A stretch of 64,000 nucleotides of DNA, from NCBI RefSeq assembly GCF_007754155.1, contig NZ_CP037423.1, positions 186,001 through 250,000 on the forward strand, in the 5' to 3' direction. Every line of letters starts with the position of its first letter. The first letter of the stretch is position 1. The notes under the pieces are model-generated. The model saw nothing but the letters and a program-made list of their open reading frames with translations. It was not told where the DNA came from and did not search any database. Both the position numbers and the translations under genes were made by a program. Positions 1-64,000 of the stretch are shown one piece after another. This DNA is from Stieleria neptunia (GTDB lineage Bacteria > Planctomycetota > Planctomycetia > Pirellulales > Pirellulaceae).

Positions 1-534
1 CCCCTCGTGGTCACCGGAGACGATCTGGTCGCCGACGCTGAACGGTTCATTGATCAAAATCAACAGACCGGCCATGAAGTTCTGCAAGATATCCTTGAAC
101 GCAAAACCGATCGCAACCCCACCGATTCCAAGCGACGCAATCAGCTTGCCGGCCGTGACCGAAGGCGCCATGATCGTGACCGCGAGCAACAAGCCGACAA
201 AGACGAGTGCCCATTGAGCCAGCCGACCGACGACTCGCCCCAGATTGGCCGACGGTTTGTCAGTCGTCGCACGTTTGATTGCCTTGCGAGCAAACTTGCC
301 CGCAATAAAAAAGACCACAAAGACCACGATTCCGATCAACAGGAACGGTAGACGATCGAGAAATCCGTCGATCATGTTGTCCACGGTCTCCCAAACGGTG
401 AGGACCGAAACGTCGATCTCACCGGTCTCATCGACCGGGCCAGACCCATCACCCGACGACGGCTCACCCGCCGTCATCTCGCTGCTGACTTGCGCCAAGA
501 AAGGGGCAATCGGTGTGGAGAAACTGTCAATCAT
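1..534 (-). CDS. MscS-family mechanosensitive ion channel, C-terminus cut by window edge
   Basis: Reading leftward from the ATG at 534 gives an open frame to the window edge, about 178 codons. It begins MIDSFSTPIAPF, then has a strongly hydrophobic helix (LPFLLIGIVVFVVFFIAG), a second one (ALVFVGLLLAVTIMA) and the MscS pore/beta-domain signature IGGVAIGFAFKDILQNF followed by INEPFSVGDQI. Family knowledge: MscS channels open on membrane tension and release solutes on hypo-osmotic shock. The C-terminal cytoplasmic vestibule lies outside the window. A second MscS gene lies at 4163 on the other strand, and the genes between them are small envelope and stress proteins, which fits an osmotic-stress neighbourhood. 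Family assignment is certain; the exact start is likely but not proven. Confidence 0.9.
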   Translation of the reverse strand, partial: MIDSFSTPIAPFLAQVSSEMTAGEPSSGDGSGPVDETGEIDVSVLTVWETVDNMIDGFLDRLPFLLIGIVVFVVFFIAGKFARKAIKRATTDKPSANLGRVVGRLAQWALVFVGLLLAVTIMAPSVTAGKLIASLGIGGVAIGFAFKDILQNFMAGLLILINEPFSVGDQIVSGDHEG

Positions 535-631
535 GGCAACGGAGCTCGTGACGAGGGGGAAGGTCGGCCGGCAGGGAGAGTGAGTTGCCGGACCGCGCCA
601 CGGGAGGGCCGCCCGGCATCTCAGATCACGC

Positions 632-811
632 TTACAACACAACGATCAACGCGTGAATGATTCCGATGATCCAAAATCCGACCAGGGTCAAAACAATGTT
701 CAAGATGAATTGCGTTCCGACGCCGCGATCCATGAACACCGCCAGCGGCGGCAACAAGATGGCGAGGATCACTTTCAAGAGGGTGTTCTGGCTTTTGACG
801 GTGGTTGACAT
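632..811 (-). CDS. Pmp3/YqaE-family (UPF0057) small membrane proteolipid
   Basis: This is a 59-residue protein with two hydrophobic segments, about residues 12-28 (VILAILLPPLAVFMDRG) and 35-58, which is the full length and layout of the Pmp3/YqaE family. The family hallmark PPLAVF after the first helix is present. Family members are stress-induced plasma-membrane peptides linked to salt and membrane-potential homeostasis. A longer frame exists upstream (to 1060), but it overlaps the next gene and has no family match, so the start at 811 was chosen; it is preceded by a weak GGAA ribosome-binding stretch. It sits among other envelope-stress genes. Confidence 0.88.
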   Translation of the reverse strand: MSTTVKSQNTLLKVILAILLPPLAVFMDRGVGTQFILNIVLTLVGFWIIGIIHALIVVL

Positions 812-950
812 AACAGATTCCGTTTTTTTGAGGGGGGCTTGGGAAGCGTGAAACAAGACGATCGAACTCGTTGGGCGGCGGAATTGCCGCGATGGCTGAT
901 CAATCGTTGGTGCAAGACCGGGTCGAGCCCGCACGCCATCGGACCGACGT

Positions 951-1226
951 TTATTCGTCGGCGGGCAAGTCGACATCCACGTCGGGAACGGTGACCTTTT
1001 TCTTTTCCATGTCGACGTCCACATCTGGGACCGTGACCTCCGCCTCTTCTGTCGAAACATCCACGTCGGGGCCGTCTACGTCATAAGCGGGCAGGTTACC
1101 GGGATCGCCTGACACATCCACGTCCACATCTGGCAGCCGACCGTCTTCAGTTTGTTCGACGTCGCAACCTACGGTCGAAAGTGCCAACGCGAGCGACAAC
1201 GAACTGTAAAGGAATTTCTTGTACAT
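951..1226 (-). CDS. Acidic DVDVD-repeat lipoprotein
   Basis: A 91-residue protein. Residues 1-21 form a lipoprotein signal peptide ending in the lipobox STVGC, so lipid attachment is expected at Cys21. The mature part is very acidic and built of repeats of the form PDVDVD separated by short charged linkers (for example VTVPDVDVD twice near the C-terminus). Alternating Val and Asp suggests an extended beta-strand with one acidic face, possibly cation binding; that is inference. No named family was recognised. The start at 1226 puts the signal peptide at the N-terminus; a longer frame to 1289 would bury it. Confidence 0.72.
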   Translation of the reverse strand: MYKKFLYSSLSLALALSTVGCDVEQTEDGRLPDVDVDVSGDPGNLPAYDVDGPDVDVSTEEAEVTVPDVDVDMEKKKVTVPDVDVDLPADE

Positions 1227-1665
1227 GTTGATTCCATGGGGATTCACAGGCTTGGCGGCACATCGGCTGTGGAGGTGTGAGAAGTTCATTTGCCGCTGCG
1301 GATCAGCAAACGCAAAGGGTGTGCCGGAGACGACGAAGCAAGAGAAAGACCTGATTTTGCTTCCTTCAGACGAAGATTTGACAGCCGAGCAACCACGCCG
1401 GTTGATGCAAGACCAGGCGTCAACGTCACCTTCGTTGCAGTGACGGTTAAGGATGGGGGCAACTGACGGGTTGCTCTGATGCTCGTCGCTTACGACGACT
1501 GCAACCTCCAGCGAGCCACGACAGTCATCGCGTCGAAGAAGCGATGGCTCGACAGCGTCTCATGCGCCGGGACGTCAATTGTAGAAGGGACGGATTTGAT
1601 CGTGGCGCAAGGGACGTCCACTGTATTACTGAGCGTTTGCGTTTCTAGCGAAACGCCACAACACA

Positions 1666-1852
1666 GCCCGGGGTCGCGGAGCGCACCCCGGGTTTTGTGG
1701 AAATGGGAACTGGAACCCCAGCGGGGTTCAACAAACGACTCGCTGTGATCCGGGGGCAAACCGCGCGAGCCCGGCAGAACGCCTTGTTCAACCCCGCTGG
1801 GGTTGGCGGCCTCATGGTGACCGGAACTTGGGGTGCGCTAACGCGACCCCAA
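1666..1852. repeat. Nested inverted-repeat element in the 1227-2060 intergenic space
   Basis: The 830-base space between the lipoprotein and the next operon holds no convincing gene but contains a nested palindrome. The outer arms at about 1666-1685 and 1832-1852 pair as GGGGTCGCG..CGCACCCC with GGGGTGCG..CGCGACCCC. The inner arms at 1715-1732 and 1786-1803 (ACCCCAGCGGGGTTCAAC and its complement) differ at one base. Such nested arms are typical of non-autonomous palindromic repeats. The remainder of 1227-2060 shows nothing I can name. Confidence 0.6.
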
Positions 1853-2060
1853 GCTTTGATGTGGCACGCCGTTGGCGTGAAACCGCTGCCGCGGTGGAAC
1901 GAGAAATGCGTCAGCAAAGCAATTGATGTCCCACACGCCACGACTTTTGCAGCGCCGGCCCTCTCTGGCGTTTGCTTGCTGCGCAAACGCCGTCTCTCCC
2001 AGAGGGAGAGAAACGAAATGGGTTGCAAAAGATGCAACAAAAAAACGGCGCCCCTACGCG

Positions 2061-2324
2061 TTACGGTTTCAGTTTCCACCCGACCACGATGCCCAGGCCG
2101 AACGCCCAGCAGGCGGCGACATCGGGGTGGTCTTTGGCATACGCCTTGGCCAGACTGATCAAGTCTTTGGCCGGTTCCTGGACGTAATGCTGGGCCGCAT
2201 CCTGTCCGATCTCCTTCGCACCGGCCGCAACCCGCTGCGCCGTTTCGCGAGCGTGCCGGGAGAGGTCGCTGCTGTGGTGATTGGTGTTTTGGGCAGACGT
2301 GTCGGGAGCGTTCGTTTCGGACAT
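2061..2324 (-). CDS. Small membrane-anchored protein, DUF883/ElaB-like architecture
   Basis: This 87-residue protein is the last gene of the five-gene minus-strand operon. It has a hydrophilic, Ala/Gln-rich, predicted helical N-terminal part and one C-terminal hydrophobic helix (about residues 67-84, HPDVAACWAFGLGIVVGWKL) ending in a short basic tail. That layout resembles the DUF883/ElaB group of inner-membrane proteins, which bind or regulate ribosomes or the envelope under stress, but the sequence similarity is loose. An AAGG stretch precedes the ATG by about 7 bases. The gap to the upstream gene is only 4 bases, so co-transcription is expected. Confidence 0.7.
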   Translation of the reverse strand: MSETNAPDTSAQNTNHHSSDLSRHARETAQRVAAGAKEIGQDAAQHYVQEPAKDLISLAKAYAKDHPDVAACWAFGLGIVVGWKLKP

Positions 2325-2328
2325 TTAT

Positions 2329-2814
2329 TTACCTTCGTGTAAGGGGAGAGACGGTGTCGGGGGTGGGATAACGGTCGTGACGACCGTCATGGGAAAACGA
2401 TTCGCGGCGGAACTGGTTTCGCGGAGAGGATTCCGGCGCCACGAGCGTCGCTTTGAGCCAGCGAAGGTTTTCGCTGAACTCGGACTTCGATTCATCCATC
2501 GCGGCGGCGGCCGACTTGGCGGCGCCCATCGCGATCAGCAGGAGGACGCTGACGATCGCCAACGTCGCGGCACCAACGATCAGCAATGCCATGCCGGTCG
2601 ACAGTCGTGTCCATTCATCGAGAAGGAATCCGAGGCCGAAAAGAACGACGGTGAATCCCGAGCCGACCAGCAGGGTCGCGACCAGTCCACAGACGATCGC
2701 CCGGCCCAGACTTCGCTTCGCCGCTTGGGCATCCACCGAGAACAACTGCCATTGCAATTCCCAGAGATCGATCAGGTCGCGGATGACTTTTTGGAAACTT
2801 GAATTTCGGTGCAT
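2329..2814 (-). CDS. Phage-holin-3_6-type (actinobacterial holin-X-like) membrane protein
   Basis: This 161-residue protein has a charged N-terminal helix (LIDLWELQWQLFSVDAQ), two hydrophobic helices (about residues 38-62 and 72-96) joined by a short loop, then a helical and finally basic tail. This matches the layout of the putative actinobacterial holin-X/Phage_holin_3_6 family. Despite the name these proteins are usually chromosomal and not phage lysis genes, and they are frequently found beside CsbD and DUF3618-like genes, as here. A clear AAAGGA lies 6 bases before the ATG. It is the fourth gene of the operon. Confidence 0.72.
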   Translation of the reverse strand: MHRNSSFQKVIRDLIDLWELQWQLFSVDAQAAKRSLGRAIVCGLVATLLVGSGFTVVLFGLGFLLDEWTRLSTGMALLIVGAATLAIVSVLLLIAMGAAKSAAAAMDESKSEFSENLRWLKATLVAPESSPRNQFRRESFSHDGRHDRYPTPDTVSPLTRR

Positions 2815-2820
2815 GGTCCT

Positions 2821-3024
2821 TTACCGCCATTTGCGTTTAACGAGCCAACCGAGAGTCAGACCGATCGCGCCGGCGGCGGCCAGAGCCAACGTCGGGTGCT
2901 TGGCGATGGTCTGTTGCACGAAGTTCACGTTCGACGCACCCGGCTCGTTGCGATTCGAAAGGCGGTCTGCATCATCAAGCCGGTCGTCGTCCAGGGGACG
3001 CGACGGAAATGGGGGAGCGATCAT
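2821..3024 (-). CDS. Short single-pass membrane protein
   Basis: A 67-residue protein with a charged N-terminal half and one C-terminal transmembrane helix (TLALAAAGAIGLTLGWLV) followed by KRKWR. Its ATG overlaps the stop of the upstream gene as ATGA (3021-3024), which decides the start and suggests translational coupling. A longer open frame in the same phase runs back to 3780 but covers two real genes, so it was rejected. The function is unknown; the C-terminal helix plus basic tail echoes the other small proteins of this operon. Confidence 0.68.
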   Translation of the reverse strand: MIAPPFPSRPLDDDRLDDADRLSNRNEPGASNVNFVQQTIAKHPTLALAAAGAIGLTLGWLVKRKWR

Positions 3025-3428
3025 GATGTTCCTGGTTTGGACAGAAGTCGGCTGATCTGGTTCGTGGCGACCGTGGTGAGTTGCTTGACGGCGAGCGACG
3101 TGACCGCCCCGACGATTCCGCCCACGAGTCCACGTTTCGCGGGAAGCGGCGTCGTTTGACGCGATTGCGTGGCGTCGCCGCGAGAATCCTGGTGAATGAT
3201 GATCGGCTCGGGCGGCTGTTTCGGTTTCGAGGGGACGAGCAGATAGCCGGCCCCCGCCGCGACGGCCAACAGCGGCAGCGGATGACGGGCCATGTGGTAC
3301 TTCCAGTCGGTCAACTCGCGGACGCGCATGCGAGCGTCGTCGACATCGTAGGGCAACTCGGTACGGATCTCCGCCATCCGCTGCTTGATCGCGTCGGCCT
3401 GTTTTTCGGTGGCAAGCGTGGTGGCCAT
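3021..3428 (-). CDS. Small membrane-associated protein, DUF3618-like
   Basis: The 135-residue product has an N-terminal amphipathic helical part (residues 1-45, containing RMAEIRTELPYDVDDAR), a hydrophobic stretch (PLPLLAVAAGAGYLLV, about 50-65), a Pro-rich linker and a second mildly hydrophobic C-terminal segment. The helical N-terminus followed by one membrane span resembles DUF3618 proteins, which commonly sit with holin-X-like genes; I regard that as suggestive. It starts 2 bases after the CsbD gene and overlaps the next gene by 4 bases. Confidence 0.68.
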   Translation of the reverse strand: MATTLATEKQADAIKQRMAEIRTELPYDVDDARMRVRELTDWKYHMARHPLPLLAVAAGAGYLLVPSKPKQPPEPIIIHQDSRGDATQSRQTTPLPAKRGLVGGIVGAVTSLAVKQLTTVATNQISRLLSKPGTS

Positions 3429-3430
3429 GA

Positions 3431-3862
3431 CTATTTCTTGTTTCCCATAAAGAACAACGCACCGGCCGCGATCCCCAGCCCGAAGGCGATCGCCAATGAT
3501 TCGGCGGGGCGGCTGCGAACCGTCTCGGCGACCTTTGCGGTGTAGTCACCCGATTGTGAGGCCAGTCGGCGGTAATTGTCACGGGCGTAGGCGGCCGCAT
3601 CGTTGGCCACGGCCTGTGCCGCGTCGGCATATTGTTGAACGGTTTCGGCAGCCCGATCGCTGAAGCTTCCGTTGAGCACGTTGTCGAGAAAGGACTCGAT
3701 CTCACTGCGCGTCGCCCCCGTCTTTTGCTGGACCACACCGACCAACTGATCGGCTGAACCTTCGGCGCGTTGCAAGTCATCTTCGGTGAGCTGGCCCCAA
3801 TGTTCTTTCAGGCGTCCCTTGACTTCGTTCCATTGACCCTTGAGCTCTTGTCGATTGACCAT
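3431..3862 (-). CDS. CsbD-family stress protein with C-terminal membrane helix
   Basis: First gene of the five-gene operon; 143 residues. The N-terminus carries the CsbD signature ([19 protein letters not shown]), followed by a helical region (to about 120) and a C-terminal hydrophobic helix ([20 protein letters not shown]) ending in NKK. Classical CsbD proteins are about 60-70 residues, so this is a CsbD domain fused to a membrane anchor. CsbD proteins are general-stress-induced; their biochemical role is not settled. The start at 3862 is preferred because GGAG lies about 8 bases upstream; in-frame ATGs at 3877 and 3931 are alternatives. Confidence 0.82.
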
Positions 3863-4162
3863 TTCATTTTTCTCCATTGGTGAAACTCTGTGTCTTCCCG
3901 TTTTTCGGGTAGTCGCCAATCGGCGACGCAAGTCCTCTGCGACGCATATCGCGGACCAATCCGTTTTCCAGCCGCAAAATGGCCGCTTCCGGGCTCGGAT
4001 CGGGCCGAACGGTGGGGCGGTGGGAACCAGGCTGGGCGGAAATCGTCCAGCGGTTCAGCGAAGTGTTCGTCGCGTTCGCCGCCGATCGGGTGTTGGAACA
4101 CCGTTTGCGTCCCGGTCGCCGCATGGTTACCAAAACGGACCCTTCACCCGAACTACTTCATC
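3863..4162. promoter_or_regulatory. Divergent intergenic region between CsbD operon and BON-MscS gene
   Basis: These 300 bases separate two divergently transcribed stress-type transcription units and must contain both promoters. I could not pick out convincing -35/-10 boxes or an operator by eye. An open frame crosses the space in phase with the downstream MscS gene but lacks any signal or conserved domain. Confidence 0.45.
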
Positions 4163-5410
4163 ATGGCATTTGTGCGATTTGTGATTCTCCTGTCCGCGCT
4201 CGTTTCGGTCGGGCCCGTTTCGCTCAGGCCGGTGTCTGCGCAGCAGGCCGAAACGTCGCAGCCGTCCGCCGATGCCAACGGTCCGGCCGAGACCATCGCG
4301 GTGGAGGGCGTCGCCGATGATGCATCGATCCGTCGGCGGCTGTCGACGATCTACGGCGCTGCGGCGAAGGCCGGTTGGTTGACCGAGATCGACGTGGTCT
4401 TGGACAGTGGTATCGTGACGCTGAAAGGACGCGCGGACTCCGAAGAGCATCGTCAATGGGCGGCAAACGTTGCCCGCAAGACGGAAGACGTCGTGGCAGT
4501 GATCGACGAACTGTCGGTTGATCAGCAGGTCGATTTGGAATCGACTCGCGACGTCGTCACCAGCTCCCTCAGTTCCCTGTGGACGGATTTTCTGGTGCGG
4601 TCGCCCTTATTGCTGGCCGCTCTGATGATGATTGTGCTGACCGGATTGCTCGCCAAATCGGTTGGTTGGGCCGTGCACCGCTTGCTGGACCAGCGTGGCA
4701 TGCGGGCCAGCTTGAAAGATCTGGTCTACCAATTCACCGCCATCGCCATTTGGGTCGTCGGCCTGCTGGTCGCCACCGTGGTTGCCTTTCCGGGAATGAC
4801 GCCGTCCAAAGCGTTGACGGTGCTGGGGCTCGGTTCGGTCGCGATCGGGTTTGCGTTCAAAGACATCTTCGAAAACTTCTTTGCCGGCATCTTGATCTTG
4901 TGGCGCTACCCGTTCGATCGTGGGGACTACATCACCTGCGGGGACCTGACCGGCCAGGTCAAACAGATCACGATTCGAAACACGATGATCCAGAGGCTTG
5001 ATGGTGAATTGGCGGTCGTTCCCAACGCGACGCTGTTCAAAAACAACGTCGACGTCCTGACCAGTCAACCGCAACGCCGCGTCCGAATCATCTGTGGTGT
5101 AGCCTACGATGAAAACGTCGAACAGTCGCGCGACGTCATCCAACACGCGGTCCAGTCCTGTGAATCGGTGTTGGGCAAACGAACGGTGGAAGTGTTTGCC
5201 CAAGAATTCGCCAGTTCCAGTATCAACTTCGAAGTCGCCTGGTGGACGGGGTCCAAGCCGATCGATATCCGACGCAGCAGGGATGAAGTGGTCGCGGCGA
5301 TCAAACGCGAACTGGACCGTGCCGGCATTGAAATTCCGTTCCCCTATCGCACGTTGACGTTCAAGAATCCGGCGGTCGCCGAGACGCTCGCCGAGGCGGT
5401 TCCCCAATGA
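4163..5410 (+). CDS. BON-domain MscS-family mechanosensitive channel
   Basis: 415 residues. The N-terminus is a signal peptide (FVILLSALVSVGPVSL) ending near SAQQA. Residues about 45-110 form a BON domain (LDSGIVTLKGRADSEEH), a periplasmic phospholipid-binding fold found in OsmY-type osmotic proteins. Three hydrophobic segments follow, then the MscS pore and beta domain with LGLGSVAIGFAFKDIFENF and PFDRGDYI, and a C-terminal alpha/beta vestibule. The role is tension-gated solute release with a periplasmic lipid- or wall-sensing module (inference). The ATG at 4163 was chosen because it begins the signal peptide; the frame continues upstream to 3890 without similarity. Confidence 0.88.
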   Translation: MAFVRFVILLSALVSVGPVSLRPVSAQQAETSQPSADANGPAETIAVEGVADDASIRRRLSTIYGAAAKAGWLTEIDVVLDSGIVTLKGRADSEEHRQWAANVARKTEDVVAVIDELSVDQQVDLESTRDVVTSSLSSLWTDFLVRSPLLLAALMMIVLTGLLAKSVGWAVHRLLDQRGMRASLKDLVYQFTAIAIWVVGLLVATVVAFPGMTPSKALTVLGLGSVAIGFAFKDIFENFFAGILILWRYPFDRGDYITCGDLTGQVKQITIRNTMIQRLDGELAVVPNATLFKNNVDVLTSQPQRRVRIICGVAYDENVEQSRDVIQHAVQSCESVLGKRTVEVFAQEFASSSINFEVAWWTGSKPIDIRRSRDEVVAAIKRELDRAGIEIPFPYRTLTFKNPAVAETLAEAVPQ

Positions 5411-5822
5411 CCTCTTCAATTTCGTGAGCTCTGATCGGGGATCATTCGGTCTGGTCGATCGGGGGGCAATCGGCTCGACGCGATTGAGCGATCGGTCGAT
5501 CGTTTTGGGCGGTTTTACTGGGCTTTCAGCCGTGTCCGGAGCGTGCCGTGTTCTCCGGCGCGGTTTTCGGCATGTCGTTTGCGGCCCGACCTTGCAAGCT
5601 CAATTCAAGAATCGAGTGCCGAATCGAGACGAGGACTGTCATCGGTTTTGGCCCTCTCGCCGATTCCACCCAACGGTCGACACGAACGGGCAATGCTTCA
5701 TCGCGGCTTGATCTTGGTGTGTGACGATTCGGCATGATTGTTCAAGCACCGTCCTTCAGAAACGCCGGATGATTCAACCGATTTCTCTCTACGGGCCGCT
5801 TCGCTCCTTGACGTCGCTGGGA
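5411..5822. other. Intergenic space, nothing recognised
   Basis: About 410 bases between the MscS gene and the response regulator. Short open frames are present on both strands, but none has a ribosome-binding site, a recognisable domain or a convincing composition. It may hold the regulator promoter; if the regulator starts at the upstream ATG (5769), the space is shorter. Confidence 0.4.
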
Positions 5823-6233
5823 ATGCGGACCGCGCTGATCGTCGATGATGTGGAATCCATGCGTGTGATCGTCGATCGTACGGTTCGGCAACTCGATGTT
5901 GCGACCGTCCAAGCCGGGAACGGTCGAGACGCCTTTGACCAGCTGCAACAACATCCGATCGATGTGGTGATTACCGATATCGAGATGCCGGTGTGGAGCG
6001 GGTTTGATCTGTTGGAGGCGATCCGCGGGTCGCACGACCCCCGATTACACGCAGTGCCCGTTGTTGTGATCAGCAGTTTGCCCGATCGCGCTATTTTGGC
6101 CAGGACGAAGCAATACGCGGAAACGTACTTCTTGCCCAAGCCCGTTTCGATTCCGCAGCTGCGAGTCACGTTGAAAATGATCGCGACCCGCATTTGGGTG
6201 CGTGACCATCCGATTGCGGGCCAGCGTCAGTAG
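5823..6233 (+). CDS. Single-domain CheY-like response regulator
   Basis: 136 residues from the ATG at 5823, a stand-alone receiver domain. The acidic pair is Asp8/Asp9 (LIVDDVESM), the phospho-acceptor is Asp52 in VITDIEMP, and the conserved Lys106 is in LPKPVS; the switch Ser is in VVISSLPD. No output domain follows, so it acts as a phosphorelay or motility/output adaptor through a partner not encoded beside it. In-frame ATGs at 5769 and 5721 would add a non-conserved leader; no strong ribosome-binding site separates the choices. Confidence 0.85.
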   Translation: MRTALIVDDVESMRVIVDRTVRQLDVATVQAGNGRDAFDQLQQHPIDVVITDIEMPVWSGFDLLEAIRGSHDPRLHAVPVVVISSLPDRAILARTKQYAETYFLPKPVSIPQLRVTLKMIATRIWVRDHPIAGQRQ

Positions 6234-6455
6234 CCTGCCATACGTCTCGACCGCATTGGCGACATCGGTTTGGCTTGGTCGTTGAAGCACCAAGCTGGTT
6301 GGTCACGCACCAGTCTTTGCCGCTGAGTCGCGTTAAAGCTTTCCATCGGACGCTCGGTATAGCGTTTGCTTCCCGCAGAGGCTTTGCTCCTTGCTGTCCG
6401 CCGTTTCTGGAGAGTGCTTCCGGGGGCTTCTTACGTCTACCACCGAACAACCGAC

Positions 6456-8116
6456 ATGCTGACCACGCTGCCTGCCGATAGTGTCCATTACGCCAAGCTC
6501 TCCGTTCTGCTGTGGAAGCATGGGCGTCATGACCTCGCCGAACAACTCGGCTGGACAAAAAAAGAGAAGGACGTCGACGGCTCTCACGCCGCCGCGACCG
6601 TCCGGGAGGCTGCCGAACAATGTGCACGCGATATCGAACAGCTCGGTACGGCCTACATCAAGCTTGCCCAAATCGCCAGTACCCGACAGGACATGCTGTC
6701 GCCGGAATATGTTGACGCATTCGAACGGCTGCAAGACGACGTCGAGCCGGTTTCTGTGGAAGAACTCGAAGCGATCATGGAAGAGGGGCTCGGTGCCAAG
6801 CCCTCGGTCTTGTTCAAGCGTTTCGACCGATCCCCGCTGGCCACCGCGTCGATTGGGCAAGTTCATCGAGCGGAGTTGCATGACGGCCGTGAAGTGGTGG
6901 TCAAGTTTCGACGCCCGGGCATCGCTCAGCAAGCCACCGAGCAACTCGCCAGTCTGAAACGACTGGCGGCGACGGTCGATGACAAGACAGACATCGGGAA
7001 ACAGTTTCGCTTTCGTTCGCTCGTCGGCGCGGTCGAGTACGCATTGAAAAGCGAATTGGACTATCGGCAAGAAGCCAACCACCTGCAGCACCTGGCGGAG
7101 GAGCTGAATCAGCGAGCGATCGCATCCGTGTCCCGCTGCCGGTCTCGCAAATGGTCTGTAGCGAAGTGCTGGTGATGGAATATCTGTCCGGACCGGCAAT
7201 CAAGGACGTCAGCGGCGTGGTGCTCAATGAAGTCGACACGGCGGCCCTGGCCGAGGAATTGGTGCGCGCTTACCTGCAACAGATCTTGATCAATGGCTTG
7301 TTCCATGCCGATCCGCATCCCGGTAACCTGATTTTGCACGATGGCGGCAAGATCGGTCTGCTCGATGGCGGGATGGTCGTGAGCCTTCCGCCGATGCTTC
7401 GTCGCGAGATCGCTGCGTTGTTGTTGGCATTCAGCGCCGGCGAAGGCGAACGAGCGGCGACGATCGCGGGACGGATCGGCCAAACCGACGAAGAATTCGA
7501 TGCCAAAGCCTTTCGCACCGCCGCGTCGCGGGTGGTCGCGGCGGCCGATGAGGGTGGGTTTGATTCATTGTCCTTGGGACGCACCCTGGTCGAATTTCTC
7601 AACGTCGCCGGCAGCCACGGATTGGTGTTGCCGTTCGAAATGATTTTGCTGAGCAAAGCTTTTTTGCAGCTCGAGACAACGCTCGCGCAGCTGAATCCCG
7701 ATCAGGACGCCAAGGCGATCATCCGCGGCTACACGTTGGAACTGTTGGCCGACCGCGCCAAGGAACAATTGAGTGTCAGCCAGATCGCGGCCGCGGCGCT
7801 GGATTCCGCCGCCCTGGCATCGAATCTGCCCGCCCGGATGAACGAAATCACTCGCTTGCTGGCCGAGAATCAATTACGTGTCGATGTCGATGCGATCGAC
7901 GAAGCGGCGTTGTTGGCAGGATTGGGCAAAATTGCCAACCGAATCACATCCGGCTTGATCGTCGCGGCGATGATCGTCGGGGCGTCCCTGATCATGCGGA
8001 TGCAAACGGGCGGACGGCTGTTCGGATACCCGGTGCTGGCCACCCTGTTCTTCCTGATCGCCGCCGCAATCGGATTGGTGTTGTTGTACCAAGCCATGGT
8101 TGCCGACGAACGCTAA
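6456..8116 (+). pseudogene. ABC1/UbiB-type atypical kinase, interrupted by a frameshift
   Basis: Two adjacent frames together make one UbiB/ABC1 protein of about 550 residues. The first frame (to 7175) has the family motifs YIKLAQIASTRQDMLSPEY and ATASIGQVHRAEL and the Lys of VVVKFRRPGI. The second frame carries LVMEYLSG, the catalytic HADPHPGN, the metal site LLDGGMV and two C-terminal hydrophobic helices. Homology passes from frame to frame at about 7112-7118: upstream of the second frame ATG (7151) the codons still read DRIRVPLPVSQ. One missing base near 7112 explains it. The usual KxGQ is KLAQ and the usual DFG-like motif is DGG. UbiB proteins support ubiquinone synthesis or lipid handling. 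It could be a pseudogene, a sequencing error or, less likely, a programmed frameshift. Confidence 0.8.
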
Positions 8117-9393
8117 TGTCACCGCCGCCAGTGTCACCCCCGCCAGTGTCACGCCCGCCAGTGTCACCGCCCCATAGGACGAAACCGATGATCTCGACAC
8201 GTGACGGACTCGAACACAGCACGCCATCGGATGCTCGACGCGCGGACGCCGACGCGGCCACCCGGGTCCTGGCCCAGCGTGTCGGTTGGGTCGCACTGGG
8301 GATTTGGCTCTGTGCCGGGTTGTTGTCCATTTACACGCTCTACATCGGTCGCAACCTGTTCATGCCCATCGCGGTCGCGCTGTTCGCCTACTTGACCGTT
8401 CGCCCGATGATCAAGGCGTGTTCGCGGTTGGGGATCCCGACGGCCGTTTCCGCGACGGGGACCATGCTGACGCTTGGTTTGGCCGTCGCCGCCGCGATGT
8501 ATCTGCTGTCCGGACCCGCACGGGAGATGTTGCAGGAAGTCCCCCGCTCGATGGGCGAGGTGAAACACAAACTCGCATTCATCTTCGATCACTTGGAAAC
8601 CGTCAACGATGCGACCGAAGATATTTCCAAGACGGCTGAAGAAGAAAACCTTTCGGCCGAAGAGAAACCGGTCCCGGTTCAGATCAAACCGACCGCCTGG
8701 ACCACGACCTCGCCATTGATCGCCGGGACAGGCAACGCGATGTCGTTTATTTCGATCGCCGGCGTCTTGCTCTACTTTCTGATGGCGGCCGGTGACACGC
8801 TGATCCGCAATTTGATGTCCGCGCTGCCCACGTTTTCCTCCAAACGACGATTTATCGAAGCGATGGAATCGGTGCAGGACGCCCTGAGCAGTTACTTGGG
8901 GTGGGTGACGGCGATCAACGCCTGCCTGGGAATCGCGATCGGCACCGCCATGTGGTTGCTCGGCATGCCCTCGCCGGTGCTCTGGGGTGTCGCGGCGATG
9001 ATGTTGAATTTTGTTCCCATCGTCGGTGCGATGGTCGGCATCGTGTTGGTCTTCTTTGTCGCCCTCGTCAATCACGACCACGCTTCGTACGCATTCTTGG
9101 TGGCCGGGACGTACGCCGTGCTGACCAGCTTGGAGGGGCAAATCATCACGCCCTCGATTCTCGGCAGGTCGATGAAGCTTTCGTCGGTGCTGGTGTTCTT
9201 GTCGATCGTCTTTTGGGGATGGATGTGGGGCATGATGGGGGTGTTTCTTGCCGTGCCTATCCTGATCGCATTGACGATGATCAGCCAAAGCTTGGAGACG
9301 ATGTCGCCGGTCAGCGCACTGCTCGGCGGAGAGCAGTTCGATGGGAGTCCGCTCGATGAGAGCGACACCGACGAATCCGGCAACGGTCACTAG
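8116..9393 (+). CDS. AI-2E family (PerM/TqsA-like) membrane permease
   Basis: 425 residues with about seven or eight hydrophobic helices. The order fits the AI-2E transporter family: paired N-terminal helices (GIWLCAGLLSIYTLYIG and a FMPIAVALFAYLTVRP hallmark), a third helix, a soluble acidic insert (residues about 160-210), then the C-terminal helices with NFVPIVGAMVG and the conserved EGQIITPSILG, ending with MMGVFLAVPILIAL. Members export small molecules, including autoinducer-2 or ions in different bacteria; the substrate cannot be deduced. The ATG overlaps the UbiB stop as TAATG, giving an odd repeated Pro/Val/Ser leader; the alternative start is 8188. Confidence 0.82.
   Translation: MSPPPVSPPPVSRPPVSPPHRTKPMISTRDGLEHSTPSDARRADADAATRVLAQRVGWVALGIWLCAGLLSIYTLYIGRNLFMPIAVALFAYLTVRPMIKACSRLGIPTAVSATGTMLTLGLAVAAAMYLLSGPAREMLQEVPRSMGEVKHKLAFIFDHLETVNDATEDISKTAEEENLSAEEKPVPVQIKPTAWTTTSPLIAGTGNAMSFISIAGVLLYFLMAAGDTLIRNLMSALPTFSSKRRFIEAMESVQDALSSYLGWVTAINACLGIAIGTAMWLLGMPSPVLWGVAAMMLNFVPIVGAMVGIVLVFFVALVNHDHASYAFLVAGTYAVLTSLEGQIITPSILGRSMKLSSVLVFLSIVFWGWMWGMMGVFLAVPILIALTMISQSLETMSPVSALLGGEQFDGSPLDESDTDESGNGH
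8125..8169 (+). repeat. Three 15-base in-frame tandem repeats at the permease N-terminus
   Basis: Three units of CCGCCAGTGTCACCC (8125, 8140, 8155) differ only at the last bases. In the permease frame each encodes PPVS plus Pro or Arg. As 15 is a multiple of three, copy number can change without a frameshift. If translation really starts at 8188 the repeat is untranslated and lies in the ribosome-binding region. Confidence 0.7.
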
Positions 9394-9591
9394 CGGTCAA
9401 CTCGCATGCTGGTCGCCATCCGGCCAAGCTGGTTTTTCATCGTTCGTCGCACCATGCTCGCGTTCGCACGATTGACAGCCAAATCGCCTCTGTCCGGCAA
9501 ACCGACGGAGGATCGGCACGCCCATTGCGAACGTTTCTCCCGCCGCGCGATGATTCGTCTCGCGGATTCGAAACTCGTAGAGGAGAACATC

Positions 9592-10062
9592 ATGAGTCTT
9601 GAAACCAAGACAAACCTGAACGACGTCACCATCACCAAACTGCAGAAACTGATTCAAGCCAACCTTGATTCGTACGAAGGCTTTCATGAGGCGGCCGAAA
9701 AGCTCGATCATGAACAACTTTCCACACTCTTCCGCAGCATCGGCAATGAGCGGTCGGCGATGGCCAGCGAGTTGCAACAGTACGTCGAGTTCAATGGCGA
9801 AAAGGCCCAGGACGACGGGAGTGTTGCCGCCAAAATGCATCGCCTTTGGATCGACATCCGCGCCAAGCTGAACAACGGTGATCCCCAGGTGATTTTGAAT
9901 GAAGCCGAGCGCGGCGAAGATCACATCAAGGAAGCCTACGAAGAGGTGTTGAAAGAAACCGCCGGCGGCGCGATGAACGACGTCTTGACCGCACAGTATG
10001 CCAAAGTCAAAGCCGGTCACGATAAGATTCGCGATCTCCGCGACGCCTGCAAAGCAAATTAA
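9592..10062 (+). CDS. DUF2383 / PA2169-family four-helix-bundle protein
   Basis: 156 residues, wholly helical by composition and without signal peptide or membrane span. The pattern ITKLQKLIQANLDSYEGF at the start, then FRSIGNERSAMASEL, AKMHRLWIDIRAKLN and a C-terminal NEAERGEDHIKEAYEE matches the PA2169/DUF2383 family, which is ferritin-like in fold. The conserved acidic and His residues (ERGEDH) could bind metal; activity is not established. A strong AGGAG sits 8 bases before the ATG at 9592, which decides the start against the longer frame from 9406. It stands alone, followed by an intergenic repeat. Confidence 0.82.
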   Translation: MSLETKTNLNDVTITKLQKLIQANLDSYEGFHEAAEKLDHEQLSTLFRSIGNERSAMASELQQYVEFNGEKAQDDGSVAAKMHRLWIDIRAKLNNGDPQVILNEAERGEDHIKEAYEEVLKETAGGAMNDVLTAQYAKVKAGHDKIRDLRDACKAN

Positions 10063-10090
10063 ACGTCTGTTCCGCAGGCGGATGCCCAGG

Positions 10091-10225
10091 CAACGCTGTG
10101 AAGCATTTGTTTGCGGTAGGGCGCGAGCCCTCCGGTGTTTCGGCAAAGATGTAGAACCGGAGGGCTCGCGCCCTACCGCTAAAACCTCAAGAAACACATG
10201 AGGGAAAAGGCTTCACCGCGCTAAC
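10091..10225. repeat. REP-like palindromic element, family 1 copy A
   Basis: The inner arms 10113-10136 and 10156-10179 are a perfect 24-base inverted repeat containing GGGCGCGAGCCCTCCGG and its complement. They are flanked by CAACGCTGTGAAGC on the left and a degenerate complement (GGCTTCACCGCG) on the right. Related copies occur at 28590-28785 and 32034-32164. It fills most of the 10063-10301 intergenic space. Confidence 0.85.
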
Positions 10226-10301
10226 GCCCAGGTTGATCCGCAACAACGACTGTGCCTCTCGTTTTCAGTTCTCTTTGATCCCTTCACAAACGTGCAAGCT
10301 T

Positions 10302-10637
10302 ATGGACATCCCTCAAGTCACACCCCAACGCGACGTCAAAACCGGCGACATGGGGCAAGTCTATCTCGCGTCCGGTAAACAGGTCGCCCTGCGCCGGTGG
10401 AGCGAGGATGCCGGTGGATTCAGCGAGGTTCGTAGTCGGGACTATGAGATCGTCGGCTATGTGATCGACGGCCTGCTCGAAATCGATCTTGATGGCGAAA
10501 CGGCAAAGCTGGGGTCCGGTGACTCGTGGCTGGTTCCCGAGGGCGCACCACACCGTTACCGAGTGATCGACCCGGTGGTCGCCATCGAAGCAACCTGCCC
10601 ACCGGCGCGTTTCAACGACCGCGACCAACCGGCTTAG
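10302..10637 (+). CDS. Small cupin-domain protein
   Basis: 111 residues forming a single beta-barrel cupin: GYVIDGLLEIDLDGET then GSGDSWLVPEGAPHRYRV, which correspond to cupin motifs 1 and 2. Motif 1 lacks its usual HxH (it reads YEIVGYVIDGLLEIDL), and only one motif-2 His (PHRY) is present, so metal binding may be weak or lost. No substrate can be named. The start at 10302 follows the domain boundary; a longer frame begins at 10233. The stop codon is immediately followed by TGCTTTGAC, resembling the end of the family-3 repeats in this window. Confidence 0.78.
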   Translation: MDIPQVTPQRDVKTGDMGQVYLASGKQVALRRWSEDAGGFSEVRSRDYEIVGYVIDGLLEIDLDGETAKLGSGDSWLVPEGAPHRYRVIDPVVAIEATCPPARFNDRDQPA

Positions 10638-10795
10638 TGCTTTGACGGGCGTTCCGCCGCGAACCCTTCGTCGCGATTGACAGCAGCCCCGTCGGACCTT
10701 AGAAAGATGCAAGGTGGATGCATCTTTGCAGGCGGTTCGGTCGAGGCGCGTGGTGTGAAAGGCATGCCGCCGCAGTCTTGCCGACGGGAAATAGC

Positions 10796-11353
10796 ATGAA
10801 ACGAAACGTGATTTGGGTCTCAGTCCTGCTCTGCGCAGTGGGCGCGTCGCTGCAGTCGGGTGTGTCGATGCAGCTGGCAGCCGACGATCCGCCTGCGACT
10901 TCAACGGCGAAGCCATTCCCGGCACCGAGATCGATGTCTGAGGCTCGCGCACGGGCCAAGTTGTTGCATGAGGCGATCGGGGGAACGCTGCAAGTCGTTC
11001 ATCGCGATTTCTTTGACGAAGACGACGCGCACGCAATCCCCTCGGCCTCGCTGGAGGACGTCTTTAGCGAACTGTCACGAAGTTACGACGTCGACATGAA
11101 GTGGCTGATTGTCGAAACCGATGTCGTCAACGTCGACCATCAGGCGGAGGATGAGTTTGAGAAGGCGGCCGTGAAGGCACTCAAGGCCGGCAAGCCGATG
11201 CATGAAGCCGTGGAAGCGGAACGCTATCGATTCGCCGGTCCGATTCGGTTGGCCTCGCAATGTTTGAAGTGTCACGTCAAGAATCGAAAGAGCACCGAGG
11301 ATCGAACAGCCGGCCTGTTGATTTCGATGCCGCTGATTCAGCAGAGCTTTTGA
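10796..11353 (+). CDS. Secreted DUF3365 / Tll0287-like protein with c-type haem motif
   Basis: 185 residues. An N-terminal signal peptide (IWVSVLLCAVGASLQSG) is followed by a helical domain and a single haem c attachment motif CLKCH near residue 159, in the context RLASQCLKCHVKN. That motif near the C-terminus and the following LLISMPL strand are typical of the DUF3365/Tll0287-like heme-binding PAS-like family. It is probably a periplasmic redox or sensor protein; no kinase domain is attached. The start at 10796 begins the signal peptide. Its 3' end overlaps the convergent hemerythrin gene by 16 bases. Confidence 0.8.
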   Translation: MKRNVIWVSVLLCAVGASLQSGVSMQLAADDPPATSTAKPFPAPRSMSEARARAKLLHEAIGGTLQVVHRDFFDEDDAHAIPSASLEDVFSELSRSYDVDMKWLIVETDVVNVDHQAEDEFEKAAVKALKAGKPMHEAVEAERYRFAGPIRLASQCLKCHVKNRKSTEDRTAGLLISMPLIQQSF

Positions 11354-11796
11354 AGCAACGCTTGGATCGCCCGTGTCTCGGTCAACTCGTGCTGTTCCAA
11401 ACGATCGATAAAACCTTCGACTTCCTGCATCGCAGCTTGCCATGAGGAAAACGGCGGGTCCGTTTCGCGTAGACGTGCCGATAGATCGTCCAAGTGGGCA
11501 CGCAACAGGTCATGACCGTTACAGGAATCCGAACGCAAGTGATCGAAGTCCGCCGAGGGTTCCGGCAACGATTTTCCGATGCTGGCGATCATTTCGTCTT
11601 CGTGATCGAAGTGCTTGACCAGCCCATCACGTAACGGTTGCAGTCGATCGGCAGTCTCTCCGAAATGGGGAACGCCAAGCTGTTCAATCTGCTTCATCCA
11701 GTCTCGAAGCTCGCGGAGCGACTCGTTCATTTTGCGGTCTTCGCTCAACCAGTCCTCAAAGGTCTGAGAAAGCGGTTCACTGATATTCAAGCTCAT
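11338..11796 (-). CDS. Hemerythrin HHE-domain protein
   Basis: 152 residues, all helical. Candidate di-iron ligands are His62 and Glu66 in KHFDHEDEM, His95 and His101 in HDLLRAHLDDL, and His136 with Glu140 in EQHELTE, spaced as in bacterial hemerythrin-like domains; the first helical His is not clear, so a full ligand set is not proven. Such proteins bind O2 or NO or store or repair iron centres. It is transcribed toward the DUF3365-like haem gene and overlaps it tail to tail. The upstream region (11797-11852) has no recognisable promoter by eye. Confidence 0.78.
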   Translation of the reverse strand: MSLNISEPLSQTFEDWLSEDRKMNESLRELRDWMKQIEQLGVPHFGETADRLQPLRDGLVKHFDHEDEMIASIGKSLPEPSADFDHLRSDSCNGHDLLRAHLDDLSARLRETDPPFSSWQAAMQEVEGFIDRLEQHELTETRAIQALLQKLC

Positions 11797-12070
11797 TTTG
11801 GTCCTCTCCGGTCGGAATCGTCGCGTGTTGTGTTGAGTACAGGTGGATTATGATGCATGTGGTGGTGTGTCACATTGCATCACAGCGCTGTAGCGGGCAA
11901 CACTTATGCCAATCGAACCGGTGGTAGACGACCCGAATCAAACCGCCCCGTCGCTGCCCCGGTGTCACTCCCATGCCGCGTGAAACGGTTGCCGGCGATG
12001 CGTCTTTGGCACATCGGGTGCTGCTGCATCAGCGCTGCTCCGAGGTGCACGGTGCCGGCTCGTTGAGTAA

Positions 12071-12333
12071 ATGGCTGATTTGATGCAACAGCACGGCGCC
12101 GACGCGACCGTGTTTCTCGACCTGGAAGGCGTCCGATTGGCCGCACGTCGGCAACTGCTCGACATGACGTGGGGGCCCGGAGTCGCCACCATTGGCGAAG
12201 CATTATGAAGAATTCACCGAAGCGGGCGGCGGAGTGATCCTCTGTCCGCACTGTGTCACATCCGCACGCATTGGCAGCGGGGCGGTCGTTCTTTCCGTTC
12301 CAACAAACGAGCTGCCATGCCGATCCGGAAACT
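12071..12333 (+). pseudogene. Relic of a DsrE-family gene
   Basis: From 12071 the frame reads MADLMQQHGADATVFLDLEG and VRLAARRQLLDMTWG, then stops at 12206-12208. Homology resumes in another frame just before this stop: LAKHYEEFTEAGGGVILCPH, with CPHC, and then stops at about 12333. This is the order expected for a DsrE/DsrF-like sulfur-relay protein (the VFLDLEGVRLA and VILCPHC blocks), so it is a gene broken by a frameshift near 12195 with its N-terminal part missing or decayed. The rest of 11853-12070 shows no clear coding sequence. Confidence 0.6.
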
Positions 12334-12454
12334 GAAAACGGTTTTCGCTCCCGAGCAGATTGCCGTGGTTGGTGCAAGCATGCGGCGATCCAGTGCGGGG
12401 GATACGGTGTTGCAAAACTTGCCTGGTTCGGGATTGGGCGATCCGATGGGATAG
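12317..12454 (+). pseudogene. N-terminal fragment of an ADP-forming acyl-CoA ligase (CoA-binding domain)
   Basis: A 45-codon frame starts with MPIRKLKTVFAPEQIAVVGA, which is the beginning of the CoA-binding domain of ADP-forming acetate-CoA ligase/Pat-type acetyltransferases (the FxPxxIAVVGAS start and first Rossmann strand). It continues DTVLQNL and ends at a stop, after which no more ligase sequence is seen before the deacetylase gene. Its ATG overlaps the end of the DsrE relic, so the two were once adjacent and possibly coupled. It is a truncated remnant of a gene that is usually 700-900 residues long. Confidence 0.55.
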
Positions 12455-12467
12455 GGGAGACGCCGAT

Positions 12468-13409
12468 CTATTCCTGCCGGTCGTTCAGCAAGAATTCCAG
12501 ATGAATCCTGACGCAATCGGTCAGCGCATCTGGGTTGTATCCCCCTTCCAAGACGCTAACCAATTTTCCGTCGGTATGTTCATCCGCGACGTCCAGCAAG
12601 CAACGCGTCAAAACTCCAAAGTCATCGCTCTCCAAGTCCAGTGAACCGATCGGGTCATCCTTGTGAGCGTCGAACCCCGCGCTGACGAGAATCAGTTGGG
12701 GTTGGATCTTCGCCGCGAAGGCTTTGACTTCACGTTCAAACATGCGCAGCTGTTCGCTAGGTGGAGTACCGAACTTGATCGGCAGATTGAGCGTGGTGCC
12801 GGTCCCGGCGCCGGATCCGATTTCGTCCGCCGCACCCGTCCCCGGATAGAAGGGCGAGCGGTGCATCGATAAAAAACCGACGTCGGCCGCTTCCCAGAAC
12901 ATCGCCTGGGTTCCGTTGCCGTGGTGCACGTCGAAGTCGACGATCAGAACCCGTTCGATCCCTAGTTCTTCGGTCGCGACGCGGGCACCGACGGCGATGT
13001 TGTTAAACAAGCAGAATCCCATCGCGTGATCCGGCATCGCATGGTGACCCGGCGGACGCAGCAAGCAGAACGCGGTCTTGTCTTCGCCGCCGACCACGCG
13101 TGTGACCGCATCGCAAACCGCCCCAGCGGCCATCCGCGCGACGTCGTACGACCGCACGCTGACGACGGTATCCGGTTCGATGTAACCGCCACCGCTGGCG
13201 GCAAAATGTTGGATCAGGTCGACGTAGTCGGGCGTGTGCACGTAACGCAGCCGCTCCGGCGAAGCGGGCTCCCATGCGGGCCGTTTGCAGCAGGTGTCCA
13301 GTGCCACAAAATTCAAATGCCGGATCACCGGAAGAATCCGGCCGCCGTTTTCTGGATGGTCTCCCGTGACGTGCTCTTGAAACACCGGGTCGTAATAAAG
13401 CAGGGTCAT
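12468..13409 (-). CDS. Histone-deacetylase-family amidohydrolase
   Basis: 313 residues, full length for the bacterial HDAC/AcuC/acetylpolyamine amidohydrolase family. It has the charge-relay pair His122-His123 in RPPGHHAMPDHAMGFCLFNN, zinc ligands Asp160 and His162 in VDFDVHHGNGTQ, and Asp247 in SAGFDAHKDDP; the catalytic region ends with LEGGYN. It removes acetyl groups from lysine or from polyamines, in the cytoplasm. The neighbouring relic of an acyl-CoA ligase suggests an earlier acetylation/deacetylation pair of the AcuA-AcuC kind (inference). It is followed after 6 bases of the same strand order by the DUF1579 gene upstream, probably one transcript. Confidence 0.92.
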   Translation of the reverse strand: MTLLYYDPVFQEHVTGDHPENGGRILPVIRHLNFVALDTCCKRPAWEPASPERLRYVHTPDYVDLIQHFAASGGGYIEPDTVVSVRSYDVARMAAGAVCDAVTRVVGGEDKTAFCLLRPPGHHAMPDHAMGFCLFNNIAVGARVATEELGIERVLIVDFDVHHGNGTQAMFWEAADVGFLSMHRSPFYPGTGAADEIGSGAGTGTTLNLPIKFGTPPSEQLRMFEREVKAFAAKIQPQLILVSAGFDAHKDDPIGSLDLESDDFGVLTRCLLDVADEHTDGKLVSVLEGGYNPDALTDCVRIHLEFLLNDRQE

Positions 13410-13415
13410 CGGGGG

Positions 13416-13889
13416 TCAGCCACGCGTGTGTTTGCCAGTCATGAAAGGTACCCATTCGCCGTCGTCGGCTTGCAGCGAGCTTGTCATCAGCCAATGGTCA
13501 CCGTCCGTGATCTCGATCGTGTCGCGATAGTTGCAGGTCCCGCTGCCGTCAAAGCTTGGGCCGAGCGTCTCGAGCACCAGCCGCTTTTGATTCGCGTCCA
13601 AAATACCATGATACAGCCAAAGGTTGGCCATCATGGAACCGACAAACGTGCCGACGTATTGGTCCTTCACCGGGTCAAAACCGAGTGTCATGATCGACGA
13701 CCACGGCCCGCTGTCGGGGGCGTCACCGCTGCTTTCGCAGACCAGCCACAGACCGCCAAGCGAGCGACACGTCATGTTGCCCGAGGCGGTTGATGTGTTT
13801 CCATCGGGCATTTGACAATCGTGGTCAAAGGTCCAGTCACCGATCAGCTGATCCAGCCAGGCGTGTTCGGCTTGTGGTTTGGCAAACAT
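13416..13889 (-). CDS. DUF1579 family protein
   Basis: 157 residues with no signal peptide or membrane span. The sequence follows the DUF1579 pattern: an N-terminal HAWLDQLIGDWTFDHDC, then GGLWLVCESSG, a central ILTLGFDP-like strand (IMTLGFDPVKDQYVGTFVGS), and LETLGPSFDG. The fold is a lipocalin-like beta-barrel used for small ligands; the function is unknown. It lies just upstream of the deacetylase gene on the same strand, with a 6-base gap. Confidence 0.85.
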   Translation of the reverse strand: MFAKPQAEHAWLDQLIGDWTFDHDCQMPDGNTSTASGNMTCRSLGGLWLVCESSGDAPDSGPWSSIMTLGFDPVKDQYVGTFVGSMMANLWLYHGILDANQKRLVLETLGPSFDGSGTCNYRDTIEITDGDHWLMTSSLQADDGEWVPFMTGKHTRG

Positions 13890-14038
13890 ACTTGATTCCT
13901 ACCGCTTCGATCGAGTGTCTGTTGAAAGAACGCCTCCGTCGAGAGACAACCTGCCCCGACGGATTGATTCCAGCTTGTCGATCCATCATGGCCGAATTCG
14001 AAGTGGAATCATTGAATTTCCAAAAATACACACCCGAT

Positions 14039-14224
14039 CCCCCGGGGACACACCCCGGATCACCCGATCCCCCGGGGACAGACCCCGATGGTCCGAGATG
14101 GTCCGGGGACAGACCCCGATGATGGTCCGGGGACAGACCCCGATGGTCCGGGGACAGACCCCGATGGTCCGGGGACAGACCCCGATGGTCCGGGGACAGA
14201 CCCCGATGGTTTGGGGACACGTGC
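14039..14224. repeat. GGGGACAGACCCC palindrome array 1
   Basis: Six perfect copies of GGGGACAGACCCC at 14074, 14105, 14129, 14150, 14171 and 14192, preceded by a variant (GGGGACACACCCC at 14044) and ended by a truncated copy at 14213. The regular spacing is 21 bases with spacer GATGGTCC. Each unit is an inverted repeat (GGGG/CCCC) around ACAGA. It occupies the middle of the 13890-14418 intergenic space; long open frames through it are artefacts of the period. Confidence 0.92.
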
Positions 14225-14418
14225 GGACCACGTCCAATCAGGGACCGCATGCACCGCCGGGCAGTGCCACACACCTCCGGGTCCAAATCCCCTCTCCTCT
14301 GGTTTATCCCCTGGAACATTGGAATCTCAGCACAAACGAAAGGAATCAAGCCATGCTATATTCTATCGAATCGTCTGATTGCAATCATTGTCTAATTTAA
14401 TCGCCGATCGAGGTCACC

Positions 14419-15183
14419 GTGATAGATTGGCTTAAGTCGTTGTTCTCCGGTCGGGAAGGGTGCGATCCTGAGCCAGATGATCTGTGGAACGCCATGGAAT
14501 CGATGGATCCACGCAACTCTCTCGCTCGACTTCGTCAGTTGAAGTTGGATTCGAAGCAATTTCCGGTCGTCAAAAGATTACTCGACGGCACGCTTTCTCC
14601 GGCTGATTGCCCTGGCGTCACCGACTGGTGTCTTGCACAAGCAGTGAATCCAACTGGAATGGACGGGCTGGGCTACGCCTTGCAACTTGCTCTTAAGAGT
14701 TCCGGCACACTCTATGTCATTCCAAAAGGTCAAAGTTTTCCAGCCGCAATGCTGCCAAAATTTGTCAGTCCAGACCAGTTGACCATTGTCGTTAACCGCG
14801 CGGGTGGCACTCCGGTCATTATCACATCGCTGGATGAGTACCTTTCGAGCAGCGACATTGTTGATTACTCGTTGGAAACCTTGACGCCGTCAAAATTGCG
14901 TCGACGACTGCCTCGTCAACCGGAGATCACTCGTGATCGCAAGGTCACTCCAAGCATCACGATTGAAAGAACCACTAATGATCAGGATCGACTGCTGGAA
15001 CCGTTGGAGTTGAAGGATCTGGTCGACGCGATCAACCGAGAACTGGACTACAATCTGACACCGGACCAGCTACCGGAGGTTTCGCAACCTATCGACCAGT
15101 TAGGTCTCTACAATTTTGATGTCCAAATCGATCCCTCGAACAAAACGAAGATCAACGTCTGGGTTGTTCCGTCTGTGGATTAG
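14419..15183 (+). CDS. Hypothetical protein between two repeat arrays
   Basis: 254 residues from a GTG start, with GAGG 7 bases upstream. No signal peptide, membrane span or known domain was seen. The C-terminal half has a highly charged linker (RRRLPRQPEITRDRK) and a predicted alpha/beta ending (LYNFDVQIDPSNKTKINVWVV). Base use differs from neighbours: it is less GC-rich with more AT-ending codons. It is enclosed by GGGGACAGACCCC arrays on both sides, so transfer or capture as cargo is possible. Function cannot be assigned. Confidence 0.65.
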   Translation: MIDWLKSLFSGREGCDPEPDDLWNAMESMDPRNSLARLRQLKLDSKQFPVVKRLLDGTLSPADCPGVTDWCLAQAVNPTGMDGLGYALQLALKSSGTLYVIPKGQSFPAAMLPKFVSPDQLTIVVNRAGGTPVIITSLDEYLSSSDIVDYSLETLTPSKLRRRLPRQPEITRDRKVTPSITIERTTNDQDRLLEPLELKDLVDAINRELDYNLTPDQLPEVSQPIDQLGLYNFDVQIDPSNKTKINVWVVPSVD

Positions 15184-15251
15184 GATCGAGAACCAAGCAT
15201 CATCCGCATCAGCACGGTCTGTCTCCGACGATACGGAATCATCAATCACCC

Positions 15252-15348
15252 GGGGACAGACCCCGATGGCACGGGGACAGACCCCGATGGCACGGGGACA
15301 GACCCCGATGGCACGGGGACAGACCCCGATGGCACGGGGACAGACCCC
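15252..15348. repeat. GGGGACAGACCCC palindrome array 2
   Basis: Five perfect copies at 15252, 15273, 15294, 15315 and 15336 with an exact 21-base period and spacer GATGGCAC. The orientation is the same as array 1. It lies 300 bases from the 3' end of the RAYT-like gene and 70 bases after the hypothetical gene. The remaining part of 15184-15648 has no gene I can support. Confidence 0.93.
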
Positions 15349-15648
15349 GATGGCACATCTGTTCAGTCGATTTTGGTTTGGAGTCAACGAAAAGGGCTGT
15401 CGAACCACTCGACCTGCGCCGCGGGCGCATTTCCACTGGGGAGTTCCGCGTCAATGGATCGTTCGCCGGGTCACTGAAGATGACGAGTCCGAAATTTTCT
15501 CGCCGATGACCAGTGGCCCGTCAATTTGGGCACCTAGCTGATACGACGCTTGCATTGCTTCCCAGCGGTCACATCGTGCTTTCCAGGCGCGACGCTCAGC
15601 AACGTGGCTTCGATTCCTTTGAGGGGGATCGTTGGAAGGCGGGGATCG

Positions 15649-16752
15649 CTAAGCCGCTTGCCCGAATAGGTCGCGGGCTTGCTTGGGAACGTAGAAACGA
15701 CGCCCGGTCTGCTTGGTCCGCTGGGCATCGAGACGCTCCGGACGGCCCGCGATGGTGGAAAACAGGCTGCCGAAGTCTGCGACGAGCGACAACCAAAGCG
15801 TCGGCGATAATCCAAGACGTTCCAAGATCGGCGGATGGCCTTCGGGCGTGCTGCCTCGCTTGCCCGGAGCCAAGTGGCGAGCGCTCCAGTCCAACAGCTC
15901 CAAGTACTCTTCCTCGCTCATTGCCAGGAAGCCTTTGTCACTACAGCGGGCGTTCGTCTTGCTCGGCTGCGGTCCAGCTGGGGCGGTCCCCTCGTGAAGA
16001 TTCACTGGCGAAAGAAAGGCGTCCCCGCGGCGAGCTTGCGGATCGGCGGCTTGAGTTGCGCCATCGGCCGACGCTTTCGAATCGCCGTGTGGAGCTTGTT
16101 GCGCTGCCTGGACCACTTCGACGCGAAGTTGTCCCGATGAATGGTCGCTCAACTCCACCGTTTCCGCGATGCACGCCCGGATCAGATTCAGATCGACATA
16201 GACAGAACAGGCCAAAACAGCCTCTTCGTCGACCAGCGGAATCGCTTTGAAGCGTTGTTCGAAGAAATGCCCCGTTGTCTCGTCTTCCTTGTTGGCACGC
16301 TGAGCAATTTGCTGATTCAACAGACGCATCCACCAGGAGATATTGCTCAGCCGCACTCGGATCTCGGCGAGTTTTTCGGGGGATTGGCGAATGCGATCCA
16401 GTTCCGACTGTGACGGTGTCATCGGGTTGCCCTCGGCATCCTTTCGTTCAGGGCAGATCAACAGCCAGCGACGGGCCACTTCGGTGTCATCCCATGTTGC
16501 CACGACATCGGGCCGAGAACGCAGCATCAGGTGGAAGTGGTTGGAGAGAATGACGTAGGACAGCAAGTCGATCCCGAAACCTGCCGCAAAGCGTTTCAGG
16601 TACTCTTCGATCCAAACTTTGCGGTAATCGTAATTCTTTCCCGAGATCGGATCATCGCCGAAAAGCCAGCACGCCCGTGTGGTCCGGCTGATCACGTGAG
16701 AGATTTGAACGTCGTTTGGGTCCACCACTTCGGAACGAATGGATCTTGCCAT
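15649..16752 (-). CDS. REP-associated tyrosine transposase-like (RAYT, IS200/IS605 Y1 family) protein
   Basis: 367 residues. The HUH metal motif is His72-Phe-His74 in YVILSNHFHLMLR, preceded by a ferredoxin-like N-terminus (ISHVISRTTRACWLFGDD) and followed by the usual GHFFEQRF and YVDLNLIRA blocks (residues 161-193). The residue aligned by eye with the catalytic Tyr (normally within NRRYARRFN) is Ile149 (NQQIAQRAN). The C-terminal 160 residues are a family-specific extension. RAYTs mobilise or maintain short palindromes near them. Three bases-pure palindrome arrays flank it at 15252 and 16920 in opposite orientation. Its activity is uncertain because of the Tyr position. Confidence 0.8.
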   Translation of the reverse strand: MARSIRSEVVDPNDVQISHVISRTTRACWLFGDDPISGKNYDYRKVWIEEYLKRFAAGFGIDLLSYVILSNHFHLMLRSRPDVVATWDDTEVARRWLLICPERKDAEGNPMTPSQSELDRIRQSPEKLAEIRVRLSNISWWMRLLNQQIAQRANKEDETTGHFFEQRFKAIPLVDEEAVLACSVYVDLNLIRACIAETVELSDHSSGQLRVEVVQAAQQAPHGDSKASADGATQAADPQARRGDAFLSPVNLHEGTAPAGPQPSKTNARCSDKGFLAMSEEEYLELLDWSARHLAPGKRGSTPEGHPPILERLGLSPTLWLSLVADFGSLFSTIAGRPERLDAQRTKQTGRRFYVPKQARDLFGQAA

Positions 16753-16919
16753 CGCAGAGTCTCCACCACAACTCGTTTCTGGAAACTGCTGCGGGTCTGA
16801 GGATCTTTCTCGACCATTCGCAGCGAAAAAACGAGTGATCTTTCACTCTGCCTGACTACGGTCATTCCACCCGACTGGAGGCGTCAAGTCAAGTTGATTT
16901 GTGGGCGTTTTTCCAAGAC

Positions 16920-16982
16920 GGGGTCTGTCCCCGGGTGAGCGTCCAGGCGGGGTCTGTCCCCGAGTGAGTGGGGTCTGTCCCC
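16920..16982. repeat. GGGGTCTGTCCCC palindrome array 3 (opposite orientation)
   Basis: Three copies of GGGGTCTGTCCCC at 16920, 16949 and 16970; the last pair is 21 bases apart with spacer GAGTGAGT. This is the reverse complement of arrays 1 and 2, so the RAYT-like gene is flanked by the palindrome in inverted orientation. It lies in the 16753-17085 space between the RAYT and sialidase starts. Confidence 0.92.
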
Positions 16983-17085
16983 GAGTGAGTGTCGGTTTTG
17001 TTACAGTTGGCGAGTCTCCTGATCCGTCATGATTGTCAAAAACGTGCCCTTGCGTTGCAGCGGGTGCAGATCCACTGAGCTGTTT

Positions 17086-18225
17086 ATGAAGCATTTTGTT
17101 TTTATTGCCGTGGTCGTCACGGCAACCGTCACCGCTGCGATTGCGGGGGATGAAGTCGCCCAGCACGCTGTCGCACTTCGGCTTCCATCGACGCCGTCAA
17201 ACCCGCGTAACAGCGAAGGCGATTTTATTCGGCTCAATGACGGTCGCATCCTGTTCGTGTACACGCATTTCACCGGTGGCGGTGGCGACCATTCGTCCGC
17301 CCATCTTGCCGGACGCTATTCCTTTGACGGCGGCAAGTCGTGGGACGACATCGACACTCCGGTTTTGGAAAGCGATGCAAATTTGAACATCATGTCGGTG
17401 TCACTGTTGCGTTTGGCCGATGGTCGGATTGCGCTGTTTTATCTCAGAAAAGATTCGCTGCAGGATTGCCGGCCGGTGGTTCGGTTCAGCGATGACGAGG
17501 CGGCGACATGGAGTCAGCCGAGGGAAATCGTCCCTGATTCCCAGATCGGATATTACGTCTTGAATAACGATCGCGTGATCCAATTGCGTGACGGACGGTT
17601 AGTCGTCCCGCTCGCGCTGCATCACACGCCGGATCAAAAGAAGCCCGATTGGACCGGAAGGGTGCTGTGTTGTCTGAGCGATGACGCGGGAAAGTCGTGG
17701 CGGCGGAGCAAGAGTATCTTGCAGGCCCATGACCAGCGCAGCGGCAAACGTCTGATCGCGCAAGAACCAGGCGTCGTCGAGCTTCGCGACGGTCGTGTGA
17801 TGATGTTTGTACGCTCGAATGCGGGCAGCCAATTGCTGAGCCATTCGCGCGACGGCGGAGCAACCTGGACGCCACTGGTGCCATCGACGCTTCACTCACC
17901 GACGTCTCCGGCGACCATCGAACGCATTCCCCAGAGCGATACGCTGGTCTGTGTGTGGAACGACCATGCAAAAATATCGCCCGAGTTGCGCGGCAAACGG
18001 ACTCCGCTCTCGCTGGCCACCAGTGACGACGAGGGGATGACGTGGCGACCCTCAATCACACTGTTTGACAGTCCCGATGGCTGGTATTGCTACACTGCGA
18101 TCGAGTTCACAGAGGACGCGATCCTGCTCGGGCATTGCGGCGGTGATCGCACGAAAAACAATGGCCTGGCCGAATCGCAGATCACACGCGTGCGATGGAG
18201 CGATCTCGGGGACGTGCGCCCGTGA
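17086..18225 (+). CDS. Secreted sialidase / BNR-repeat (exo-alpha-sialidase-like) protein
   Basis: 379 residues. The signal peptide is FVFIAVVVTATVTAAIA, cut near Ala-Gly. The body is a six-bladed beta-propeller with at least five Asp boxes of the type SxDxGxxW: SFDGGKSW, SDDEAATW, SDDAGKSW, SRDGGATW and SDDEGMTW. It carries conserved NxxxGRxxxF strands such as RLADGRIALFYLR. Family proteins cleave or bind sialic acid-like or sulfated sugars; a specific substrate is not shown. The start at 17086 begins the signal peptide; a longer frame begins at 17029. Array 3 lies upstream and array 4 downstream. Confidence 0.85.
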   Translation: MKHFVFIAVVVTATVTAAIAGDEVAQHAVALRLPSTPSNPRNSEGDFIRLNDGRILFVYTHFTGGGGDHSSAHLAGRYSFDGGKSWDDIDTPVLESDANLNIMSVSLLRLADGRIALFYLRKDSLQDCRPVVRFSDDEAATWSQPREIVPDSQIGYYVLNNDRVIQLRDGRLVVPLALHHTPDQKKPDWTGRVLCCLSDDAGKSWRRSKSILQAHDQRSGKRLIAQEPGVVELRDGRVMMFVRSNAGSQLLSHSRDGGATWTPLVPSTLHSPTSPATIERIPQSDTLVCVWNDHAKISPELRGKRTPLSLATSDDEGMTWRPSITLFDSPDGWYCYTAIEFTEDAILLGHCGGDRTKNNGLAESQITRVRWSDLGDVRP

Positions 18226-18448
18226 CTGATCCGCCAATCACTCGGTCAGGCCGCTGGGCTTAGGCAGACCGCTATCCTTGTCGTCTGCCGCAACTCATTC
18301 TTCGGGTAGGGCGTAGTGGATCTTGTCAAAGATCCCAAGCAGAAGGATCTTTGACTAGGTCCACCACTCGAAAACTGAGCCGCGACGGAATCCTGATATT
18401 GTCCGTGGTGATTCCTTTGCTTGCATCCAAGCCATCGCATTAGGCATT

Positions 18449-18803
18449 GGGGGCTGTCCCCGGCGGTTGGGGGCTGTCCCCGGCGGTTGGGGTCTGTCCC
18501 CGGCGGTTGGGGTCTGTTCCCGGCGGTTGGGGTCTGTCCCCGGCGGTTGGGGTCTGTCCCCGGCGGTTGGGGTCTGTCCCCGGCGGTTGGGGTCTGTCCC
18601 CGGCGGTTGGGGTCTGTCCCCGGCGGTTGGGGTCTGTCCCCGGCGGTTGGGGTCTGTCCCCGGCGGTTGGGGTCTGTCCCCGGCGGTTGGGGTCTGTCCC
18701 CGGTGGTTTGGGGTCTGTCCCCGGTGGTTGGGGTCTGTCCCCGGTGGTTGGGGTCTGTCCCCGGTGGTTGGGGTCTGTCCCCGGTGGTTTGGGGTCTGTC
18801 CCC
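18449..18803. repeat. GGGGTCTGTCCCC palindrome array 4, 18 units
   Basis: Eighteen units with a 20-base period from 18449 to 18803. The first two have GGGGCTGTCCCC, the fourth has a T change, and the rest are GGGGTCTGTCCCC. The spacer is CGGCGGTT in units 1-13 and CGGTGGTT in units 14-17, and two one-base insertions make TTT. The sharp change of spacer at about 18700 suggests growth by duplication from two founder variants. The space 18226-18813 has no gene apart from this array. Confidence 0.95.
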
Positions 18804-18813
18804 GGTGAGTTGG

Positions 18814-20229
18814 TTAGTTTTGGGGGGGTGGGTGGTTGATGCGTCGCAGGTCGTCGATGAGTTGTTGGTGCATTTGGGCTTTCCGCGCGTCATCGGGCAT
18901 GCGGAGGATCGCCGCGGGATGCCATGTGGCCATCGTGCGCTCGCACCAATCGGTTGCGCGGATTTCGCCGCGGTGCTTGGAGACTTGAAAGTCACGTCCG
19001 AAGAGTGCTTGCGATGACGTTGCTCCCAAACAGAGAATCGCAACGGGCTGGACCAGTGCCAGTTCCGCTTCTAACCAGGGCCGACAGGCATAGACTTCAC
19101 GTGCGTTCGGTTTTTGGTGCAATCGACGTTTGCCGCGGGACGTCGTCGCTTCGGTGAATTTGAAATGCTTGACCACGTTGGTCAGATAAACGTCATTGCG
19201 GCGGATCCCGGCCCGTTTCAGGGCATCATCGAGCAGCTTGCCGGCCGAGCCGACGAAGGGCCGCCCCTCCAGATCCTCGCGGTCCCCCGGTTGTTCACCC
19301 ACCAACACGATCCTTGCATCCCGACTCCCTTCGCCGAACACGGGCTGTGTCGCGTGGCGGTGTAGATCGCACGCTCGGCAACCGCCCACCGCGGTACGCA
19401 ACGATTCCAAATCGATTCGCTCGGGCATGTAGTGCGTCGCCGTCTCGGCAAAGCCCTCGTTCTGATCCACCATCGCAGCCACCCGCTCGGGAGCGGCTTG
19501 CAACAGGTCGTCGATCAGCGAGGTTTCCGGCAGCGTCGGCCAATGACGCACCGGCATTTCCCGTTTCATCGTGTCGACTTTGACCCGCGCCGGGTTGAAG
19601 ATCGATGCGTAATACGTTTTCCAAAGTTCCTCGAGCGCATCATCATCCGGGGCGTCGCTGACCGGCACGCCGGGGCCGTACCGCAGTGACGATTGGTCCC
19701 AGGTCACCGACTCGTCGGGCGTGAGGATCGACCACTTCATGCCGCTGAATCGGCGGCTGAAAAACGGAGCGGCCAAGCGGACGATACGATGATCCGGCCG
19801 GTGCCATGCGACGTAGACCTCTTCGTCGCCTGAATCGATCACTTTGCGAAACCGCACGAACGCCTTCATTTTATGAACGTCTCGCGTGACCGCTTTCCGC
19901 ATCGTCGTCAGCTCGTGAACATCATCGTCGGTCGTGATCTGCAACAGATGACGTTCCCCGCGCACCAGACGCCACAAGGTTCGGTAGAGCAATGACCAAC
20001 GCGTCCCGGCGCGGTGACAGGCGACGGTCTTGGCCAGTTCCAAAAACGCTTTGGGGACGGTGAAGGCAGTCGGTGTCGCAGGGAACTCCGTGTCGTCATT
20101 TGAATCGAACAAGGAATGTTGCTCGTCGTCAGCCATCCAGGCCACCTGCTCCGGCGGCACGTCGGCGGTAAGCAATCGTCGCGCCGTGACTCGCCATTGG
20201 TCGAACGTCTGAACCTTCACAAATCGCAT
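18814..20229 (-). CDS. UdgX-type uracil-DNA glycosylase fused to DUF4130-like N-terminal domain
   Basis: 471 residues. Residues 1-225 match the putative DNA-metabolism protein family (TIGR03915/DUF4130 type), including the FSGMKWSILTPDESVTWD block. Residues about 275-460 are a family-4/UdgX-like glycosylase: iron-sulfur cysteines C284/C287, active-site GEQPGDREDLEGRPFVG (311-327), and the UdgX-specific loop KRRLHQKP (367-374) whose His371 corresponds to the His that forms a covalent bond to the uracil site in UdgX. It is expected to bind or excise uracil from DNA. The radical SAM gene ends 9 bases upstream on the same strand, and the pair is a known genomic association. Confidence 0.88.
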   Translation of the reverse strand: MRFVKVQTFDQWRVTARRLLTADVPPEQVAWMADDEQHSLFDSNDDTEFPATPTAFTVPKAFLELAKTVACHRAGTRWSLLYRTLWRLVRGERHLLQITTDDDVHELTTMRKAVTRDVHKMKAFVRFRKVIDSGDEEVYVAWHRPDHRIVRLAAPFFSRRFSGMKWSILTPDESVTWDQSSLRYGPGVPVSDAPDDDALEELWKTYYASIFNPARVKVDTMKREMPVRHWPTLPETSLIDDLLQAAPERVAAMVDQNEGFAETATHYMPERIDLESLRTAVGGCRACDLHRHATQPVFGEGSRDARIVLVGEQPGDREDLEGRPFVGSAGKLLDDALKRAGIRRNDVYLTNVVKHFKFTEATTSRGKRRLHQKPNAREVYACRPWLEAELALVQPVAILCLGATSSQALFGRDFQVSKHRGEIRATDWCERTMATWHPAAILRMPDDARKAQMHQQLIDDLRRINHPPPQN

Positions 20230-20238
20230 GACGCGAAC

Positions 20239-21492
20239 TTAGACCTCTCCGGTCAGGGCGGATTGACGAGTGTCGAACAACATCAGCTGTTTGTGTTTCG
20301 GTTGTGCGCGGCCGCGAAGATCGGACTTGTCCAGGTTGGCGAGTTCGGGATTGTGGTCCGCGGTCGAGACAAAGTACTTGGCTCGGTTCCAAGCGACTCG
20401 CAGCTTTTTGAGGTCTTCGCGACGCACGGTCTTGTGTCTGCGAATGCTCAAAATGCGTTTGACGCTTCGCGCTCCGATGCCGGGAATCCGCAACAGCTCT
20501 TCTCGGCTCGCTCGGTTGACATCCACCGGAAAGAAATGCCGATTGGCGAGAGCCCAGGCCAGTTTCGGATCGATGTCCAGCGAAAGGTTCTGATCGGCCT
20601 CGGCAACAATTTCACTCGCATCGAAACCATAAAACCGCATCAACCAATCGGCTTGATAAAGTCGATGCTCGCGGACCAGCGGGGGTGATTGGCCGGGCAA
20701 TCGGGCATCGGCGTGCGGGATGGGGCTGTAGGCCGAATAATAGACGCGACGGAGGTTCTGGCCGTCGTAGAGCTGAGCAGCCGTCTTCAAAATCTCGACG
20801 TCCGGTGTGTCCGTCGCCCCGACGATCATCTGTGTGCTTTGCCCGGCCGGTGCGAAGCTTGGCGGATGAAGCCCCGCTTTCTGATCGTCTTGGGTTTCGT
20901 CGATCTTTTGCCGAATCCCCTGCATCGCGTCGACGATTTCAGGTTTCTTCTTCTCTGGAGCAAGCTTGTGAAGGTCGCCTTCGGTGGGCAGTTCGATGTT
21001 GACGCTCAATCGATCGGCCCACATGCCGGCCTCTTCGATCAGGGGCTGTGACGCGTTGGGGATGGTTTTCAGATGGATGTAGCCGCCGTAGTGTTGTTCG
21101 GTTCGCAATTTCTTCGCAACCGAGATTAGTTGCTCCATCGTGTAATCCGAAGTCTGGATGATGCCTGAGCTGAGGAACAGTCCTTCGATGTAGTTGCGTT
21201 TGTAAAACTCGATCGTCAACGAGACCACTTCGTCGACGGAGAATCGAGCCCGCGGCGTGTCGCTGGAGATCCGATTGACGCAATATTGGCAATCGTAGAT
21301 GCAGTAATTCGTCAGCAGGACTTTCAGCAACGAGATGCATCGCCCGTCCGGCGTGTAGCTGTGGCAGATCCCCATTCCCTCGGTGCTGCCGATCTTGCTG
21401 CCGGGCCGAGTGGACTTGGAGCCGCTGCTGGCGCAGGAGGCATCGTATTTGGCCGCGTCGGCGAGAATCGCAAGTTTGTCACGAACGTCCAT
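20239..21492 (-). CDS. Radical SAM putative DNA modification/repair protein (TIGR03916-like)
   Basis: 417 residues. The radical SAM cluster motif is C64xxxC68xxC71 in NYCIYDCQYCVNR. A helix-hairpin-helix block lies near residues 325-350 (NRASREELLRIPGIGARSV), which binds DNA. The sequence matches the 'putative DNA modification/repair radical SAM protein' family that accompanies the UdgX/DUF4130 fusion. It probably performs a radical reaction on damaged DNA or a DNA-bound substrate; the chemistry is not known. The gene starts the two-gene operon with the UdgX fusion. Confidence 0.88.
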   Translation of the reverse strand: MDVRDKLAILADAAKYDASCASSGSKSTRPGSKIGSTEGMGICHSYTPDGRCISLLKVLLTNYCIYDCQYCVNRISSDTPRARFSVDEVVSLTIEFYKRNYIEGLFLSSGIIQTSDYTMEQLISVAKKLRTEQHYGGYIHLKTIPNASQPLIEEAGMWADRLSVNIELPTEGDLHKLAPEKKKPEIVDAMQGIRQKIDETQDDQKAGLHPPSFAPAGQSTQMIVGATDTPDVEILKTAAQLYDGQNLRRVYYSAYSPIPHADARLPGQSPPLVREHRLYQADWLMRFYGFDASEIVAEADQNLSLDIDPKLAWALANRHFFPVDVNRASREELLRIPGIGARSVKRILSIRRHKTVRREDLKKLRVAWNRAKYFVSTADHNPELANLDKSDLRGRAQPKHKQLMLFDTRQSALTGEV

Positions 21493-21766
21493 TTCCGCTG
21501 AGGCAGAACCAGAGAGATGAGTTGTAAAGGCAGGAAACCTTGGGATGGTAGGCGTTTGGCAAGCCGGCCGGACGTTGAGGTGTGTGCTGCCGGAAAGGGG
21601 GCTCTGAGGCGGCGATCACTGAGGGTCAACCAACCGACCCTCCCCTCGCTTCGCTCGATCCTCCCTGCCAGGGAGGGTGACGCAGGAAAAGACACGACCT
21701 GCTCTCGCTGGGAGCGAGCGGACGTGGCGTGATGTGCTGGCGATCCCAGGCGGCCGTGCTGCGGCA

Positions 21767-22921
21767 TCATCCGAGCAGCTCGACCAACCGTTCCATGGGC
21801 AGGTGTTCTTGTTCGATCCTTCGGTTGGTACGGCAAACCGTTTCGTAGCACACTCGCTCGGCGTCGTTGAGGTGCGACAACTCTTTTGGTTGAGATCCAT
21901 TTCCGGCTGTCGCCAAGTCTTGGAATTGATCCAACACGCTCTCGTCCATCAGCAGGCTTTGCACGCCGGGCAAGGCTTGCCGCAATCGGTCCAAGATGAC
22001 AAAGCCATCGGCGTCGATGTCTCCCCAGTAAAACACCGGATTCTCGTGAAGCCAGCGGACATCGGCCAATTGAGTGACGCCGTTTCCCAGTCCGCCCAAC
22101 GCCACGCCGCGTTCCAGGCCGGGCAATGACAACAGATTGATTTTGTTTTCAACGATCAGAATCCTCGCCTCGGTCACCGGCAATTGCGAAAGCGACTCGG
22201 CGGGCAGCGACAGTTCCTCGAACGGTAGACCGAGTTCAGCCTGTAACGCGTCGTCCAGGATTCGCAGCAAGAAATGCGGGCGGGCGTAACGCAATCCGTA
22301 GCGGGGCTCAAACGCGTCGTAACCGTAGCGATGATCGATGGTGTGCGGTGGCAGAACGGTGTCCAGCCAGGTTGCCAGTCGGCGTCGATGGGTCTCCAGC
22401 AGCTTGGTGGAAACCGCCAGCGGCAATTCGCGGGCGAAACAATCCGGGCGCGGATGCGATTGGAAATAGTCCACGATGTCGAGCAACCCGTCCAGGACGT
22501 CGGCGACGTCCAACAGTTGTTTCCAGTTGCCGCGTTGGATCAGCCAGGGCACCAGTTCCGGTTTGCGGCGGCGAAGTGTTTCGGCCGCCCCACGGAGTGC
22601 TGTCCACTCGGCCGCACACCCCGCCAAACGGACCAGATCCTGCATCGAATCGATCACGATGGCGGTGGGGAACTGATTCAATCCATGCGTTCGGCTGCGA
22701 CGCGATTCGTACCGGACGGTGTAACCCGTGCCGGTGATGTCTTTGGATGCTTGACGAAGCCGGTCGACTTGCTCGATCGCGGCGGCGTGGTCCTTGGCAA
22801 GGGAAAGGTTGGCCGGCACACGATGCGGAAAGAACGCGTCCAGTTGGCCCGACAGCCAGGCCTTGACGGCCTTGGGGTAAATCCGTTTCGCTTTGTCGGC
22901 AATCGCATCCGGCGTGATCAT
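21767..22921 (-). CDS. jetD: Wadjet JetD, DUF3322/DUF2220 nuclease subunit
   Basis: 384 residues. The N-terminal half fits DUF3322 and the C-terminal half DUF2220 (toprim-like). Candidate catalytic acids are Glu258 in LIVENKINLLSLP and Asp301/Asp303 in YWGDIDADGF. In the Wadjet system JetD is the nuclease that cleaves plasmid DNA captured by the JetABC SMC-like complex. The ATG overlaps the jetC stop by 4 bases (ATGA). It is the last gene of the operon jetABCD. Downstream 21493-21766 holds no gene. Confidence 0.93.
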   Translation of the reverse strand: MITPDAIADKAKRIYPKAVKAWLSGQLDAFFPHRVPANLSLAKDHAAAIEQVDRLRQASKDITGTGYTVRYESRRSRTHGLNQFPTAIVIDSMQDLVRLAGCAAEWTALRGAAETLRRRKPELVPWLIQRGNWKQLLDVADVLDGLLDIVDYFQSHPRPDCFARELPLAVSTKLLETHRRRLATWLDTVLPPHTIDHRYGYDAFEPRYGLRYARPHFLLRILDDALQAELGLPFEELSLPAESLSQLPVTEARILIVENKINLLSLPGLERGVALGGLGNGVTQLADVRWLHENPVFYWGDIDADGFVILDRLRQALPGVQSLLMDESVLDQFQDLATAGNGSQPKELSHLNDAERVCYETVCRTNRRIEQEHLPMERLVELLG

Positions 22922-25900
22922 CCGTTTGTGTCTTCCTCGCCCTGGACGGCGCGGTATTGTTCGGCCGTCAAACTGATCAGTTCGCTGCGGTTGGTGTCGG
23001 GGTCTTTGATGATGTGTCCGTACATCCCGACATAGCTTTCGGTGATTTTCGCTTTGGCATCCAAGGGGGCGACGATTGCCAATTGCAGTCCGAAGCGGGC
23101 GAACAAGTTCAGCGCGTACTTGGCCCGCGTGTCGTCGCTACGGGAGAACATTTCGTCGACCATGACAAAATGAAAACGATCGCTGTCGGTTTCATCGGGC
23201 CGCAAGTCGTATTGGTAGGCGATCGCGGCGACCAACACCAGGAATGCCAATTTGCCTTTTTCACCACCCGATTGCCCGGTGCCGCCGTCGTAGTAGCTGC
23301 CGGGTTCTGCGGTGGCGGCATCGTACTCGCGGGCGGCGAACTTGAACCAGTTTCGCACGTCGATGACTTTTTCACGCCATCGCAAATTGGCATCGTCGCG
23401 CAATCGTCCGACAAGTTTTTCGATGCGGCCGAACGTGGCTTCGTTGGCATCGTCGGTTCCACCCAGTGTGCCTTCCAAACAGCCGGCCAAATCGCGGCGG
23501 AAGTCACGGATTTCCGCGTCGGTGGTCTCACTCGGTTCCAGCCGCATGTAGGTTCCCGGTCGCCAATCGAGTCGTCGCAGGGCTTCATTGAGCACTTCGA
23601 TCTTGCTGCGGATCTCTTCGCGTTCGTCTTCGAGCGAACCGTGCAGCAAACCGATTTCCTGCAGCACCTTTTCTTTCAAACGTTGTCGAAAGCGGCGTTC
23701 GTGCCTGGGCAAATCGTCTTGGATGATTCGTTGTTGCAGCGTCTCGAAGTCGGGCAGCGACTGCGGCGTCGGGCTCAGTTCGGACTCAAAGACCGGGAAC
23801 TTCGTCAGCAATCGACCCATCGCCCGGGTCAGGTCGTCACGAATGGGGCTGACACGTTTTTCTCGATCGCTGACCTGAGCGGAAAGCTGGTGGGTGACTT
23901 CGGTCGGCAACCGCCCCATGTTCTCGATGGTCAGTTTTCGGTCGCCCAGTTGCGTTTCGATTCCGGCGAAGTGTTGTTGGGCGCGGTCTAGGCTGCCGTC
24001 GTCACGGGCCGCGGCCAGTCCCTCCTGGACCGATTGCAGGGTGCGGTTGCCGTTGTCGAGTTGATGTTGCGTTTTGGATCGTTCGTCGAAATTGCGATCG
24101 CGGTCCGACTCCAGCCCCTCGAGCTCGGCGTTGACATCGGCCAACTTGGCTTTCAGTTGTTTGACGCGGTCGTTGGACGCTTCCAGTTTTTCTTTTTCCA
24201 GACGCAACTGCGAGGCGTCGAACTCATGGCGGTGATCGTCGATGGCATCAAAATCCGTCATCACGGCAACTTCGTCCAGAACCGTCAACAGCGACGTGGC
24301 TTGATCGCTGGTTCGGCGGAGCGACGCGATCTGCGACTGAAGCGTTGCGATCTGTGTCTGCTGATCTCGAATCGATTGTTCCAGAGCTTCACGCTTGGAG
24401 CGGTTGTCCCAGCCGAGGACAAAATGTCGGCGATCGTCTTGGCGGCTGCGGTCATCCTTGGCGTGTTGGCGATGGTTTTGTTTGACGTGTCGATGGATGG
24501 TCATCGCCCGTCGGTTGGCCATTTGAAACTCGGCAATCGTTTCACAGGCGAGGTGGTCGAAGCGATGCAGGATTTCACCGCGGACGTAAGACGCCAACGG
24601 ATGGTCGTCGCGATAGTGCAACATTTCCGGCAACGACAGTTCATCGGAAACCGGATCGGTGGGGGATGCCGTCGGTGCGACCCGATCGTAGGTCAATCGC
24701 AGCCCCCGACCGCGGCCATCGACCAGGCGTTTTGCGTCGACGTAGCCGGAAACTTTGGCGTACAGGTCGTCGGGCACCAACAGCGTGCGCGCGAACGAAT
24801 GCAGCACCTGTTCGATCGACGCTTCCCAGCGGGCGTGATCGGGGTTGACGGTGACCAACTCGGCCGCAAAGGGCAGATCCGAGGGAGACAATTGAAAGGC
24901 AGAACAAATCGCCGCGCGGACTTCGATGAAGGCGTCCGGCAAATTGCCCTTGCGGCGGCGCAGCGATTCCAGCTCCGATGCATCGTCGTCAAGTTGATTC
25001 CGCAGGACACCTAGTTCGTAATCGCAGCGGCTTAATTGTTCGGTGGCGGTCTGCCGACGCTCGATCAGAGCCTGACGGGTTTGCGAAACGAGTTGGTGCG
25101 CTTTTTCAAGCTGCTGGGCACTGTTGATGGCGATCTGAATGCCGGCTTGTTTCAATTTCGCTTCGAGCACAAGCCGCTTTTCACGTTTCGATCTCGCTTG
25201 CTGCTCCTCTGCGGCGATCAAGTCCGGCAGCCGCTGCAATCTGGCTCCGCCGCTGTGGGCGATCTCGTGTTCCAGTCGCGCCGCATCACTGCGTCTAGCG
25301 TTGAGTGATTGGTCCAGCAGTTGGATCTCTTGGTCCAGGTGCTCGATTCGCAGTTTCCATTGATCACACAGCGGACGCAGCAAGTCGGCGATCGCGGTGT
25401 CAAAGAACAGCGGTGCGGATTCGTGTTGGTCGCGGGCCTGTTGCAATCGATCGTTGGCGGTTCGATAGCGGCGGCCCGTTTTGATGATCGGTGTTAACAA
25501 CTCGGATTGTTGGCGCACTTGGACGAGCGCTCGGTGGGCTTCGCTGAGTTCGGCGAAATGCTGCAACAGGCTGGAAACTTTGTCATTCCAAGGTTTCTTT
25601 TCCAGCATGTGGTCGCGGATGAACTGATCGAGACGCTGGACATCTTTGACCGCGACGGTTTGGTTGAAGATGTCCATCGCCTTGGGGCGAAACTTGACCT
25701 GTCGTTGGAACCAGCCGTGGTATTGCTTGTAGCTTTCGGTGACTTGGAATCCCCGATCGGTCAGGGCGGATTTGATCTCGCTGCCGGACTTCAATCCGCC
25801 CAGATCGCCGGCGATGCTGCGGGCTCGGGTGTCGAAGGCGTAATAGATTTTGCGATCACCCGAGGCGGTCAAGTACATGACCTGGCAGAGTGTGAACTGT

Positions 25901-26325
25901 TTGTCCGAGGTGCCGCTGGCAAAGGTCGCCAGCAGCGCGGTGTAAAACCCGCTGCCGTCGCGCAGGTATTGGATTTGAGGTTTCTCGTCGCGTCCGGCGG
26001 TGCGGTCGTAGGCGCCGCGGATGTAGGTCCGTTCGTCACGTTCTTTTTTGGTGGCCCCCGCGGCGACGTTGTAGTTGCGAACACCGGGGCGGACCAGCAG
26101 CGTCAGCATGGCGTCGACGAGCGTCGATTTTCCGGCGCCATTTTCACCGACCAGCAGCGAGGTCGCACCGTGGGGTTTGAACGAGTGGACTTGCCCGTCG
26201 AACGTTCCCCAGTTGAAGACTTCGAAGGTGGACAGGCGAAAACCACTTTGTCGAGGCGATTCGGCGGCGTCTGCGCCGGTGTCAAACAGCGACAGGGGGC
26301 GTGGCCGCGACGTGGATTCAGTCAT
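22918..26325 (-). CDS. jetC: Wadjet JetC, SMC/MukB-like ATPase subunit
   Basis: 1135 residues. The Walker A motif is GENGAGKST (residues 60-68). Long heptad-like coiled coils fill residues about 280-950 around a hinge. The ABC signature QSGGEKGK is near residue 1015 and the Walker B region FVMVDEMFSRSDD near 1055. It is the motor that is thought to extrude DNA loops and to recognise small circular plasmids by loop size. The gene overlaps jetB by 8 bases and jetD by 4. All components of the ATPase cycle appear intact. Confidence 0.94.
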   Translation of the reverse strand: MTESTSRPRPLSLFDTGADAAESPRQSGFRLSTFEVFNWGTFDGQVHSFKPHGATSLLVGENGAGKSTLVDAMLTLLVRPGVRNYNVAAGATKKERDERTYIRGAYDRTAGRDEKPQIQYLRDGSGFYTALLATFASGTSDKQFTLCQVMYLTASGDRKIYYAFDTRARSIAGDLGGLKSGSEIKSALTDRGFQVTESYKQYHGWFQRQVKFRPKAMDIFNQTVAVKDVQRLDQFIRDHMLEKKPWNDKVSSLLQHFAELSEAHRALVQVRQQSELLTPIIKTGRRYRTANDRLQQARDQHESAPLFFDTAIADLLRPLCDQWKLRIEHLDQEIQLLDQSLNARRSDAARLEHEIAHSGGARLQRLPDLIAAEEQQARSKREKRLVLEAKLKQAGIQIAINSAQQLEKAHQLVSQTRQALIERRQTATEQLSRCDYELGVLRNQLDDDASELESLRRRKGNLPDAFIEVRAAICSAFQLSPSDLPFAAELVTVNPDHARWEASIEQVLHSFARTLLVPDDLYAKVSGYVDAKRLVDGRGRGLRLTYDRVAPTASPTDPVSDELSLPEMLHYRDDHPLASYVRGEILHRFDHLACETIAEFQMANRRAMTIHRHVKQNHRQHAKDDRSRQDDRRHFVLGWDNRSKREALEQSIRDQQTQIATLQSQIASLRRTSDQATSLLTVLDEVAVMTDFDAIDDHRHEFDASQLRLEKEKLEASNDRVKQLKAKLADVNAELEGLESDRDRNFDERSKTQHQLDNGNRTLQSVQEGLAAARDDGSLDRAQQHFAGIETQLGDRKLTIENMGRLPTEVTHQLSAQVSDREKRVSPIRDDLTRAMGRLLTKFPVFESELSPTPQSLPDFETLQQRIIQDDLPRHERRFRQRLKEKVLQEIGLLHGSLEDEREEIRSKIEVLNEALRRLDWRPGTYMRLEPSETTDAEIRDFRRDLAGCLEGTLGGTDDANEATFGRIEKLVGRLRDDANLRWREKVIDVRNWFKFAAREYDAATAEPGSYYDGGTGQSGGEKGKLAFLVLVAAIAYQYDLRPDETDSDRFHFVMVDEMFSRSDDTRAKYALNLFARFGLQLAIVAPLDAKAKITESYVGMYGHIIKDPDTNRSELISLTAEQYRAVQGEEDTNG

Positions 26326-26992
26326 CCGTTGTCTCCATGGCGTCTTCGGGTTCGGCGTCCGCAGCCTGTGCTTCGCGGCGTTTCAATTCAGCGGTCAGAT
26401 CCGTTCGCAATCGTTCCAATTCCGCCAACGGCAACCTGGCTTTGAGGATGCGGCGGATCTCCCAACTGGGCGGTTGTTTCTCGAAACGCCTGACGTACTT
26501 GAGTTCCTCCAGTTTGCGGAGTTGGCCGCCCAGGTTGCGATTCGCGCGAACCGCGTCGTCGTTGCCCGGGACGAGGGATTGCCAGATATCCAACAGTGAA
26601 GCCTGGGTGATGACGCAGCGGTCGTCGCGATGGATTTCTTCTTCGAATCGGCGCAGTTCGTCGCGCAGCAGCACGCACAGCAGCGAGGCCTCAAAGCTCA
26701 GGCGGATGCTGCGAAACAGTTTTGGGATCGGCGGATAATCCGGCGGCAAGACTTCGGCTTCGATCTGCCGCAAGTAAGCCATGCCGTCTTCTTCGTTGAC
26801 GATCAACATCAGTCCGATCCGGGCAAAGTAATCGCTCAGCGGCGTCACACCGGCGAGGATTCGTTCCCAGTTGTCGCCGGCGTCATCGTGATAGACGATG
26901 CCTTGCAGCAATCGGACGGCGGCGGGTGCCCAGGGGACCGGAGGCGGCAGCGAGTCGGGGTCCAAGGATTCGTGTTTGGATTCGTTCATCAT
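26318..26992 (-). CDS. jetB: Wadjet JetB, DUF4194 (MukE-like) subunit
   Basis: 224 residues with the DUF4194 pattern: VRLLQGIVYHDD, WERILAGVTPLSDYFARIGL, RLSFEASLLCVLLRDELRRFE and ITQASLLDIW. It is the MukE-like kite protein of the SMC complex, binding JetA and the JetC head. The C-terminus is highly charged. The ATG overlaps the jetA stop by 4 bases and its end overlaps jetC by 8. Second gene of the operon. Confidence 0.92.
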   Translation of the reverse strand: MMNESKHESLDPDSLPPPVPWAPAAVRLLQGIVYHDDAGDNWERILAGVTPLSDYFARIGLMLIVNEEDGMAYLRQIEAEVLPPDYPPIPKLFRSIRLSFEASLLCVLLRDELRRFEEEIHRDDRCVITQASLLDIWQSLVPGNDDAVRANRNLGGQLRKLEELKYVRRFEKQPPSWEIRRILKARLPLAELERLRTDLTAELKRREAQAADAEPEDAMETTDD

Positions 26993-28518
26993 CGTGGTCG
27001 TTTCGTTCGAATCGGCACCGTGGCTTTTTCATGTGTGCGGTGAAAGGTGACCCGCGGAACGACCACGCACAACGGGTGTTCTTTTCCTGTGCTGGGGTCT
27101 TTTGTGGTCACGGCAATGGTTTCGGTTGCGTCGCGATCGATGCGGTGCCCGTCTTCGTGCGCGATTTGGATCCATCCCACCAGTTCGATGATGCCGACGT
27201 GGAGAGGGCGGATCTTTAGAAGTTCGGGCAGTCCAACCGAGGGCGAATTCCCGGTGGCGTGGGCGATCACGTCGCGCATGCGGTCCCATTCGAGTCGCTG
27301 CAGGTGGGCCAGTTTTTTGGCTTCGCGCCGGGCCGTTTCGAAATCGACGACGTGTGTTTCCGGGGCGACGTCAAAGACTTGGGGCGGGGTCCAAAACGGG
27401 CGCGTCAGCGGGGACGTCAACCCGATCGAGGTTTCGACGTTCAAGCCGAGGGTTTCGGGTGGTTCCTGGCAGGACTGGGCGACGTCGTGTTTCAATCGCG
27501 ACGCCAGCGTGCGAAGGTCGCGTAGCACTTCGGCGGTCCGCTTGCGGTGTCCGGCGGATTGGTCGTCCAGCAATCGACGCAGGGTTTGCGACAGGCGTCC
27601 GGTTTGCCGCAGCACGTTGTCGGCTTCGGCCAACAGTGACGGCACCATGGCGCGAACGTGCCGGAGCGCCGCCCGCTGGTCCGCGATGGCGTCCAGGTGA
27701 GTGACTTCGGCGATCGTTTCACGCAGTTTGGCTTGGGCATGCGGGGCGAACAGAAAGGCGACGAAGGCGTCGAAGCTGACGCCTTCGTCCTGTTGTTTGA
27801 TCAGGTCTTCGGCATCAAGTGCGGTGGCCAGGATCTCACCGCGGCGACGGTCGTCCTTCATCGCCTCGCGCTGCACTTGGCGGCCGATCGCTTCGAATCG
27901 GTCTTCGACGGCGCGAAAATCACTTTGCAGGGTCTTGAGCAGATCGACGGCGGTGTAGAACCGCTCGCGGATCTGTGCGGGGTGGTAGGTTTCCACTTCG
28001 CCGCCGCCACGAATCGAAGCGATCTCGTCGTCGATCCGCTGCCTCTGGGCGAGCAGGTCTTTCAATCGCCGATCGGGGTCCGGCGACGCGTTGCGGACGA
28101 GGTCGACCAAGGTGTCGATGACCAACCGCAGCCGGCTCTCGGTGCCCACCAGACGGGTGTCACGATGGAGCATGGAATCGACAAACCGGATGGCGTCTTC
28201 GCTGTAGCGGGTGAGTTGGTAGTGGGGGCCGGTGGAGTCGGCGGGCAAAAAGCGTCGCAGCCAGCCGGCATCGGACCACTCGCGCAAGTACCGATCGGGC
28301 GCGCCGAGCAAGACGGGGCGTTCGTCGTCGCGGAGTTCGTCTTGAAAGACCTGCAATCGGCTGACCAGCTCGTCGTGGGAAAACGAGATCGCGGAATCTT
28401 GCGTGTTCGATTTGAACGCTTGCCGCAGAAAGTAAACGACGAACGCCCCGAGGTCCGCCTTGAGCAATCGGGCGGTGGGGGAAGACTCCAAAAAGGTTGT
28501 GACGGCGTCGAGGTTCAT
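26989..28518 (-). CDS. jetA: Wadjet JetA, DUF3375 (MukF-like) subunit
   Basis: 509 residues; first gene of the operon. It fits DUF3375: the N-terminal TTFLESSPTARLLKADLGAF and YLREWSDAGWLRRF winged-helix region, a central helical region (KDDRRRGEILATALDAEDLI), and a C-terminal part with GLPELLKIRPLHVGIIELVGW. JetA is the kleisin-like MukF counterpart that bridges JetC heads. The upstream region (28519-28600) must carry the operon promoter; I see no clear box. No plasmid or phage genes are near, so the system is chromosomal. Confidence 0.93.
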   Translation of the reverse strand: MNLDAVTTFLESSPTARLLKADLGAFVVYFLRQAFKSNTQDSAISFSHDELVSRLQVFQDELRDDERPVLLGAPDRYLREWSDAGWLRRFLPADSTGPHYQLTRYSEDAIRFVDSMLHRDTRLVGTESRLRLVIDTLVDLVRNASPDPDRRLKDLLAQRQRIDDEIASIRGGGEVETYHPAQIRERFYTAVDLLKTLQSDFRAVEDRFEAIGRQVQREAMKDDRRRGEILATALDAEDLIKQQDEGVSFDAFVAFLFAPHAQAKLRETIAEVTHLDAIADQRAALRHVRAMVPSLLAEADNVLRQTGRLSQTLRRLLDDQSAGHRKRTAEVLRDLRTLASRLKHDVAQSCQEPPETLGLNVETSIGLTSPLTRPFWTPPQVFDVAPETHVVDFETARREAKKLAHLQRLEWDRMRDVIAHATGNSPSVGLPELLKIRPLHVGIIELVGWIQIAHEDGHRIDRDATETIAVTTKDPSTGKEHPLCVVVPRVTFHRTHEKATVPIRTKRPR

Positions 28519-28589
28519 GGCCCGATTTTAATCACAACGGGAGCGCAGGGTCAGAGCCGAGATCGACGTTCGGATTTGCCGCTTCAACG

Positions 28590-28785
28590 GCTGCGCTGTG
28601 AAGGTGTTAGCGGAACGGCGCGAGCCGTCCGGTTGCGCTTCAAAAAACACCGTGAAAGACCGGAGGGCTCGCGCCCTACCGCCAACAAAAACACCCCGTT
28701 TGGCGTCAAAGTAAGTGGCAGTGGGCTCGCGCCCTGCCGCTAAAACCTCCCAAAACGCGGGGAGTCAATGCTTCACGGCGTTGCC
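28590..28785. repeat. REP-like palindromic element, family 1 copy B
   Basis: The inner arms are 28610-28633 and 28659-28682 (GGCTCGCGCC core), with an extra half arm at 28717-28740 (GGCTCGCGCCCTGCCGC). Outer pieces GCTGTGAAG (28595) and CTTCACGGC pair at the ends. It fills the space between jetA and the response regulator end. Same family as copies A and C. Confidence 0.82.
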
Positions 28786-30246
28786 TCAACGGCTGTCGGA
28801 ATCCGCTTTGAGCCGTTTTTCGAAGGTCAGTCCCAGATCGGTGATCTTGGTTCGCAGCGTGCTCCGGGCGATGCCCAATAATTCGCTGGCGTGGGCCTGA
28901 TTCCCCTCGGCGTGGTTGAGCACCTCGGGAAGCAGGATGCGGTCGATTTCGCTGTGCAATTCGTGATAGACGTTCGGTTGTTCCTGGGACAGCAGATCGT
29001 GGATGAAGATGCGAATGTTCTCGGCATCCAGCTCCGACCGATGTTGTTCCGAAGCGTCCGGTTGAAGGTCGCGGCAGGTATCCGGCAAGGAGGAGACCGT
29101 CAGCACTTCGCCGACGTTTCGCACCAGCGCGTGCTTCATCGCGCTTTGCAGTTCACGGACGTTGCCCGGCCAGCGGTAGTGTTTCAGCCGCTGCATCGCG
29201 TCGGGCGCGATGGAACGAATCTGTTTTTGCATGTCTCGGTTGAGCAGGTGGATAAAGTGTTCGGCGAGCACCGGGATGTCCTCGGGCCGTTCACGCAGCG
29301 GCGGCAACTGGATCATGAAGACGCTCATGCGGTAATACAGGTCTTCGCGAAACGTGCCTTCTTTGACCATCTGCAGCAAGTTGCGGTTGGTCGCCGCGAT
29401 GATTCGGACGTCGACGCGGATGGTTTCGTTGTTGCCGACGCGTTCGAAACTGCCGTCTTGCAGCAGCCGCAGCACCTTGGCTTGGGTTGCCGGAGTCATG
29501 TCGCCGATTTCGTCCAGAAAGATGGTGCCGCCGTTGACCTGTTCGAACTTTCCGATGCGGCGTTTGTCGGCGCCGGTGAAGGAACCGCGTTCGTGTCCGA
29601 ACAGTTCGCTTTCGAGTAAGTTTTCCGGCAGGGCGGCGCAGTTGATGGCCAGGAACGGTCGTTCGGCGCGGCGGCTGTGTTGGTAGATCGCGCGGGCGAC
29701 CATTTCTTTGCCGGTTCCGCTTTCACCCAAGATCAGCGCATTGACGTCTTGCGGGGCGACCTGGCCGATCAACTTGTAGACTTCTTGCATGGCCTGGGAC
29801 CGGCCGACGATTTGGTCCGCGGAGGTGTCGCCGTCTGAATCGATCCCGAACTGGGCCGGGGTGCGACTCATCAGACTGACGTCGATGGCGTTTTGGACGG
29901 TGGTCAGTAACTTTTCGAATTCGACGGGTTTGAGCAGGTATTCGAATGCGCCCCGCTTCATCGCATCGATCGCGGTTTCAGTCGTCGAATACGCCGTGAT
30001 GATGATCACGGGGACACGGGCATCGAGGTCGTGGATGATGCTGAAGGCGTCCAACCCGGACATGTCGGGCAACCGCACGTCCAAGATGACGGCATCGGGC
30101 TGATGCTCGCGAACGGCCGCGATGCCGCTTTCGGCGGTCGCAGCGGTCACCACTTCCAAGCTGTCTGTTTCGAGACTTTTCTTGAGCGAGTAGCGGAGGT
30201 TGGGTTCGTCATCAATGATGATTAATTTCGGCACATTCGATTCCAA
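28786..30246 (-). CDS. NtrC-family sigma-54-dependent response regulator
   Basis: 486 residues in three domains. Receiver 1-120 has Asp56 in VILDVRLPD and Lys106 in LLKPV. AAA+ 145-380 has Walker A GESGTGKE (174-181), the sigma-54 contact loop GSFTGA (221-226) instead of the more usual GAFTGA, and Walker B FLDEIGD. The C-terminal helix-turn-helix is FIS-like (NQAHASELLGIARSTLRTK). It activates sigma-54 promoters after phosphorylation by a partner kinase. The histidine kinase gene ends 28 bases upstream on the same strand, which makes it the likely partner. Confidence 0.93.
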   Translation of the reverse strand: MESNVPKLIIIDDEPNLRYSLKKSLETDSLEVVTAATAESGIAAVREHQPDAVILDVRLPDMSGLDAFSIIHDLDARVPVIIITAYSTTETAIDAMKRGAFEYLLKPVEFEKLLTTVQNAIDVSLMSRTPAQFGIDSDGDTSADQIVGRSQAMQEVYKLIGQVAPQDVNALILGESGTGKEMVARAIYQHSRRAERPFLAINCAALPENLLESELFGHERGSFTGADKRRIGKFEQVNGGTIFLDEIGDMTPATQAKVLRLLQDGSFERVGNNETIRVDVRIIAATNRNLLQMVKEGTFREDLYYRMSVFMIQLPPLRERPEDIPVLAEHFIHLLNRDMQKQIRSIAPDAMQRLKHYRWPGNVRELQSAMKHALVRNVGEVLTVSSLPDTCRDLQPDASEQHRSELDAENIRIFIHDLLSQEQPNVYHELHSEIDRILLPEVLNHAEGNQAHASELLGIARSTLRTKITDLGLTFEKRLKADSDSR

Positions 30247-30274
30247 TGCGGGAAAGGTCCAATGCGGGAAAGGG

Positions 30275-31813
30275 TTAGCAATGCGCGTTGAGGCGGGGTT
30301 GCGAGCCGGTCGGTGGCAACGGCAGGATCACCTTGACGACCGTACCGCCTTGAGGACGATCTTCGGCCAGCAGCTGGCCATCGTGTGCGTCGATGATTCG
30401 TTGGGAGATCGCCAAACCGAGCCCCAGACCTGGATCCTTGGTGCTGAAAAACGGCTCAAACATGCGGTCTCGGTCACGCTGGTCGGCGGGCATCCCGCAA
30501 CCGTTGTCGGCGACGCTCAAGCATACCCACTCGGTCGGCCGATTCGGCGCTGCACTCGGGACATCTTCGTGGCCGATCCGTTCCACCGTAACGGTAATCC
30601 TGCCTTCGGTGGGCACCGCATCCAAGGCGTTGAGCAGCAGATTGAGCAACACCTGTCGCAACTGCATGGCGTCGCCGCGGACCTGAGCGGATGCGCAGGG
30701 AAGTTGACAGTCGATGCGAATGTCTCGCGTCTCGGCGCGGCCTGTCACCAAGTCCACGGTTTGATGCACGATCGGTGAAAGCTCGACCAGACAGAACTGG
30801 GGGTCGGAGGGGCGGGCGAAATCGAGGAACGTTTGCAGCAGACTATCGACCCGCGTGATCTCTTCATCCAGGACGGCGATGTCGGTGGCGTTCAAGCCGG
30901 CCGAATCGGGGTTGCGTCGGGCCGATTGCACCAACGTCTTCATGCACATCAGCGGGTTGCGCAATTCGTGTGCCAGACCGGCGGCCAGTTTTCCGACCGC
31001 CGCCAACTGGTCCGCCCGGACGATCTCTTGATGCCGTTGATGCAACTGTTCGACGACCGAACCGACACGCGACGAAACGGTTTCGAGCACCCGTTGAAGA
31101 TCGCGTAGGCTGGGGTCTGCGGAGACCTCGACCGGTCCGACGACGGTTTCGAGCTTGCCCGCGACATCACGGATCGGGACCGACAGCATGAACATGGTTC
31201 GATTGATTGCTTGGGCGACACCGTAGCCGGCTTCCAAACCGGCGATGGCACCGCAAATGCCCAAGAAAACCATCACCATGGCCAGCTTCTGGGCCAATCG
31301 TTGGTTTTCTTGATTGCTTTGTTCCAGTTCCGACTCGTTGAACTTCAGGTAGTGGTGGGCGGCGACCAAGATTTGCTCGGAAAGCGTTTTTTCTTCCAGC
31401 TGATCGACCACCTCGGAGGAGATTTCGGTGTCCGGGTCATCGATCAACTGATGCAGCTGGCCAAAATACTTTTCCAGTCGGTGCGCAAGATCGGCGACGA
31501 ATCTTTGTTCCTGGTCGGATCCGGAAAGTTGCCGTGCCTTGGACAGCCACTCGTTGGCCGTGCCCTGTTTTTCCGCCGCCCTGACGAGGTAGTTGCGGTC
31601 CATCGTCAATAGAAAACGGTCCAGTTCATGTCGCATCTCACGGGCGATCAATTCCAATTCTTCGGCGCATCGAATACTTGCGACGTTGATGTCCAGCAGA
31701 CGCGAATTCTGTTTCTGAATTTCAATCACGTACCACGCGCCCGAAATGCCCAGACACAACAGGATGCATCCGGTGACGGGCAGAAAGCAACCAATCTTGT
31801 CGCGCAGCTTCAT
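30275..31813 (-). CDS. Membrane histidine kinase (NtrB-type)
   Basis: 512 residues. Transmembrane helix 1 is about residues 10-31 and helix 2 about 178-202, enclosing a helical periplasmic sensor domain of about 145 residues with no recognised fold. A HAMP-like linker leads to the dimerisation domain with phospho-acceptor His282 in AGLAHELRNPLMCM. The ATPase motifs are RQVLLNLLLNALDA (N box), DNGCGMP (G1) and GLGLGLAISQ (G2). It precedes the sigma-54 regulator gene by 28 bases. The start at 31813 gives the first helix at the N-terminus; a longer frame to 32203 runs through a repeat and was rejected. Confidence 0.9.
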   Translation of the reverse strand: MKLRDKIGCFLPVTGCILLCLGISGAWYVIEIQKQNSRLLDINVASIRCAEELELIAREMRHELDRFLLTMDRNYLVRAAEKQGTANEWLSKARQLSGSDQEQRFVADLAHRLEKYFGQLHQLIDDPDTEISSEVVDQLEEKTLSEQILVAAHHYLKFNESELEQSNQENQRLAQKLAMVMVFLGICGAIAGLEAGYGVAQAINRTMFMLSVPIRDVAGKLETVVGPVEVSADPSLRDLQRVLETVSSRVGSVVEQLHQRHQEIVRADQLAAVGKLAAGLAHELRNPLMCMKTLVQSARRNPDSAGLNATDIAVLDEEITRVDSLLQTFLDFARPSDPQFCLVELSPIVHQTVDLVTGRAETRDIRIDCQLPCASAQVRGDAMQLRQVLLNLLLNALDAVPTEGRITVTVERIGHEDVPSAAPNRPTEWVCLSVADNGCGMPADQRDRDRMFEPFFSTKDPGLGLGLAISQRIIDAHDGQLLAEDRPQGGTVVKVILPLPPTGSQPRLNAHC

Positions 31814-32033
31814 GGAATCGGTCTCGTGATGTGCATGAAATCCAGCCAGATCGTCGGGAATTGGAGCGCGGTCGGTTGGTGGTGTGACGTCGATGGAGTG
31901 GCTGAAGCAAACCCGGACAGGGTTGATTCCTGCTGGACACGCGACACGTCCGATCGCCCTTTGGCAAACGCCGTGCCCAGGATGCGTTGGATCATTGGTT
32001 TGCGACGCTTTTTTGGTTCCGATCCGATTGGGG

Positions 32034-32164
32034 CAACGCTGTGAAGCATTTTTTCCTGTGGTTCTTAAGGTGTTAGCGGAAGGGCGCGAGCCCTCCGGTT
32101 CCGCAACTTTGCCCAAACACCGGAGGGCTCGCGCCCTACCGCTAAAAAATGCCTCACAGCGTTG
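32034..32164. repeat. REP-like palindromic element, family 1 copy C (best preserved)
   Basis: The outer arms 32034-32054 and 32144-32164 (CAACGCTGTGAAGCATTTTT and complement) match at 20 of 21 bases. The inner arms 32076-32099 and 32119-32142 (GGGCGCGAGCCCTCCGG core) match at 23 of 24. The whole can fold as one long hairpin. The rest of the 31814-32550 space carries no recognised gene. Confidence 0.9.
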
Positions 32165-32550
32165 CGGTTGGGGTTTCCGATCCATTGGTCTCCGATCACC
32201 CACCGCGACCCCGATTGTGTTTCCTGGCTCGTCTTGCCTGGCGGGCAGTTCGGCAGGCAGTTCAGCCAGCCAGTACCGCCAGCCAGGGGCGAAAAACAGT
32301 CAGCGCGACTGAAAATCGACAATTGAAACAAACATTAGACCGGTTCCGCGTTGCGATCGAGCGTTAAATCGGCGATCGGTCTGCACGTCAGGTGGAATTT
32401 CAGTAGGATTGCAGAGGTATTCCAGGGTGCCGTTGGACCAGCCCGAGCGAGTTGGCCCGACCTTTGCTAAGCGAAAACCCGCTTCGACGTGCGCGTGTCG
32501 CACGATTACGCGAAAGATTCGTTTCAACATTGATGGAGAACAGCTGGATT

Positions 32551-34827
32551 ATGGATGACTCATCCAACTCGATACTCGCACCGACCAATCTTCTGCGTGA
32601 CTTCACGGCGTCGATTGTGGTGTTTTTGGTGGCACTTCCGTTGTGCCTGGGGATCGCGCTGGCGTCCGGTGCGCCGTTGTTTTCCGGTCTGATCGCTGGG
32701 ATCGTCGGCGGGATCGTTGTCGGATCGTTGAGTGGATCGCATACCAGCGTCAGCGGCCCGGCGGCGGGATTGACGGCGGTGGTTGCGGCCCAGATCGCGA
32801 ACTTGGGCACGTTCGACGCGTTCTTGCTGGCGGTCGTCGTCGGCGGTTTGATCCAAATCGGGTTGGGCATCGCCAAGGCGGGGGCGCTTTCGGCGTTTTT
32901 CCCCTCCAGCGTGATCAAGGGTCTGCTGGCTGCGATCGGGGTGATCCTGATCTTGAAACAGATCCCCCACCTGTTCGGTCACGACACCGACCCGGAAGGC
33001 GAAATGTCGTTTTCGCAGCCGGATGAACAAAACACGTTCTCAGAACTTTACACGTTGATCGCCGGTGATTTGCATTTTGGTGCCGCCGTGGTGGGACTGC
33101 TCTCGCTCGTCCTGCTCTTGATTTGGGATCGGACGAAACCGCTGAAGAACTCGATCGTCCCGGGGCCGTTGGTGGTGGTGTTGGTGGGCGTCGCACTGCA
33201 AGCTCTGTTTGCCGGGTTCGGCGGCGGCTGGGTGATCGGCGTGACGCACTTGGTCCAAATTCCGGTGGCGGAAAGCTTCTCGGAGTTCGGCAGTTTTTTG
33301 CGGACGCCTGATTTCTCCCAATGGGCCAACCCCGCGGTCTACATCGGCGGTATCACGATCGCCATCGTCGCCTCACTGGAATCGTTGCTGAACTTGGAAG
33401 CAACCGACAAGCTCGACACTCAACGCCGAAGTTCTCCGCCCAGTCGCGAGCTATTGGCGCAGGGGTGCGGCAACGTCGCGTCCGGTTTGATCGGTGGTAT
33501 TCCGGTCACGTCGGTGATTATCCGCAGTAGCGTGAACGTCAACTCCGGTGCCAAGTCAAAGTTATCGGCAGTGTTTCACGGCGTCTTGCTGCTGGTCTGT
33601 GTCGGTTTGTTCCCGGTCTATCTGAACATGATTCCGCTGAGCTCGTTGGCGGCGATTTTGTTGGTGACGGGATTCAAACTTGCCAGCCCGCAATTGTTCG
33701 CGCAGATGTGGAAGGAGGGTCGTTATCAATTCATCCCGTTCATCTCGACGGTTTTGGCCATCGTGTTGACGGACTTGCTGATCGGCATTCTGATCGGATT
33801 GATGATCAGTGTGTTGTTCATCCTCAACAGCAACTTGCGTCGCCCGATCCGCCGGGTCGTCGAGACGCACCTCGATGGCGACATCGTCCACATCGAATTG
33901 GCCGATCAAGTCAGCTTTTTAAATCGTGCCGCGTTGGACAAATTGTTTACCAGTTCGGCCCGGGGGACCAAGCTGTTGATCGACGCTTCGGGTTCGGATT
34001 ACATCGACCCCGACATCCTGAGCCTGATTCGTGACTTCAAGAACAACATCGGACCCGCCCGGGGTGTCAGCGTCAGCCTGCGCGGATTTCGAGAGAAGTA
34101 TGAACTACACGATGACATCCAGTTCGCGGACTATTCGACACGCGAGCTACAAAGTCGCATCACGCCGGATCAGGTGCTGAAGATTCTGCGGGACGGCAAC
34201 GAGCGGTTCCGCAGTGGGCACCGCATCACGCGCGATTTCGGTCGTCAGGTGGGCGCGACGGCGACGGGGCAAAGCCCGTTGGCCGTGGTGCTCAGCTGCA
34301 TCGACTCGCGCGTTCCCGCCGAACTGGTGTTCGATCTCGGCATCGGCGACATCTTCAGCGTGCGGGTTGCCGGCAACATCATCGGCACCAAGTCGTTGGG
34401 GAGCATGGAATACGGCGTCGCGGTCGCCGGCGCGAAACTGGTCGTGGTGCTCGGTCATACCCGCTGCGGCGCGGTCACGTCGTCGGTGGAGCTGTTCGAA
34501 GATGGAGCGGATGTCGAGCAGGCCAGTGGTTGCGGCCACCTGCACTCCATCGTGACGGAGATCCAGCAAGTGATCGATCCCGACGAGTGTCGTGGCATCA
34601 GCAGCATGACACCGGAGGCCAAGGACGCCTGTATCGACGCGGTCGCGCGGAAAAACGTGCAACGAACGGTCCGCGAGATCATGGACCGCAGCCAGGCCAT
34701 CCGCCAAGCGGTCGAAACCGGCGAAGCGATGGTCGTCGGTGCGCTGTATGATGTCAAAACCGGCGAAATTGATTTCATGACGGACCACGCGGCCGCTTCG
34801 CACGCATCGCGCCAAGCAAACGTCTAG
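32551..34827 (+). CDS. SulP-family anion transporter-STAS-beta-carbonic anhydrase fusion
   Basis: About 758 residues. The N-terminal SulP transporter (residues about 12-400) starts LLRDFTASIVVFLVALPLCL and has the hallmark SGPAAGLTAVV. A STAS domain (HIELADQVSFLNRAALDK) lies near 450-540. The C-terminal beta-carbonic anhydrase has zinc ligands Cys583 with Asp and Arg in LSCIDSRVP, and His and Cys in LGHTRCGAV. Such fusions are proposed to take up bicarbonate and interconvert it with CO2. The start at 32551 is preceded by GGAG at about 12 bases; 32533 is an alternative. Confidence 0.9.
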   Translation: MDDSSNSILAPTNLLRDFTASIVVFLVALPLCLGIALASGAPLFSGLIAGIVGGIVVGSLSGSHTSVSGPAAGLTAVVAAQIANLGTFDAFLLAVVVGGLIQIGLGIAKAGALSAFFPSSVIKGLLAAIGVILILKQIPHLFGHDTDPEGEMSFSQPDEQNTFSELYTLIAGDLHFGAAVVGLLSLVLLLIWDRTKPLKNSIVPGPLVVVLVGVALQALFAGFGGGWVIGVTHLVQIPVAESFSEFGSFLRTPDFSQWANPAVYIGGITIAIVASLESLLNLEATDKLDTQRRSSPPSRELLAQGCGNVASGLIGGIPVTSVIIRSSVNVNSGAKSKLSAVFHGVLLLVCVGLFPVYLNMIPLSSLAAILLVTGFKLASPQLFAQMWKEGRYQFIPFISTVLAIVLTDLLIGILIGLMISVLFILNSNLRRPIRRVVETHLDGDIVHIELADQVSFLNRAALDKLFTSSARGTKLLIDASGSDYIDPDILSLIRDFKNNIGPARGVSVSLRGFREKYELHDDIQFADYSTRELQSRITPDQVLKILRDGNERFRSGHRITRDFGRQVGATATGQSPLAVVLSCIDSRVPAELVFDLGIGDIFSVRVAGNIIGTKSLGSMEYGVAVAGAKLVVVLGHTRCGAVTSSVELFEDGADVEQASGCGHLHSIVTEIQQVIDPDECRGISSMTPEAKDACIDAVARKNVQRTVREIMDRSQAIRQAVETGEAMVVGALYDVKTGEIDFMTDHAAASHASRQANV

Positions 34828-34935
34828 CGCTTCGTCAACTTTTAAACTGAGGGTGCCGCGGAGAAGGGGTCAGGTACCCAAAACCAAATCGCTCGCAGGG
34901 TGCTTCGCATTTTTGTTACCTGACCCCTTTTCCGC
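34822..34935. repeat. Palindromic element, family 3 copy 1, at the SulP-CA stop codon
   Basis: The gene stop lies in CTAGCGCTTCGTCAACTT, the left end of the element. The inner arms 34858-34882 (GCGGAGAAGGGGTCAGGTA) and 34911-34935 (TACCTGACCCCTTTTCCGC) pair well, with the central CGCAGGGTGCTTCGCA conserved in copy 2. The element fills most of the gap to the antiporter gene. Confidence 0.82.
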
Positions 34936-35036
34936 TCGACATCCCGAGCTGCGGCATCACCCGAAGTGGTCATGCCCAGCGGTGTGTTTGCGCGTGTGCG
35001 TTGGGGCCGAGATCATGATCGGACGCAGGAAGCTGG

Positions 35037-37226
35037 ATGCATACCAACGAAATCTTGACGAGCTTCACGCTGGCGGCAGCGCTGGGCGTGTGCCTGTTCA
35101 CGGTGGCGTCCTACCTGCGGACCTCGCCGATCGTCCTGTTGCTTGTCGGCGGGGTGGTGGCCGGTCCCGAGGTGCTGGGGCTGGTGCATCCCGATGCGCT
35201 CGGCGATGGACTTCGGACGATCGTCTCGCTGGCCGTCGCGATCATCCTGTTCGAAGGCGGCTTGACGCTCGATCTGCGCGGATACCGGACCGTCAGTCAG
35301 GAAATCTGCCGGGTGTTGACGATCGGTGTGCTGGTCACCTGGATCGGAACCGCCGTCCTGTTGCGATTGATCTTTGGGTTTGACATCGCCTTCTGCGTGC
35401 TCGCGGCCAGTCTGGTGATCGTGACCGGTCCCACCGTGATCGGCCCGTTGCTGCATCGGATTCGGGTCCAGTCCAAACTGCATCACATTCTTCACTGGGA
35501 GGGCGTACTGATCGATCCGATCGGCGTCTTCCTGGCGCTGTTGAGTTTCGAGTTCTACGTGAGTACCGATGGCACGCAACAGTTGGTCGTCAAAGACTTT
35601 CTGCTGCGGTTTGCGGTCGGCGTGGTGTTCGGGATCGCGTTCGGTTTTCTGATGGATTTGTTGTTGCGACGGCAATGGATCAGCAAGGGACAAACCAACA
35701 TCTTCGTCCTGGCGATGGCGATGTTGAACTTTGCCGTCGCTGATCTGGCGATCGGCGAGAGCGGGTTGTTGAGCGTGACGGTGGCCGGTCTGGTTCTCGG
35801 CAGCCGCAAGACGCCGCAGTTGCGCGAGATTGTCAGCTACAAGATTGAACTGAAAGATTTTGCGATCGGATTGTTGTTTGTTTTGCTGGCCGCCAACCTG
35901 GAATTGCGTGCGTTCATCGAGTTCGGCTGGAATCTGATTCTCGCCGTCACGGGGATCATGCTGATCGTCAGGCCGCTGAACATCTTTCTTTCGACCGGTC
36001 AAAGTATCCTGACGTTGAAAGAGAAATTGTTCCTGTGTTGGATCGCCCCCCGCGGGATCGTGGCCGCATCGATGGCGTCGGTTTTCGCGTTGGAATTGCG
36101 TCGACGCGGCATTGAAAACGCGGTCTTTCTCGAATCCTTCACGTACTCGGTCATCGCCGGGACGGTCGTGGTACAGGGGTTCACGGCGGGATCGGTCGGA
36201 CGGTGGCTGGGTGTTGTCCGTCCGGTGCCCACCGGGTGGATCATCGTCGGGGCGCATGCACTGGGGCGTGAAGTCGCAAAGTTCTTTACCCGGCACGGCG
36301 TGGATGTCGTGTTGATCGACACCAACGCTCGCGAGGTGCGGGCGGCCGAACGCGACGGATTGATCGCCATCAATGAAGACGCCATGCAAGTGAATCCGGA
36401 AAAGCATGCCGCGTTCTACCGATGCGGGAATCTACTGGCACTGACGGCAAACGCCGATTTAAACCGGATGCTGTGTCGCCGTTGGTCGGAATTGCTGGAG
36501 GAGGCGACGTTGTTTCGCTGGGAGAAGTCCGGCTATCAAACGGCGAACCATGAACACCTGCTGGTCGGACGGCGGATCTGGACCGAATTGCCACTGAATC
36601 ATTGGATGCATCCCAACAGTGAATCGCCGCCATTGGACATCCGCCTGCGCGCGACGGACGCGTTACCCGAGCCCGAGAACGTCTTGATCACGGTGCGCGA
36701 TGGCAGAGTGGTGCCCGGGGACGCTCGTGAGCTTCATGACGACGATGTTGAATGGTTGGTGTACGATCCCCGCGGGGAACAGGAGACCAGTGTCCTTCCG
36801 CTCATCCAAGAGAACGTCATTTTTACCTCGCAAACCGATCTCCGCGAGCTCTATCGCGAGATGCTGCTTCAGCTGCGAAATCAGTTGCCCGGCATCGACG
36901 CGGAGCAGATGCTGGTCGAGATCTGGAGACACGAAGAGGACTACACCAGCTTGCTCGGGCACGGGATCGCGTTGCCGCACACTTGGTCCAGCGCCGTCGA
37001 TCGCGCAACCTTGATGGTCGCACGTCCGACGAGTCCATTGTTCTGTCCGCTGACCGAGTTGCCGATCGAAATTGTGTTCATGTTGCTCAGCCCCGCCGGC
37101 CAGCCCGACGAACACCTGGCCTGTCTCTCCTACATCGCGCGGTTGATCGGTACGCAGTCGCAGCGGGAACGCATTCTCGCCGCCGCCGACCCCGCCGAGT
37201 TGCATCGGCTGATCGTCCGCAGTTGA
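35037..37226 (+). CDS. CPA1-type Na+/H+ antiporter fused to TrkA-N-like and PTS EIIA-like domains
   Basis: 729 residues. Residues 1-390 carry about twelve helices of a NhaP/CPA1 antiporter, with VIVTGPTVIGPLL and GVLIDPIGVFLA as the ion-site helices. Residues about 398-520 are a Rossmann-like regulatory domain (GWIIVGAHALGREVAKFF). Residues about 580-729 are a PTS EIIA type-2-like domain with the phosphorylatable-type His648 in GHGIALPHTWSS. It exchanges Na+ or K+ for H+, probably under nucleotide and phosphoryl control (inference). The universal stress protein gene follows 130 bases downstream. Confidence 0.87.
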   Translation: MHTNEILTSFTLAAALGVCLFTVASYLRTSPIVLLLVGGVVAGPEVLGLVHPDALGDGLRTIVSLAVAIILFEGGLTLDLRGYRTVSQEICRVLTIGVLVTWIGTAVLLRLIFGFDIAFCVLAASLVIVTGPTVIGPLLHRIRVQSKLHHILHWEGVLIDPIGVFLALLSFEFYVSTDGTQQLVVKDFLLRFAVGVVFGIAFGFLMDLLLRRQWISKGQTNIFVLAMAMLNFAVADLAIGESGLLSVTVAGLVLGSRKTPQLREIVSYKIELKDFAIGLLFVLLAANLELRAFIEFGWNLILAVTGIMLIVRPLNIFLSTGQSILTLKEKLFLCWIAPRGIVAASMASVFALELRRRGIENAVFLESFTYSVIAGTVVVQGFTAGSVGRWLGVVRPVPTGWIIVGAHALGREVAKFFTRHGVDVVLIDTNAREVRAAERDGLIAINEDAMQVNPEKHAAFYRCGNLLALTANADLNRMLCRRWSELLEEATLFRWEKSGYQTANHEHLLVGRRIWTELPLNHWMHPNSESPPLDIRLRATDALPEPENVLITVRDGRVVPGDARELHDDDVEWLVYDPRGEQETSVLPLIQENVIFTSQTDLRELYREMLLQLRNQLPGIDAEQMLVEIWRHEEDYTSLLGHGIALPHTWSSAVDRATLMVARPTSPLFCPLTELPIEIVFMLLSPAGQPDEHLACLSYIARLIGTQSQRERILAAADPAELHRLIVRS

Positions 37227-37356
37227 ACCGTTTGCAGTTGCGGAAAGGCGGTTCATCGTCGATGGAAAAAGGTAAACTGAACGGATGGACGGATCGCCAG
37301 TGCGTCCCTGGTGTGCCATTGAAGAGACGACAGCATTATTTCCACGAGCGCCCGAC

Positions 37357-37836
37357 ATGAACTATTTTGATAACACGAAAATCCTGGCACCCTACGACTT
37401 TTCCGAGTTCTCTCGGGCGGCCGTGGAAACGGCGATCAAGATCGCGGGAAAAAACGAGAACGTCACCGTCTTACACGTCGTCGATCCGTCGCCACTGTAT
37501 GGGTATTCCGGCGACATGGCGCTAGAACTGGGCGCCGGGCGCGTGTTGGGGGTGCCCGATGTCGATTTGGCCAGCGAGATCGACGATCAACATGAAAAAA
37601 AGGCGCTCGAGTCGCTGAAGAACGAGTTCAGTGACGGCCGCCATCAAGGGTTGAATTTTGACACCGCCGTCAACGAAGCCGCCCACGGGATCACCGAGTA
37701 TGCCGAACACCACGCGTTCGGTTTGATCGTCTTGCCATCACACGGCCGCACCGGTGTGAAACGTCTGCTAATCGGTTCCACCGCCGAACGCGTCGCGCGG
37801 CTGGCGCACTGTCCGGTCCTGGTGCTGCGGGAGTGA
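37357..37836 (+). CDS. Universal stress protein (UspA family)
   Basis: 159 residues, a single USP domain. It starts with ILAPYDFSEFSRAAVE, the nucleotide-binding first strand, and ends with LPSHGRTGVKRLLIGSTAERV and CPVLVLRE, which contain the GxxG/GST phosphate-binding loop of ATP-binding Usps. It is expected to be cytoplasmic. It follows the antiporter gene and may belong to its transcription unit or have its own promoter in the 130-base gap. The start at 37357 begins the conserved domain; a longer frame starts at 37285. Confidence 0.9.
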   Translation: MNYFDNTKILAPYDFSEFSRAAVETAIKIAGKNENVTVLHVVDPSPLYGYSGDMALELGAGRVLGVPDVDLASEIDDQHEKKALESLKNEFSDGRHQGLNFDTAVNEAAHGITEYAEHHAFGLIVLPSHGRTGVKRLLIGSTAERVARLAHCPVLVLRE

Positions 37837-38084
37837 ATCGGGACGTTTGCGGCGAACAACCACCACGCCATGGGTGCATCTTTCAACCAACGGTTGTGCG
37901 TTCGAGTTCCGGCACGGCCCAGGCGATGCCCGACGGCCCGTTGGCATGCACTACTGGATCGTCTAGCGGTAAACGTCATGCGTCGGTCATCCGTCTGATT
38001 GGATCGCGGAGTCAAACCGGCGGGTTGCAGTGCGACGCTGGAAGCGTCAGCCTGAAGACAGCCCCGAGTGCCCGATTTAAATGA

Positions 38085-38159
38085 ACCCACGGATGGCAGA
38101 GCGAACCCACGGATGAAAAGCAGCCTGGGATCCGTGGGTTCGCTCTGCCATCCGTGGGT
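38085..38159. repeat. Perfect 29-base inverted repeat, family 2 copy 1
   Basis: The arms 38085-38113 and 38131-38159 (ACCCACGGATGGCAGAGCG and onward) are perfect complements with a 17-base loop. Each arm itself contains CCCACGGA twice. A diverged copy is at 43397-43469. No gene was found in the surrounding 37837-38274 space. Confidence 0.92.
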
Positions 38160-38274
38160 GTGATCCATTGCTGTGGTATCGGAGATCGTCTGTTCGATCG
38201 ATCCAGGGAAGCCGATTGCCAGATGGTCCATGGCTCTCTCGCATGACATCTACCGATAGACGCTGTACTACGCG

Positions 38275-38493
38275 TTAGGACACTTGCGTGTTGAGATCAC
38301 CGCAGGCGGGCGTCGAGTGAAACGGCACAGGCGCAGGCCCGCTGAACGGCACCAACTCGCTTCGCTGGATGGCCACGTCGCGGGGCGCGTCGATGCCGAT
38401 CCGCACTCGGCCGCCGGAGATATTTGAAACCTTGATAATGATGTCGGATCCGATTTGAATCGATTCGCCGATCTTGCGAGTGAGCACTAACAT
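38275..38493 (-). CDS. csrA: CsrA carbon-storage regulator (RNA-binding)
   Basis: 72 residues. The core is canonical: [34 protein letters not shown], and the RNA-contact region AIQRSEL. It binds GGA-containing mRNA leaders and blocks or activates translation. The core of about 50 residues is followed by a Pro-rich tail to Val-Ser, longer than the 61 residues of E. coli CsrA. The start at 38493 is decided by an AAGGA 7 bases upstream; the longer frame to 38811 has no support. The gene stands alone. Confidence 0.92.
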
Positions 38494-39056
38494 CGTCCAT
38501 CCTTGAGAAGATTGTGGGGCGCTGCCCACCAGTGCGTCGGGCACCGCGGCAGATGAACTTTCATGGTTTGCAAATCTTGAGCCAATCGTCCCATTTTGGC
38601 AAAAGTTTCCGCGGATAACGGGAAATCCTGACCGTGGTGACGTTTTTCGGCACCCTGGCGCGCCCGATCCATTTGCAAGCATCGGTTGTTTTGACTGCAG
38701 CCGACTGCAGGGGGCAGAAAAAGTTTGCCGGTTTGGCAGGATTCTTTCCAACGCCGCCCCGATCACGTTCGTTTGTCGTGGAACCGTTTCCGGCCGCCGG
38801 CTTCCGACCACCGGCGAGTGCCTGGTCCAAGTCAGAAATGAGGCCCCCGGCGGTAGCGGAAGTCGTCACGACTTACGGTCTCACGTTACAATGGCTTGGT
38901 TGCGATTTCCAACGTGACTGACTGGATCAAGGTTGAAGGGGGGCCGCGGTCGTCGCCCAGTCCACGTTCTGGGGCATGTGTCGATTTCCTCGCGAATGCA
39001 TGACGTCAATGTGTTGCATGACCGTCGCGTCCCGTTTCCAAGTGTGATCAAACCTG
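38494..39056. other. Intergenic space between csrA and the DUF1592 gene
   Basis: About 560 bases. A 15-base palindrome (AAGTCGTCACGACTT, 38860-38874) is present. Frames on the minus strand of up to 102 codons exist but show neither a domain nor a ribosome-binding site. I report nothing coding here. Promoters for csrA and for the DUF1592 gene must be within it. Confidence 0.4.
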
Positions 39057-41678
39057 ATGAGGCATCTCGTGCAATTTCGGATTCTGGTGACGTTGGTCTG
39101 CGTGGCGTTTGTTGGGCCGGTCTCACTTGCCGCCGATCGCGTCGAACGTGGCTTGCTGGTGCGATACGACTTCAGCGAAGACGACGGGCAGACGATTGTC
39201 GATCGCGGCGGCGTCGGCAAGCCGCTGAACTTGGTGATCGATCGATCCAGTCGGGTGCGACGGTCCGGCGGGGCACTGGTGGTGGAATCGTCCTCGTCGA
39301 TCGCGTCGACCGAGCCGGCCACGAAAATCATCGCTGCGGTCAAGAAGTCCAATGCGATCAGCGTCGAAGCCTGGCTGAAACCGGCCAATCGATCCCAAGC
39401 CGGCCCGGCCCGGATCGTTTCCATCTCCGCCGACACCAGCAATCGCAATCTGACCCTGGGCCAAGACAAGGATCTTTACGATGTCCGGCTGCGAGCGACC
39501 GGCAGCGACAACAACGGATTGCCATCAACGAGTAGTCCCAAGCGGTCCCTGCAAACAAGGTTGACGCATGTCGTGTTCACCCGCGATGCGAGGGGCAAGG
39601 CGTTGATTTATCTGGATGGGAAACGCGTGGCCAGCAAGACGGTCAAGGGAAACTTTCGCAATTGGGACAATCGGCAGCGTTTGTTTCTGGCCAATGAAGC
39701 GACAAAGGATCGCCCCTGGTTAGGCGAGCTGCATCGGGTGGCCATCTACGACCGGGCGCTCACGGACAAAGACGTCCAGCAGAACTTCGCAGCCGGAAGC
39801 CGTGCCGAAGCGGCGTCAGCGAAGGAACGCATGGTCGACGCCAACATCCGGCTGTTCGATCGACACGTCGCGCCGCTGTTTGCAAAGCATTGCTTGGAAT
39901 GTCACGACGCGGCGATCAAGCAGGGCGAACTGGATCTGTCCCACAAGGCGTCCGCCGTGGCCGGGGGCGAAAGCGGCAAGGTGGTTGTGCCGGGCAACGC
40001 GTCACAGAGTCTGCTGTGGGAATTGGTTTCCTCGGATGACATGCCGAAAGATCGCCCACCGCTGTCATCCGACGAAAAGGACTCGCTGCGAAAGTGGATC
40101 GACTCCGGTGCGACGTGGCCCGTCGATGCGATCGATCCGGCGGTCTATCTAAACGAAGGGCAGGCGGGTGAGGTCTGGTTGCAGCGGCTGACCGTGAACG
40201 AGTACATCGCCACGGTCCGCAGCGCCGTCGGCGTCGAGATCGCCACGGAGGCTCGTCAGATTCTGCCGCCGGACTTGCGGGCCGATGGCTTCAACAACAC
40301 CGCCTACAATTTGAACATCGATTTAAAACACGTCGAAGCCTACAACAAGTTGGCGGAAATCATCGTCGGCCGGATGGACATCCTGGAGTTTGCCGGGCGG
40401 TTCTCCAAAAGTCGTAAACTTTCCACCGATGACACGATGCGCGATCACGTCGCGGCGATGGGCAAATGGTTGCTGCGGGGACCGCTGGACGACCAGGAGA
40501 TCAACAAGTACAGCGGGATCGCGACGACGGTCGCCAGCGCCGGTGGTGATTTCAAGGAAGCGATCGGCTACATCGTGCAAGCCATGCTGCAATCGCCGCG
40601 GTTCGTCTATCGCATCGAATACCAGCACGGTGACGGCAGTTCGCGGCCCGTGGATGACTATGAACTGGCGTCGCGGATCAGCTACATCTTGTGGGGAGCG
40701 CCGCCGGACGAAGCGTTATTGCGGGCGGCGGACAAGGGCGAATTGTCGGACCGAAACGTGGTCGAATCCCATGTCCAACGAATGCTCAACGATCCGCGCA
40801 CGATGGATCGTTCGCAGGAGTTTGTTTCCCAGTGGTTGAACCTGGGACGCTTGGCCAATTTGCGGCCCAATGCCAAAACATTTCCGAACTGGGACGCGCA
40901 GTTGGCCGCGGACATGCAACAGGAAACATTGGCCTATTTTAAAGAGGTGGTCTGGACACAGAATCGACCGCTGTCGGATCTGTTGAACACCCAAGTCACC
41001 TTTGCCACACCGGCCCTGGCGCGGCATTACGGCATCAAACCGACCGGCAAGCAGACCGCTCGATACGATCTGTCAAAGGTTCCCAGCCGCGGCGGCTTGC
41101 TGACCCAAGCGAGTGTCTTGACGATCGGCGGAGATGAAGCGTCGATGGTTTCCCGCGGTCTGTTTGTGTTGAACGATTTGCTGCGAGGCACGATCAACGC
41201 GCCTCCGCCCTGCGTCAACACCGTTCCGCCGCCGACCAAAACGGGGCTGACCCAGCGCGGGATCGCGGAGAGTCGAATCGCGGACAACAAGTGCGGGGTT
41301 TGCCACACGCGTTTCGAACCGCTGGCGTTCGGACTGGAAAAGTTCGACGGCATCGGTGCGTACCACGAAACCGACGAACACGGCAACAAGCTTCGCGACG
41401 ACGGCGAAGTGCTGTTTCCAGGCACGGCGAAACCGGTCGCCTATCAGAATTCGGCCGAGTTGATGGATCTGTTGGCGACCAGCGAGCGGGTGCGGCAAAG
41501 TTTGACCTGGAAAGTGACACAGTTCGCGCTGGGCAGACCGCTGGTTGCCGAAGATGCCCCGATTGTCGCCAAGATCCACCAAGCGGCGCAACAAGCCGGC
41601 GGAACCTACGCCGATTTGATCACCGCGATTGTGATGAGTGATCTGGTTCAGCGGGCCAGAACCGAAGCGATCCAGTAG
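39057..41678 (+). CDS. Secreted LamG + cytochrome-type (CxxCH) + DUF1592/DUF1588/DUF1585 protein
   Basis: 873 residues. After a signal peptide (FRILVTLVCVAFVGPVSL), residues about 30-245 form a LamG/concanavalin-like domain (LVRYDFSEDDGQTIVD). A planctomycete-type haem motif CLECH (279-283) is followed by the AGGESGK and MPKDRPPL motif block typical of the PSCyt1 module. Then come DUF1587-like (VNEYIATVRSAVG), DUF1592 (ELASRISYILWGAPPDE), DUF1588 and DUF1585 parts, with CGVCHTRFEPLAFGLEK. It is probably a periplasmic or surface protein of polymer degradation or electron transfer; activity is unknown. The DUF1552 gene follows 34 bases downstream. Confidence 0.88.
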   Translation: MRHLVQFRILVTLVCVAFVGPVSLAADRVERGLLVRYDFSEDDGQTIVDRGGVGKPLNLVIDRSSRVRRSGGALVVESSSSIASTEPATKIIAAVKKSNAISVEAWLKPANRSQAGPARIVSISADTSNRNLTLGQDKDLYDVRLRATGSDNNGLPSTSSPKRSLQTRLTHVVFTRDARGKALIYLDGKRVASKTVKGNFRNWDNRQRLFLANEATKDRPWLGELHRVAIYDRALTDKDVQQNFAAGSRAEAASAKERMVDANIRLFDRHVAPLFAKHCLECHDAAIKQGELDLSHKASAVAGGESGKVVVPGNASQSLLWELVSSDDMPKDRPPLSSDEKDSLRKWIDSGATWPVDAIDPAVYLNEGQAGEVWLQRLTVNEYIATVRSAVGVEIATEARQILPPDLRADGFNNTAYNLNIDLKHVEAYNKLAEIIVGRMDILEFAGRFSKSRKLSTDDTMRDHVAAMGKWLLRGPLDDQEINKYSGIATTVASAGGDFKEAIGYIVQAMLQSPRFVYRIEYQHGDGSSRPVDDYELASRISYILWGAPPDEALLRAADKGELSDRNVVESHVQRMLNDPRTMDRSQEFVSQWLNLGRLANLRPNAKTFPNWDAQLAADMQQETLAYFKEVVWTQNRPLSDLLNTQVTFATPALARHYGIKPTGKQTARYDLSKVPSRGGLLTQASVLTIGGDEASMVSRGLFVLNDLLRGTINAPPPCVNTVPPPTKTGLTQRGIAESRIADNKCGVCHTRFEPLAFGLEKFDGIGAYHETDEHGNKLRDDGEVLFPGTAKPVAYQNSAELMDLLATSERVRQSLTWKVTQFALGRPLVAEDAPIVAKIHQAAQQAGGTYADLITAIVMSDLVQRARTEAIQ

Positions 41679-41712
41679 CACCAAAACAAACCGATTTCGG
41701 GAGAACAGGCTG

Positions 41713-43155
41713 ATGAACAGGAAACCAATCGACCGCCGCACCATGCTGAAAGGTGTCGCGCTCCAAGGCGCCGGGGCGGTCACGATCGGGTTGCCGTTGT
41801 TGGAGGAGATGACGCTGACGAAGGCGATGGCTGCCGAGCAGGTGGATGTTCCGGTCCGGGCCTTCAATGTCTTTTTCGGACTCGGCATTCCCGCACCGCT
41901 GCAGCAAGAAGGATTTGACGGAGTGCTGGAGCCGCTCCAACCGCTGAGCAAAAAATTGCTGATCATGCGTGGCGTCGATCAGTTGCGCGCTGACGAGAAA
42001 GGCATCAACGCGCACTACGACGGGGCGACCGCGGCGTTCACCGCCGAGCCGCCCGATGGTGAAGCGAAGGCCGGTGGCGCTTCGATCGATCAAGTGATTC
42101 GTCGCAACCACTATCGCGACGGCATGCCGGCCGGCATGGTGCCCACGCTGGTCGCCGGCACGTTCTTTCGCCGCAGCCGGATCGGTCGCTACGTTCACAG
42201 CTACAACGCCGACGGGACGGTCGCCGCGACGATGCAGGAGAAACCGCGGGATTTGTTCGAACGCGTGTTCGGCACCATCGGTGCGACGGGCGACGATCCC
42301 AACGAACGACGCGACCGTCTGAAACGAAGCGTGCTCGATGCGGTGGTCGACCAGTACAAGTTCTACACCGGAGCCAACTCGCCACTCGGGTCCACTTCCA
42401 AGGCACGGATCGCCGAGCACCTGGACCGGATTCGTGAATTCGAACAGCGGGCGTATGCGATGAAGGGCAAAGTCGCCGGCGCGCCTCCGTTGCCGGCGCG
42501 GTCAAAAATACTGCATGGCGGATCGGCCGATCCGGGTGGCGAAGGGATCGACATCACCTTGGACGAACTCTCGTCGGAATGGCGTCTGATGGCCGATCTG
42601 TACGCGTTGGCGATTCAAACCGATCGCACGCGGTTCGGCGCGCTGACGTTCTTGGCCGCCGGCGAGCGGATTCGTTTGAAGGGAGATTACGAATACGACG
42701 GACGAAAGGTGTTTCAGTTCGACGACGAAGGGCAACATAAAAAGTCCGGCTCGGCGGGCTGTAGCCACGAGTGGTGGCATCAGTTCAAGGAAAACAAAAA
42801 GAACGAAGCGCTGCGTGCCCACGCGCACCTGAAGATGCGCGAGGTCGCCTACTTCCTCAGCCGGCTCGATACCACGGATTCGATCGACGCCAACGGCAAG
42901 ACGATTTTGGAAAACTCGCTGATCACGATTTCCACCGAGTCCGGCGACGGACGCCACAACGACGTCAAACGGGAACTCTCCGGCGTCTTTCATGCGATCA
43001 GCGGTGCCGGAGGCCGCTTCAAAACCGGCCAAATCTTGGACGTGGGCGCCGAGGGGGTCGATGTCTACAACACGATGCTGACCGCGATGGGGTGCAACGA
43101 TCGCCTTGGACCCCAGAAACGTGACGCGAGAGCCGTGGATGCGATTCGTGCCTAG
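41713..43155 (+). CDS. DUF1552 secreted protein, Tat-type signal
   Basis: 480 residues. The twin-arginine-type signal is RRTMLKGVALQGAGAV (residues about 8-23). The body is the DUF1552 domain with GLGIPAPLQQEGFDG and the alkaline-phosphatase-like region LAIQTDRTRF and ISTESGDGRHN. Such proteins pair with DUF1592-type proteins and are thought to act together in the periplasm. GGGAG lies 12 bases before the ATG at 41713. Its TAG stop is contained in the left end of a family-3 repeat. Confidence 0.87.
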   Translation: MNRKPIDRRTMLKGVALQGAGAVTIGLPLLEEMTLTKAMAAEQVDVPVRAFNVFFGLGIPAPLQQEGFDGVLEPLQPLSKKLLIMRGVDQLRADEKGINAHYDGATAAFTAEPPDGEAKAGGASIDQVIRRNHYRDGMPAGMVPTLVAGTFFRRSRIGRYVHSYNADGTVAATMQEKPRDLFERVFGTIGATGDDPNERRDRLKRSVLDAVVDQYKFYTGANSPLGSTSKARIAEHLDRIREFEQRAYAMKGKVAGAPPLPARSKILHGGSADPGGEGIDITLDELSSEWRLMADLYALAIQTDRTRFGALTFLAAGERIRLKGDYEYDGRKVFQFDDEGQHKKSGSAGCSHEWWHQFKENKKNEALRAHAHLKMREVAYFLSRLDTTDSIDANGKTILENSLITISTESGDGRHNDVKRELSGVFHAISGAGGRFKTGQILDVGAEGVDVYNTMLTAMGCNDRLGPQKRDARAVDAIRA

Positions 43156-43315
43156 TGCCTTGTCAGCTTTCAATTTTCGAGCCTGCGTTTGTCGAGCGGA
43201 AAAGGGGTCAGGTACCAAAAACCAAATGGCCCGCAGGGTGCTTCGCATTTTTGGTGCCTGACCCCTTTTCCGCGGTACCCTAAGTATAAAAGTTGACGAA
43301 GCACTAGTGCTTTGT
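43152..43315. repeat. Palindromic element, family 3 copy 2, at the DUF1552 stop codon
   Basis: The inner arms 43196-43221 and 43248-43273 (GCGGAAAAGGGGTCAGGTAC core) pair at 25 of 26. The element begins with CTAGTGCCTTGTCAGC at the gene stop and ends with AAGTTGACGAAGCACTAG near 43309, so CTAGTGC and GCACTAG face each other at the ends. A further CTAGTGCTTTGTC begins directly at 43306. Confidence 0.85.
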
Positions 43316-43396
43316 CTCGATTTGAATCGAGGGTGGTGTTGGTCGAGCGAAGGTAGACCAGGCTGCAACTTGCGGAACGATGAAAGGATGACTGGG

Positions 43397-43469
43397 CCCA
43401 CGGATGGCAGCGCGAACCCACGGATTTTTTGCAGCCTGTCATCCGTGGGTTCGCGCTGCTATCGGCGGG
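43397..43469. repeat. Inverted repeat, family 2 copy 2
   Basis: The arms 43397-43425 and 43441-43469 (CCCACGGATGGCAGCGCG and complement) pair with about three mismatches; the loop contains the same GCAGCCTG as copy 1. It lies in the 43156-43728 space, which otherwise contains no recognisable gene. Confidence 0.82.
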
Positions 43470-43728
43470 TCTTCTTTTCCATGGTTAGCCCGGTGGAATC
43501 GCTGCCGCATTCGAGGATGAAACCGGCGCTAGGGCATGGCAACGCGGATTGAACCGCGATAGCCGGGTGACCGGCTTGACTGATCCCCCGTCGCCCGATC
43601 TGTTGCAGGCCGTTTGCGACGAGTGGGATGCCGCAACAGTCTGCACGCACTCCACCTGGCCGGCTGCGGTCTGGCCGGCTGCGGTCTACTCGTCCACGAG
43701 ATGATGACAGCCAATCAAAGGGACCCGC

Positions 43729-45276
43729 ATGACAGATGAGCGCCAGCCAACCCCTGTGTTTTCCCTCCATGATCGCGCTGCGGGCGTCCTGTTGCACGTC
43801 ACCTCGCTGCCGTCACGCTACGGCATCGGCGACTTCGGTCCCGAGTCGCGGGCTTGGATCGACTGGCTCCACGACGCCGGACAAACCTGTTGGCAAGTCT
43901 TGCCGCTGGGGCCGATCGGGTGTGGTTACTCGCCGTATTCTTCGCTCTCGTCCTTCGCCGGCAACTGGCTGATGATCAGCCCCGACGATCTGGTCGCCGA
44001 CGGACTGTTGCGGGCCGAGGATCAGGCCGCCGAATTCAGCCCCGATCCGGCCGGCTCGGAGACGTTGGTCGACTACGACGCCGTCATCGCCCTCAAACAG
44101 CGGTTGCTCTCGACGGTCTGGACCAACTTTCGCGGCGGTGCCGGTGAGGCGGAACTGCGACCGGCTTACGAACAATTCTGTCAGGCTGCCGCACACTGGC
44201 TGGACGATTTCGCGATGTTCAGCGTGCTGCGTGATCGGCACGGCGAACATTACCTGCAGTGGCCGAGTGAACTGGTTCATCGAGATCCGAGCGCGTTGGC
44301 CCAAGCCGAAAGCGATCTGGCGACCGAAATCGATCAGGTTCGCTTTTCGCAGTTCCTGGTGTTCCGCCAGATCGGCCGACTGAAAGCCTATGCCCATGCC
44401 AAGGGCGTGCGATTGATCGGTGACTTGCCGTTCTTCGTCTCAGCCGACTCGAGCGACGTGTGGGCCAACCCGGAAATGTTCTTGCTGGACGAACAGCGTC
44501 AACCGCGTCAGGTCGCCGGAGTCCCGCCCGACTACTTCAGCGCCGATGGCCAGCTGTGGGGGAATCCGGTTTACGACTGGCCGGCGCTGCGGGCGACCGG
44601 TTACCGCTGGTACATCGATCGTGTCCGCGCGTTGCTCGCCCAAGTGGATCTGGTGCGTCTGGATCACTTTCGCGGATTCGCGGCCGCCTGGCACGTGCCC
44701 GCCGGGGCGCCGACGGCACTCAGCGGGGAGTGGGAGCCCGGTCCGGCCGGCGATTTCTTTCGCGCCCTGCAAACGGATCTGGGGGCACTGCCGTTCATCG
44801 CCGAAGATTTAGGATTGATCACGCCGGATGTGAACGAGCTGCGCGACCAGTTTGATCTGCCCGGCACCCGCGTCCTGCAGTTCGCCTTTGACGGCACGCC
44901 CGACAATCCGTACCTGCCGGAAAACTACGAGACCAACTCGGTGGTGTACACCGGGACGCACGACAACAACACGACGCGGGGTTGGTTCGAATCGCTCACC
45001 GAGGACGAGCAAGAAACGGTTTGCAGCACCCTCGACAAACCCGGTCTCGACGGTGAAGCAGCCAATGCCGAACTGCTGCGTCTGGCCTGGTCCTCGTCGG
45101 CGAACCTGGCGATCGCTCCGCTGCAAGATCTGTTAGGCTTGGGCGAAGACGCCCGCATGAATGTGCCGGGAACGACGCAAGGAAACTGGCGCTGGCGCGC
45201 GACTCCATCGATGCTGTCCGAATCAGCCTGCCAGCGGTTGCGAGATTTGACGGAAGCCTGCAATCGATCGCGTTGA
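43729..45276 (+). CDS. malQ: 4-alpha-glucanotransferase (amylomaltase, GH77)
   Basis: 515 residues, typical of bacterial MalQ. The start has the family block GVLLHVTSLPSRYGIGDFG, followed by WQVLPLGPIGCGYSPYSS, the nucleophile-strand VRLDHFRGF, the acid/base region IAEDLGLI and GTHDNNTTRGWF. It transfers glucan chains in maltodextrin and glycogen turnover in the cytoplasm. AAGGGA is 6 bases before the ATG. The flavoprotein gene follows 92 bases later on the same strand. Confidence 0.95.
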   Translation: MTDERQPTPVFSLHDRAAGVLLHVTSLPSRYGIGDFGPESRAWIDWLHDAGQTCWQVLPLGPIGCGYSPYSSLSSFAGNWLMISPDDLVADGLLRAEDQAAEFSPDPAGSETLVDYDAVIALKQRLLSTVWTNFRGGAGEAELRPAYEQFCQAAAHWLDDFAMFSVLRDRHGEHYLQWPSELVHRDPSALAQAESDLATEIDQVRFSQFLVFRQIGRLKAYAHAKGVRLIGDLPFFVSADSSDVWANPEMFLLDEQRQPRQVAGVPPDYFSADGQLWGNPVYDWPALRATGYRWYIDRVRALLAQVDLVRLDHFRGFAAAWHVPAGAPTALSGEWEPGPAGDFFRALQTDLGALPFIAEDLGLITPDVNELRDQFDLPGTRVLQFAFDGTPDNPYLPENYETNSVVYTGTHDNNTTRGWFESLTEDEQETVCSTLDKPGLDGEAANAELLRLAWSSSANLAIAPLQDLLGLGEDARMNVPGTTQGNWRWRATPSMLSESACQRLRDLTEACNRSR

Positions 45277-45368
45277 CGGGGTGTTCGCGATTGGCGTCCC
45301 TTGGCGGTCGATGACCTTGTTCGGCCATTTGGGCTGAATCCGACATTGCATCCAGGAACACCGATCGC

Positions 45369-46892
45369 ATGAACGCACTGCTACCGCGCGACCCGCACAA
45401 TCAACAGCTTGAAGCGAACGTTCATCCGCCGACATGGATCAACCCGACACCCGGTGGTCCGTATCACCTGGTCGTGATTGGTGCGGGGACCGCCGGTTTG
45501 GTGACCGCCGCCGGCGCTGCGGGTTTGGGGGCACGTGTGGCACTGATCGAACGCGACCTGATGGGGGGTGATTGTTTGAACGTCGGCTGTGTTCCGTCCA
45601 AGGGCGTGATCAGTTCGGCACGGATCGCCGCCACGGTGAAGCAGGCATCGAACTATGGCGTCCATGTGCCCGCTGGGGCGGAGGTTGATTTTGCAGGAGT
45701 GATGCAGCGGATGCGCCGGCTGCGCGCCGGCATCAGCCGTAACGATGCGGCGGAGCGTTTTCGCGATCTCGGAGTCGACGTCTACTTCGGCCAAGCCAGT
45801 TTTGTTGACTCTGAAACCATCGACGTCGCCGGCACCAAGCTGCAGTACAAGCGGGCCGTCATCGCGACCGGGGCACGAGCCGCGGCGCCGCCGATCGATG
45901 GACTCGATGACGTCGACTATCTGACCAACGAGTCGGTGTTTTCGCTGACCGAGCTTCCGCGGCGATTGGGGATCATCGGTGCCGGCCCGATCGGATGCGA
46001 GATGGCGCAGTCGTTCGCCCAACTCGGATCGGACGTCTTGTTGGTCGAATCCGAACACGGCATCCTGACCAAAGAGGATCGCGACGCGGCCGAGATCGTT
46101 CAAACGGCGCTTCAGCGTGACGGGGTGCAATTGCTGTGTTGCGGTCGTGATCTGAAGCTCAAGCACGACGGAACGATCCGGATGGCCGTCGATTCGCACG
46201 ACAAACACTACGACGAGCCGATCGACCAGTTGCTGGTCGCCGTCGGTCGCGCACCGAACGTGGAAAATTTGAACCTGGAAGCGGTCGGTGTTGAGTTTGA
46301 TCGGAAAGGCGTTCGCGTGAACGATCAGCTGCAGACGACCCATCCGCGTATTTTTGCCGCCGGCGATGTGTGTTCGAAGTATCAGTTCACGCACGCAGCC
46401 GATTTCATGGCCCGGATCGTGATCCAAAATGCCCTGTTTGCCGTCGGTCCGTTTGGCAAAAAGAGGGTCAGCGACTTGGTCATTCCCTGGGCCACCTACA
46501 CGTCACCGGAGATCGCCCACGTCGGCCTGTATGAACAGGACGCCGAGCAAGCGGGGATCGAAATCGACACCTACGTCCAGCATTTCAGCGACGTCGATCG
46601 CGCGATCCTGGAAGGCGAAGAAGAGGGCTTTGTGAAAGTCCACACCAAGAAGGGAACGGGCAAAATCGTTGGGGCGACGATCGTCGCGAAAAACGCGGGC
46701 GACATGATTTCCGAGATCACGCTGGCGATGGTCAACGAGGTGGGGCTGGGAAAGATCGCCAGTGTCATCCACCCCTATCCGACGCAAGCGGAAGCGATTC
46801 GCAAGTTGGGGGACCAATACAATCGGACGCGATTGACGCCGACCAGCAAAACGGTGCTGGGGTTGTTGCGTCGGTGGAATGTGGGAAAGTAA
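45369..46892 (+). CDS. FAD-dependent pyridine nucleotide-disulfide oxidoreductase (mercuric-reductase-like)
   Basis: 507 residues. The FAD site GAGTAG (38-43) lies after a 30-residue leader. The redox-active pair is C69-C74 in GGDCLNVGCVPSKG. The NAD(P) site is GAGPIGCEMAQ, and the FAD-binding end FAAGDVCSKYQF is present. The C-terminal interface has HPYPTQAEAIRK, which is typical of the mercuric-reductase-like group lacking the C-terminal vicinal Cys pair. No mer genes lie beside it, so mercury reduction is not implied. Exact substrate unknown. Confidence 0.9.
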   Translation: MNALLPRDPHNQQLEANVHPPTWINPTPGGPYHLVVIGAGTAGLVTAAGAAGLGARVALIERDLMGGDCLNVGCVPSKGVISSARIAATVKQASNYGVHVPAGAEVDFAGVMQRMRRLRAGISRNDAAERFRDLGVDVYFGQASFVDSETIDVAGTKLQYKRAVIATGARAAAPPIDGLDDVDYLTNESVFSLTELPRRLGIIGAGPIGCEMAQSFAQLGSDVLLVESEHGILTKEDRDAAEIVQTALQRDGVQLLCCGRDLKLKHDGTIRMAVDSHDKHYDEPIDQLLVAVGRAPNVENLNLEAVGVEFDRKGVRVNDQLQTTHPRIFAAGDVCSKYQFTHAADFMARIVIQNALFAVGPFGKKRVSDLVIPWATYTSPEIAHVGLYEQDAEQAGIEIDTYVQHFSDVDRAILEGEEEGFVKVHTKKGTGKIVGATIVAKNAGDMISEITLAMVNEVGLGKIASVIHPYPTQAEAIRKLGDQYNRTRLTPTSKTVLGLLRRWNVGK

Positions 46893-46989
46893 AACGGTTG
46901 ATCGGCGGACGCGGCAGCTCCATCGTCATTGGACCAATGGCCCATCGTTCCCCGATACCATTCCCCCACACTCGTCAAAGGATCTAACG

Positions 46990-47529
46990 ATGCCAAGACT
47001 TAACGTGATCGCTCCAGACCAGGCAACCGGCCCGCTGAAAGAAACCTATGACGGGATCACAAAAAAGATGGGCAAGGTGGTGAACATCTTTCAAGGGATG
47101 GGCAACAGCCCGGCCGCTTTGAATGCCTATCTTTCGATGTCCGATGCGTTGGCCCAAGGCGAGCTTGCCGCGGAAGAACGCGAGCTGGTTTACTTGGCGG
47201 TCAGTGAAGGCAACGGTTGCAACTACTGCGTTTCAGCACACACGATGATTGCGACGAAGCAGGTCGGGGTGTCGGAGAGTGAAACGCTGAAGGCGCGTCG
47301 TTTTCAATCGTCCGACAAAAAGCATGCCGCGCTGCTGGCGTTTGTCCGCAAGGTTATCGAGACCAAGGGGTTTGTCGAGGACGACGATTTAAACGACGTG
47401 CGACAAGCGGGATACAGCGACGGGCAGCTTGCCGAAGCGATCGGCTACATCGGTCTGGCGACGTTCTCCAATTTGTTCAACCACGTCCACGACACCCCGC
47501 TGGATTTTCCGCAGGCGCCCAAGCTGTAG
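46990..47529 (+). CDS. AhpD/carboxymuconolactone-decarboxylase-like peroxidase
   Basis: 179 residues, all helical. The redox pair is C77 and C80 in CNYCVSAHT with His84, as in AhpD-like alkylhydroperoxidases. AAAGGA lies 7 bases before the ATG at 46990, deciding the start over a longer frame from 46879. It lies 97 bases after the flavoprotein gene on the same strand, so a shared redox role is possible (inference). Gap to the convergent TlpA-like gene is 185 bases. Confidence 0.88.
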   Translation: MPRLNVIAPDQATGPLKETYDGITKKMGKVVNIFQGMGNSPAALNAYLSMSDALAQGELAAEERELVYLAVSEGNGCNYCVSAHTMIATKQVGVSESETLKARRFQSSDKKHAALLAFVRKVIETKGFVEDDDLNDVRQAGYSDGQLAEAIGYIGLATFSNLFNHVHDTPLDFPQAPKL

Positions 47530-47714
47530 CGGAACTCAAAGGATGACTGGAATGGTCGATGCGATTGAGTGTCGCGGCGTCCACTTCAAGTTTTGGGTGA
47601 TGTCGAGACGCAACGTTGGCGACGCGCAACGCGGTTCCCAAGCAAAACGCGAGAAGTATACGTAGGGTAAATCGGAAACGGAGCAGAGAACGTATCTGAC
47701 CCTTCGCTACCGAT

Positions 47715-48656
47715 TCACTGCTTTGTTCCCAGCGAATCCGTTTCAGGGGGGAGTTTGTGTATCGAATGTGAAAAGATTTTTCCGTCCGCGTCGATGACGA
47801 TGTCAAACGGCAGCTGCTTCACACCAAAGGTTCTTGCCAAGGGTCCGCCCCAACCCGACCCGTCACAGACGTTATGGAATGGTATGGCGTACTTCTCAAC
47901 AGACGCCTCAAATCGTTCCTTGTCCTCGTCCAAACTCACAAACACGACCGACGCTCCGTCCGTCGTGGCCTGCGAAAGGGTTTCAATGTGTTTTGGCATT
48001 TGTGCCAGACAGGGGCGACAACTTGAAGACCAGAAGTGGAGTACAGTGACCGTCCCTTTAAGCGTACTTGAGTTCAGTTCGTTTCCAGAACGATCGGTTG
48101 CCGAAAATGCCGGACAGCTGTCTCCAGGATTCAGTTTCTGGTTCTTGCCCATCAGGTTCATCAAGTGATCAAGTATCGCATCCTGGTCATCTTTAGCCGG
48201 GTCGATCCCGGCTCCAATTGCCCATGTCTTGATCAGGCGTTTCTCAAGTTTGCTGACGGTCTCATCATGGAGAAGTTGGTGCACTGTTTCACAGGCATCC
48301 GTGTCACCGCTTCCCGTCAGACCACAATTTGCCACAAACCGAAGAAAGACGTCTTCGTGCTTCCTCAGGCTGGCAAGTGCCGGCTGACTTCCATCTTTGT
48401 TGACGATGTGCGGAAGGATCTCCAATAGGGAAACGCTCGCACTGTTTTCGAACGCCTTTTCAAGTTCGTTTCTCGCAATGCTTTCGGGAAGCACGCCCAG
48501 AAGCTGCTTTGCTTGGGCCGGCGAGATCGGAGCTTGGCGGTCGGTGAGCACTTTCATGAATTCGTTCTGCGGCAACGCCGCAACATCGACTGCCGAGTCA
48601 GCTAACAGTAACGACGGCACGAGACAGCTTACACAAATGATGGCGATGACTCGCAT
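47715..48656 (-). CDS. TlpA-like thiol-disulfide redoxin with long N-terminal region
   Basis: 313 residues. Signal peptide residues 1-19 (IAIICVSCLVPSLLLA). Residues 20-170 form a helical region without a recognised domain. Residues 175-313 are a TlpA/redoxin fold with CxxC at C213-C216 (WSSSCRPCLAQ) and the cis-Pro region VKQLPFDIVI. It should act in the periplasm on cysteine oxidation or reduction. The start at 48656 is preceded by GGGGAG at 9 bases. It is single in its neighbourhood. The 48657-49391 space contains only repeat remnants. Confidence 0.86.
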   Translation of the reverse strand: MRVIAIICVSCLVPSLLLADSAVDVAALPQNEFMKVLTDRQAPISPAQAKQLLGVLPESIARNELEKAFENSASVSLLEILPHIVNKDGSQPALASLRKHEDVFLRFVANCGLTGSGDTDACETVHQLLHDETVSKLEKRLIKTWAIGAGIDPAKDDQDAILDHLMNLMGKNQKLNPGDSCPAFSATDRSGNELNSSTLKGTVTVLHFWSSSCRPCLAQMPKHIETLSQATTDGASVVFVSLDEDKERFEASVEKYAIPFHNVCDGSGWGGPLARTFGVKQLPFDIVIDADGKIFSHSIHKLPPETDSLGTKQ

Positions 48657-48984
48657 TGCTTGTTGCTCCCCAATTGGGTGTAGAACGAATTGGGGTCTAT
48701 CCGCGGATATCGTCGATGTCCAGATGTATATTGAAATCGGGTGAAAGGGTATCCGTCGGCGAACGAACTGCGATCGATCTGCGCATCCGCAGGATCGGGG
48801 ATCCAGCGGGCGCCCGAACATTGTCGGGCCTCGGGTGGGTCGATCGCAGTACTGGATTAGAGCGGATCCTGTCAGAGGGTTCCAGCTTTTTTAGTGCCAG
48901 GTGTGGACTCGCGGAAAGCGAGCCATCGAAGCCCAGCGGGCCGACAGAGTGTTTGCCGAGCCCGTCAGGGCCCGGTCGCCAACG

Positions 48985-49175
48985 CCGGTATCCCGGAGGG
49001 ATTGCAGCGAGTCGCCGGAGGTCAGCGCAGCGCCACCTCCGGACCGCGCGCTGGGTCCTCTTTTCCTACCCAAAATTTTCCTCCCTCCCTCTCCGACCGA
49101 TGCATCACCTGCGGGTCACCATCGGAACACCCGCTCCTTTTCGCGTTGAGGAAGTTGGCAAGGATGCCAACGCAA
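48985..49175. repeat. Composite repeat, family 5, shortened copy
   Basis: From 48991 (TCCCGGAGGGATTGCAGCGA) through the GGTCAGCGCAGCGCCACCTC block and then to the TTTTCCTACCC block near 49056, it corresponds to the two long copies but lacks the central part that carries the left hairpin arm. It ends near 49175 with the AAGTTGGCAAG block. It is a deletion derivative of the unit at 50017-50925. Confidence 0.72.
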
Positions 49176-49391
49176 TCTCTCGCAAGCATGCGTCCCACGC
49201 CACCGGGTCACGTCGAGCAACCTGCCCCTGCGAACGCCGTCCGCTTCTTGGATCACTTGCACGCCCTTCACCCGCGTTGCGTTGCAAGCCGCGTTTTGAT
49301 CTCAGTGGTGCACTTCAAAAACCGCGCAAGTCGCCCTTCGGTTCACGGGATGGTTCTGTGTCCCTTTGTTGATGTCGTCGGCGAGGGGATG

Positions 49392-49886
49392 TCATGTGCC
49401 GTTTGATGGACGGATAAGTGCATTTTCAACGACGTATTCTACCTTCGTTGTTTCGACAGTTACCGATCCGCGCATGCGTCTCAGTTCGCCGGTGACGATG
49501 CAATCATCGCCTGACGCAATGTTCGCGGTGCTTTCGCTGCGGCGCGTCTCGACAAGGATTGGTTGCCCATCGAATTCGATGTGTTTGAACACGCCGTGTT
49601 CTCCTTGGTAGGTGCACGAGAATGTGATGTATCCCTTGTAGCTACGCAGGTGCCGATACTGCGAGACCTTTCTTGGGAATAGCCGTGGAGCGAAGATGGC
49701 AAGGAGCACCAGGGATGGCACGAGAAGGAACGAGACGATCTTCCTCGCGCAAGCGTCGGATGCCGCGATCTTGTCTGTCGGCACCGGACACTCTGGTGAG
49801 GTTCCAGGGCGTGGGCGCTTGCACTTTCGGCAGACGTTGTAGCCGCGTTCCGTTTCGAATTGGCAGTTGTTGCACTTCCAAGGCAT
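49392..49886 (-). CDS. RanBP2-type zinc-finger-like membrane protein
   Basis: 164 residues. The N-terminus WKCNNCQFETERGYNVCRKC has Cys at 5, 8, 19 and 22, a C-x2-C-x10-C-x2-C pattern with the Trp and Asn placed as in RanBP2-type zinc fingers. A transmembrane helix follows (IVSFLLVPSLVLLAIFA, about residues 50-67). The C-terminal 90 residues are beta-rich (GYITFSCTYQGEHG, GDDCIVTGELRR) without a recognised domain. It would place the finger in the cytoplasm and the rest outside, or the reverse. Function unknown; no other gene is within 700 bases on its strand. Confidence 0.62.
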   Translation of the reverse strand: MPWKCNNCQFETERGYNVCRKCKRPRPGTSPECPVPTDKIAASDACARKIVSFLLVPSLVLLAIFAPRLFPRKVSQYRHLRSYKGYITFSCTYQGEHGVFKHIEFDGQPILVETRRSESTANIASGDDCIVTGELRRMRGSVTVETTKVEYVVENALIRPSNGT

Positions 49887-50016
49887 AGCGAGATCAGTTT
49901 TACATGCTGTGCAGAACGTTGGACATCACGGGGGACGGAGAGTTGATGCTCCATTCTAGCAAATGCCGCAAGCCGTCCTTCGGTGCAGTACGCCCAACAT
50001 CCGGTCACCTTACGCC

Positions 50017-50925
50017 GGTATCCCGGAGGGATTTCAGCGATTAGCCGGAGGTCAGCGCAGCGCCACCTCCGGGCCACAACCACAATTTCTCCCCTCGACC
50101 CCGGACGGGGGCGCAGCGAAACCCGGCACCCCGCCGAGCGCAGGCTTCCGGCTAAATGCAAACCTCGAAGATCGAACGAAAGATCAGGATCGATCGCGGG
50201 GGCAAGTCGTTTTCCCAACCAGCCGAATGCAGAAAGAAGGTAGGAAAATTTCGGGTAGGAAAAAGGGCGTCTGAAAGACGAGACACCCGGCAAACACCGG
50301 GCTCTCTTTTCCTACCCAAAACTTTCCTACCTCCCTCTCCGACCGATGCATCACCCGCGGGTCTCCATCAGGACAACCGTTCCGATTTGCGTTGCGGAAG
50401 TTGGCAAGCATGCAACGAACTGCCAAAAAGGCTCCTGACCCTGTTTCTCGCCCGCGAACCTGGCCACGGACGCAGAGCCCGAGCTATCCCGGAGGGATCA
50501 CAGCGATTAGCCGGAGGTCAGCGCAGCGCCACCTCCGGAGCACAACCACAATTTCTCCCCTCGACCCCGGACGGGGTCGCAGCAAATTCCGGCACCACGC
50601 CAGACGCATCCGTCGGTTAAAGAGCAACCACGAAGACCGAACGAAAGATCAGGATCGATCGCGGGGGCAAGTCGTTTTCCCCACCAGCCGAATGCAGAAA
50701 GAAGGTAGGAAAATTTCGGGTAGGAAAAAGGGCGGCTGAAAGACGAGACACCCGGCAAACACCGGGCCCTCTTTTCCTACCCAAAATTTTCCTACCTCCC
50801 TCTCCGACCGATGCATCACCCGCGGGTCTCGATCAAGACAACCGTTCCGATTTGCGTTGCGGAAGTTGGCAAGCATGCAACGAACTGCCAAAAAGGCTCT
50901 TGACCCTTTTTCTCGACGGCGTCAG
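50017..50925. repeat. Two tandem 466-base composite repeat units with internal hairpins, family 5
   Basis: The anchor TCCCGGAGGG occurs at 50021 and 50487, so the unit length is 466 bases. Each unit contains the CCTCGACCCCGGACGGGG block, a hairpin with arms AGGTAGGAAAATTTCGGGTA (50238-50263, 50703-50728) and its complement (50307-50332, 50772-50797), and the block CAACGAACTGCCAAAAAGG. The units are more than 90 percent alike by eye. Open frames that cross them are not genes. The 49887-51141 space contains only these. Confidence 0.88.
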
Positions 50926-51141
50926 CGCACCAGTAAAACCGCAGCAGATGAATTGCCACAAAAAGCACGAGAAGACGCGAAAAGAAAAAGGGCGATCCGT
51001 CGACAGGCGGTGGTTAGCAGCGCTAACGGCAGCGTTCAGTGGGGCCGTGCGGACGACTCTCGACTTCAAAAGCGTCAATTCGCGGCATCCGTTGCAACCC
51101 TGGTTCGTCCATTTACCTCGGCAATGCGACTACGGCTGAAT

Positions 51142-51504
51142 TCACAGCCCTGCTTCAACTCCGTCCCAAAACCATACCATGGACCAGTGAAAGGCAACCT
51201 GCGCCGTCGCAATCACGAAAAGCAAAAACGTGGTGAAGACGACCGCAAAGCGATTGAATCGTCGTCCAAGAAACAAGACGAGGGACGAAGCGAAACAGAG
51301 AACCGCGTAGAGATGAAAGTAGCGAAACAAGATGGCGCGCCGCGCATCGACGCCCGTAGCTCTACGAGCATCTGATAATACCTCTGGAATTGCGTAGACA
51401 TTGCCCACGAACAAGACTACGAAAACCACGACAGGTACGAGCCATGATAGAAACGTTCCCCTTTTCGAGTCGCTGCTGAAACTACTTGGTTGTTGACATT
51501 CCAT
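51142..51504 (-). CDS. Small hypothetical membrane protein
   Basis: 120 residues. Three hydrophobic segments are present: SWLVPVVVFVVLFVGNVYA, YFHLYAVLCFASSLVLFLG and VVFTTFLLFVIATAQVAF. The short N-terminus is hydrophilic. There is no recognised family. It lies on the far side of the duplicated repeat units and its stop lies near the repeat end. The start codon has no strong ribosome-binding site. Transmembrane pattern supports a real gene, but confidence is moderate. Confidence 0.5.
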   Translation of the reverse strand: MECQQPSSFSSDSKRGTFLSWLVPVVVFVVLFVGNVYAIPEVLSDARRATGVDARRAILFRYFHLYAVLCFASSLVLFLGRRFNRFAVVFTTFLLFVIATAQVAFHWSMVWFWDGVEAGL

Positions 51505-51824
51505 GAACGTCTGCTTGGCTGGACGAACTTGTTTATTACCCGGTTGGCCAGGATGGAGGTCTCATCTGCCGCCTTACGCTCGGCTGGATATTGGATTGAC
51601 GGCCTTCTCCTCGGGGCGGCGATCAGTGGCCTTCGTAGTATCTCGTTTTCGCTCGGATTCACAAGGCGTGGGTGGTCTTGGACTGGCCCGAAGGCTGGTC
51701 TGTGGGGTTTTCGGCGATGCTTGAGCAAAGGGGTGGTGGACTACACTGTCTCTTCTTGGAAACCGCCCGAATTCTTCACCGATCGGGGTAACCTGTCCCG
51801 CCTTGCTGCCATAGACCTCATGAA
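51505..51824. other. Upstream region of the ECF sigma operon, nothing recognised
   Basis: About 320 bases between the minus-strand membrane protein and the sigma factor start. It presumably contains the operon promoter; I could not identify an autoregulatory ECF promoter by eye. Frames across it are in the wrong phase and lack domains. Confidence 0.4.
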
Positions 51825-52421
51825 ATGGCAACTGATTCCCCCTTCGACGATTTGCAGACCGAATCTGCGTTAAGGCGTGTGTGTCGCGGTGAGACGGCAG
51901 CATTTGAGGGCGTCGTGCGCCGCTATGAACGGCCATTGCGGGCCTGGCTGGCCGCCCACGCGCCGCCGGGTGTGGATGTGGATGAGCTCGCCCAACGCAG
52001 TTTTGTGGCCGCGTTCACGCGGCTGAAGGAGTACCAACCGGGGACGGATTTCGCCGCCTGGTTGTTCACGATCGCACGGTTTCAATTGCGCACCGAGACG
52101 ACTCGGCTGCGGCGGATCGCCGACTATCACGCCCGTTACGGGCCTGATCTGTTGCAACGCGAGCTGGATCGGCGGTGCGACGAGACGCCGGAGATGTGGA
52201 CGACGCGACTGGAGAGTTTGCAGATGTGTTTGGACTCCCTCGGCGAGTCGCTGCGCCAATTTATCACTTGGCGTTACGACGAAGAGATTCCGTTGGAAGA
52301 GATGGCGGCCCGCTGTGATCGTTCGGTCCCCGCCGTCAAGAAACAGCTTTGGAAGGTCCGGCAGAAGCTGCAACTGTGCATTGAAACCCGAATGGCGACC
52401 GCGAACGGAGGTTCAGCGTGA
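51825..52421 (+). CDS. ECF-type sigma-70 family factor (planctomycete/Verrucomicrobium group)
   Basis: 198 residues. Region 2 is AAFEGVVRRYERPLRAWL with the DELAQRSFVAAF segment, FAAWLFTIARFQLR completes it, and region 4 is LRQFITWRYDEEIPLEEMA followed by DRSVPAVKKQLWKVRQKL, a helix-turn-helix. It initiates transcription at a dedicated promoter class. Its stop overlaps the start of the FecR-type gene as ATGA, which strongly implies coupling to the regulator. The gene leads the six-gene operon. Confidence 0.92.
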   Translation: MATDSPFDDLQTESALRRVCRGETAAFEGVVRRYERPLRAWLAAHAPPGVDVDELAQRSFVAAFTRLKEYQPGTDFAAWLFTIARFQLRTETTRLRRIADYHARYGPDLLQRELDRRCDETPEMWTTRLESLQMCLDSLGESLRQFITWRYDEEIPLEEMAARCDRSVPAVKKQLWKVRQKLQLCIETRMATANGGSA

Positions 52422-54097
52422 TGACAGACGATCGATTCACCGAGCTGTGGACCGACTATCTGGAAGGGGAGTTGGACCAGCGCGGTCTGGCCGAGCTGCG
52501 AGAATTGTTGGCGGCCGACCAGAGCCGTGTGGAGTTGGCCGCAGATCTATTTCAAACGCATCGGCTGTTGGGATTGGTCGTCGAAGAAGCACCGAACCGG
52601 CAGGATGAATTCGTGCGTGAAACGATGGCCAAGTTGCCGGAGAGTCACGACGATTTTGTCGGCCGCGTGATGTCGAATGTCGCCCAGACGGGAACGACGC
52701 CAGGTGAAACAGCACCGAACGGGCTGACCGTTCCCGGCGGCCGGCGTCTGAAGCCGGTCGGGATGTGGGTCGCTGCGGCGGTGTTGTTGCTTGCAGCGTT
52801 GTCGTTTTTGCTGTTGCCCAAGCGGCAGCGGGGCGTTGAAATGGCGGCGAGGCAGGCCGAGGTGCGGCTGGCCAGTACCGCGCACGCGACGTTCTTCGGC
52901 GAACTGTCGCCGCCGGTCGGAACGGTGCTGACGCCGCAACGTGAGTATGTGCTGATGAGCGGCATGGTGGAGGTCGCGTTTCCCGCCGGTGCGTCCGCGA
53001 TCCTGGAAGGCCCCGCGGTGTTTCGCGTCACCAGCGATGAAAGCTTGGCCCTGGACGTCGGTCGCTGTAGCGTGCATGCCCCCGATGGCGCCGAAGGGTT
53101 TCGGATCGATACGCCGGCGACTCGAGTGGTGGACCGCGGGACACGGTTCGCGGTCAGCGTGTCGGAAACCAGCGAGACGGAAGTGCATGTCACCGAGGGG
53201 GCGGCGGATGTTTACGAGCGTTCCGACGCGGTTGCTGCGGAACAAGAAACGCAAACGCGATTGATCCGCGGGCAAGCGAAAGCGTTTGTCGCCGCGGGCC
53301 GAGTGGGCGCCCAACCGGTGCCTTTCGATTCCAACGTCTATCGCCGCGGGTTGCCTGATCGTGTGGTGTCCTACGAGGCGACGCAGTCGGTCGGCGGTGG
53401 TGCCGAGCATCTGACCAGCGTCACGATGCAGCGTGGCGGACGCGTGGTGAAGATCGCCGCGGATGACTTGATCGCGGCGCGTTTAACCTGGTTCAAAGCC
53501 ACCGAGCCTCGGGCGTACCTGTGCGGCGGTCAACAGTTGCCCGTTCCGGCAACGGATGTCGTGTTCGATCGCAGTCTGGTCACCGGCGTGATCAATCCCG
53601 ACGGCAGCGAGCAACCGTTGACGAGCGATCCGATTCTGGCGGGCGATGCCGGAACGCCGGGTTTCGCCGTCCGGTTCGATGCGCCCGTTCGCAACGGGCC
53701 GGGAGCCGACGTGGTATTCTTTGATTTGCAAACCTTTGGCAACCCGATCGATGGCGATGCGTTTCACGTCAGTCCGCTGGTGTTTCGTGAAGGGTTAACG
53801 TCCCACACGATCCGCCGATACGACTTGACGATGGAATCGCCCGAGGTCCAGGTGTTAGCGAATTTTTACGTCCACCTGTTCGCCCAACCGGCGGACTCGG
53901 TCACCCAATTGCAAACGATCCAAGCCGTGCAGCAACGCCAGGCGATGCGGTTTCGCGGGTTGGCCGTGGGAATCGATTTGTCCGATCTGGGGTATGCACC
54001 GAACGAAAGCGTTGACGGACTTTTTTTTCAAGATGCGCTGGATGACAAACACATGGTTGATCCGGTCTTCATCGCCGGCCTACCGGAGCTGAACTGA
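52418..54097 (+). CDS. FecR-type anti-sigma factor with unknown periplasmic sensor domain
   Basis: 559 residues. The N-terminal 100 residues are a cytoplasmic anti-sigma region (ELWTDYLEGELDQRGL). One transmembrane helix follows (MWVAAAVLLLAALSFLLLP, about 114-132). The periplasmic FecR domain is about 150-290 (VEVAFPAGASAILEGPAVF, RVVDRGTRFAVSV). Residues about 300-559 are a beta-rich domain without a name I know, in the place where relatives often carry LamG. It should hold the sigma factor until a signal on the periplasmic side releases it. The ATG overlaps the sigma stop by 4 bases. The next gene begins 2 bases after its stop. Confidence 0.88.
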   Translation: MMTDDRFTELWTDYLEGELDQRGLAELRELLAADQSRVELAADLFQTHRLLGLVVEEAPNRQDEFVRETMAKLPESHDDFVGRVMSNVAQTGTTPGETAPNGLTVPGGRRLKPVGMWVAAAVLLLAALSFLLLPKRQRGVEMAARQAEVRLASTAHATFFGELSPPVGTVLTPQREYVLMSGMVEVAFPAGASAILEGPAVFRVTSDESLALDVGRCSVHAPDGAEGFRIDTPATRVVDRGTRFAVSVSETSETEVHVTEGAADVYERSDAVAAEQETQTRLIRGQAKAFVAAGRVGAQPVPFDSNVYRRGLPDRVVSYEATQSVGGGAEHLTSVTMQRGGRVVKIAADDLIAARLTWFKATEPRAYLCGGQQLPVPATDVVFDRSLVTGVINPDGSEQPLTSDPILAGDAGTPGFAVRFDAPVRNGPGADVVFFDLQTFGNPIDGDAFHVSPLVFREGLTSHTIRRYDLTMESPEVQVLANFYVHLFAQPADSVTQLQTIQAVQQRQAMRFRGLAVGIDLSDLGYAPNESVDGLFFQDALDDKHMVDPVFIAGLPELN

Positions 54098-54099
54098 AC

Positions 54100-57000
54100 A
54101 TGGGAAATGAATCCAAGTGGCGTAAGCTTCCAGCTTGCGATCCCCGCCGGCTTGCCCGGCGAACCTGTTCTCTCGCCGCGCTGTTGCTGCTGTCACTGCT
54201 GCCGACCGCATCGCTAGCCGCCGCCGAAAGCGTCCCTCCCGGGCGTGATCTGTTCGAGATTCATGTCCGTCCGATGCTGATGCAGCACTGCATCAAGTGC
54301 CACGGCGAGTCCAAACAGGAAGGCGGCTTAAGGCTCGATACCTTCGAAAGCCTGCTCCAGGGCGGTGATTCCGGACCCGTGATCGTCGCGGGAAAACCGG
54401 AGGAAAGCCTGTTGCTCGAAGCCCTGCGCTACGAATCGTTCGAAATGCCGCCGAGTGGCCAGTTGGACGATTCGGTCAGCGTCGGAATCGAGCAATGGAT
54501 CCAAGCGGATTCGCCCTGGCCGCAGGGTCTGGTGTTGAAGCCGACGCCGAAGATCACCGACACCGATCGCGACTGGTGGTGCTATCAACCGATCGGCAAT
54601 CCCGACGTGCCGCAGGTGGACGATAACGGTTGGTGCCGCAACGAGATCGACCACTTTGTGTTCCAGCGACTCGATCAAGAAGGCATCGAGCCGGCATCGC
54701 AATCCGAATCCGGGAAACTCGTTCGACGCGCCCACTTTGCCGTGACGGGACTGCCGCCCAGCGGTCCATCATCCGCCTCGCTGGCCACCGGCGAGGGTTG
54801 GTACGAGGCGCTCGTCGATCAATTGCTTGACGAGCCCGCCTACGGAGAAAACCAGGCGCGGTATTGGCTGGACCTGGTTCGCTACGCCGATTCGGACGGC
54901 TACAACGCCGATCATGGGCGTCCCGAAGCGTACCACTATCGCGATTACGTGATTCGGTCCTTCAACGAAGACAAGTCGTATGATCGATTCATCATGGAAC
55001 AACTGGCCGGCGATGAAGTCGATCCCGGCAACCGTGACGCGTTGATCGGCACGATGTATCTGCGGCATTGGATCTACGAATGGAATCAACGCGATGTGGA
55101 GGGCCAATGGCAACAGATTCTCAGCGACGTCACCGAGACGACGGCCGACGTGTTCCTTGCGCAGGGATTGAAATGTGCCCGTTGTCACGACCACAAGTTT
55201 GATCCGCTGCTACAGAAAGACTACTTCGCGATGAAGGCGTTCTTCGCGCCGCTGCAACCGCGTGAAGATCAGCCGATCGCGGACGTGGAAACACGCACCC
55301 GGTATTTGCAACAACAACAGGCTTGGGAAGCGGCGACAGAGGACATCCGTGAGCGGTTGCACGAAATCGAAACGCCGGTGTTGCTGGAGCATGCCACGCG
55401 GGAAGGATTTGACAAGTTCACCAAAGAGATTCGGGCGATGATCTCCAGTCGTCGCTGTGACCGCAGCCCCTACGAGCATCAGATCGCATCGCTGGCATCG
55501 AATCAATTTGATGTGCATCCGGAGAAGTTGGCCGAGTGGTTGGATGAAGAAACCGAGGCCGAACGCCAGCGGTTGCGAAAGCAGCTTGCCGAGTTCGACG
55601 ATTTGAAACCGGAGCCGTTGCCCACACTCAAGTTCGTTGCCAGTGATGTCGGACCGGTCGCGCCGCCGACCACCATTCCCGACTCCGCCGATTCATCGCC
55701 GATTCCCCCGGGCTACCCGGTGATTCTGGATGACAAGCCGGCCGAGATTCAACCGCCGCCGGCGGCCTTGCGATCGACCGGACGCCGCACCGCACTGGCT
55801 CGGTGGATTACTGATCCCGACAATCCGCTGACGGCGCGGGTGATCGTCAATCGCGTTTGGCAACAGCACTTCGGACGTGGTCTGGTGGAAACGACCAGCG
55901 ATTTCGGACGTTTAGGAACGCCGCCGTCCCATCCCGAGCTGCTCGACTGGTTGGCCCGGCGGTTCATGCAGGACGGTTGGAGTCTGAAAAAACTGCATCG
56001 TTTGATTTTGACATCGGCCACCTATCGCCAATCCTCCGAGCGGCCGATGGATGAGCAACTGGCAAAGCTCGATCCGCAAAACGTTTTTCTGTGGCGGATG
56101 AATCCACGACGGCTGTCCGGTGAAGAGATTCATGATGCGGTGCTGGTGGCCAGCGGGAAATTGGCGAAAGAGAAACGCGCGATCTACAAAACGGTCAAAC
56201 GCAACAAGCTGGATCCGCTGTTGGCGGTGTTCGATTTTCCTGATCGTGTGGAGAGTCAATGCAAACGGCACCGGACGACCACGTCACCCCAAGCCTTGTT
56301 GATGATGAATGATCCGTGGCTGCATGATCGGGCGACCGATCTGTCACGCGAGATGGATTCGGCGAGTCTTGAGACGCTGGTCCGCAGTGTTTACCAAAAC
56401 ATTTACTTTCGCGAACCCAGCGACGTCGAACTTCAGCAGGCCGCGCAGTTCGTCGGTTCCTATGAATCGATCTCTCCGATGCCCGCGGTGCCGAAACAGT
56501 TGACGTCCTTCCCGGACGGGCGATCGGCGATCTCGCTGAAAGCGGAGCGGCCGACGGAGATTCAGATTCCGGCGGTCAAGACGCTGCAAACCGCATCCGA
56601 CACGACCGCATCCGACAGTGGTGACTTCACGATCGAAGCGACGGTGATGTTGGATTCGCTGTATCCGGATGCTTCCGTGCGGACGATCGTCGCCAACTGG
56701 TCGGGCAATCAATCACAACGGGGCTGGTCCCTCGGCGTGACGTCCACCAAGAGCGCGTTCAAGCCCCGCAACCTGATCTTGCAACTGATCGGTTCGCGTG
56801 ACGATCCGCAAGGCAAACCGGAATACGAAGTCGTCGCGTCCGATCTGCGGCTGGAACTGAACCGGCCCTATTACGTTGCCGTGTCGATCGATCTGGACGA
56901 CGCATCGAAGAACGGTATCACGTTCTACGTGCAGGATTTGTCAAAGCCTGACGGAAAGCCACAGGTTGCGAACGTGCAGCATCGTGCCCGCTGGAATGTG

Positions 57001-57321
57001 CAAGCCGATCGGCCGATCGAAATCGGTGGCCGTTCGAATCGCCATCGCTGGGATGGACTGATCCAGAATGTCCGTCTGCATCAAGCTGCCCTCAGCGGTG
57101 ACGAAGTGGTGCAACAGATGACCGGTGATGCATCGAAGGCCCGGTTGGTGTTTGATGTCCAGTTCGCCAAAGCGGATCGGTTGGGCCAGGATCTGTCCGG
57201 CAACGATTTGCATGCGGTGATTCAATCGGGGGATGCCACGACGGCATCGCCCCGCGAGCGCGCCCGCGTGGCGTTGCTTCACGCGCTCTTATGCTCCAAT
57301 GAGATGATCTATGTCGATTAA
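54100..57321 (+). CDS. Secreted DUF1549/DUF1553 cytochrome-like protein with LamG domain
   Basis: 1073 residues. The signal peptide ends near residue 42. The PSCyt1 module has the haem motif CIKCH (64-68) followed by KQEGGLRLDTFESLLQGG. DUF1549 has the hallmark VRYADSDGYNAD and CARCHDHKFDPL. A central helical part leads to DUF1553 with ARVIVNRVWQQHFGRGLVET and TTTSPQALLMMND. The C-terminal 250 residues are a LamG domain (FTIEATVMLDSLYPDASV). It is predicted to be periplasmic or surface-exposed, in a carbohydrate or sulfated-polymer pathway (inference). The DUF1501 gene overlaps its end by 11 bases. Confidence 0.9.
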   Translation: MGNESKWRKLPACDPRRLARRTCSLAALLLLSLLPTASLAAAESVPPGRDLFEIHVRPMLMQHCIKCHGESKQEGGLRLDTFESLLQGGDSGPVIVAGKPEESLLLEALRYESFEMPPSGQLDDSVSVGIEQWIQADSPWPQGLVLKPTPKITDTDRDWWCYQPIGNPDVPQVDDNGWCRNEIDHFVFQRLDQEGIEPASQSESGKLVRRAHFAVTGLPPSGPSSASLATGEGWYEALVDQLLDEPAYGENQARYWLDLVRYADSDGYNADHGRPEAYHYRDYVIRSFNEDKSYDRFIMEQLAGDEVDPGNRDALIGTMYLRHWIYEWNQRDVEGQWQQILSDVTETTADVFLAQGLKCARCHDHKFDPLLQKDYFAMKAFFAPLQPREDQPIADVETRTRYLQQQQAWEAATEDIRERLHEIETPVLLEHATREGFDKFTKEIRAMISSRRCDRSPYEHQIASLASNQFDVHPEKLAEWLDEETEAERQRLRKQLAEFDDLKPEPLPTLKFVASDVGPVAPPTTIPDSADSSPIPPGYPVILDDKPAEIQPPPAALRSTGRRTALARWITDPDNPLTARVIVNRVWQQHFGRGLVETTSDFGRLGTPPSHPELLDWLARRFMQDGWSLKKLHRLILTSATYRQSSERPMDEQLAKLDPQNVFLWRMNPRRLSGEEIHDAVLVASGKLAKEKRAIYKTVKRNKLDPLLAVFDFPDRVESQCKRHRTTTSPQALLMMNDPWLHDRATDLSREMDSASLETLVRSVYQNIYFREPSDVELQQAAQFVGSYESISPMPAVPKQLTSFPDGRSAISLKAERPTEIQIPAVKTLQTASDTTASDSGDFTIEATVMLDSLYPDASVRTIVANWSGNQSQRGWSLGVTSTKSAFKPRNLILQLIGSRDDPQGKPEYEVVASDLRLELNRPYYVAVSIDLDDASKNGITFYVQDLSKPDGKPQVANVQHRARWNVQADRPIEIGGRSNRHRWDGLIQNVRLHQAALSGDEVVQQMTGDASKARLVFDVQFAKADRLGQDLSGNDLHAVIQSGDATTASPRERARVALLHALLCSNEMIYVD

Positions 57322-58747
57322 TAAAAAGAATCGCGAACACCTGTCACGCCGCCAGATGTTGCTGCAAAGCGGCAGCGGATTTGGGGCGATGGCCTTGGCG
57401 GGCATGCTGAATCAAGACGGTGCGATGGCGGCACCGGCGTCGGCTCCGTCACCCTTGGCCGCAAAGATGACACATCACCCGGCGAAGGCCAAGAGTGTGA
57501 TCTTTTTGTTCATGGACGGCGGGCCGAGCCATCTGGACACCTTCGATCCCAAACCGGCATTGGAAAAGTTGGCCGGCAAACCGATCCCCGAAAGCTTCGG
57601 CCGGGTGATCACGGCGATGGGCGAATACGACTCGCCGATCCTTCCTTCGGCGCGGAAGTGGAAACAGCACGGCGAGAGCGGATTGTGGATTTCCGACTGG
57701 CTGCCGCACACCGCAGAGATGGCCGACGAGTTGGCCGTGATTCGGTCCTGTTGGACCAACGGCATCAACCACTCCGGCGGCATCTGCCAAATGAACACGG
57801 GCAGCCAGTTCGCCGGCCGGCCGTCACTGGGCAGCTGGGTGACCTACGGGTTGGGTTCAGAAAATGAAAATCTTCCGGCCTATGTCGTCATGCAAGAAGG
57901 CAAGGGCCGCGTGATCAACGGGGCGCGCAACTGGGGCGCGGGATTCATGCCGGCGGTCTATCAAGGCACGACGATGCAAAAGACGGGGCCTCCGTTTGCA
58001 AACATCCATCCACCCAAGCACGTGGCGTCCGACCAGCAACGCCAGGAACTCGATTTTCTGTCGCAACTGAATCAACGTCACGCCGCCACACGCCAAGACA
58101 ACACGGATTTGGAAGCTCGGATTCGAAGCTTTGAACTCGCGTTCCAGATGCAATCGCACGCACCCGAAGCCGTCGATCTGTCACAGGAATCCGCCGACAC
58201 GCATCGGTTGTACGGACTCGACGATGAAGCGACGGAACCGTACGGTCGCAATTTGTTGATGGCGCGGCGACTGGTCGAACGCGGCGTGCGGTTTGTGCAG
58301 TGTTACCACGGGGCGGGCAGCAAGTGGGACGCCCACGATAACATCGAAGCCAACCACACCAAGATGTGCCGCGGCATGGATCTGCCGGTCGCGGGTCTGT
58401 TGAAGGACTTGAAACAACGGGGTTTGTTGGAACAGACGTTGGTGGTCTGGGGCGGCGAATTCGGACGCACACCGATGAGCGAAAAAGGCGACGGTCGCGA
58501 TCACAACCCGACCGGGTTCACGATGTGGATGGCCGGCGGCGGCGTGCGATCGGGACAGGCATATGGAACGACGGACGAAGTCGGCTTGCACGCGGTGGAA
58601 GATCGTTTGCACGTCCACGATGTGCATTCGACGATCCTGCACTTGATGGGCGTCGATCATCGCAAACTGGTTTATGTCCACAAGGGACGCCCCGAACGAA
58701 TCGATCAAAACGAAGGGCGTGCGTATACGGAGATCGCGGCGTCATGA
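57311..58747 (+). CDS. DUF1501 secreted protein, Tat-type signal (first)
   Basis: 478 residues. The twin-arginine motif SRRQMLLQSGSGFGAMALAG begins at residue 12. The body is an alkaline-phosphatase-like fold: IFLFMDGGPSHLDTFDPK, the metal-site NGINHSGGICQMNTG and TLVVWGGEFGRTPM. DUF1501 proteins are always next to DUF1549/1553 proteins and may be their catalytic partner. The ATG overlaps the upstream gene by 11 bases and its TGA overlaps the next ATG by 4. Confidence 0.9.
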   Translation: MSINKKNREHLSRRQMLLQSGSGFGAMALAGMLNQDGAMAAPASAPSPLAAKMTHHPAKAKSVIFLFMDGGPSHLDTFDPKPALEKLAGKPIPESFGRVITAMGEYDSPILPSARKWKQHGESGLWISDWLPHTAEMADELAVIRSCWTNGINHSGGICQMNTGSQFAGRPSLGSWVTYGLGSENENLPAYVVMQEGKGRVINGARNWGAGFMPAVYQGTTMQKTGPPFANIHPPKHVASDQQRQELDFLSQLNQRHAATRQDNTDLEARIRSFELAFQMQSHAPEAVDLSQESADTHRLYGLDDEATEPYGRNLLMARRLVERGVRFVQCYHGAGSKWDAHDNIEANHTKMCRGMDLPVAGLLKDLKQRGLLEQTLVVWGGEFGRTPMSEKGDGRDHNPTGFTMWMAGGGVRSGQAYGTTDEVGLHAVEDRLHVHDVHSTILHLMGVDHRKLVYVHKGRPERIDQNEGRAYTEIAAS

Positions 58748-61700
58748 AGTACGGTCAGTCATTTTTCTTCTGTCTGGCGTTGTTGGTCGGCGGCAGCGCG
58801 TCGATTGCCCAAGACACCGCGAAATCCCAGCCGGTGGTGGGCCAGGATGTCGTGCATTGGGACTTCGACGACGACGATGTCGTTCCGCCGACGGTTCGAG
58901 GCAGCGTGCAACGGGAGCTGCCCGGGCCGCGTCCGCCGGAATTTCCCGACTTTGCCGCAAACAACTCCGCCGTGCGGTTCGGCGGCGGGTACATGGCCAT
59001 CGCCGACACCGGGCCGGAAAGTCAATTCGATTTCACCAACGGTGATGCCGTCACGCTGGAGGGTTGGGTGAATCCGATCGGCATCCGCCCCGGAGACCTT
59101 TGGTACGTGATCGGCAAGGGGCGAACCGGTTCGCCGGGCTTTGCACGCGACAACCAGAACTGGTCTCTCCGCGTGACCGGCGACAAGGGCGAGGCACGCG
59201 TCAATTTTTTGTTCGCGACCAAGCCGACCGGCGGCGACAAGCACTGGCACCGCTGGACGTCGAAGCAAGGGTTTCCGCTGAACACCGGATGGCACCACGT
59301 CGCGATCCGCTATCGTTTCGGTGATCCCAAATCGATTCGCGGGTTCATCAACGGCCAGCCCACCGACGGTGTGTGGGACATGGGCGGCGCGACGAGCGAG
59401 CCGCCGGTCGTGGACGATGACGAGGTTCGGATCGGCAGCCGTTTCAAGGGCATGATCGACGCCGTGGCCATCCACCGCGAAGAGCTCGATGACAACACGA
59501 TCGCGGCAAAGTTTCGACGGGTCGGAGGACCGCGTGTCGTCAAGCTGCAGCCCGAAGTCATGCCCGAGCTGAGTGATGTTCCCGAAGGCCGCGTGTTGAT
59601 GCAGCTTTTCAGCGGCTTCCCGACACACGACCGTTGGTTGTATGACGGCGAGATGCAGCCGGACGAATCGGCGCGTTGGGTGGGCGATGAATTTCTGCTT
59701 CCTCGAATCCCGCTGCAATTCGATGATTGGGGCATTCGTACCGGCTGGAACGCGCCGGTGTTGTTGCGAATGGCCGCCGACGTCGATTTGCCGGTCGGAA
59801 CGCATGCTTTTCTGTTGCGTGCCCGTGGCCTGGGACGGTTGTGGGTCGACGGCCAGTTGGTGTCGCGAACCAAGGCCCACAGCAAGGCGCCGCCCAACGG
59901 TGAGGAACCGATGACGCCGCTCGCGGTGCCGCCACTGCCCGGCGTGCGGGTGCACGGGTATCGGCAACAGGAAGTGATCGCGGAAGCGACGATCCAGCCG
60001 CAGGCTGACCGCACGACGCGCCGTTGCCGTGTCGTGTTGGAACTGTTGGTCGGCGGCAGCAGTCGCCGTACCGAGACCGGCGAAGTCTGTGTGGCGATGC
60101 TGACCGAAGACGGCACGTCCTATGACGTGCTGGGGGGCGGGACGAAACGTTTGCCGTTGACTGATGAAGCTGTCCAGCCGGCACTCGATCGGATTGAAAA
60201 CTCGTTGGTACAACTCGACGACCAGCGCCGTCGCGCCGCAGCGGCGTCCCAGGATTCGTTTTGGCATCGACGTCATCAGCTCGCTCGACAATGGACGCAG
60301 GAGCATCCGGCGCCGTCGATTCCCGCGCCCGGCGGTCATCCCGTCGACGCGTTTGTCGAGCAGAAGATTGAAACTGCGATCGCCGAATCGGCCGCCGACG
60401 ATGATCGTCAGAGCGAACACTTTCACGGCAAGGTGCTGCCGTTGCTGCGAGAGCAATGTTTCCGCTGTCACGGCGAAAAGACCAAGGGTGGTTTGAAGTT
60501 GGACTCGCGCGCCGCGGCACTGCAAGGCGGTGAATCAGAACTCCCCGCCGTGGTTCCCGGTGATCTGGAATCGAGCGAGTTGATCGCGCAGATCCGCAGC
60601 GGAGCGATGCCGCCGACCGATGAGGGATTGTCGAACGAACAAATTAAATTGTTGGAGCAATGGGTCCGCGACGGAGCGACCTGGCCCGCCCCGCCACTGG
60701 CGCCCGACCAGGTGGCACTGGCGCCGGTCGTCGGCGACGAAGCGTTTTTGCGACGCATTTATCTGGACACGGTGGGCGTGCCACCGAGTGCCGACCAGGC
60801 CAGGGCGTTTCTTGGCGATCAACGCGCCGACAAGCGACAGCGTCTGATCGATGATCTGCTGTCGGACGATCGTTTCGCCGACCACTGGATGAGTTTCTGG
60901 CAGGATTTGTTGGCGGAGAATCCATCGCTGCTGAATGCTTCGCTCAATAGTACGGGGCCGTTTCGCTGGTTCCTGTATGATGCGTTGCGGGACAACAAGC
61001 CGCTCGACCGCATGCTGACGGAATTGATGTTGTTGCGTGGTGGTGCGTCCGAAGGCGGCAGCGCCGGGTTCGGCGTGGCCGCGGAGAATGACTCGCCGAT
61101 GGCGGCCAAGGGACACATCATCGCGTCGGCATTTTTGGGTATCGAACTGCAGTGCGCTCGCTGTCACGATTCGCCCTATCACAGCACGACGCAGCAGGAT
61201 TTGTATTCGTTGGCCGCGATGATGGCCCGCAAATCGGTCAAGGTTCCCGCGACCAGCCGCGTTCCATCCGGGTTCTTTGAAAACCAGCAGAATCGCGAGT
61301 CGTTGATTCAGGTGACGCTTGCGGCGGACGAATCGGTCACGCCCGAGTGGCCATTCGCGGAGCAAACCGGTGCGGTCGATGGCGCGGAGATTGACGCGTT
61401 GATGATGAAGCCGACCGACACCCGCGAACGACTCACCGCGCTGGTCACGGCTCCCCAGAACACACGGTTCTCCAGCGTCATCGTCAATCGAGTTTGGAAG
61501 CAATTGGTCGGCGCGGGGATTGTCGAACCCGTCCACGATTGGGAAGGCCGCGGCGCCAGCCATCCGCAACTGCTCGATTGGCTCGCGCACGAACTTGTTG
61601 CGAACGATTACGACCTGCGGCACATCGTGCGTCGGATCGTGACGTCGAAACTGTATCAGCGCTCGGCGATCGGGACGAATCTGCAAGCGTCGTCGGAGTT

Positions 61701-62448
61701 GCGGTTTTTCAACGCGCCGGAGCGGCGTCGTTTGACGGCCGAGCAAGTCGTCGATTCGTTGCATCATGCGACAGGCAACTCGATCGATGTCGAAGAGCTG
61801 ACGTTTGTGCATGACGGGCGGCGTCCGCTGAGCAACCGTCAAACGCTGGGGCGTCCCAGCCGGGCGTGGATGTTCGGCGATATCAAGAACGAACGCGATC
61901 GACCGAGTCTGTCACTGCCCAAAGCTCGGGCGGTGCTCGATGTATTGGAAGCGTTCGGATGGACGGGCGCGCGGCAAATGCCGATCGTCCAGCGGGAGAC
62001 CGACCCGAATGTGTTGCAGCCGGGCATCCTGGCCAACGGCACGTTGTCGATGACGCTCACACGGGCTTCGCAACAGAGCCAATTGGCCGAGCTTGCGATC
62101 GATGCCGCCTCCGCCGAATCGTTGGTCGAAACGCTGTTCCTGCGTCTGCTGTGCCGTTTGCCGAATTCGGAGGAACGCGAAACATTCACCGCCGCACTGG
62201 CCGACGGGTTTAACGAACGTGTGTTGCCCGATTCGGAGATCACGCAATACGAGCCGCCCGAGCCGTTGCCGCTGGTCACTTGGTTCAACCATCTGCGTCC
62301 GCGGGCCAACGAGATTCAAGTGGAACTGGAACGCCGCGTCGCGGCCGGCCCACCACCCGACCCGAGGTTGGAAACGTCCTGGCGCGAAGTTTATGAGGAC
62401 GTCGTTTGGAGTTTGGTCAACCACCGCGAATTTGTTTGGATCCCGTAA
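58744..62448 (+). CDS. Secreted LamG + cytochrome-type + DUF1549/DUF1553 protein
   Basis: 1234 residues. Signal peptide residues 1-22 ([17 protein letters not shown]). Residues about 30-260 are a LamG domain ([17 protein letters not shown]). Residues about 280-460 form a further beta-rich region of unknown type. The haem motif CFRCH starts at Cys572 with [21 protein letters not shown]1549 has [17 protein letters not shown] and [10 protein letters not shown], and DUF1553 has [20 protein letters not shown]. The order of modules is the reverse of the 54100 gene, where LamG is C-terminal. Start at 58744 (ATGA overlap); the frame upstream to 58366 lies inside the DUF1501 gene. Confidence 0.9.
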
Positions 62449-62455
62449 TCAAGAC

Positions 62456-63763
62456 ATGAACATGAAAGCTTTCACTCGACGCGACGTGCTGACGGCGGCT
62501 GCTGCGACGGCAGGCGGATTGGGCCTCGCGTCTTTGGGGCGTGCGAATCCGTCCAGGCAGGAAACATCCGGTAATCTGATCCAAGGCAAAACCGAGCACG
62601 TGATTTCGATCTGGCTCGGCGGCGGCATGGGCCAGATCGACACCTTTGATCCCAAACGCAAGGGTGATCCGAAAAAGAAGCAGCCGGGTTCCTATTACGA
62701 GTCGATCGACACGGCTGTTCCCGGAGTGCAGGTGTGCGAACACCTGTCGAACATCGCGCCGCTGATGGACCGTGTCACGGCGGTCCGTAGTGTGCATCAT
62801 GAGATGATCGATGAACACGCCGCGGCCACCAACCGCATGCACACCGGTCGGCCGATCAGCGGAACGGTGACGTACCCGTCGCTGGGATCGATCATCGCAC
62901 ACGAACGCGGTGCCGCCGGTGACGGTGCGCCGCCGTACGTCTTGATCGGCTACCCCAACGTGACGCGTGGTCCGGGGTTCCTGGGGGCGCGTGACAGTTA
63001 TCTGTATCTGACCGATACCAGCCGAGGCCCGGCCGGGTTGAGTCGTCCCGATGGGATCACGCCACAGCGGCAATCGCGGCGAGAAAAGTTTCTGGCCACG
63101 CTGCAGCGAAACGGAGATCCGACCGCGGAACAACGACTGATCGATTACGACGCGGCGATCCGCCAGAGTCTGGAGCTGAGCGGTCCGAGTTTCAACCGCG
63201 TGTTCCAACTCGATCGCGAACCGGCCGATTTGCGGACACGTTACGGCGGCGAATTTGGCCAGCGCTGTTTGCTCAGCCGCCGGCTGGTCGAGCGTGGAGT
63301 GCGTTTTATTGAAGTGTCGCACAACCTGAACTTTCTCAACGGTGCCGGCTGGGATGTGCACAATGCCGGCATCGAGCAACAGCACAAGTTGATTCAGGAG
63401 ATGGACACCGCGGTGTCCACGTTGATTCTGGATCTGGAACAGAAGAAGCTGCTCGATAAAACGCTGATCGTGATCACCAGTGAGTTCGGTCGTCCGCCGG
63501 AGTTTGACAGTGGCGGCGGGCGTGGCCATCAAGGGACGGCGTTCAGTTGTATCCTGGCCGGCGGCGGCATGGCCCACCGGGGCGTCTGGGGTGAAACCGA
63601 TGAGCTGTCCAAAAAGATCGTGTCCAACCCTGTCGGCGTGCCTGATTTCTTCGCCACGATCTGTGCCGCTGCGCAAGTCGACTATCGAAAGAATCTGTAC
63701 GCCGGCGACCGCCCGGTCCCGATCACCGACCGCGGCGAGCCGATTAGGGAACTGCTGGTTTGA
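62456..63763 (+). CDS. DUF1501 secreted protein, Tat-type signal (second)
   Basis: 435 residues. The Tat signal is [20 protein letters not shown] (from residue 7). The alkaline-phosphatase-like body has [36 protein letters not shown] and [20 protein letters not shown]. It is the partner of the preceding gene, 7 bases upstream; the first ATG at 62456 was chosen, with a second two codons later. It ends the operon. It is distant from the first DUF1501 protein (57311), so the two pairs are not a recent duplication. Confidence 0.89.
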
Positions 63764-64000
63764 TCGTGCGTTGTTTAGGACGATCGTTTTTTGCGCGTAC
63801 GATGGCCCTTCCGGGCCGTCGTTCGTTGCACTCTGTGCGACGACGTAGAAAGGACGTCGTACAACGATCCGCGGACCGCGTGTGACCCAATCGACTTGAA
63901 GAGGTCACAACTTCCTGCCGGGACGGTGGTTTGGGGAACTGCACGACGTCCTGGCCACGGGTGGGAGACGTGTCTGCGGGGTTTTAACGCGGTTTTTACT
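63764..64000. repeat. 3' intergenic region with short hairpin
   Basis: After the operon stop, GGCCCTTCCGGGCC (63804-63817) can form a short hairpin, and further complementary words (GTCGTTCGTTGCA / TGTGCGACGACG) occur near 63820-63845. It could be a terminator or a palindromic repeat end. No gene is visible before the window edge. Confidence 0.4.

Follow-up and report, generated by a model that had tools for sequence, protein, structure and literature searches.

A subclass 2.3-type HuH-Y1 transposase gene in Stieleria neptunia, flanked by motif arrays that may derive from the ends of an IS-like element

In the window analysed here, a stretch of 64,000 nucleotides from Stieleria neptunia, a gene on the minus strand (15649-16752) encodes a HuH-Y1 transposase of 367 amino acids, and is accompanied by four arrays of a 13-mer, GGGGACAGACCCC. 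We counted 33 copies in these arrays, 29 exact and 4 with one mismatch, in good agreement with the roughly 32 palindrome copies in four clusters around a RAYT-like gene that the earlier note had described. A stray site with two mismatches lies outside the arrays at position 48692, and shuffled versions of the window contained a mean of 1.9 sites with two or fewer mismatches, and at most 5. Array 1 (14044-14204, plus strand) has seven copies, six exact and one with a mismatch, and array 2 (15252-15348, plus strand) has five exact copies separated by GATGGCAC, located downstream of the transposase gene and antisense to it. Array 3 (16920-16982, minus strand), with three exact copies, is upstream of the gene and in sense orientation, and array 4 (18449-18803, minus strand) has 18 copies, of which 15 are exact and three have one mismatch, with a period of 20-21 bp. 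Successive copies are 21-31 bp apart in array 1, 21 bp in array 2, 29 and 21 bp in array 3, and 20-21 bp in array 4. The spacers vary by array (GATGGTCC, GATGGCAC, ACTCACTC and AACCACC/AACCGCC).

As the transposase gene sits between arrays 2 and 3, the mirrored orientation of left and right arrays is real at this locus. It does not extend to the other close gene copies in the same genome, where exact copies flank the gene in sense/sense (L043) or antisense/antisense (L044) arrangement. The DNA common to the window locus and L044 covers 15250-16931 and includes array 2; the innermost upstream motif copy (16920-16932, minus strand) forms the 5′ end of what the locus has in common with its paralogues, which reaches 16931-16933. 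Arrays also occur in the intergenic place matching array 1 in three relatives (G012, G001 and G013), with differing copy numbers and, in G001, in the opposite orientation. The hypothetical gene between arrays 1 and 2 (14419-15183, plus strand) is kept in place in the same three genomes at 76-82% identity; we describe it as a neighbour only. Between arrays 3 and 4 lies another neighbour, a BNR-repeat sialidase-like gene (17029-18225, plus strand). A relative of this gene was seen at the corresponding locus of G001 and G013 and in none of the stretches fetched from G012, G005 and G002, so the enclosed sialidase gene of the earlier note is not a general trait of the system.

The transposase gives weak matches to Y1_Tnp and REP_Tyr_transpos. 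A Pfam scan with E up to 1 returned only Y1_Tnp, and found no HTH or DnaA-like C-terminal domain of the kind present in subclass 2.1 members. By arithmetic from the start codon, the NHFH (HuH) motif at residues 71-74 is encoded at 16531-16542 and the presumed catalytic tyrosine, Y185 in YVDLN, at 16198-16200, both on the minus strand; H72, H74, Y185 and N189 are invariant in 108 sequences. An AlphaFold2 model built with these 108 sequences has a pLDDT of 88.2 (a model from 22 sequences, at 54.3, was unusable), and its best fold match in the PDB is the REP-associated tyrosine transposase 4er8 (E 2.5e-4, TM 0.65 by target length). A profile search of PDB sequences gave nothing meaningful (best E 0.63), and a PHROGs search gave no match. 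The description of the gene as RAYT-like stands: it belongs to the RAYT/IS200 HuH-Y1 type.

Within this type, the protein fits TnpAY1 subclass 2.3. According to the accessible parts of Quentin et al. (2018; PMC6006769), this subclass has HuH and YVDLNP motifs about 110 residues apart (median 110), core insertions of 10 and 55 amino acids and a subclass-specific C-terminal domain, and is described there as lacking REP-like flanks. The NHxH and YVDLN motifs are present here, with a HuH-Y distance of 113-114; the window protein reads YVDLNL in place of YVDLNP, and at 367 amino acids it is longer. Six gammaproteobacterial homologues have NHxH at residue 70 and YVDLNP at 183. Homologues in Alteromonadales and Vibrio are 320-364 amino acids long. 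In 13 of 14 plasmid records, homology to the gammaproteobacterial proteins of 320-325 amino acids extends over 91-96% of the query.

The S. neptunia genome contains 231 exact copies of GGGGACAGACCCC, and none of a reversed-pattern control. As the earlier note had anticipated, copies are enriched near the gene: 83 of the 231 are no more than 5 kb from one of the three close gene copies, in about 0.3% of the genome. The other 148 are away from the gene. The copies form at least 16 clusters, and arrays occur at 13 places without the gene (220 copies were placed and 11 remained unplaced). No copy was found in the 20 kb around nine more distant family matches or in four control stretches. The expected relation between copy number and gene presence was largely seen: all six genus genomes with a protein at least 69% identical hold 58-231 copies, and seven of eight without a close protein hold 0-8. 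The exception is G004, which has 74 copies although its best protein is only 59% identical; the copies listed there are away from the RAYT genes found in that genome.

Across relatives, it is an end motif that is conserved, and not a palindrome. This motif, RGGGACA followed by a 3′ half that differs between subfamilies, faces inward at either end of the gene. We examined layout in the best 80 of 288 loci, of which 72 have at least 400 bp on a side. Among these 72, GGGACA occurs upstream in sense orientation in 66 (antisense in 19) and downstream in antisense orientation in 60 (sense in 13), so that it is missing from the expected upstream place in six and from the downstream one in 12; its density in the flanks is about 12 times that beyond 2 kb. 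In 55 of the 74 non-palindromic loci among the best 80, after removal by hand of loci with short flanks or partial genes, 96 flanks are canonical in orientation and two are reversed. In the palindromic subfamily the ratio is 11 to 8. Mirrored orientation was also considered as a rule of this subfamily and was ruled out: one flank or more is reversed or tied in each of L043, L044, L092, L093, L094, L096, L098 and L099.

Motif distance correlates with protein distance (r 0.42 over 58 loci, reached in none of 2000 permutations). As the loci are related, both the P value and the permutations overstate independence; L216 and L232, whose frames contain internal stops, were dropped, as was any locus holding fewer than two copies. 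GGGGACAGACCCC forms a hairpin of -5.1 kcal/mol. The motifs of four relatives do not fold as single-stranded DNA and are placed as inverted end motifs, so the palindrome is a trait of the window's own subfamily and was ruled out as the feature recognised family-wide. Nine of the 14 gammaproteobacterial plasmid records were fetched. Among these, L246 and L249 carry GACACCCA in inverted positions and L244 carries GGACAGAC; in L241, L242, L243, L245, L247 and L248, no common word of this kind stood out. Single common words carry little weight, since the null mean is 8 shared 8-mers, and the link across phyla is therefore suggestive only.

Evidence of mobility comes from Neorhodopirellula pilleata, where eight of the nine loci among the matches listed are near-identical copies of 1440 or 1455 bp at different sites. 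Their conserved ends reach about 6 nt outside the motifs on both sides, and one copy abuts an alpha-L-fucosidase frame in which 115 of the 345 profile positions are missing from the start. Judged from these near-identical copies with defined ends, the unit is a mobile element in N. pilleata, a conclusion whose scope is that species and not the window's own subfamily. G001 and G013 lack the L043 insertion, with 445 and 554 bp and no motif in place of about 2.3 kb, and are too diverged to give ends at base level. The flanks of L114, the copy in G003, were not found in six relatives, and the near-identical L092 and L093 of the palindromic subfamily diverge at a point that is not at a motif.

The array units themselves frequently begin about 8 nt before the motif. 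We took all motif runs of the loci that were fetched, some of which have no relation to the gene (e.g. L147, L198). Of the resulting 147 arrays, 65 have at least 7 nt in common 5′ of the motif, against 0.6 and at most 4 for shuffled partners, and 82 have fewer. The boundaries concentrate at 7-10 nt, and the 3′ ends are variable. With six other anchor words, only 2 of 198 fell at 7-10 nt, although 8 of 198 shared at least 7 nt, four of these in one set of 6. In many of the palindromic subfamily's 32 arrays, neither side has a clear common flank. In L141, where the whole gene is in tandem copies, an identical 8 nt, CATCAGTT, precede the motif.

Our preferred reading, to which we assign a probability of roughly 0.55, is that the window locus is a vertically kept copy of a planctomycete IS-like element whose end motifs have given rise to the arrays. 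The element would consist of one HuH-Y1 gene of subclass 2.3 type with a short inward-pointing end motif on both sides. Judging from sequence comparison, the enzyme would recognise this motif and place its nick about 6-8 nt away on the 5′ side. Re-copying from the nick, with rejoining at variable 3′ points, would add units of 8-nt flank plus motif, and arrays would thereby grow beside the element. In the window's Stieleria subfamily, the motif would have changed to GGGGACAGACCCC, which may form a hairpin on either strand, and this would explain why the orientation rule is lost and why the unit measures 21 bp. The comparison itself shows that motif and gene are associated, that the ends are inverted, that the element of N. 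pilleata has several copies and conserved ends, and that array units often have their 5′ boundary around -8 while their 3′ ends vary.

The regular 21-bp steps in several arrays could suggest ordinary tandem repeats, grown by replication slippage or unequal crossing-over at the hairpin without the transposase, and the arrays without a gene, at the 13 places in the same genome and in G004, point the same way. We regard this as unlikely, because non-folding motifs of relatives still form arrays with the 5′ boundary at 7-10 nt and variable 3′ ends, a boundary that the other anchor words scarcely reproduce, and because arrays lie close to the gene. If instead the repeated 8 nt were a target-site duplication, made by a hypothetical integrase that inserts motif-bearing pieces beside existing copies, a common flank of about 8 nt is what one would expect to see. 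However, every piece would have to enter precisely beside an existing motif, and in N. pilleata the roughly 6 nt outside the motif move with the element at both ends, which makes this very improbable. We give still less credence to the idea that the arrays serve as regulatory hairpins or bind host proteins, with the transposase just a neighbour. Many arrays are indeed distant from the gene, but motif sequence varies with transposase subfamily, and the 13-mer is absent or rare in seven of the eight genus genomes without a close gene.

A canonical REPtron, in which the hairpin is a REP that a domesticated RAYT recognises in single-stranded form and spreads, is close to the planctomycete REP/RAYT system proposed in the earlier note. 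The fold match to REP-bound 4er8, the hairpin energy of GGGGACAGACCCC, the vertical inheritance implied by the conserved place in G012, G001 and G013, and the many copies distant from the gene all favour it. Dispersal and specificity are as in a REPtron, given the 231 copies in at least 16 clusters and the subfamily-specific motif, with G004 as an exception. The RAYT-type gene and the enrichment of copies near it hold, but the REP identity is not supported. No GT[AG]G foot was seen in the listed 5′ flanks, which cover 144 exact copies, differ from array to array and end mostly in C or T, and GGGGACAGACCCC is thus not a REP as defined. Furthermore, the palindrome is confined to one subfamily, the relatives' motifs do not fold, their layout is one of inverted ends with a multicopy element in N. 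pilleata, and subclass 2.3 is published, in the parts of PMC6006769 accessible, as being without REPs. We consider a canonical REPtron quite improbable.

Among described systems, the closest arrangement is the TIRYT/TIRtron of Di Nocera et al. (2013), in which, in the accessible parts of that paper (PMC3733652), a Y1 gene lies between inverted motifs of the GGGGWSAS type (GGGGACAG, GGGGACAC) and some end families are repeated and clustered in the genome. The gene in the window has inverted motifs of this type on both sides, an arrangement that L043 and L044 of the same genome do not share. In many relatives the sequence is GGGGACAT or AGGGACA, one position off GGGGWSAS. TIRYT proteins are mostly of subclass 2.1 with HTH-like tails (20 of 26, from the accessible text of PMC6006769), whereas here the protein is of 2.3 type, the end arrays are long and regular, and one subfamily has a hairpin motif and free orientation. 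REPtrons (RAYT/TnpAREP, such as E. coli 4er8) share the fold and subfamily-specific repeats that are enriched near the gene and spread in the genome, and differ in the foot, the inverted ends, the single folding subfamily here and the eight-copy element of N. pilleata. IS200/IS605 elements (ISDra2, IS608) share the Y1 fold and, in N. pilleata, the discrete mobile unit; ends of the IS605 type are hairpins read on one strand (PMC8266576, in part), and the ends described here are inverted copies of one motif.

In the open-licence literature, the 13-mer GGGGACAGACCCC was not found, nor was a paper linking Stieleria, a transposase and a repeat; a deep-sea planctomycete paper has, in its accessible part, ‘Rayt’ just as part of an author name. 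GGGGACAG appears in one open-licence paper as a PCR primer.

The inverted and mostly non-folding end motif, present upstream in 66 and downstream in 60 of 72 loci among the best 80 of 288, is, set against its published absence, an observation on subclass 2.3, more than a criterion for membership. A subclass reported without recognisable flanks thereby gains an end motif. More tentatively, the same comparisons could mean that subclass 2.3 represents a large and so far overlooked group of HuH elements with inverted ends, which amplifies its own ends in place, by a nick about 8 nt 5′, re-copying and variable 3′ rejoining, and in which a self-complementary motif frees strand and orientation so that ends become self-persisting arrays. 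A rolling-circle-like route of this kind, if true, would be the source of both the 20-bp arrays and the whole-gene tandem copies. A boundary fixed near -8 makes a precise prediction about nicking in vitro. The end motif also ties the TIRtron and REPtron ideas together and provides a natural series that runs from non-folding end motif to hairpin array, which bears on the origin of bacterial interspersed repeats and on how Y1 enzymes affect them.

The window contains 33 copies of GGGGACAGACCCC (29 exact and four with one mismatch), and the shuffled-window expectation, allowing up to two mismatches, is 1.9. The copies form four arrays, on the plus strand to the left and on the minus strand to the right of the transposase gene (15649-16752, minus strand), in agreement with the earlier note, which had described about 32 copies in four arrays mirrored around the gene. 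Each array unit consists of the 13-mer and a spacer of mostly 7-8 nt. Across the arrays the 13-mer hardly varies, and each array has a spacer of its own.

The window's own genome (10,975,817 bp, one contig) contains 231 exact copies of the 13-mer, versus none of a reversed-pattern control. The window protein has 12 family matches in this genome. The three close gene copies (100, 88 and 87% identity) are accompanied, in every case within 5 kb, by 29, 15 and 39 exact copies of the motif. Of the 231 copies, 83 thus lie within about 0.3% of the genome, and the proposed enrichment within 5 kb of the gene family is borne out around these three genes. No exact copy was found in 20 kb around the nine other matches (at most 63% identity, some partial), nor in four control stretches of the genome. 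Arrays without a family match lie near 150, 180, 1163, 2441, 4003, 4080, 5525, 5728, 6475, 6581, 8873, 10850 and 10874 kb, and single copies are also present beyond the arrays; this placement covers 220 of the 231 exact copies.

Among 117 genomes searched, 20 contain the 13-mer. The six genus genomes with an at least 69% identical protein have 231, 127, 82, 79, 69 and 58 copies, and the remaining eight have 0, 0, 0, 3, 5, 6, 8 and 74. The suggestion that copy number falls without a close protein thus holds for seven of these eight genomes (0-8 copies), but not for G004, which has 74 copies and a best protein only 59% identical. Its arrays lie away from that gene, as from every RAYT gene found in G004, and some have a period of about 117 bp (for example, C45:106881-107845 and C113:89124-90216). 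This genome speaks against strict dependence on the gene, unless the gene was lost there. Outside the genus, the 13-mer occurs in 9 of 103 genomes, six of which have one copy. One of these nine, G034, has 39 copies, part of them next to a Y1 gene that is only very distantly related (26% identity over 211 residues); at both loci concerned (L129 and L130) the 13-mer lies downstream of this gene, and the two stretches are 92% alike over 3.1 kb.

At the corresponding positions, relatives that are 48-63% identical carry GGGGACACGGCACC, GGGGACAGAGCACC, GGGGACACAGCACT, TAGGGACAGAGCAT, GGGGACAGACCTCA and similar sequences. The window motif folds as single-stranded DNA with -5.1 kcal/mol, including a C-G closing pair; the motifs of four relatives give 0 to -1.0 kcal/mol. 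The family motif is an end motif rather than a palindrome. In the best 80 of 288 loci (records titled planctomycetes, two titled only 'bacterium'), GGGACA is about 12 times denser near the gene than beyond 2 kb. Upstream it is in sense orientation in 66 of 72 loci (antisense in 19), and downstream it is antisense in 60 of 72 (sense in 13). Flank orientation is canonical, pointing inward at both gene ends, in 96 cases versus 2 reversed at 55 non-palindromic loci, and in 11 versus 8 at 11 loci of the palindromic subfamily; the Fisher P of 4e-6 for this contrast is indicative, because the loci are related. In a Mantel test on 58 loci, motif distance is correlated with protein distance (r 0.42, 0 of 2000 permutations). 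Stieleria paralogues with about 40% identity (L046-L050, L147-L149, L154) have a different inverted end word, GGTGCCACCCA.

Paralogous loci mostly have the gene and short flanks in common, and little else. The shared DNA frequently stops 5' at the innermost motif (window and L043 at 16933, L116 and L117, a set in genome G003), and in some pairs it runs from motif to motif (window and L044, 15250-16931; L111 and L120); in L092 and L093 (99.3%) the likeness does not end at a motif. Neorhodopirellula pilleata Pla100 has eight near-identical copies, 1440 or 1455 bp long, of a related element (L177, L178, L179, L180, L182, L183, L209 and L223; 54-55% protein identity), each in different flanks. Their likeness reaches about 6 nt beyond each motif, and both ends read A-N-C-Y-T or close to it, then GGGGACA. 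L179 adjoins the reading frame of an alpha-L-fucosidase. Of the 345 profile positions this frame covers 116-345, and its first third is thus lacking at the junction. L105 10635-10963 resembles a G003 element that kept both ends after an internal deletion.

Three Stieleria genomes (G012, G001 and G013) keep the order HDAC-like gene, DUF gene, hypothetical gene, transposase and UdgX-type gene, and the transposase gene is therefore vertically inherited there. A second locus, L043, is common to the window's genome and G012; where these two have about 2.3 kb, G001 has 445 bp and G013 554 bp, without the motif. Pairs within a genome are closer than matching loci across species (L092 and L093 in G012, 99.3%; L043 and L044 in the window's genome, 94.5% DNA identity), a likeness that suggests gene conversion or re-insertion. 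In G012, about 900 kb separate the two flanks of the third gene copy, L044 (G000:C1:4795800-4815799), which places this copy at a rearrangement joint. Of two neighbouring genes in the window (18814-20229 and 20239-21492), the first encodes TIGR03915 and UdgX-type uracil-DNA-binding domains, and the second looks from its sequence like a putative radical-SAM protein gene. Another repeat, roughly 130 bp long and not related to the 13-mer, occurs at window 10089-10223 and L043 12198-12331; G002, G005 and G012 together contain dozens of matches to it.

The growth of arrays was analysed by comparing the outermost with the second motif copy in 147 arrays outside the palindromic subfamily. At least 7 nt immediately 5' of the motif are shared in 65 of these arrays, and the shared stretch ends mainly at 7-10 nt (51 arrays); shuffled partners gave 0.6 arrays with at least 7 nt (largest 4), and six control anchor words gave 2/198 at 7-10 nt and 8/198 at 7 nt or more. 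The 3' end of the unit is variable, from GGGGACA to deep inside the element, with whole-gene tandem copies in L141 as the extreme. Tandem whole transposase units, 96-98% alike, lie at L141 5364-8259, L142 130-3009 and L145 5896-8661. We read the frequent 5' boundary and variable 3' ends as follows: the HuH enzyme would introduce a nick at a constant distance on the 5' side of the motif, and re-copying would then be followed by rejoining at variable points. Among the 32 arrays of the palindromic subfamily, a spacing of 21 bp occurs 88 times, one of 20 bp 21 times and one of 22 bp 8 times. The shared 8 nt can precede or follow the motif here, and in several arrays neither flank is shared. A hairpin motif could make the nick site available on either strand.

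Sequence-library matches of the window gene are weak. The protein model that AlphaFold2 built with 108 sequences (pLDDT 88.2, pTM 0.89) has as its best PDB fold match the REP-associated tyrosine transposase 4er8 (E 2.5e-4, the sole match below 0.001), followed by the ISDra2, Sulfolobus and IS608 transposases. H72, H74, Y185 and N189 are invariant in all 108 aligned sequences. The REP/RAYT interpretation is supported in part: the RAYT-type fold and the enrichment near the gene agree with it, but the end motif is inverted and is a palindrome in one subfamily only. The window protein's NHFH (residue 71) and YVDLN (residue 185) align with NHxH (70) and YVDLNP (183) in six gammaproteobacterial homologues (320-364 aa; five from Alteromonadales). 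Quentin et al. 2018 (PMC6006769) give TnpAY1 subclass 2.3, of Chromatiales and Alteromonadales, a median of 325 aa, NHYH, YVDLNP and a HuH-Y distance of 110, and report that they found no REP-like flanks for it; the window protein fits this subclass as so described.

In Di Nocera et al. 2013 (PMC3733652), inverted ends with GGGGWSAS are the TIRs of 'TIRYT' genes, and GGGGACAG from the present family agrees with this published end. Given the inverted ends and this agreement, the closest arrangement in print is therefore the TIRtron. In the open-licence literature, we found no prior description of the array rule or of subclass 2.3-type genes tied to inverted ends. The newest parts of the finding are this rule for arrays and the link between subclass 2.3-type genes and inverted ends.
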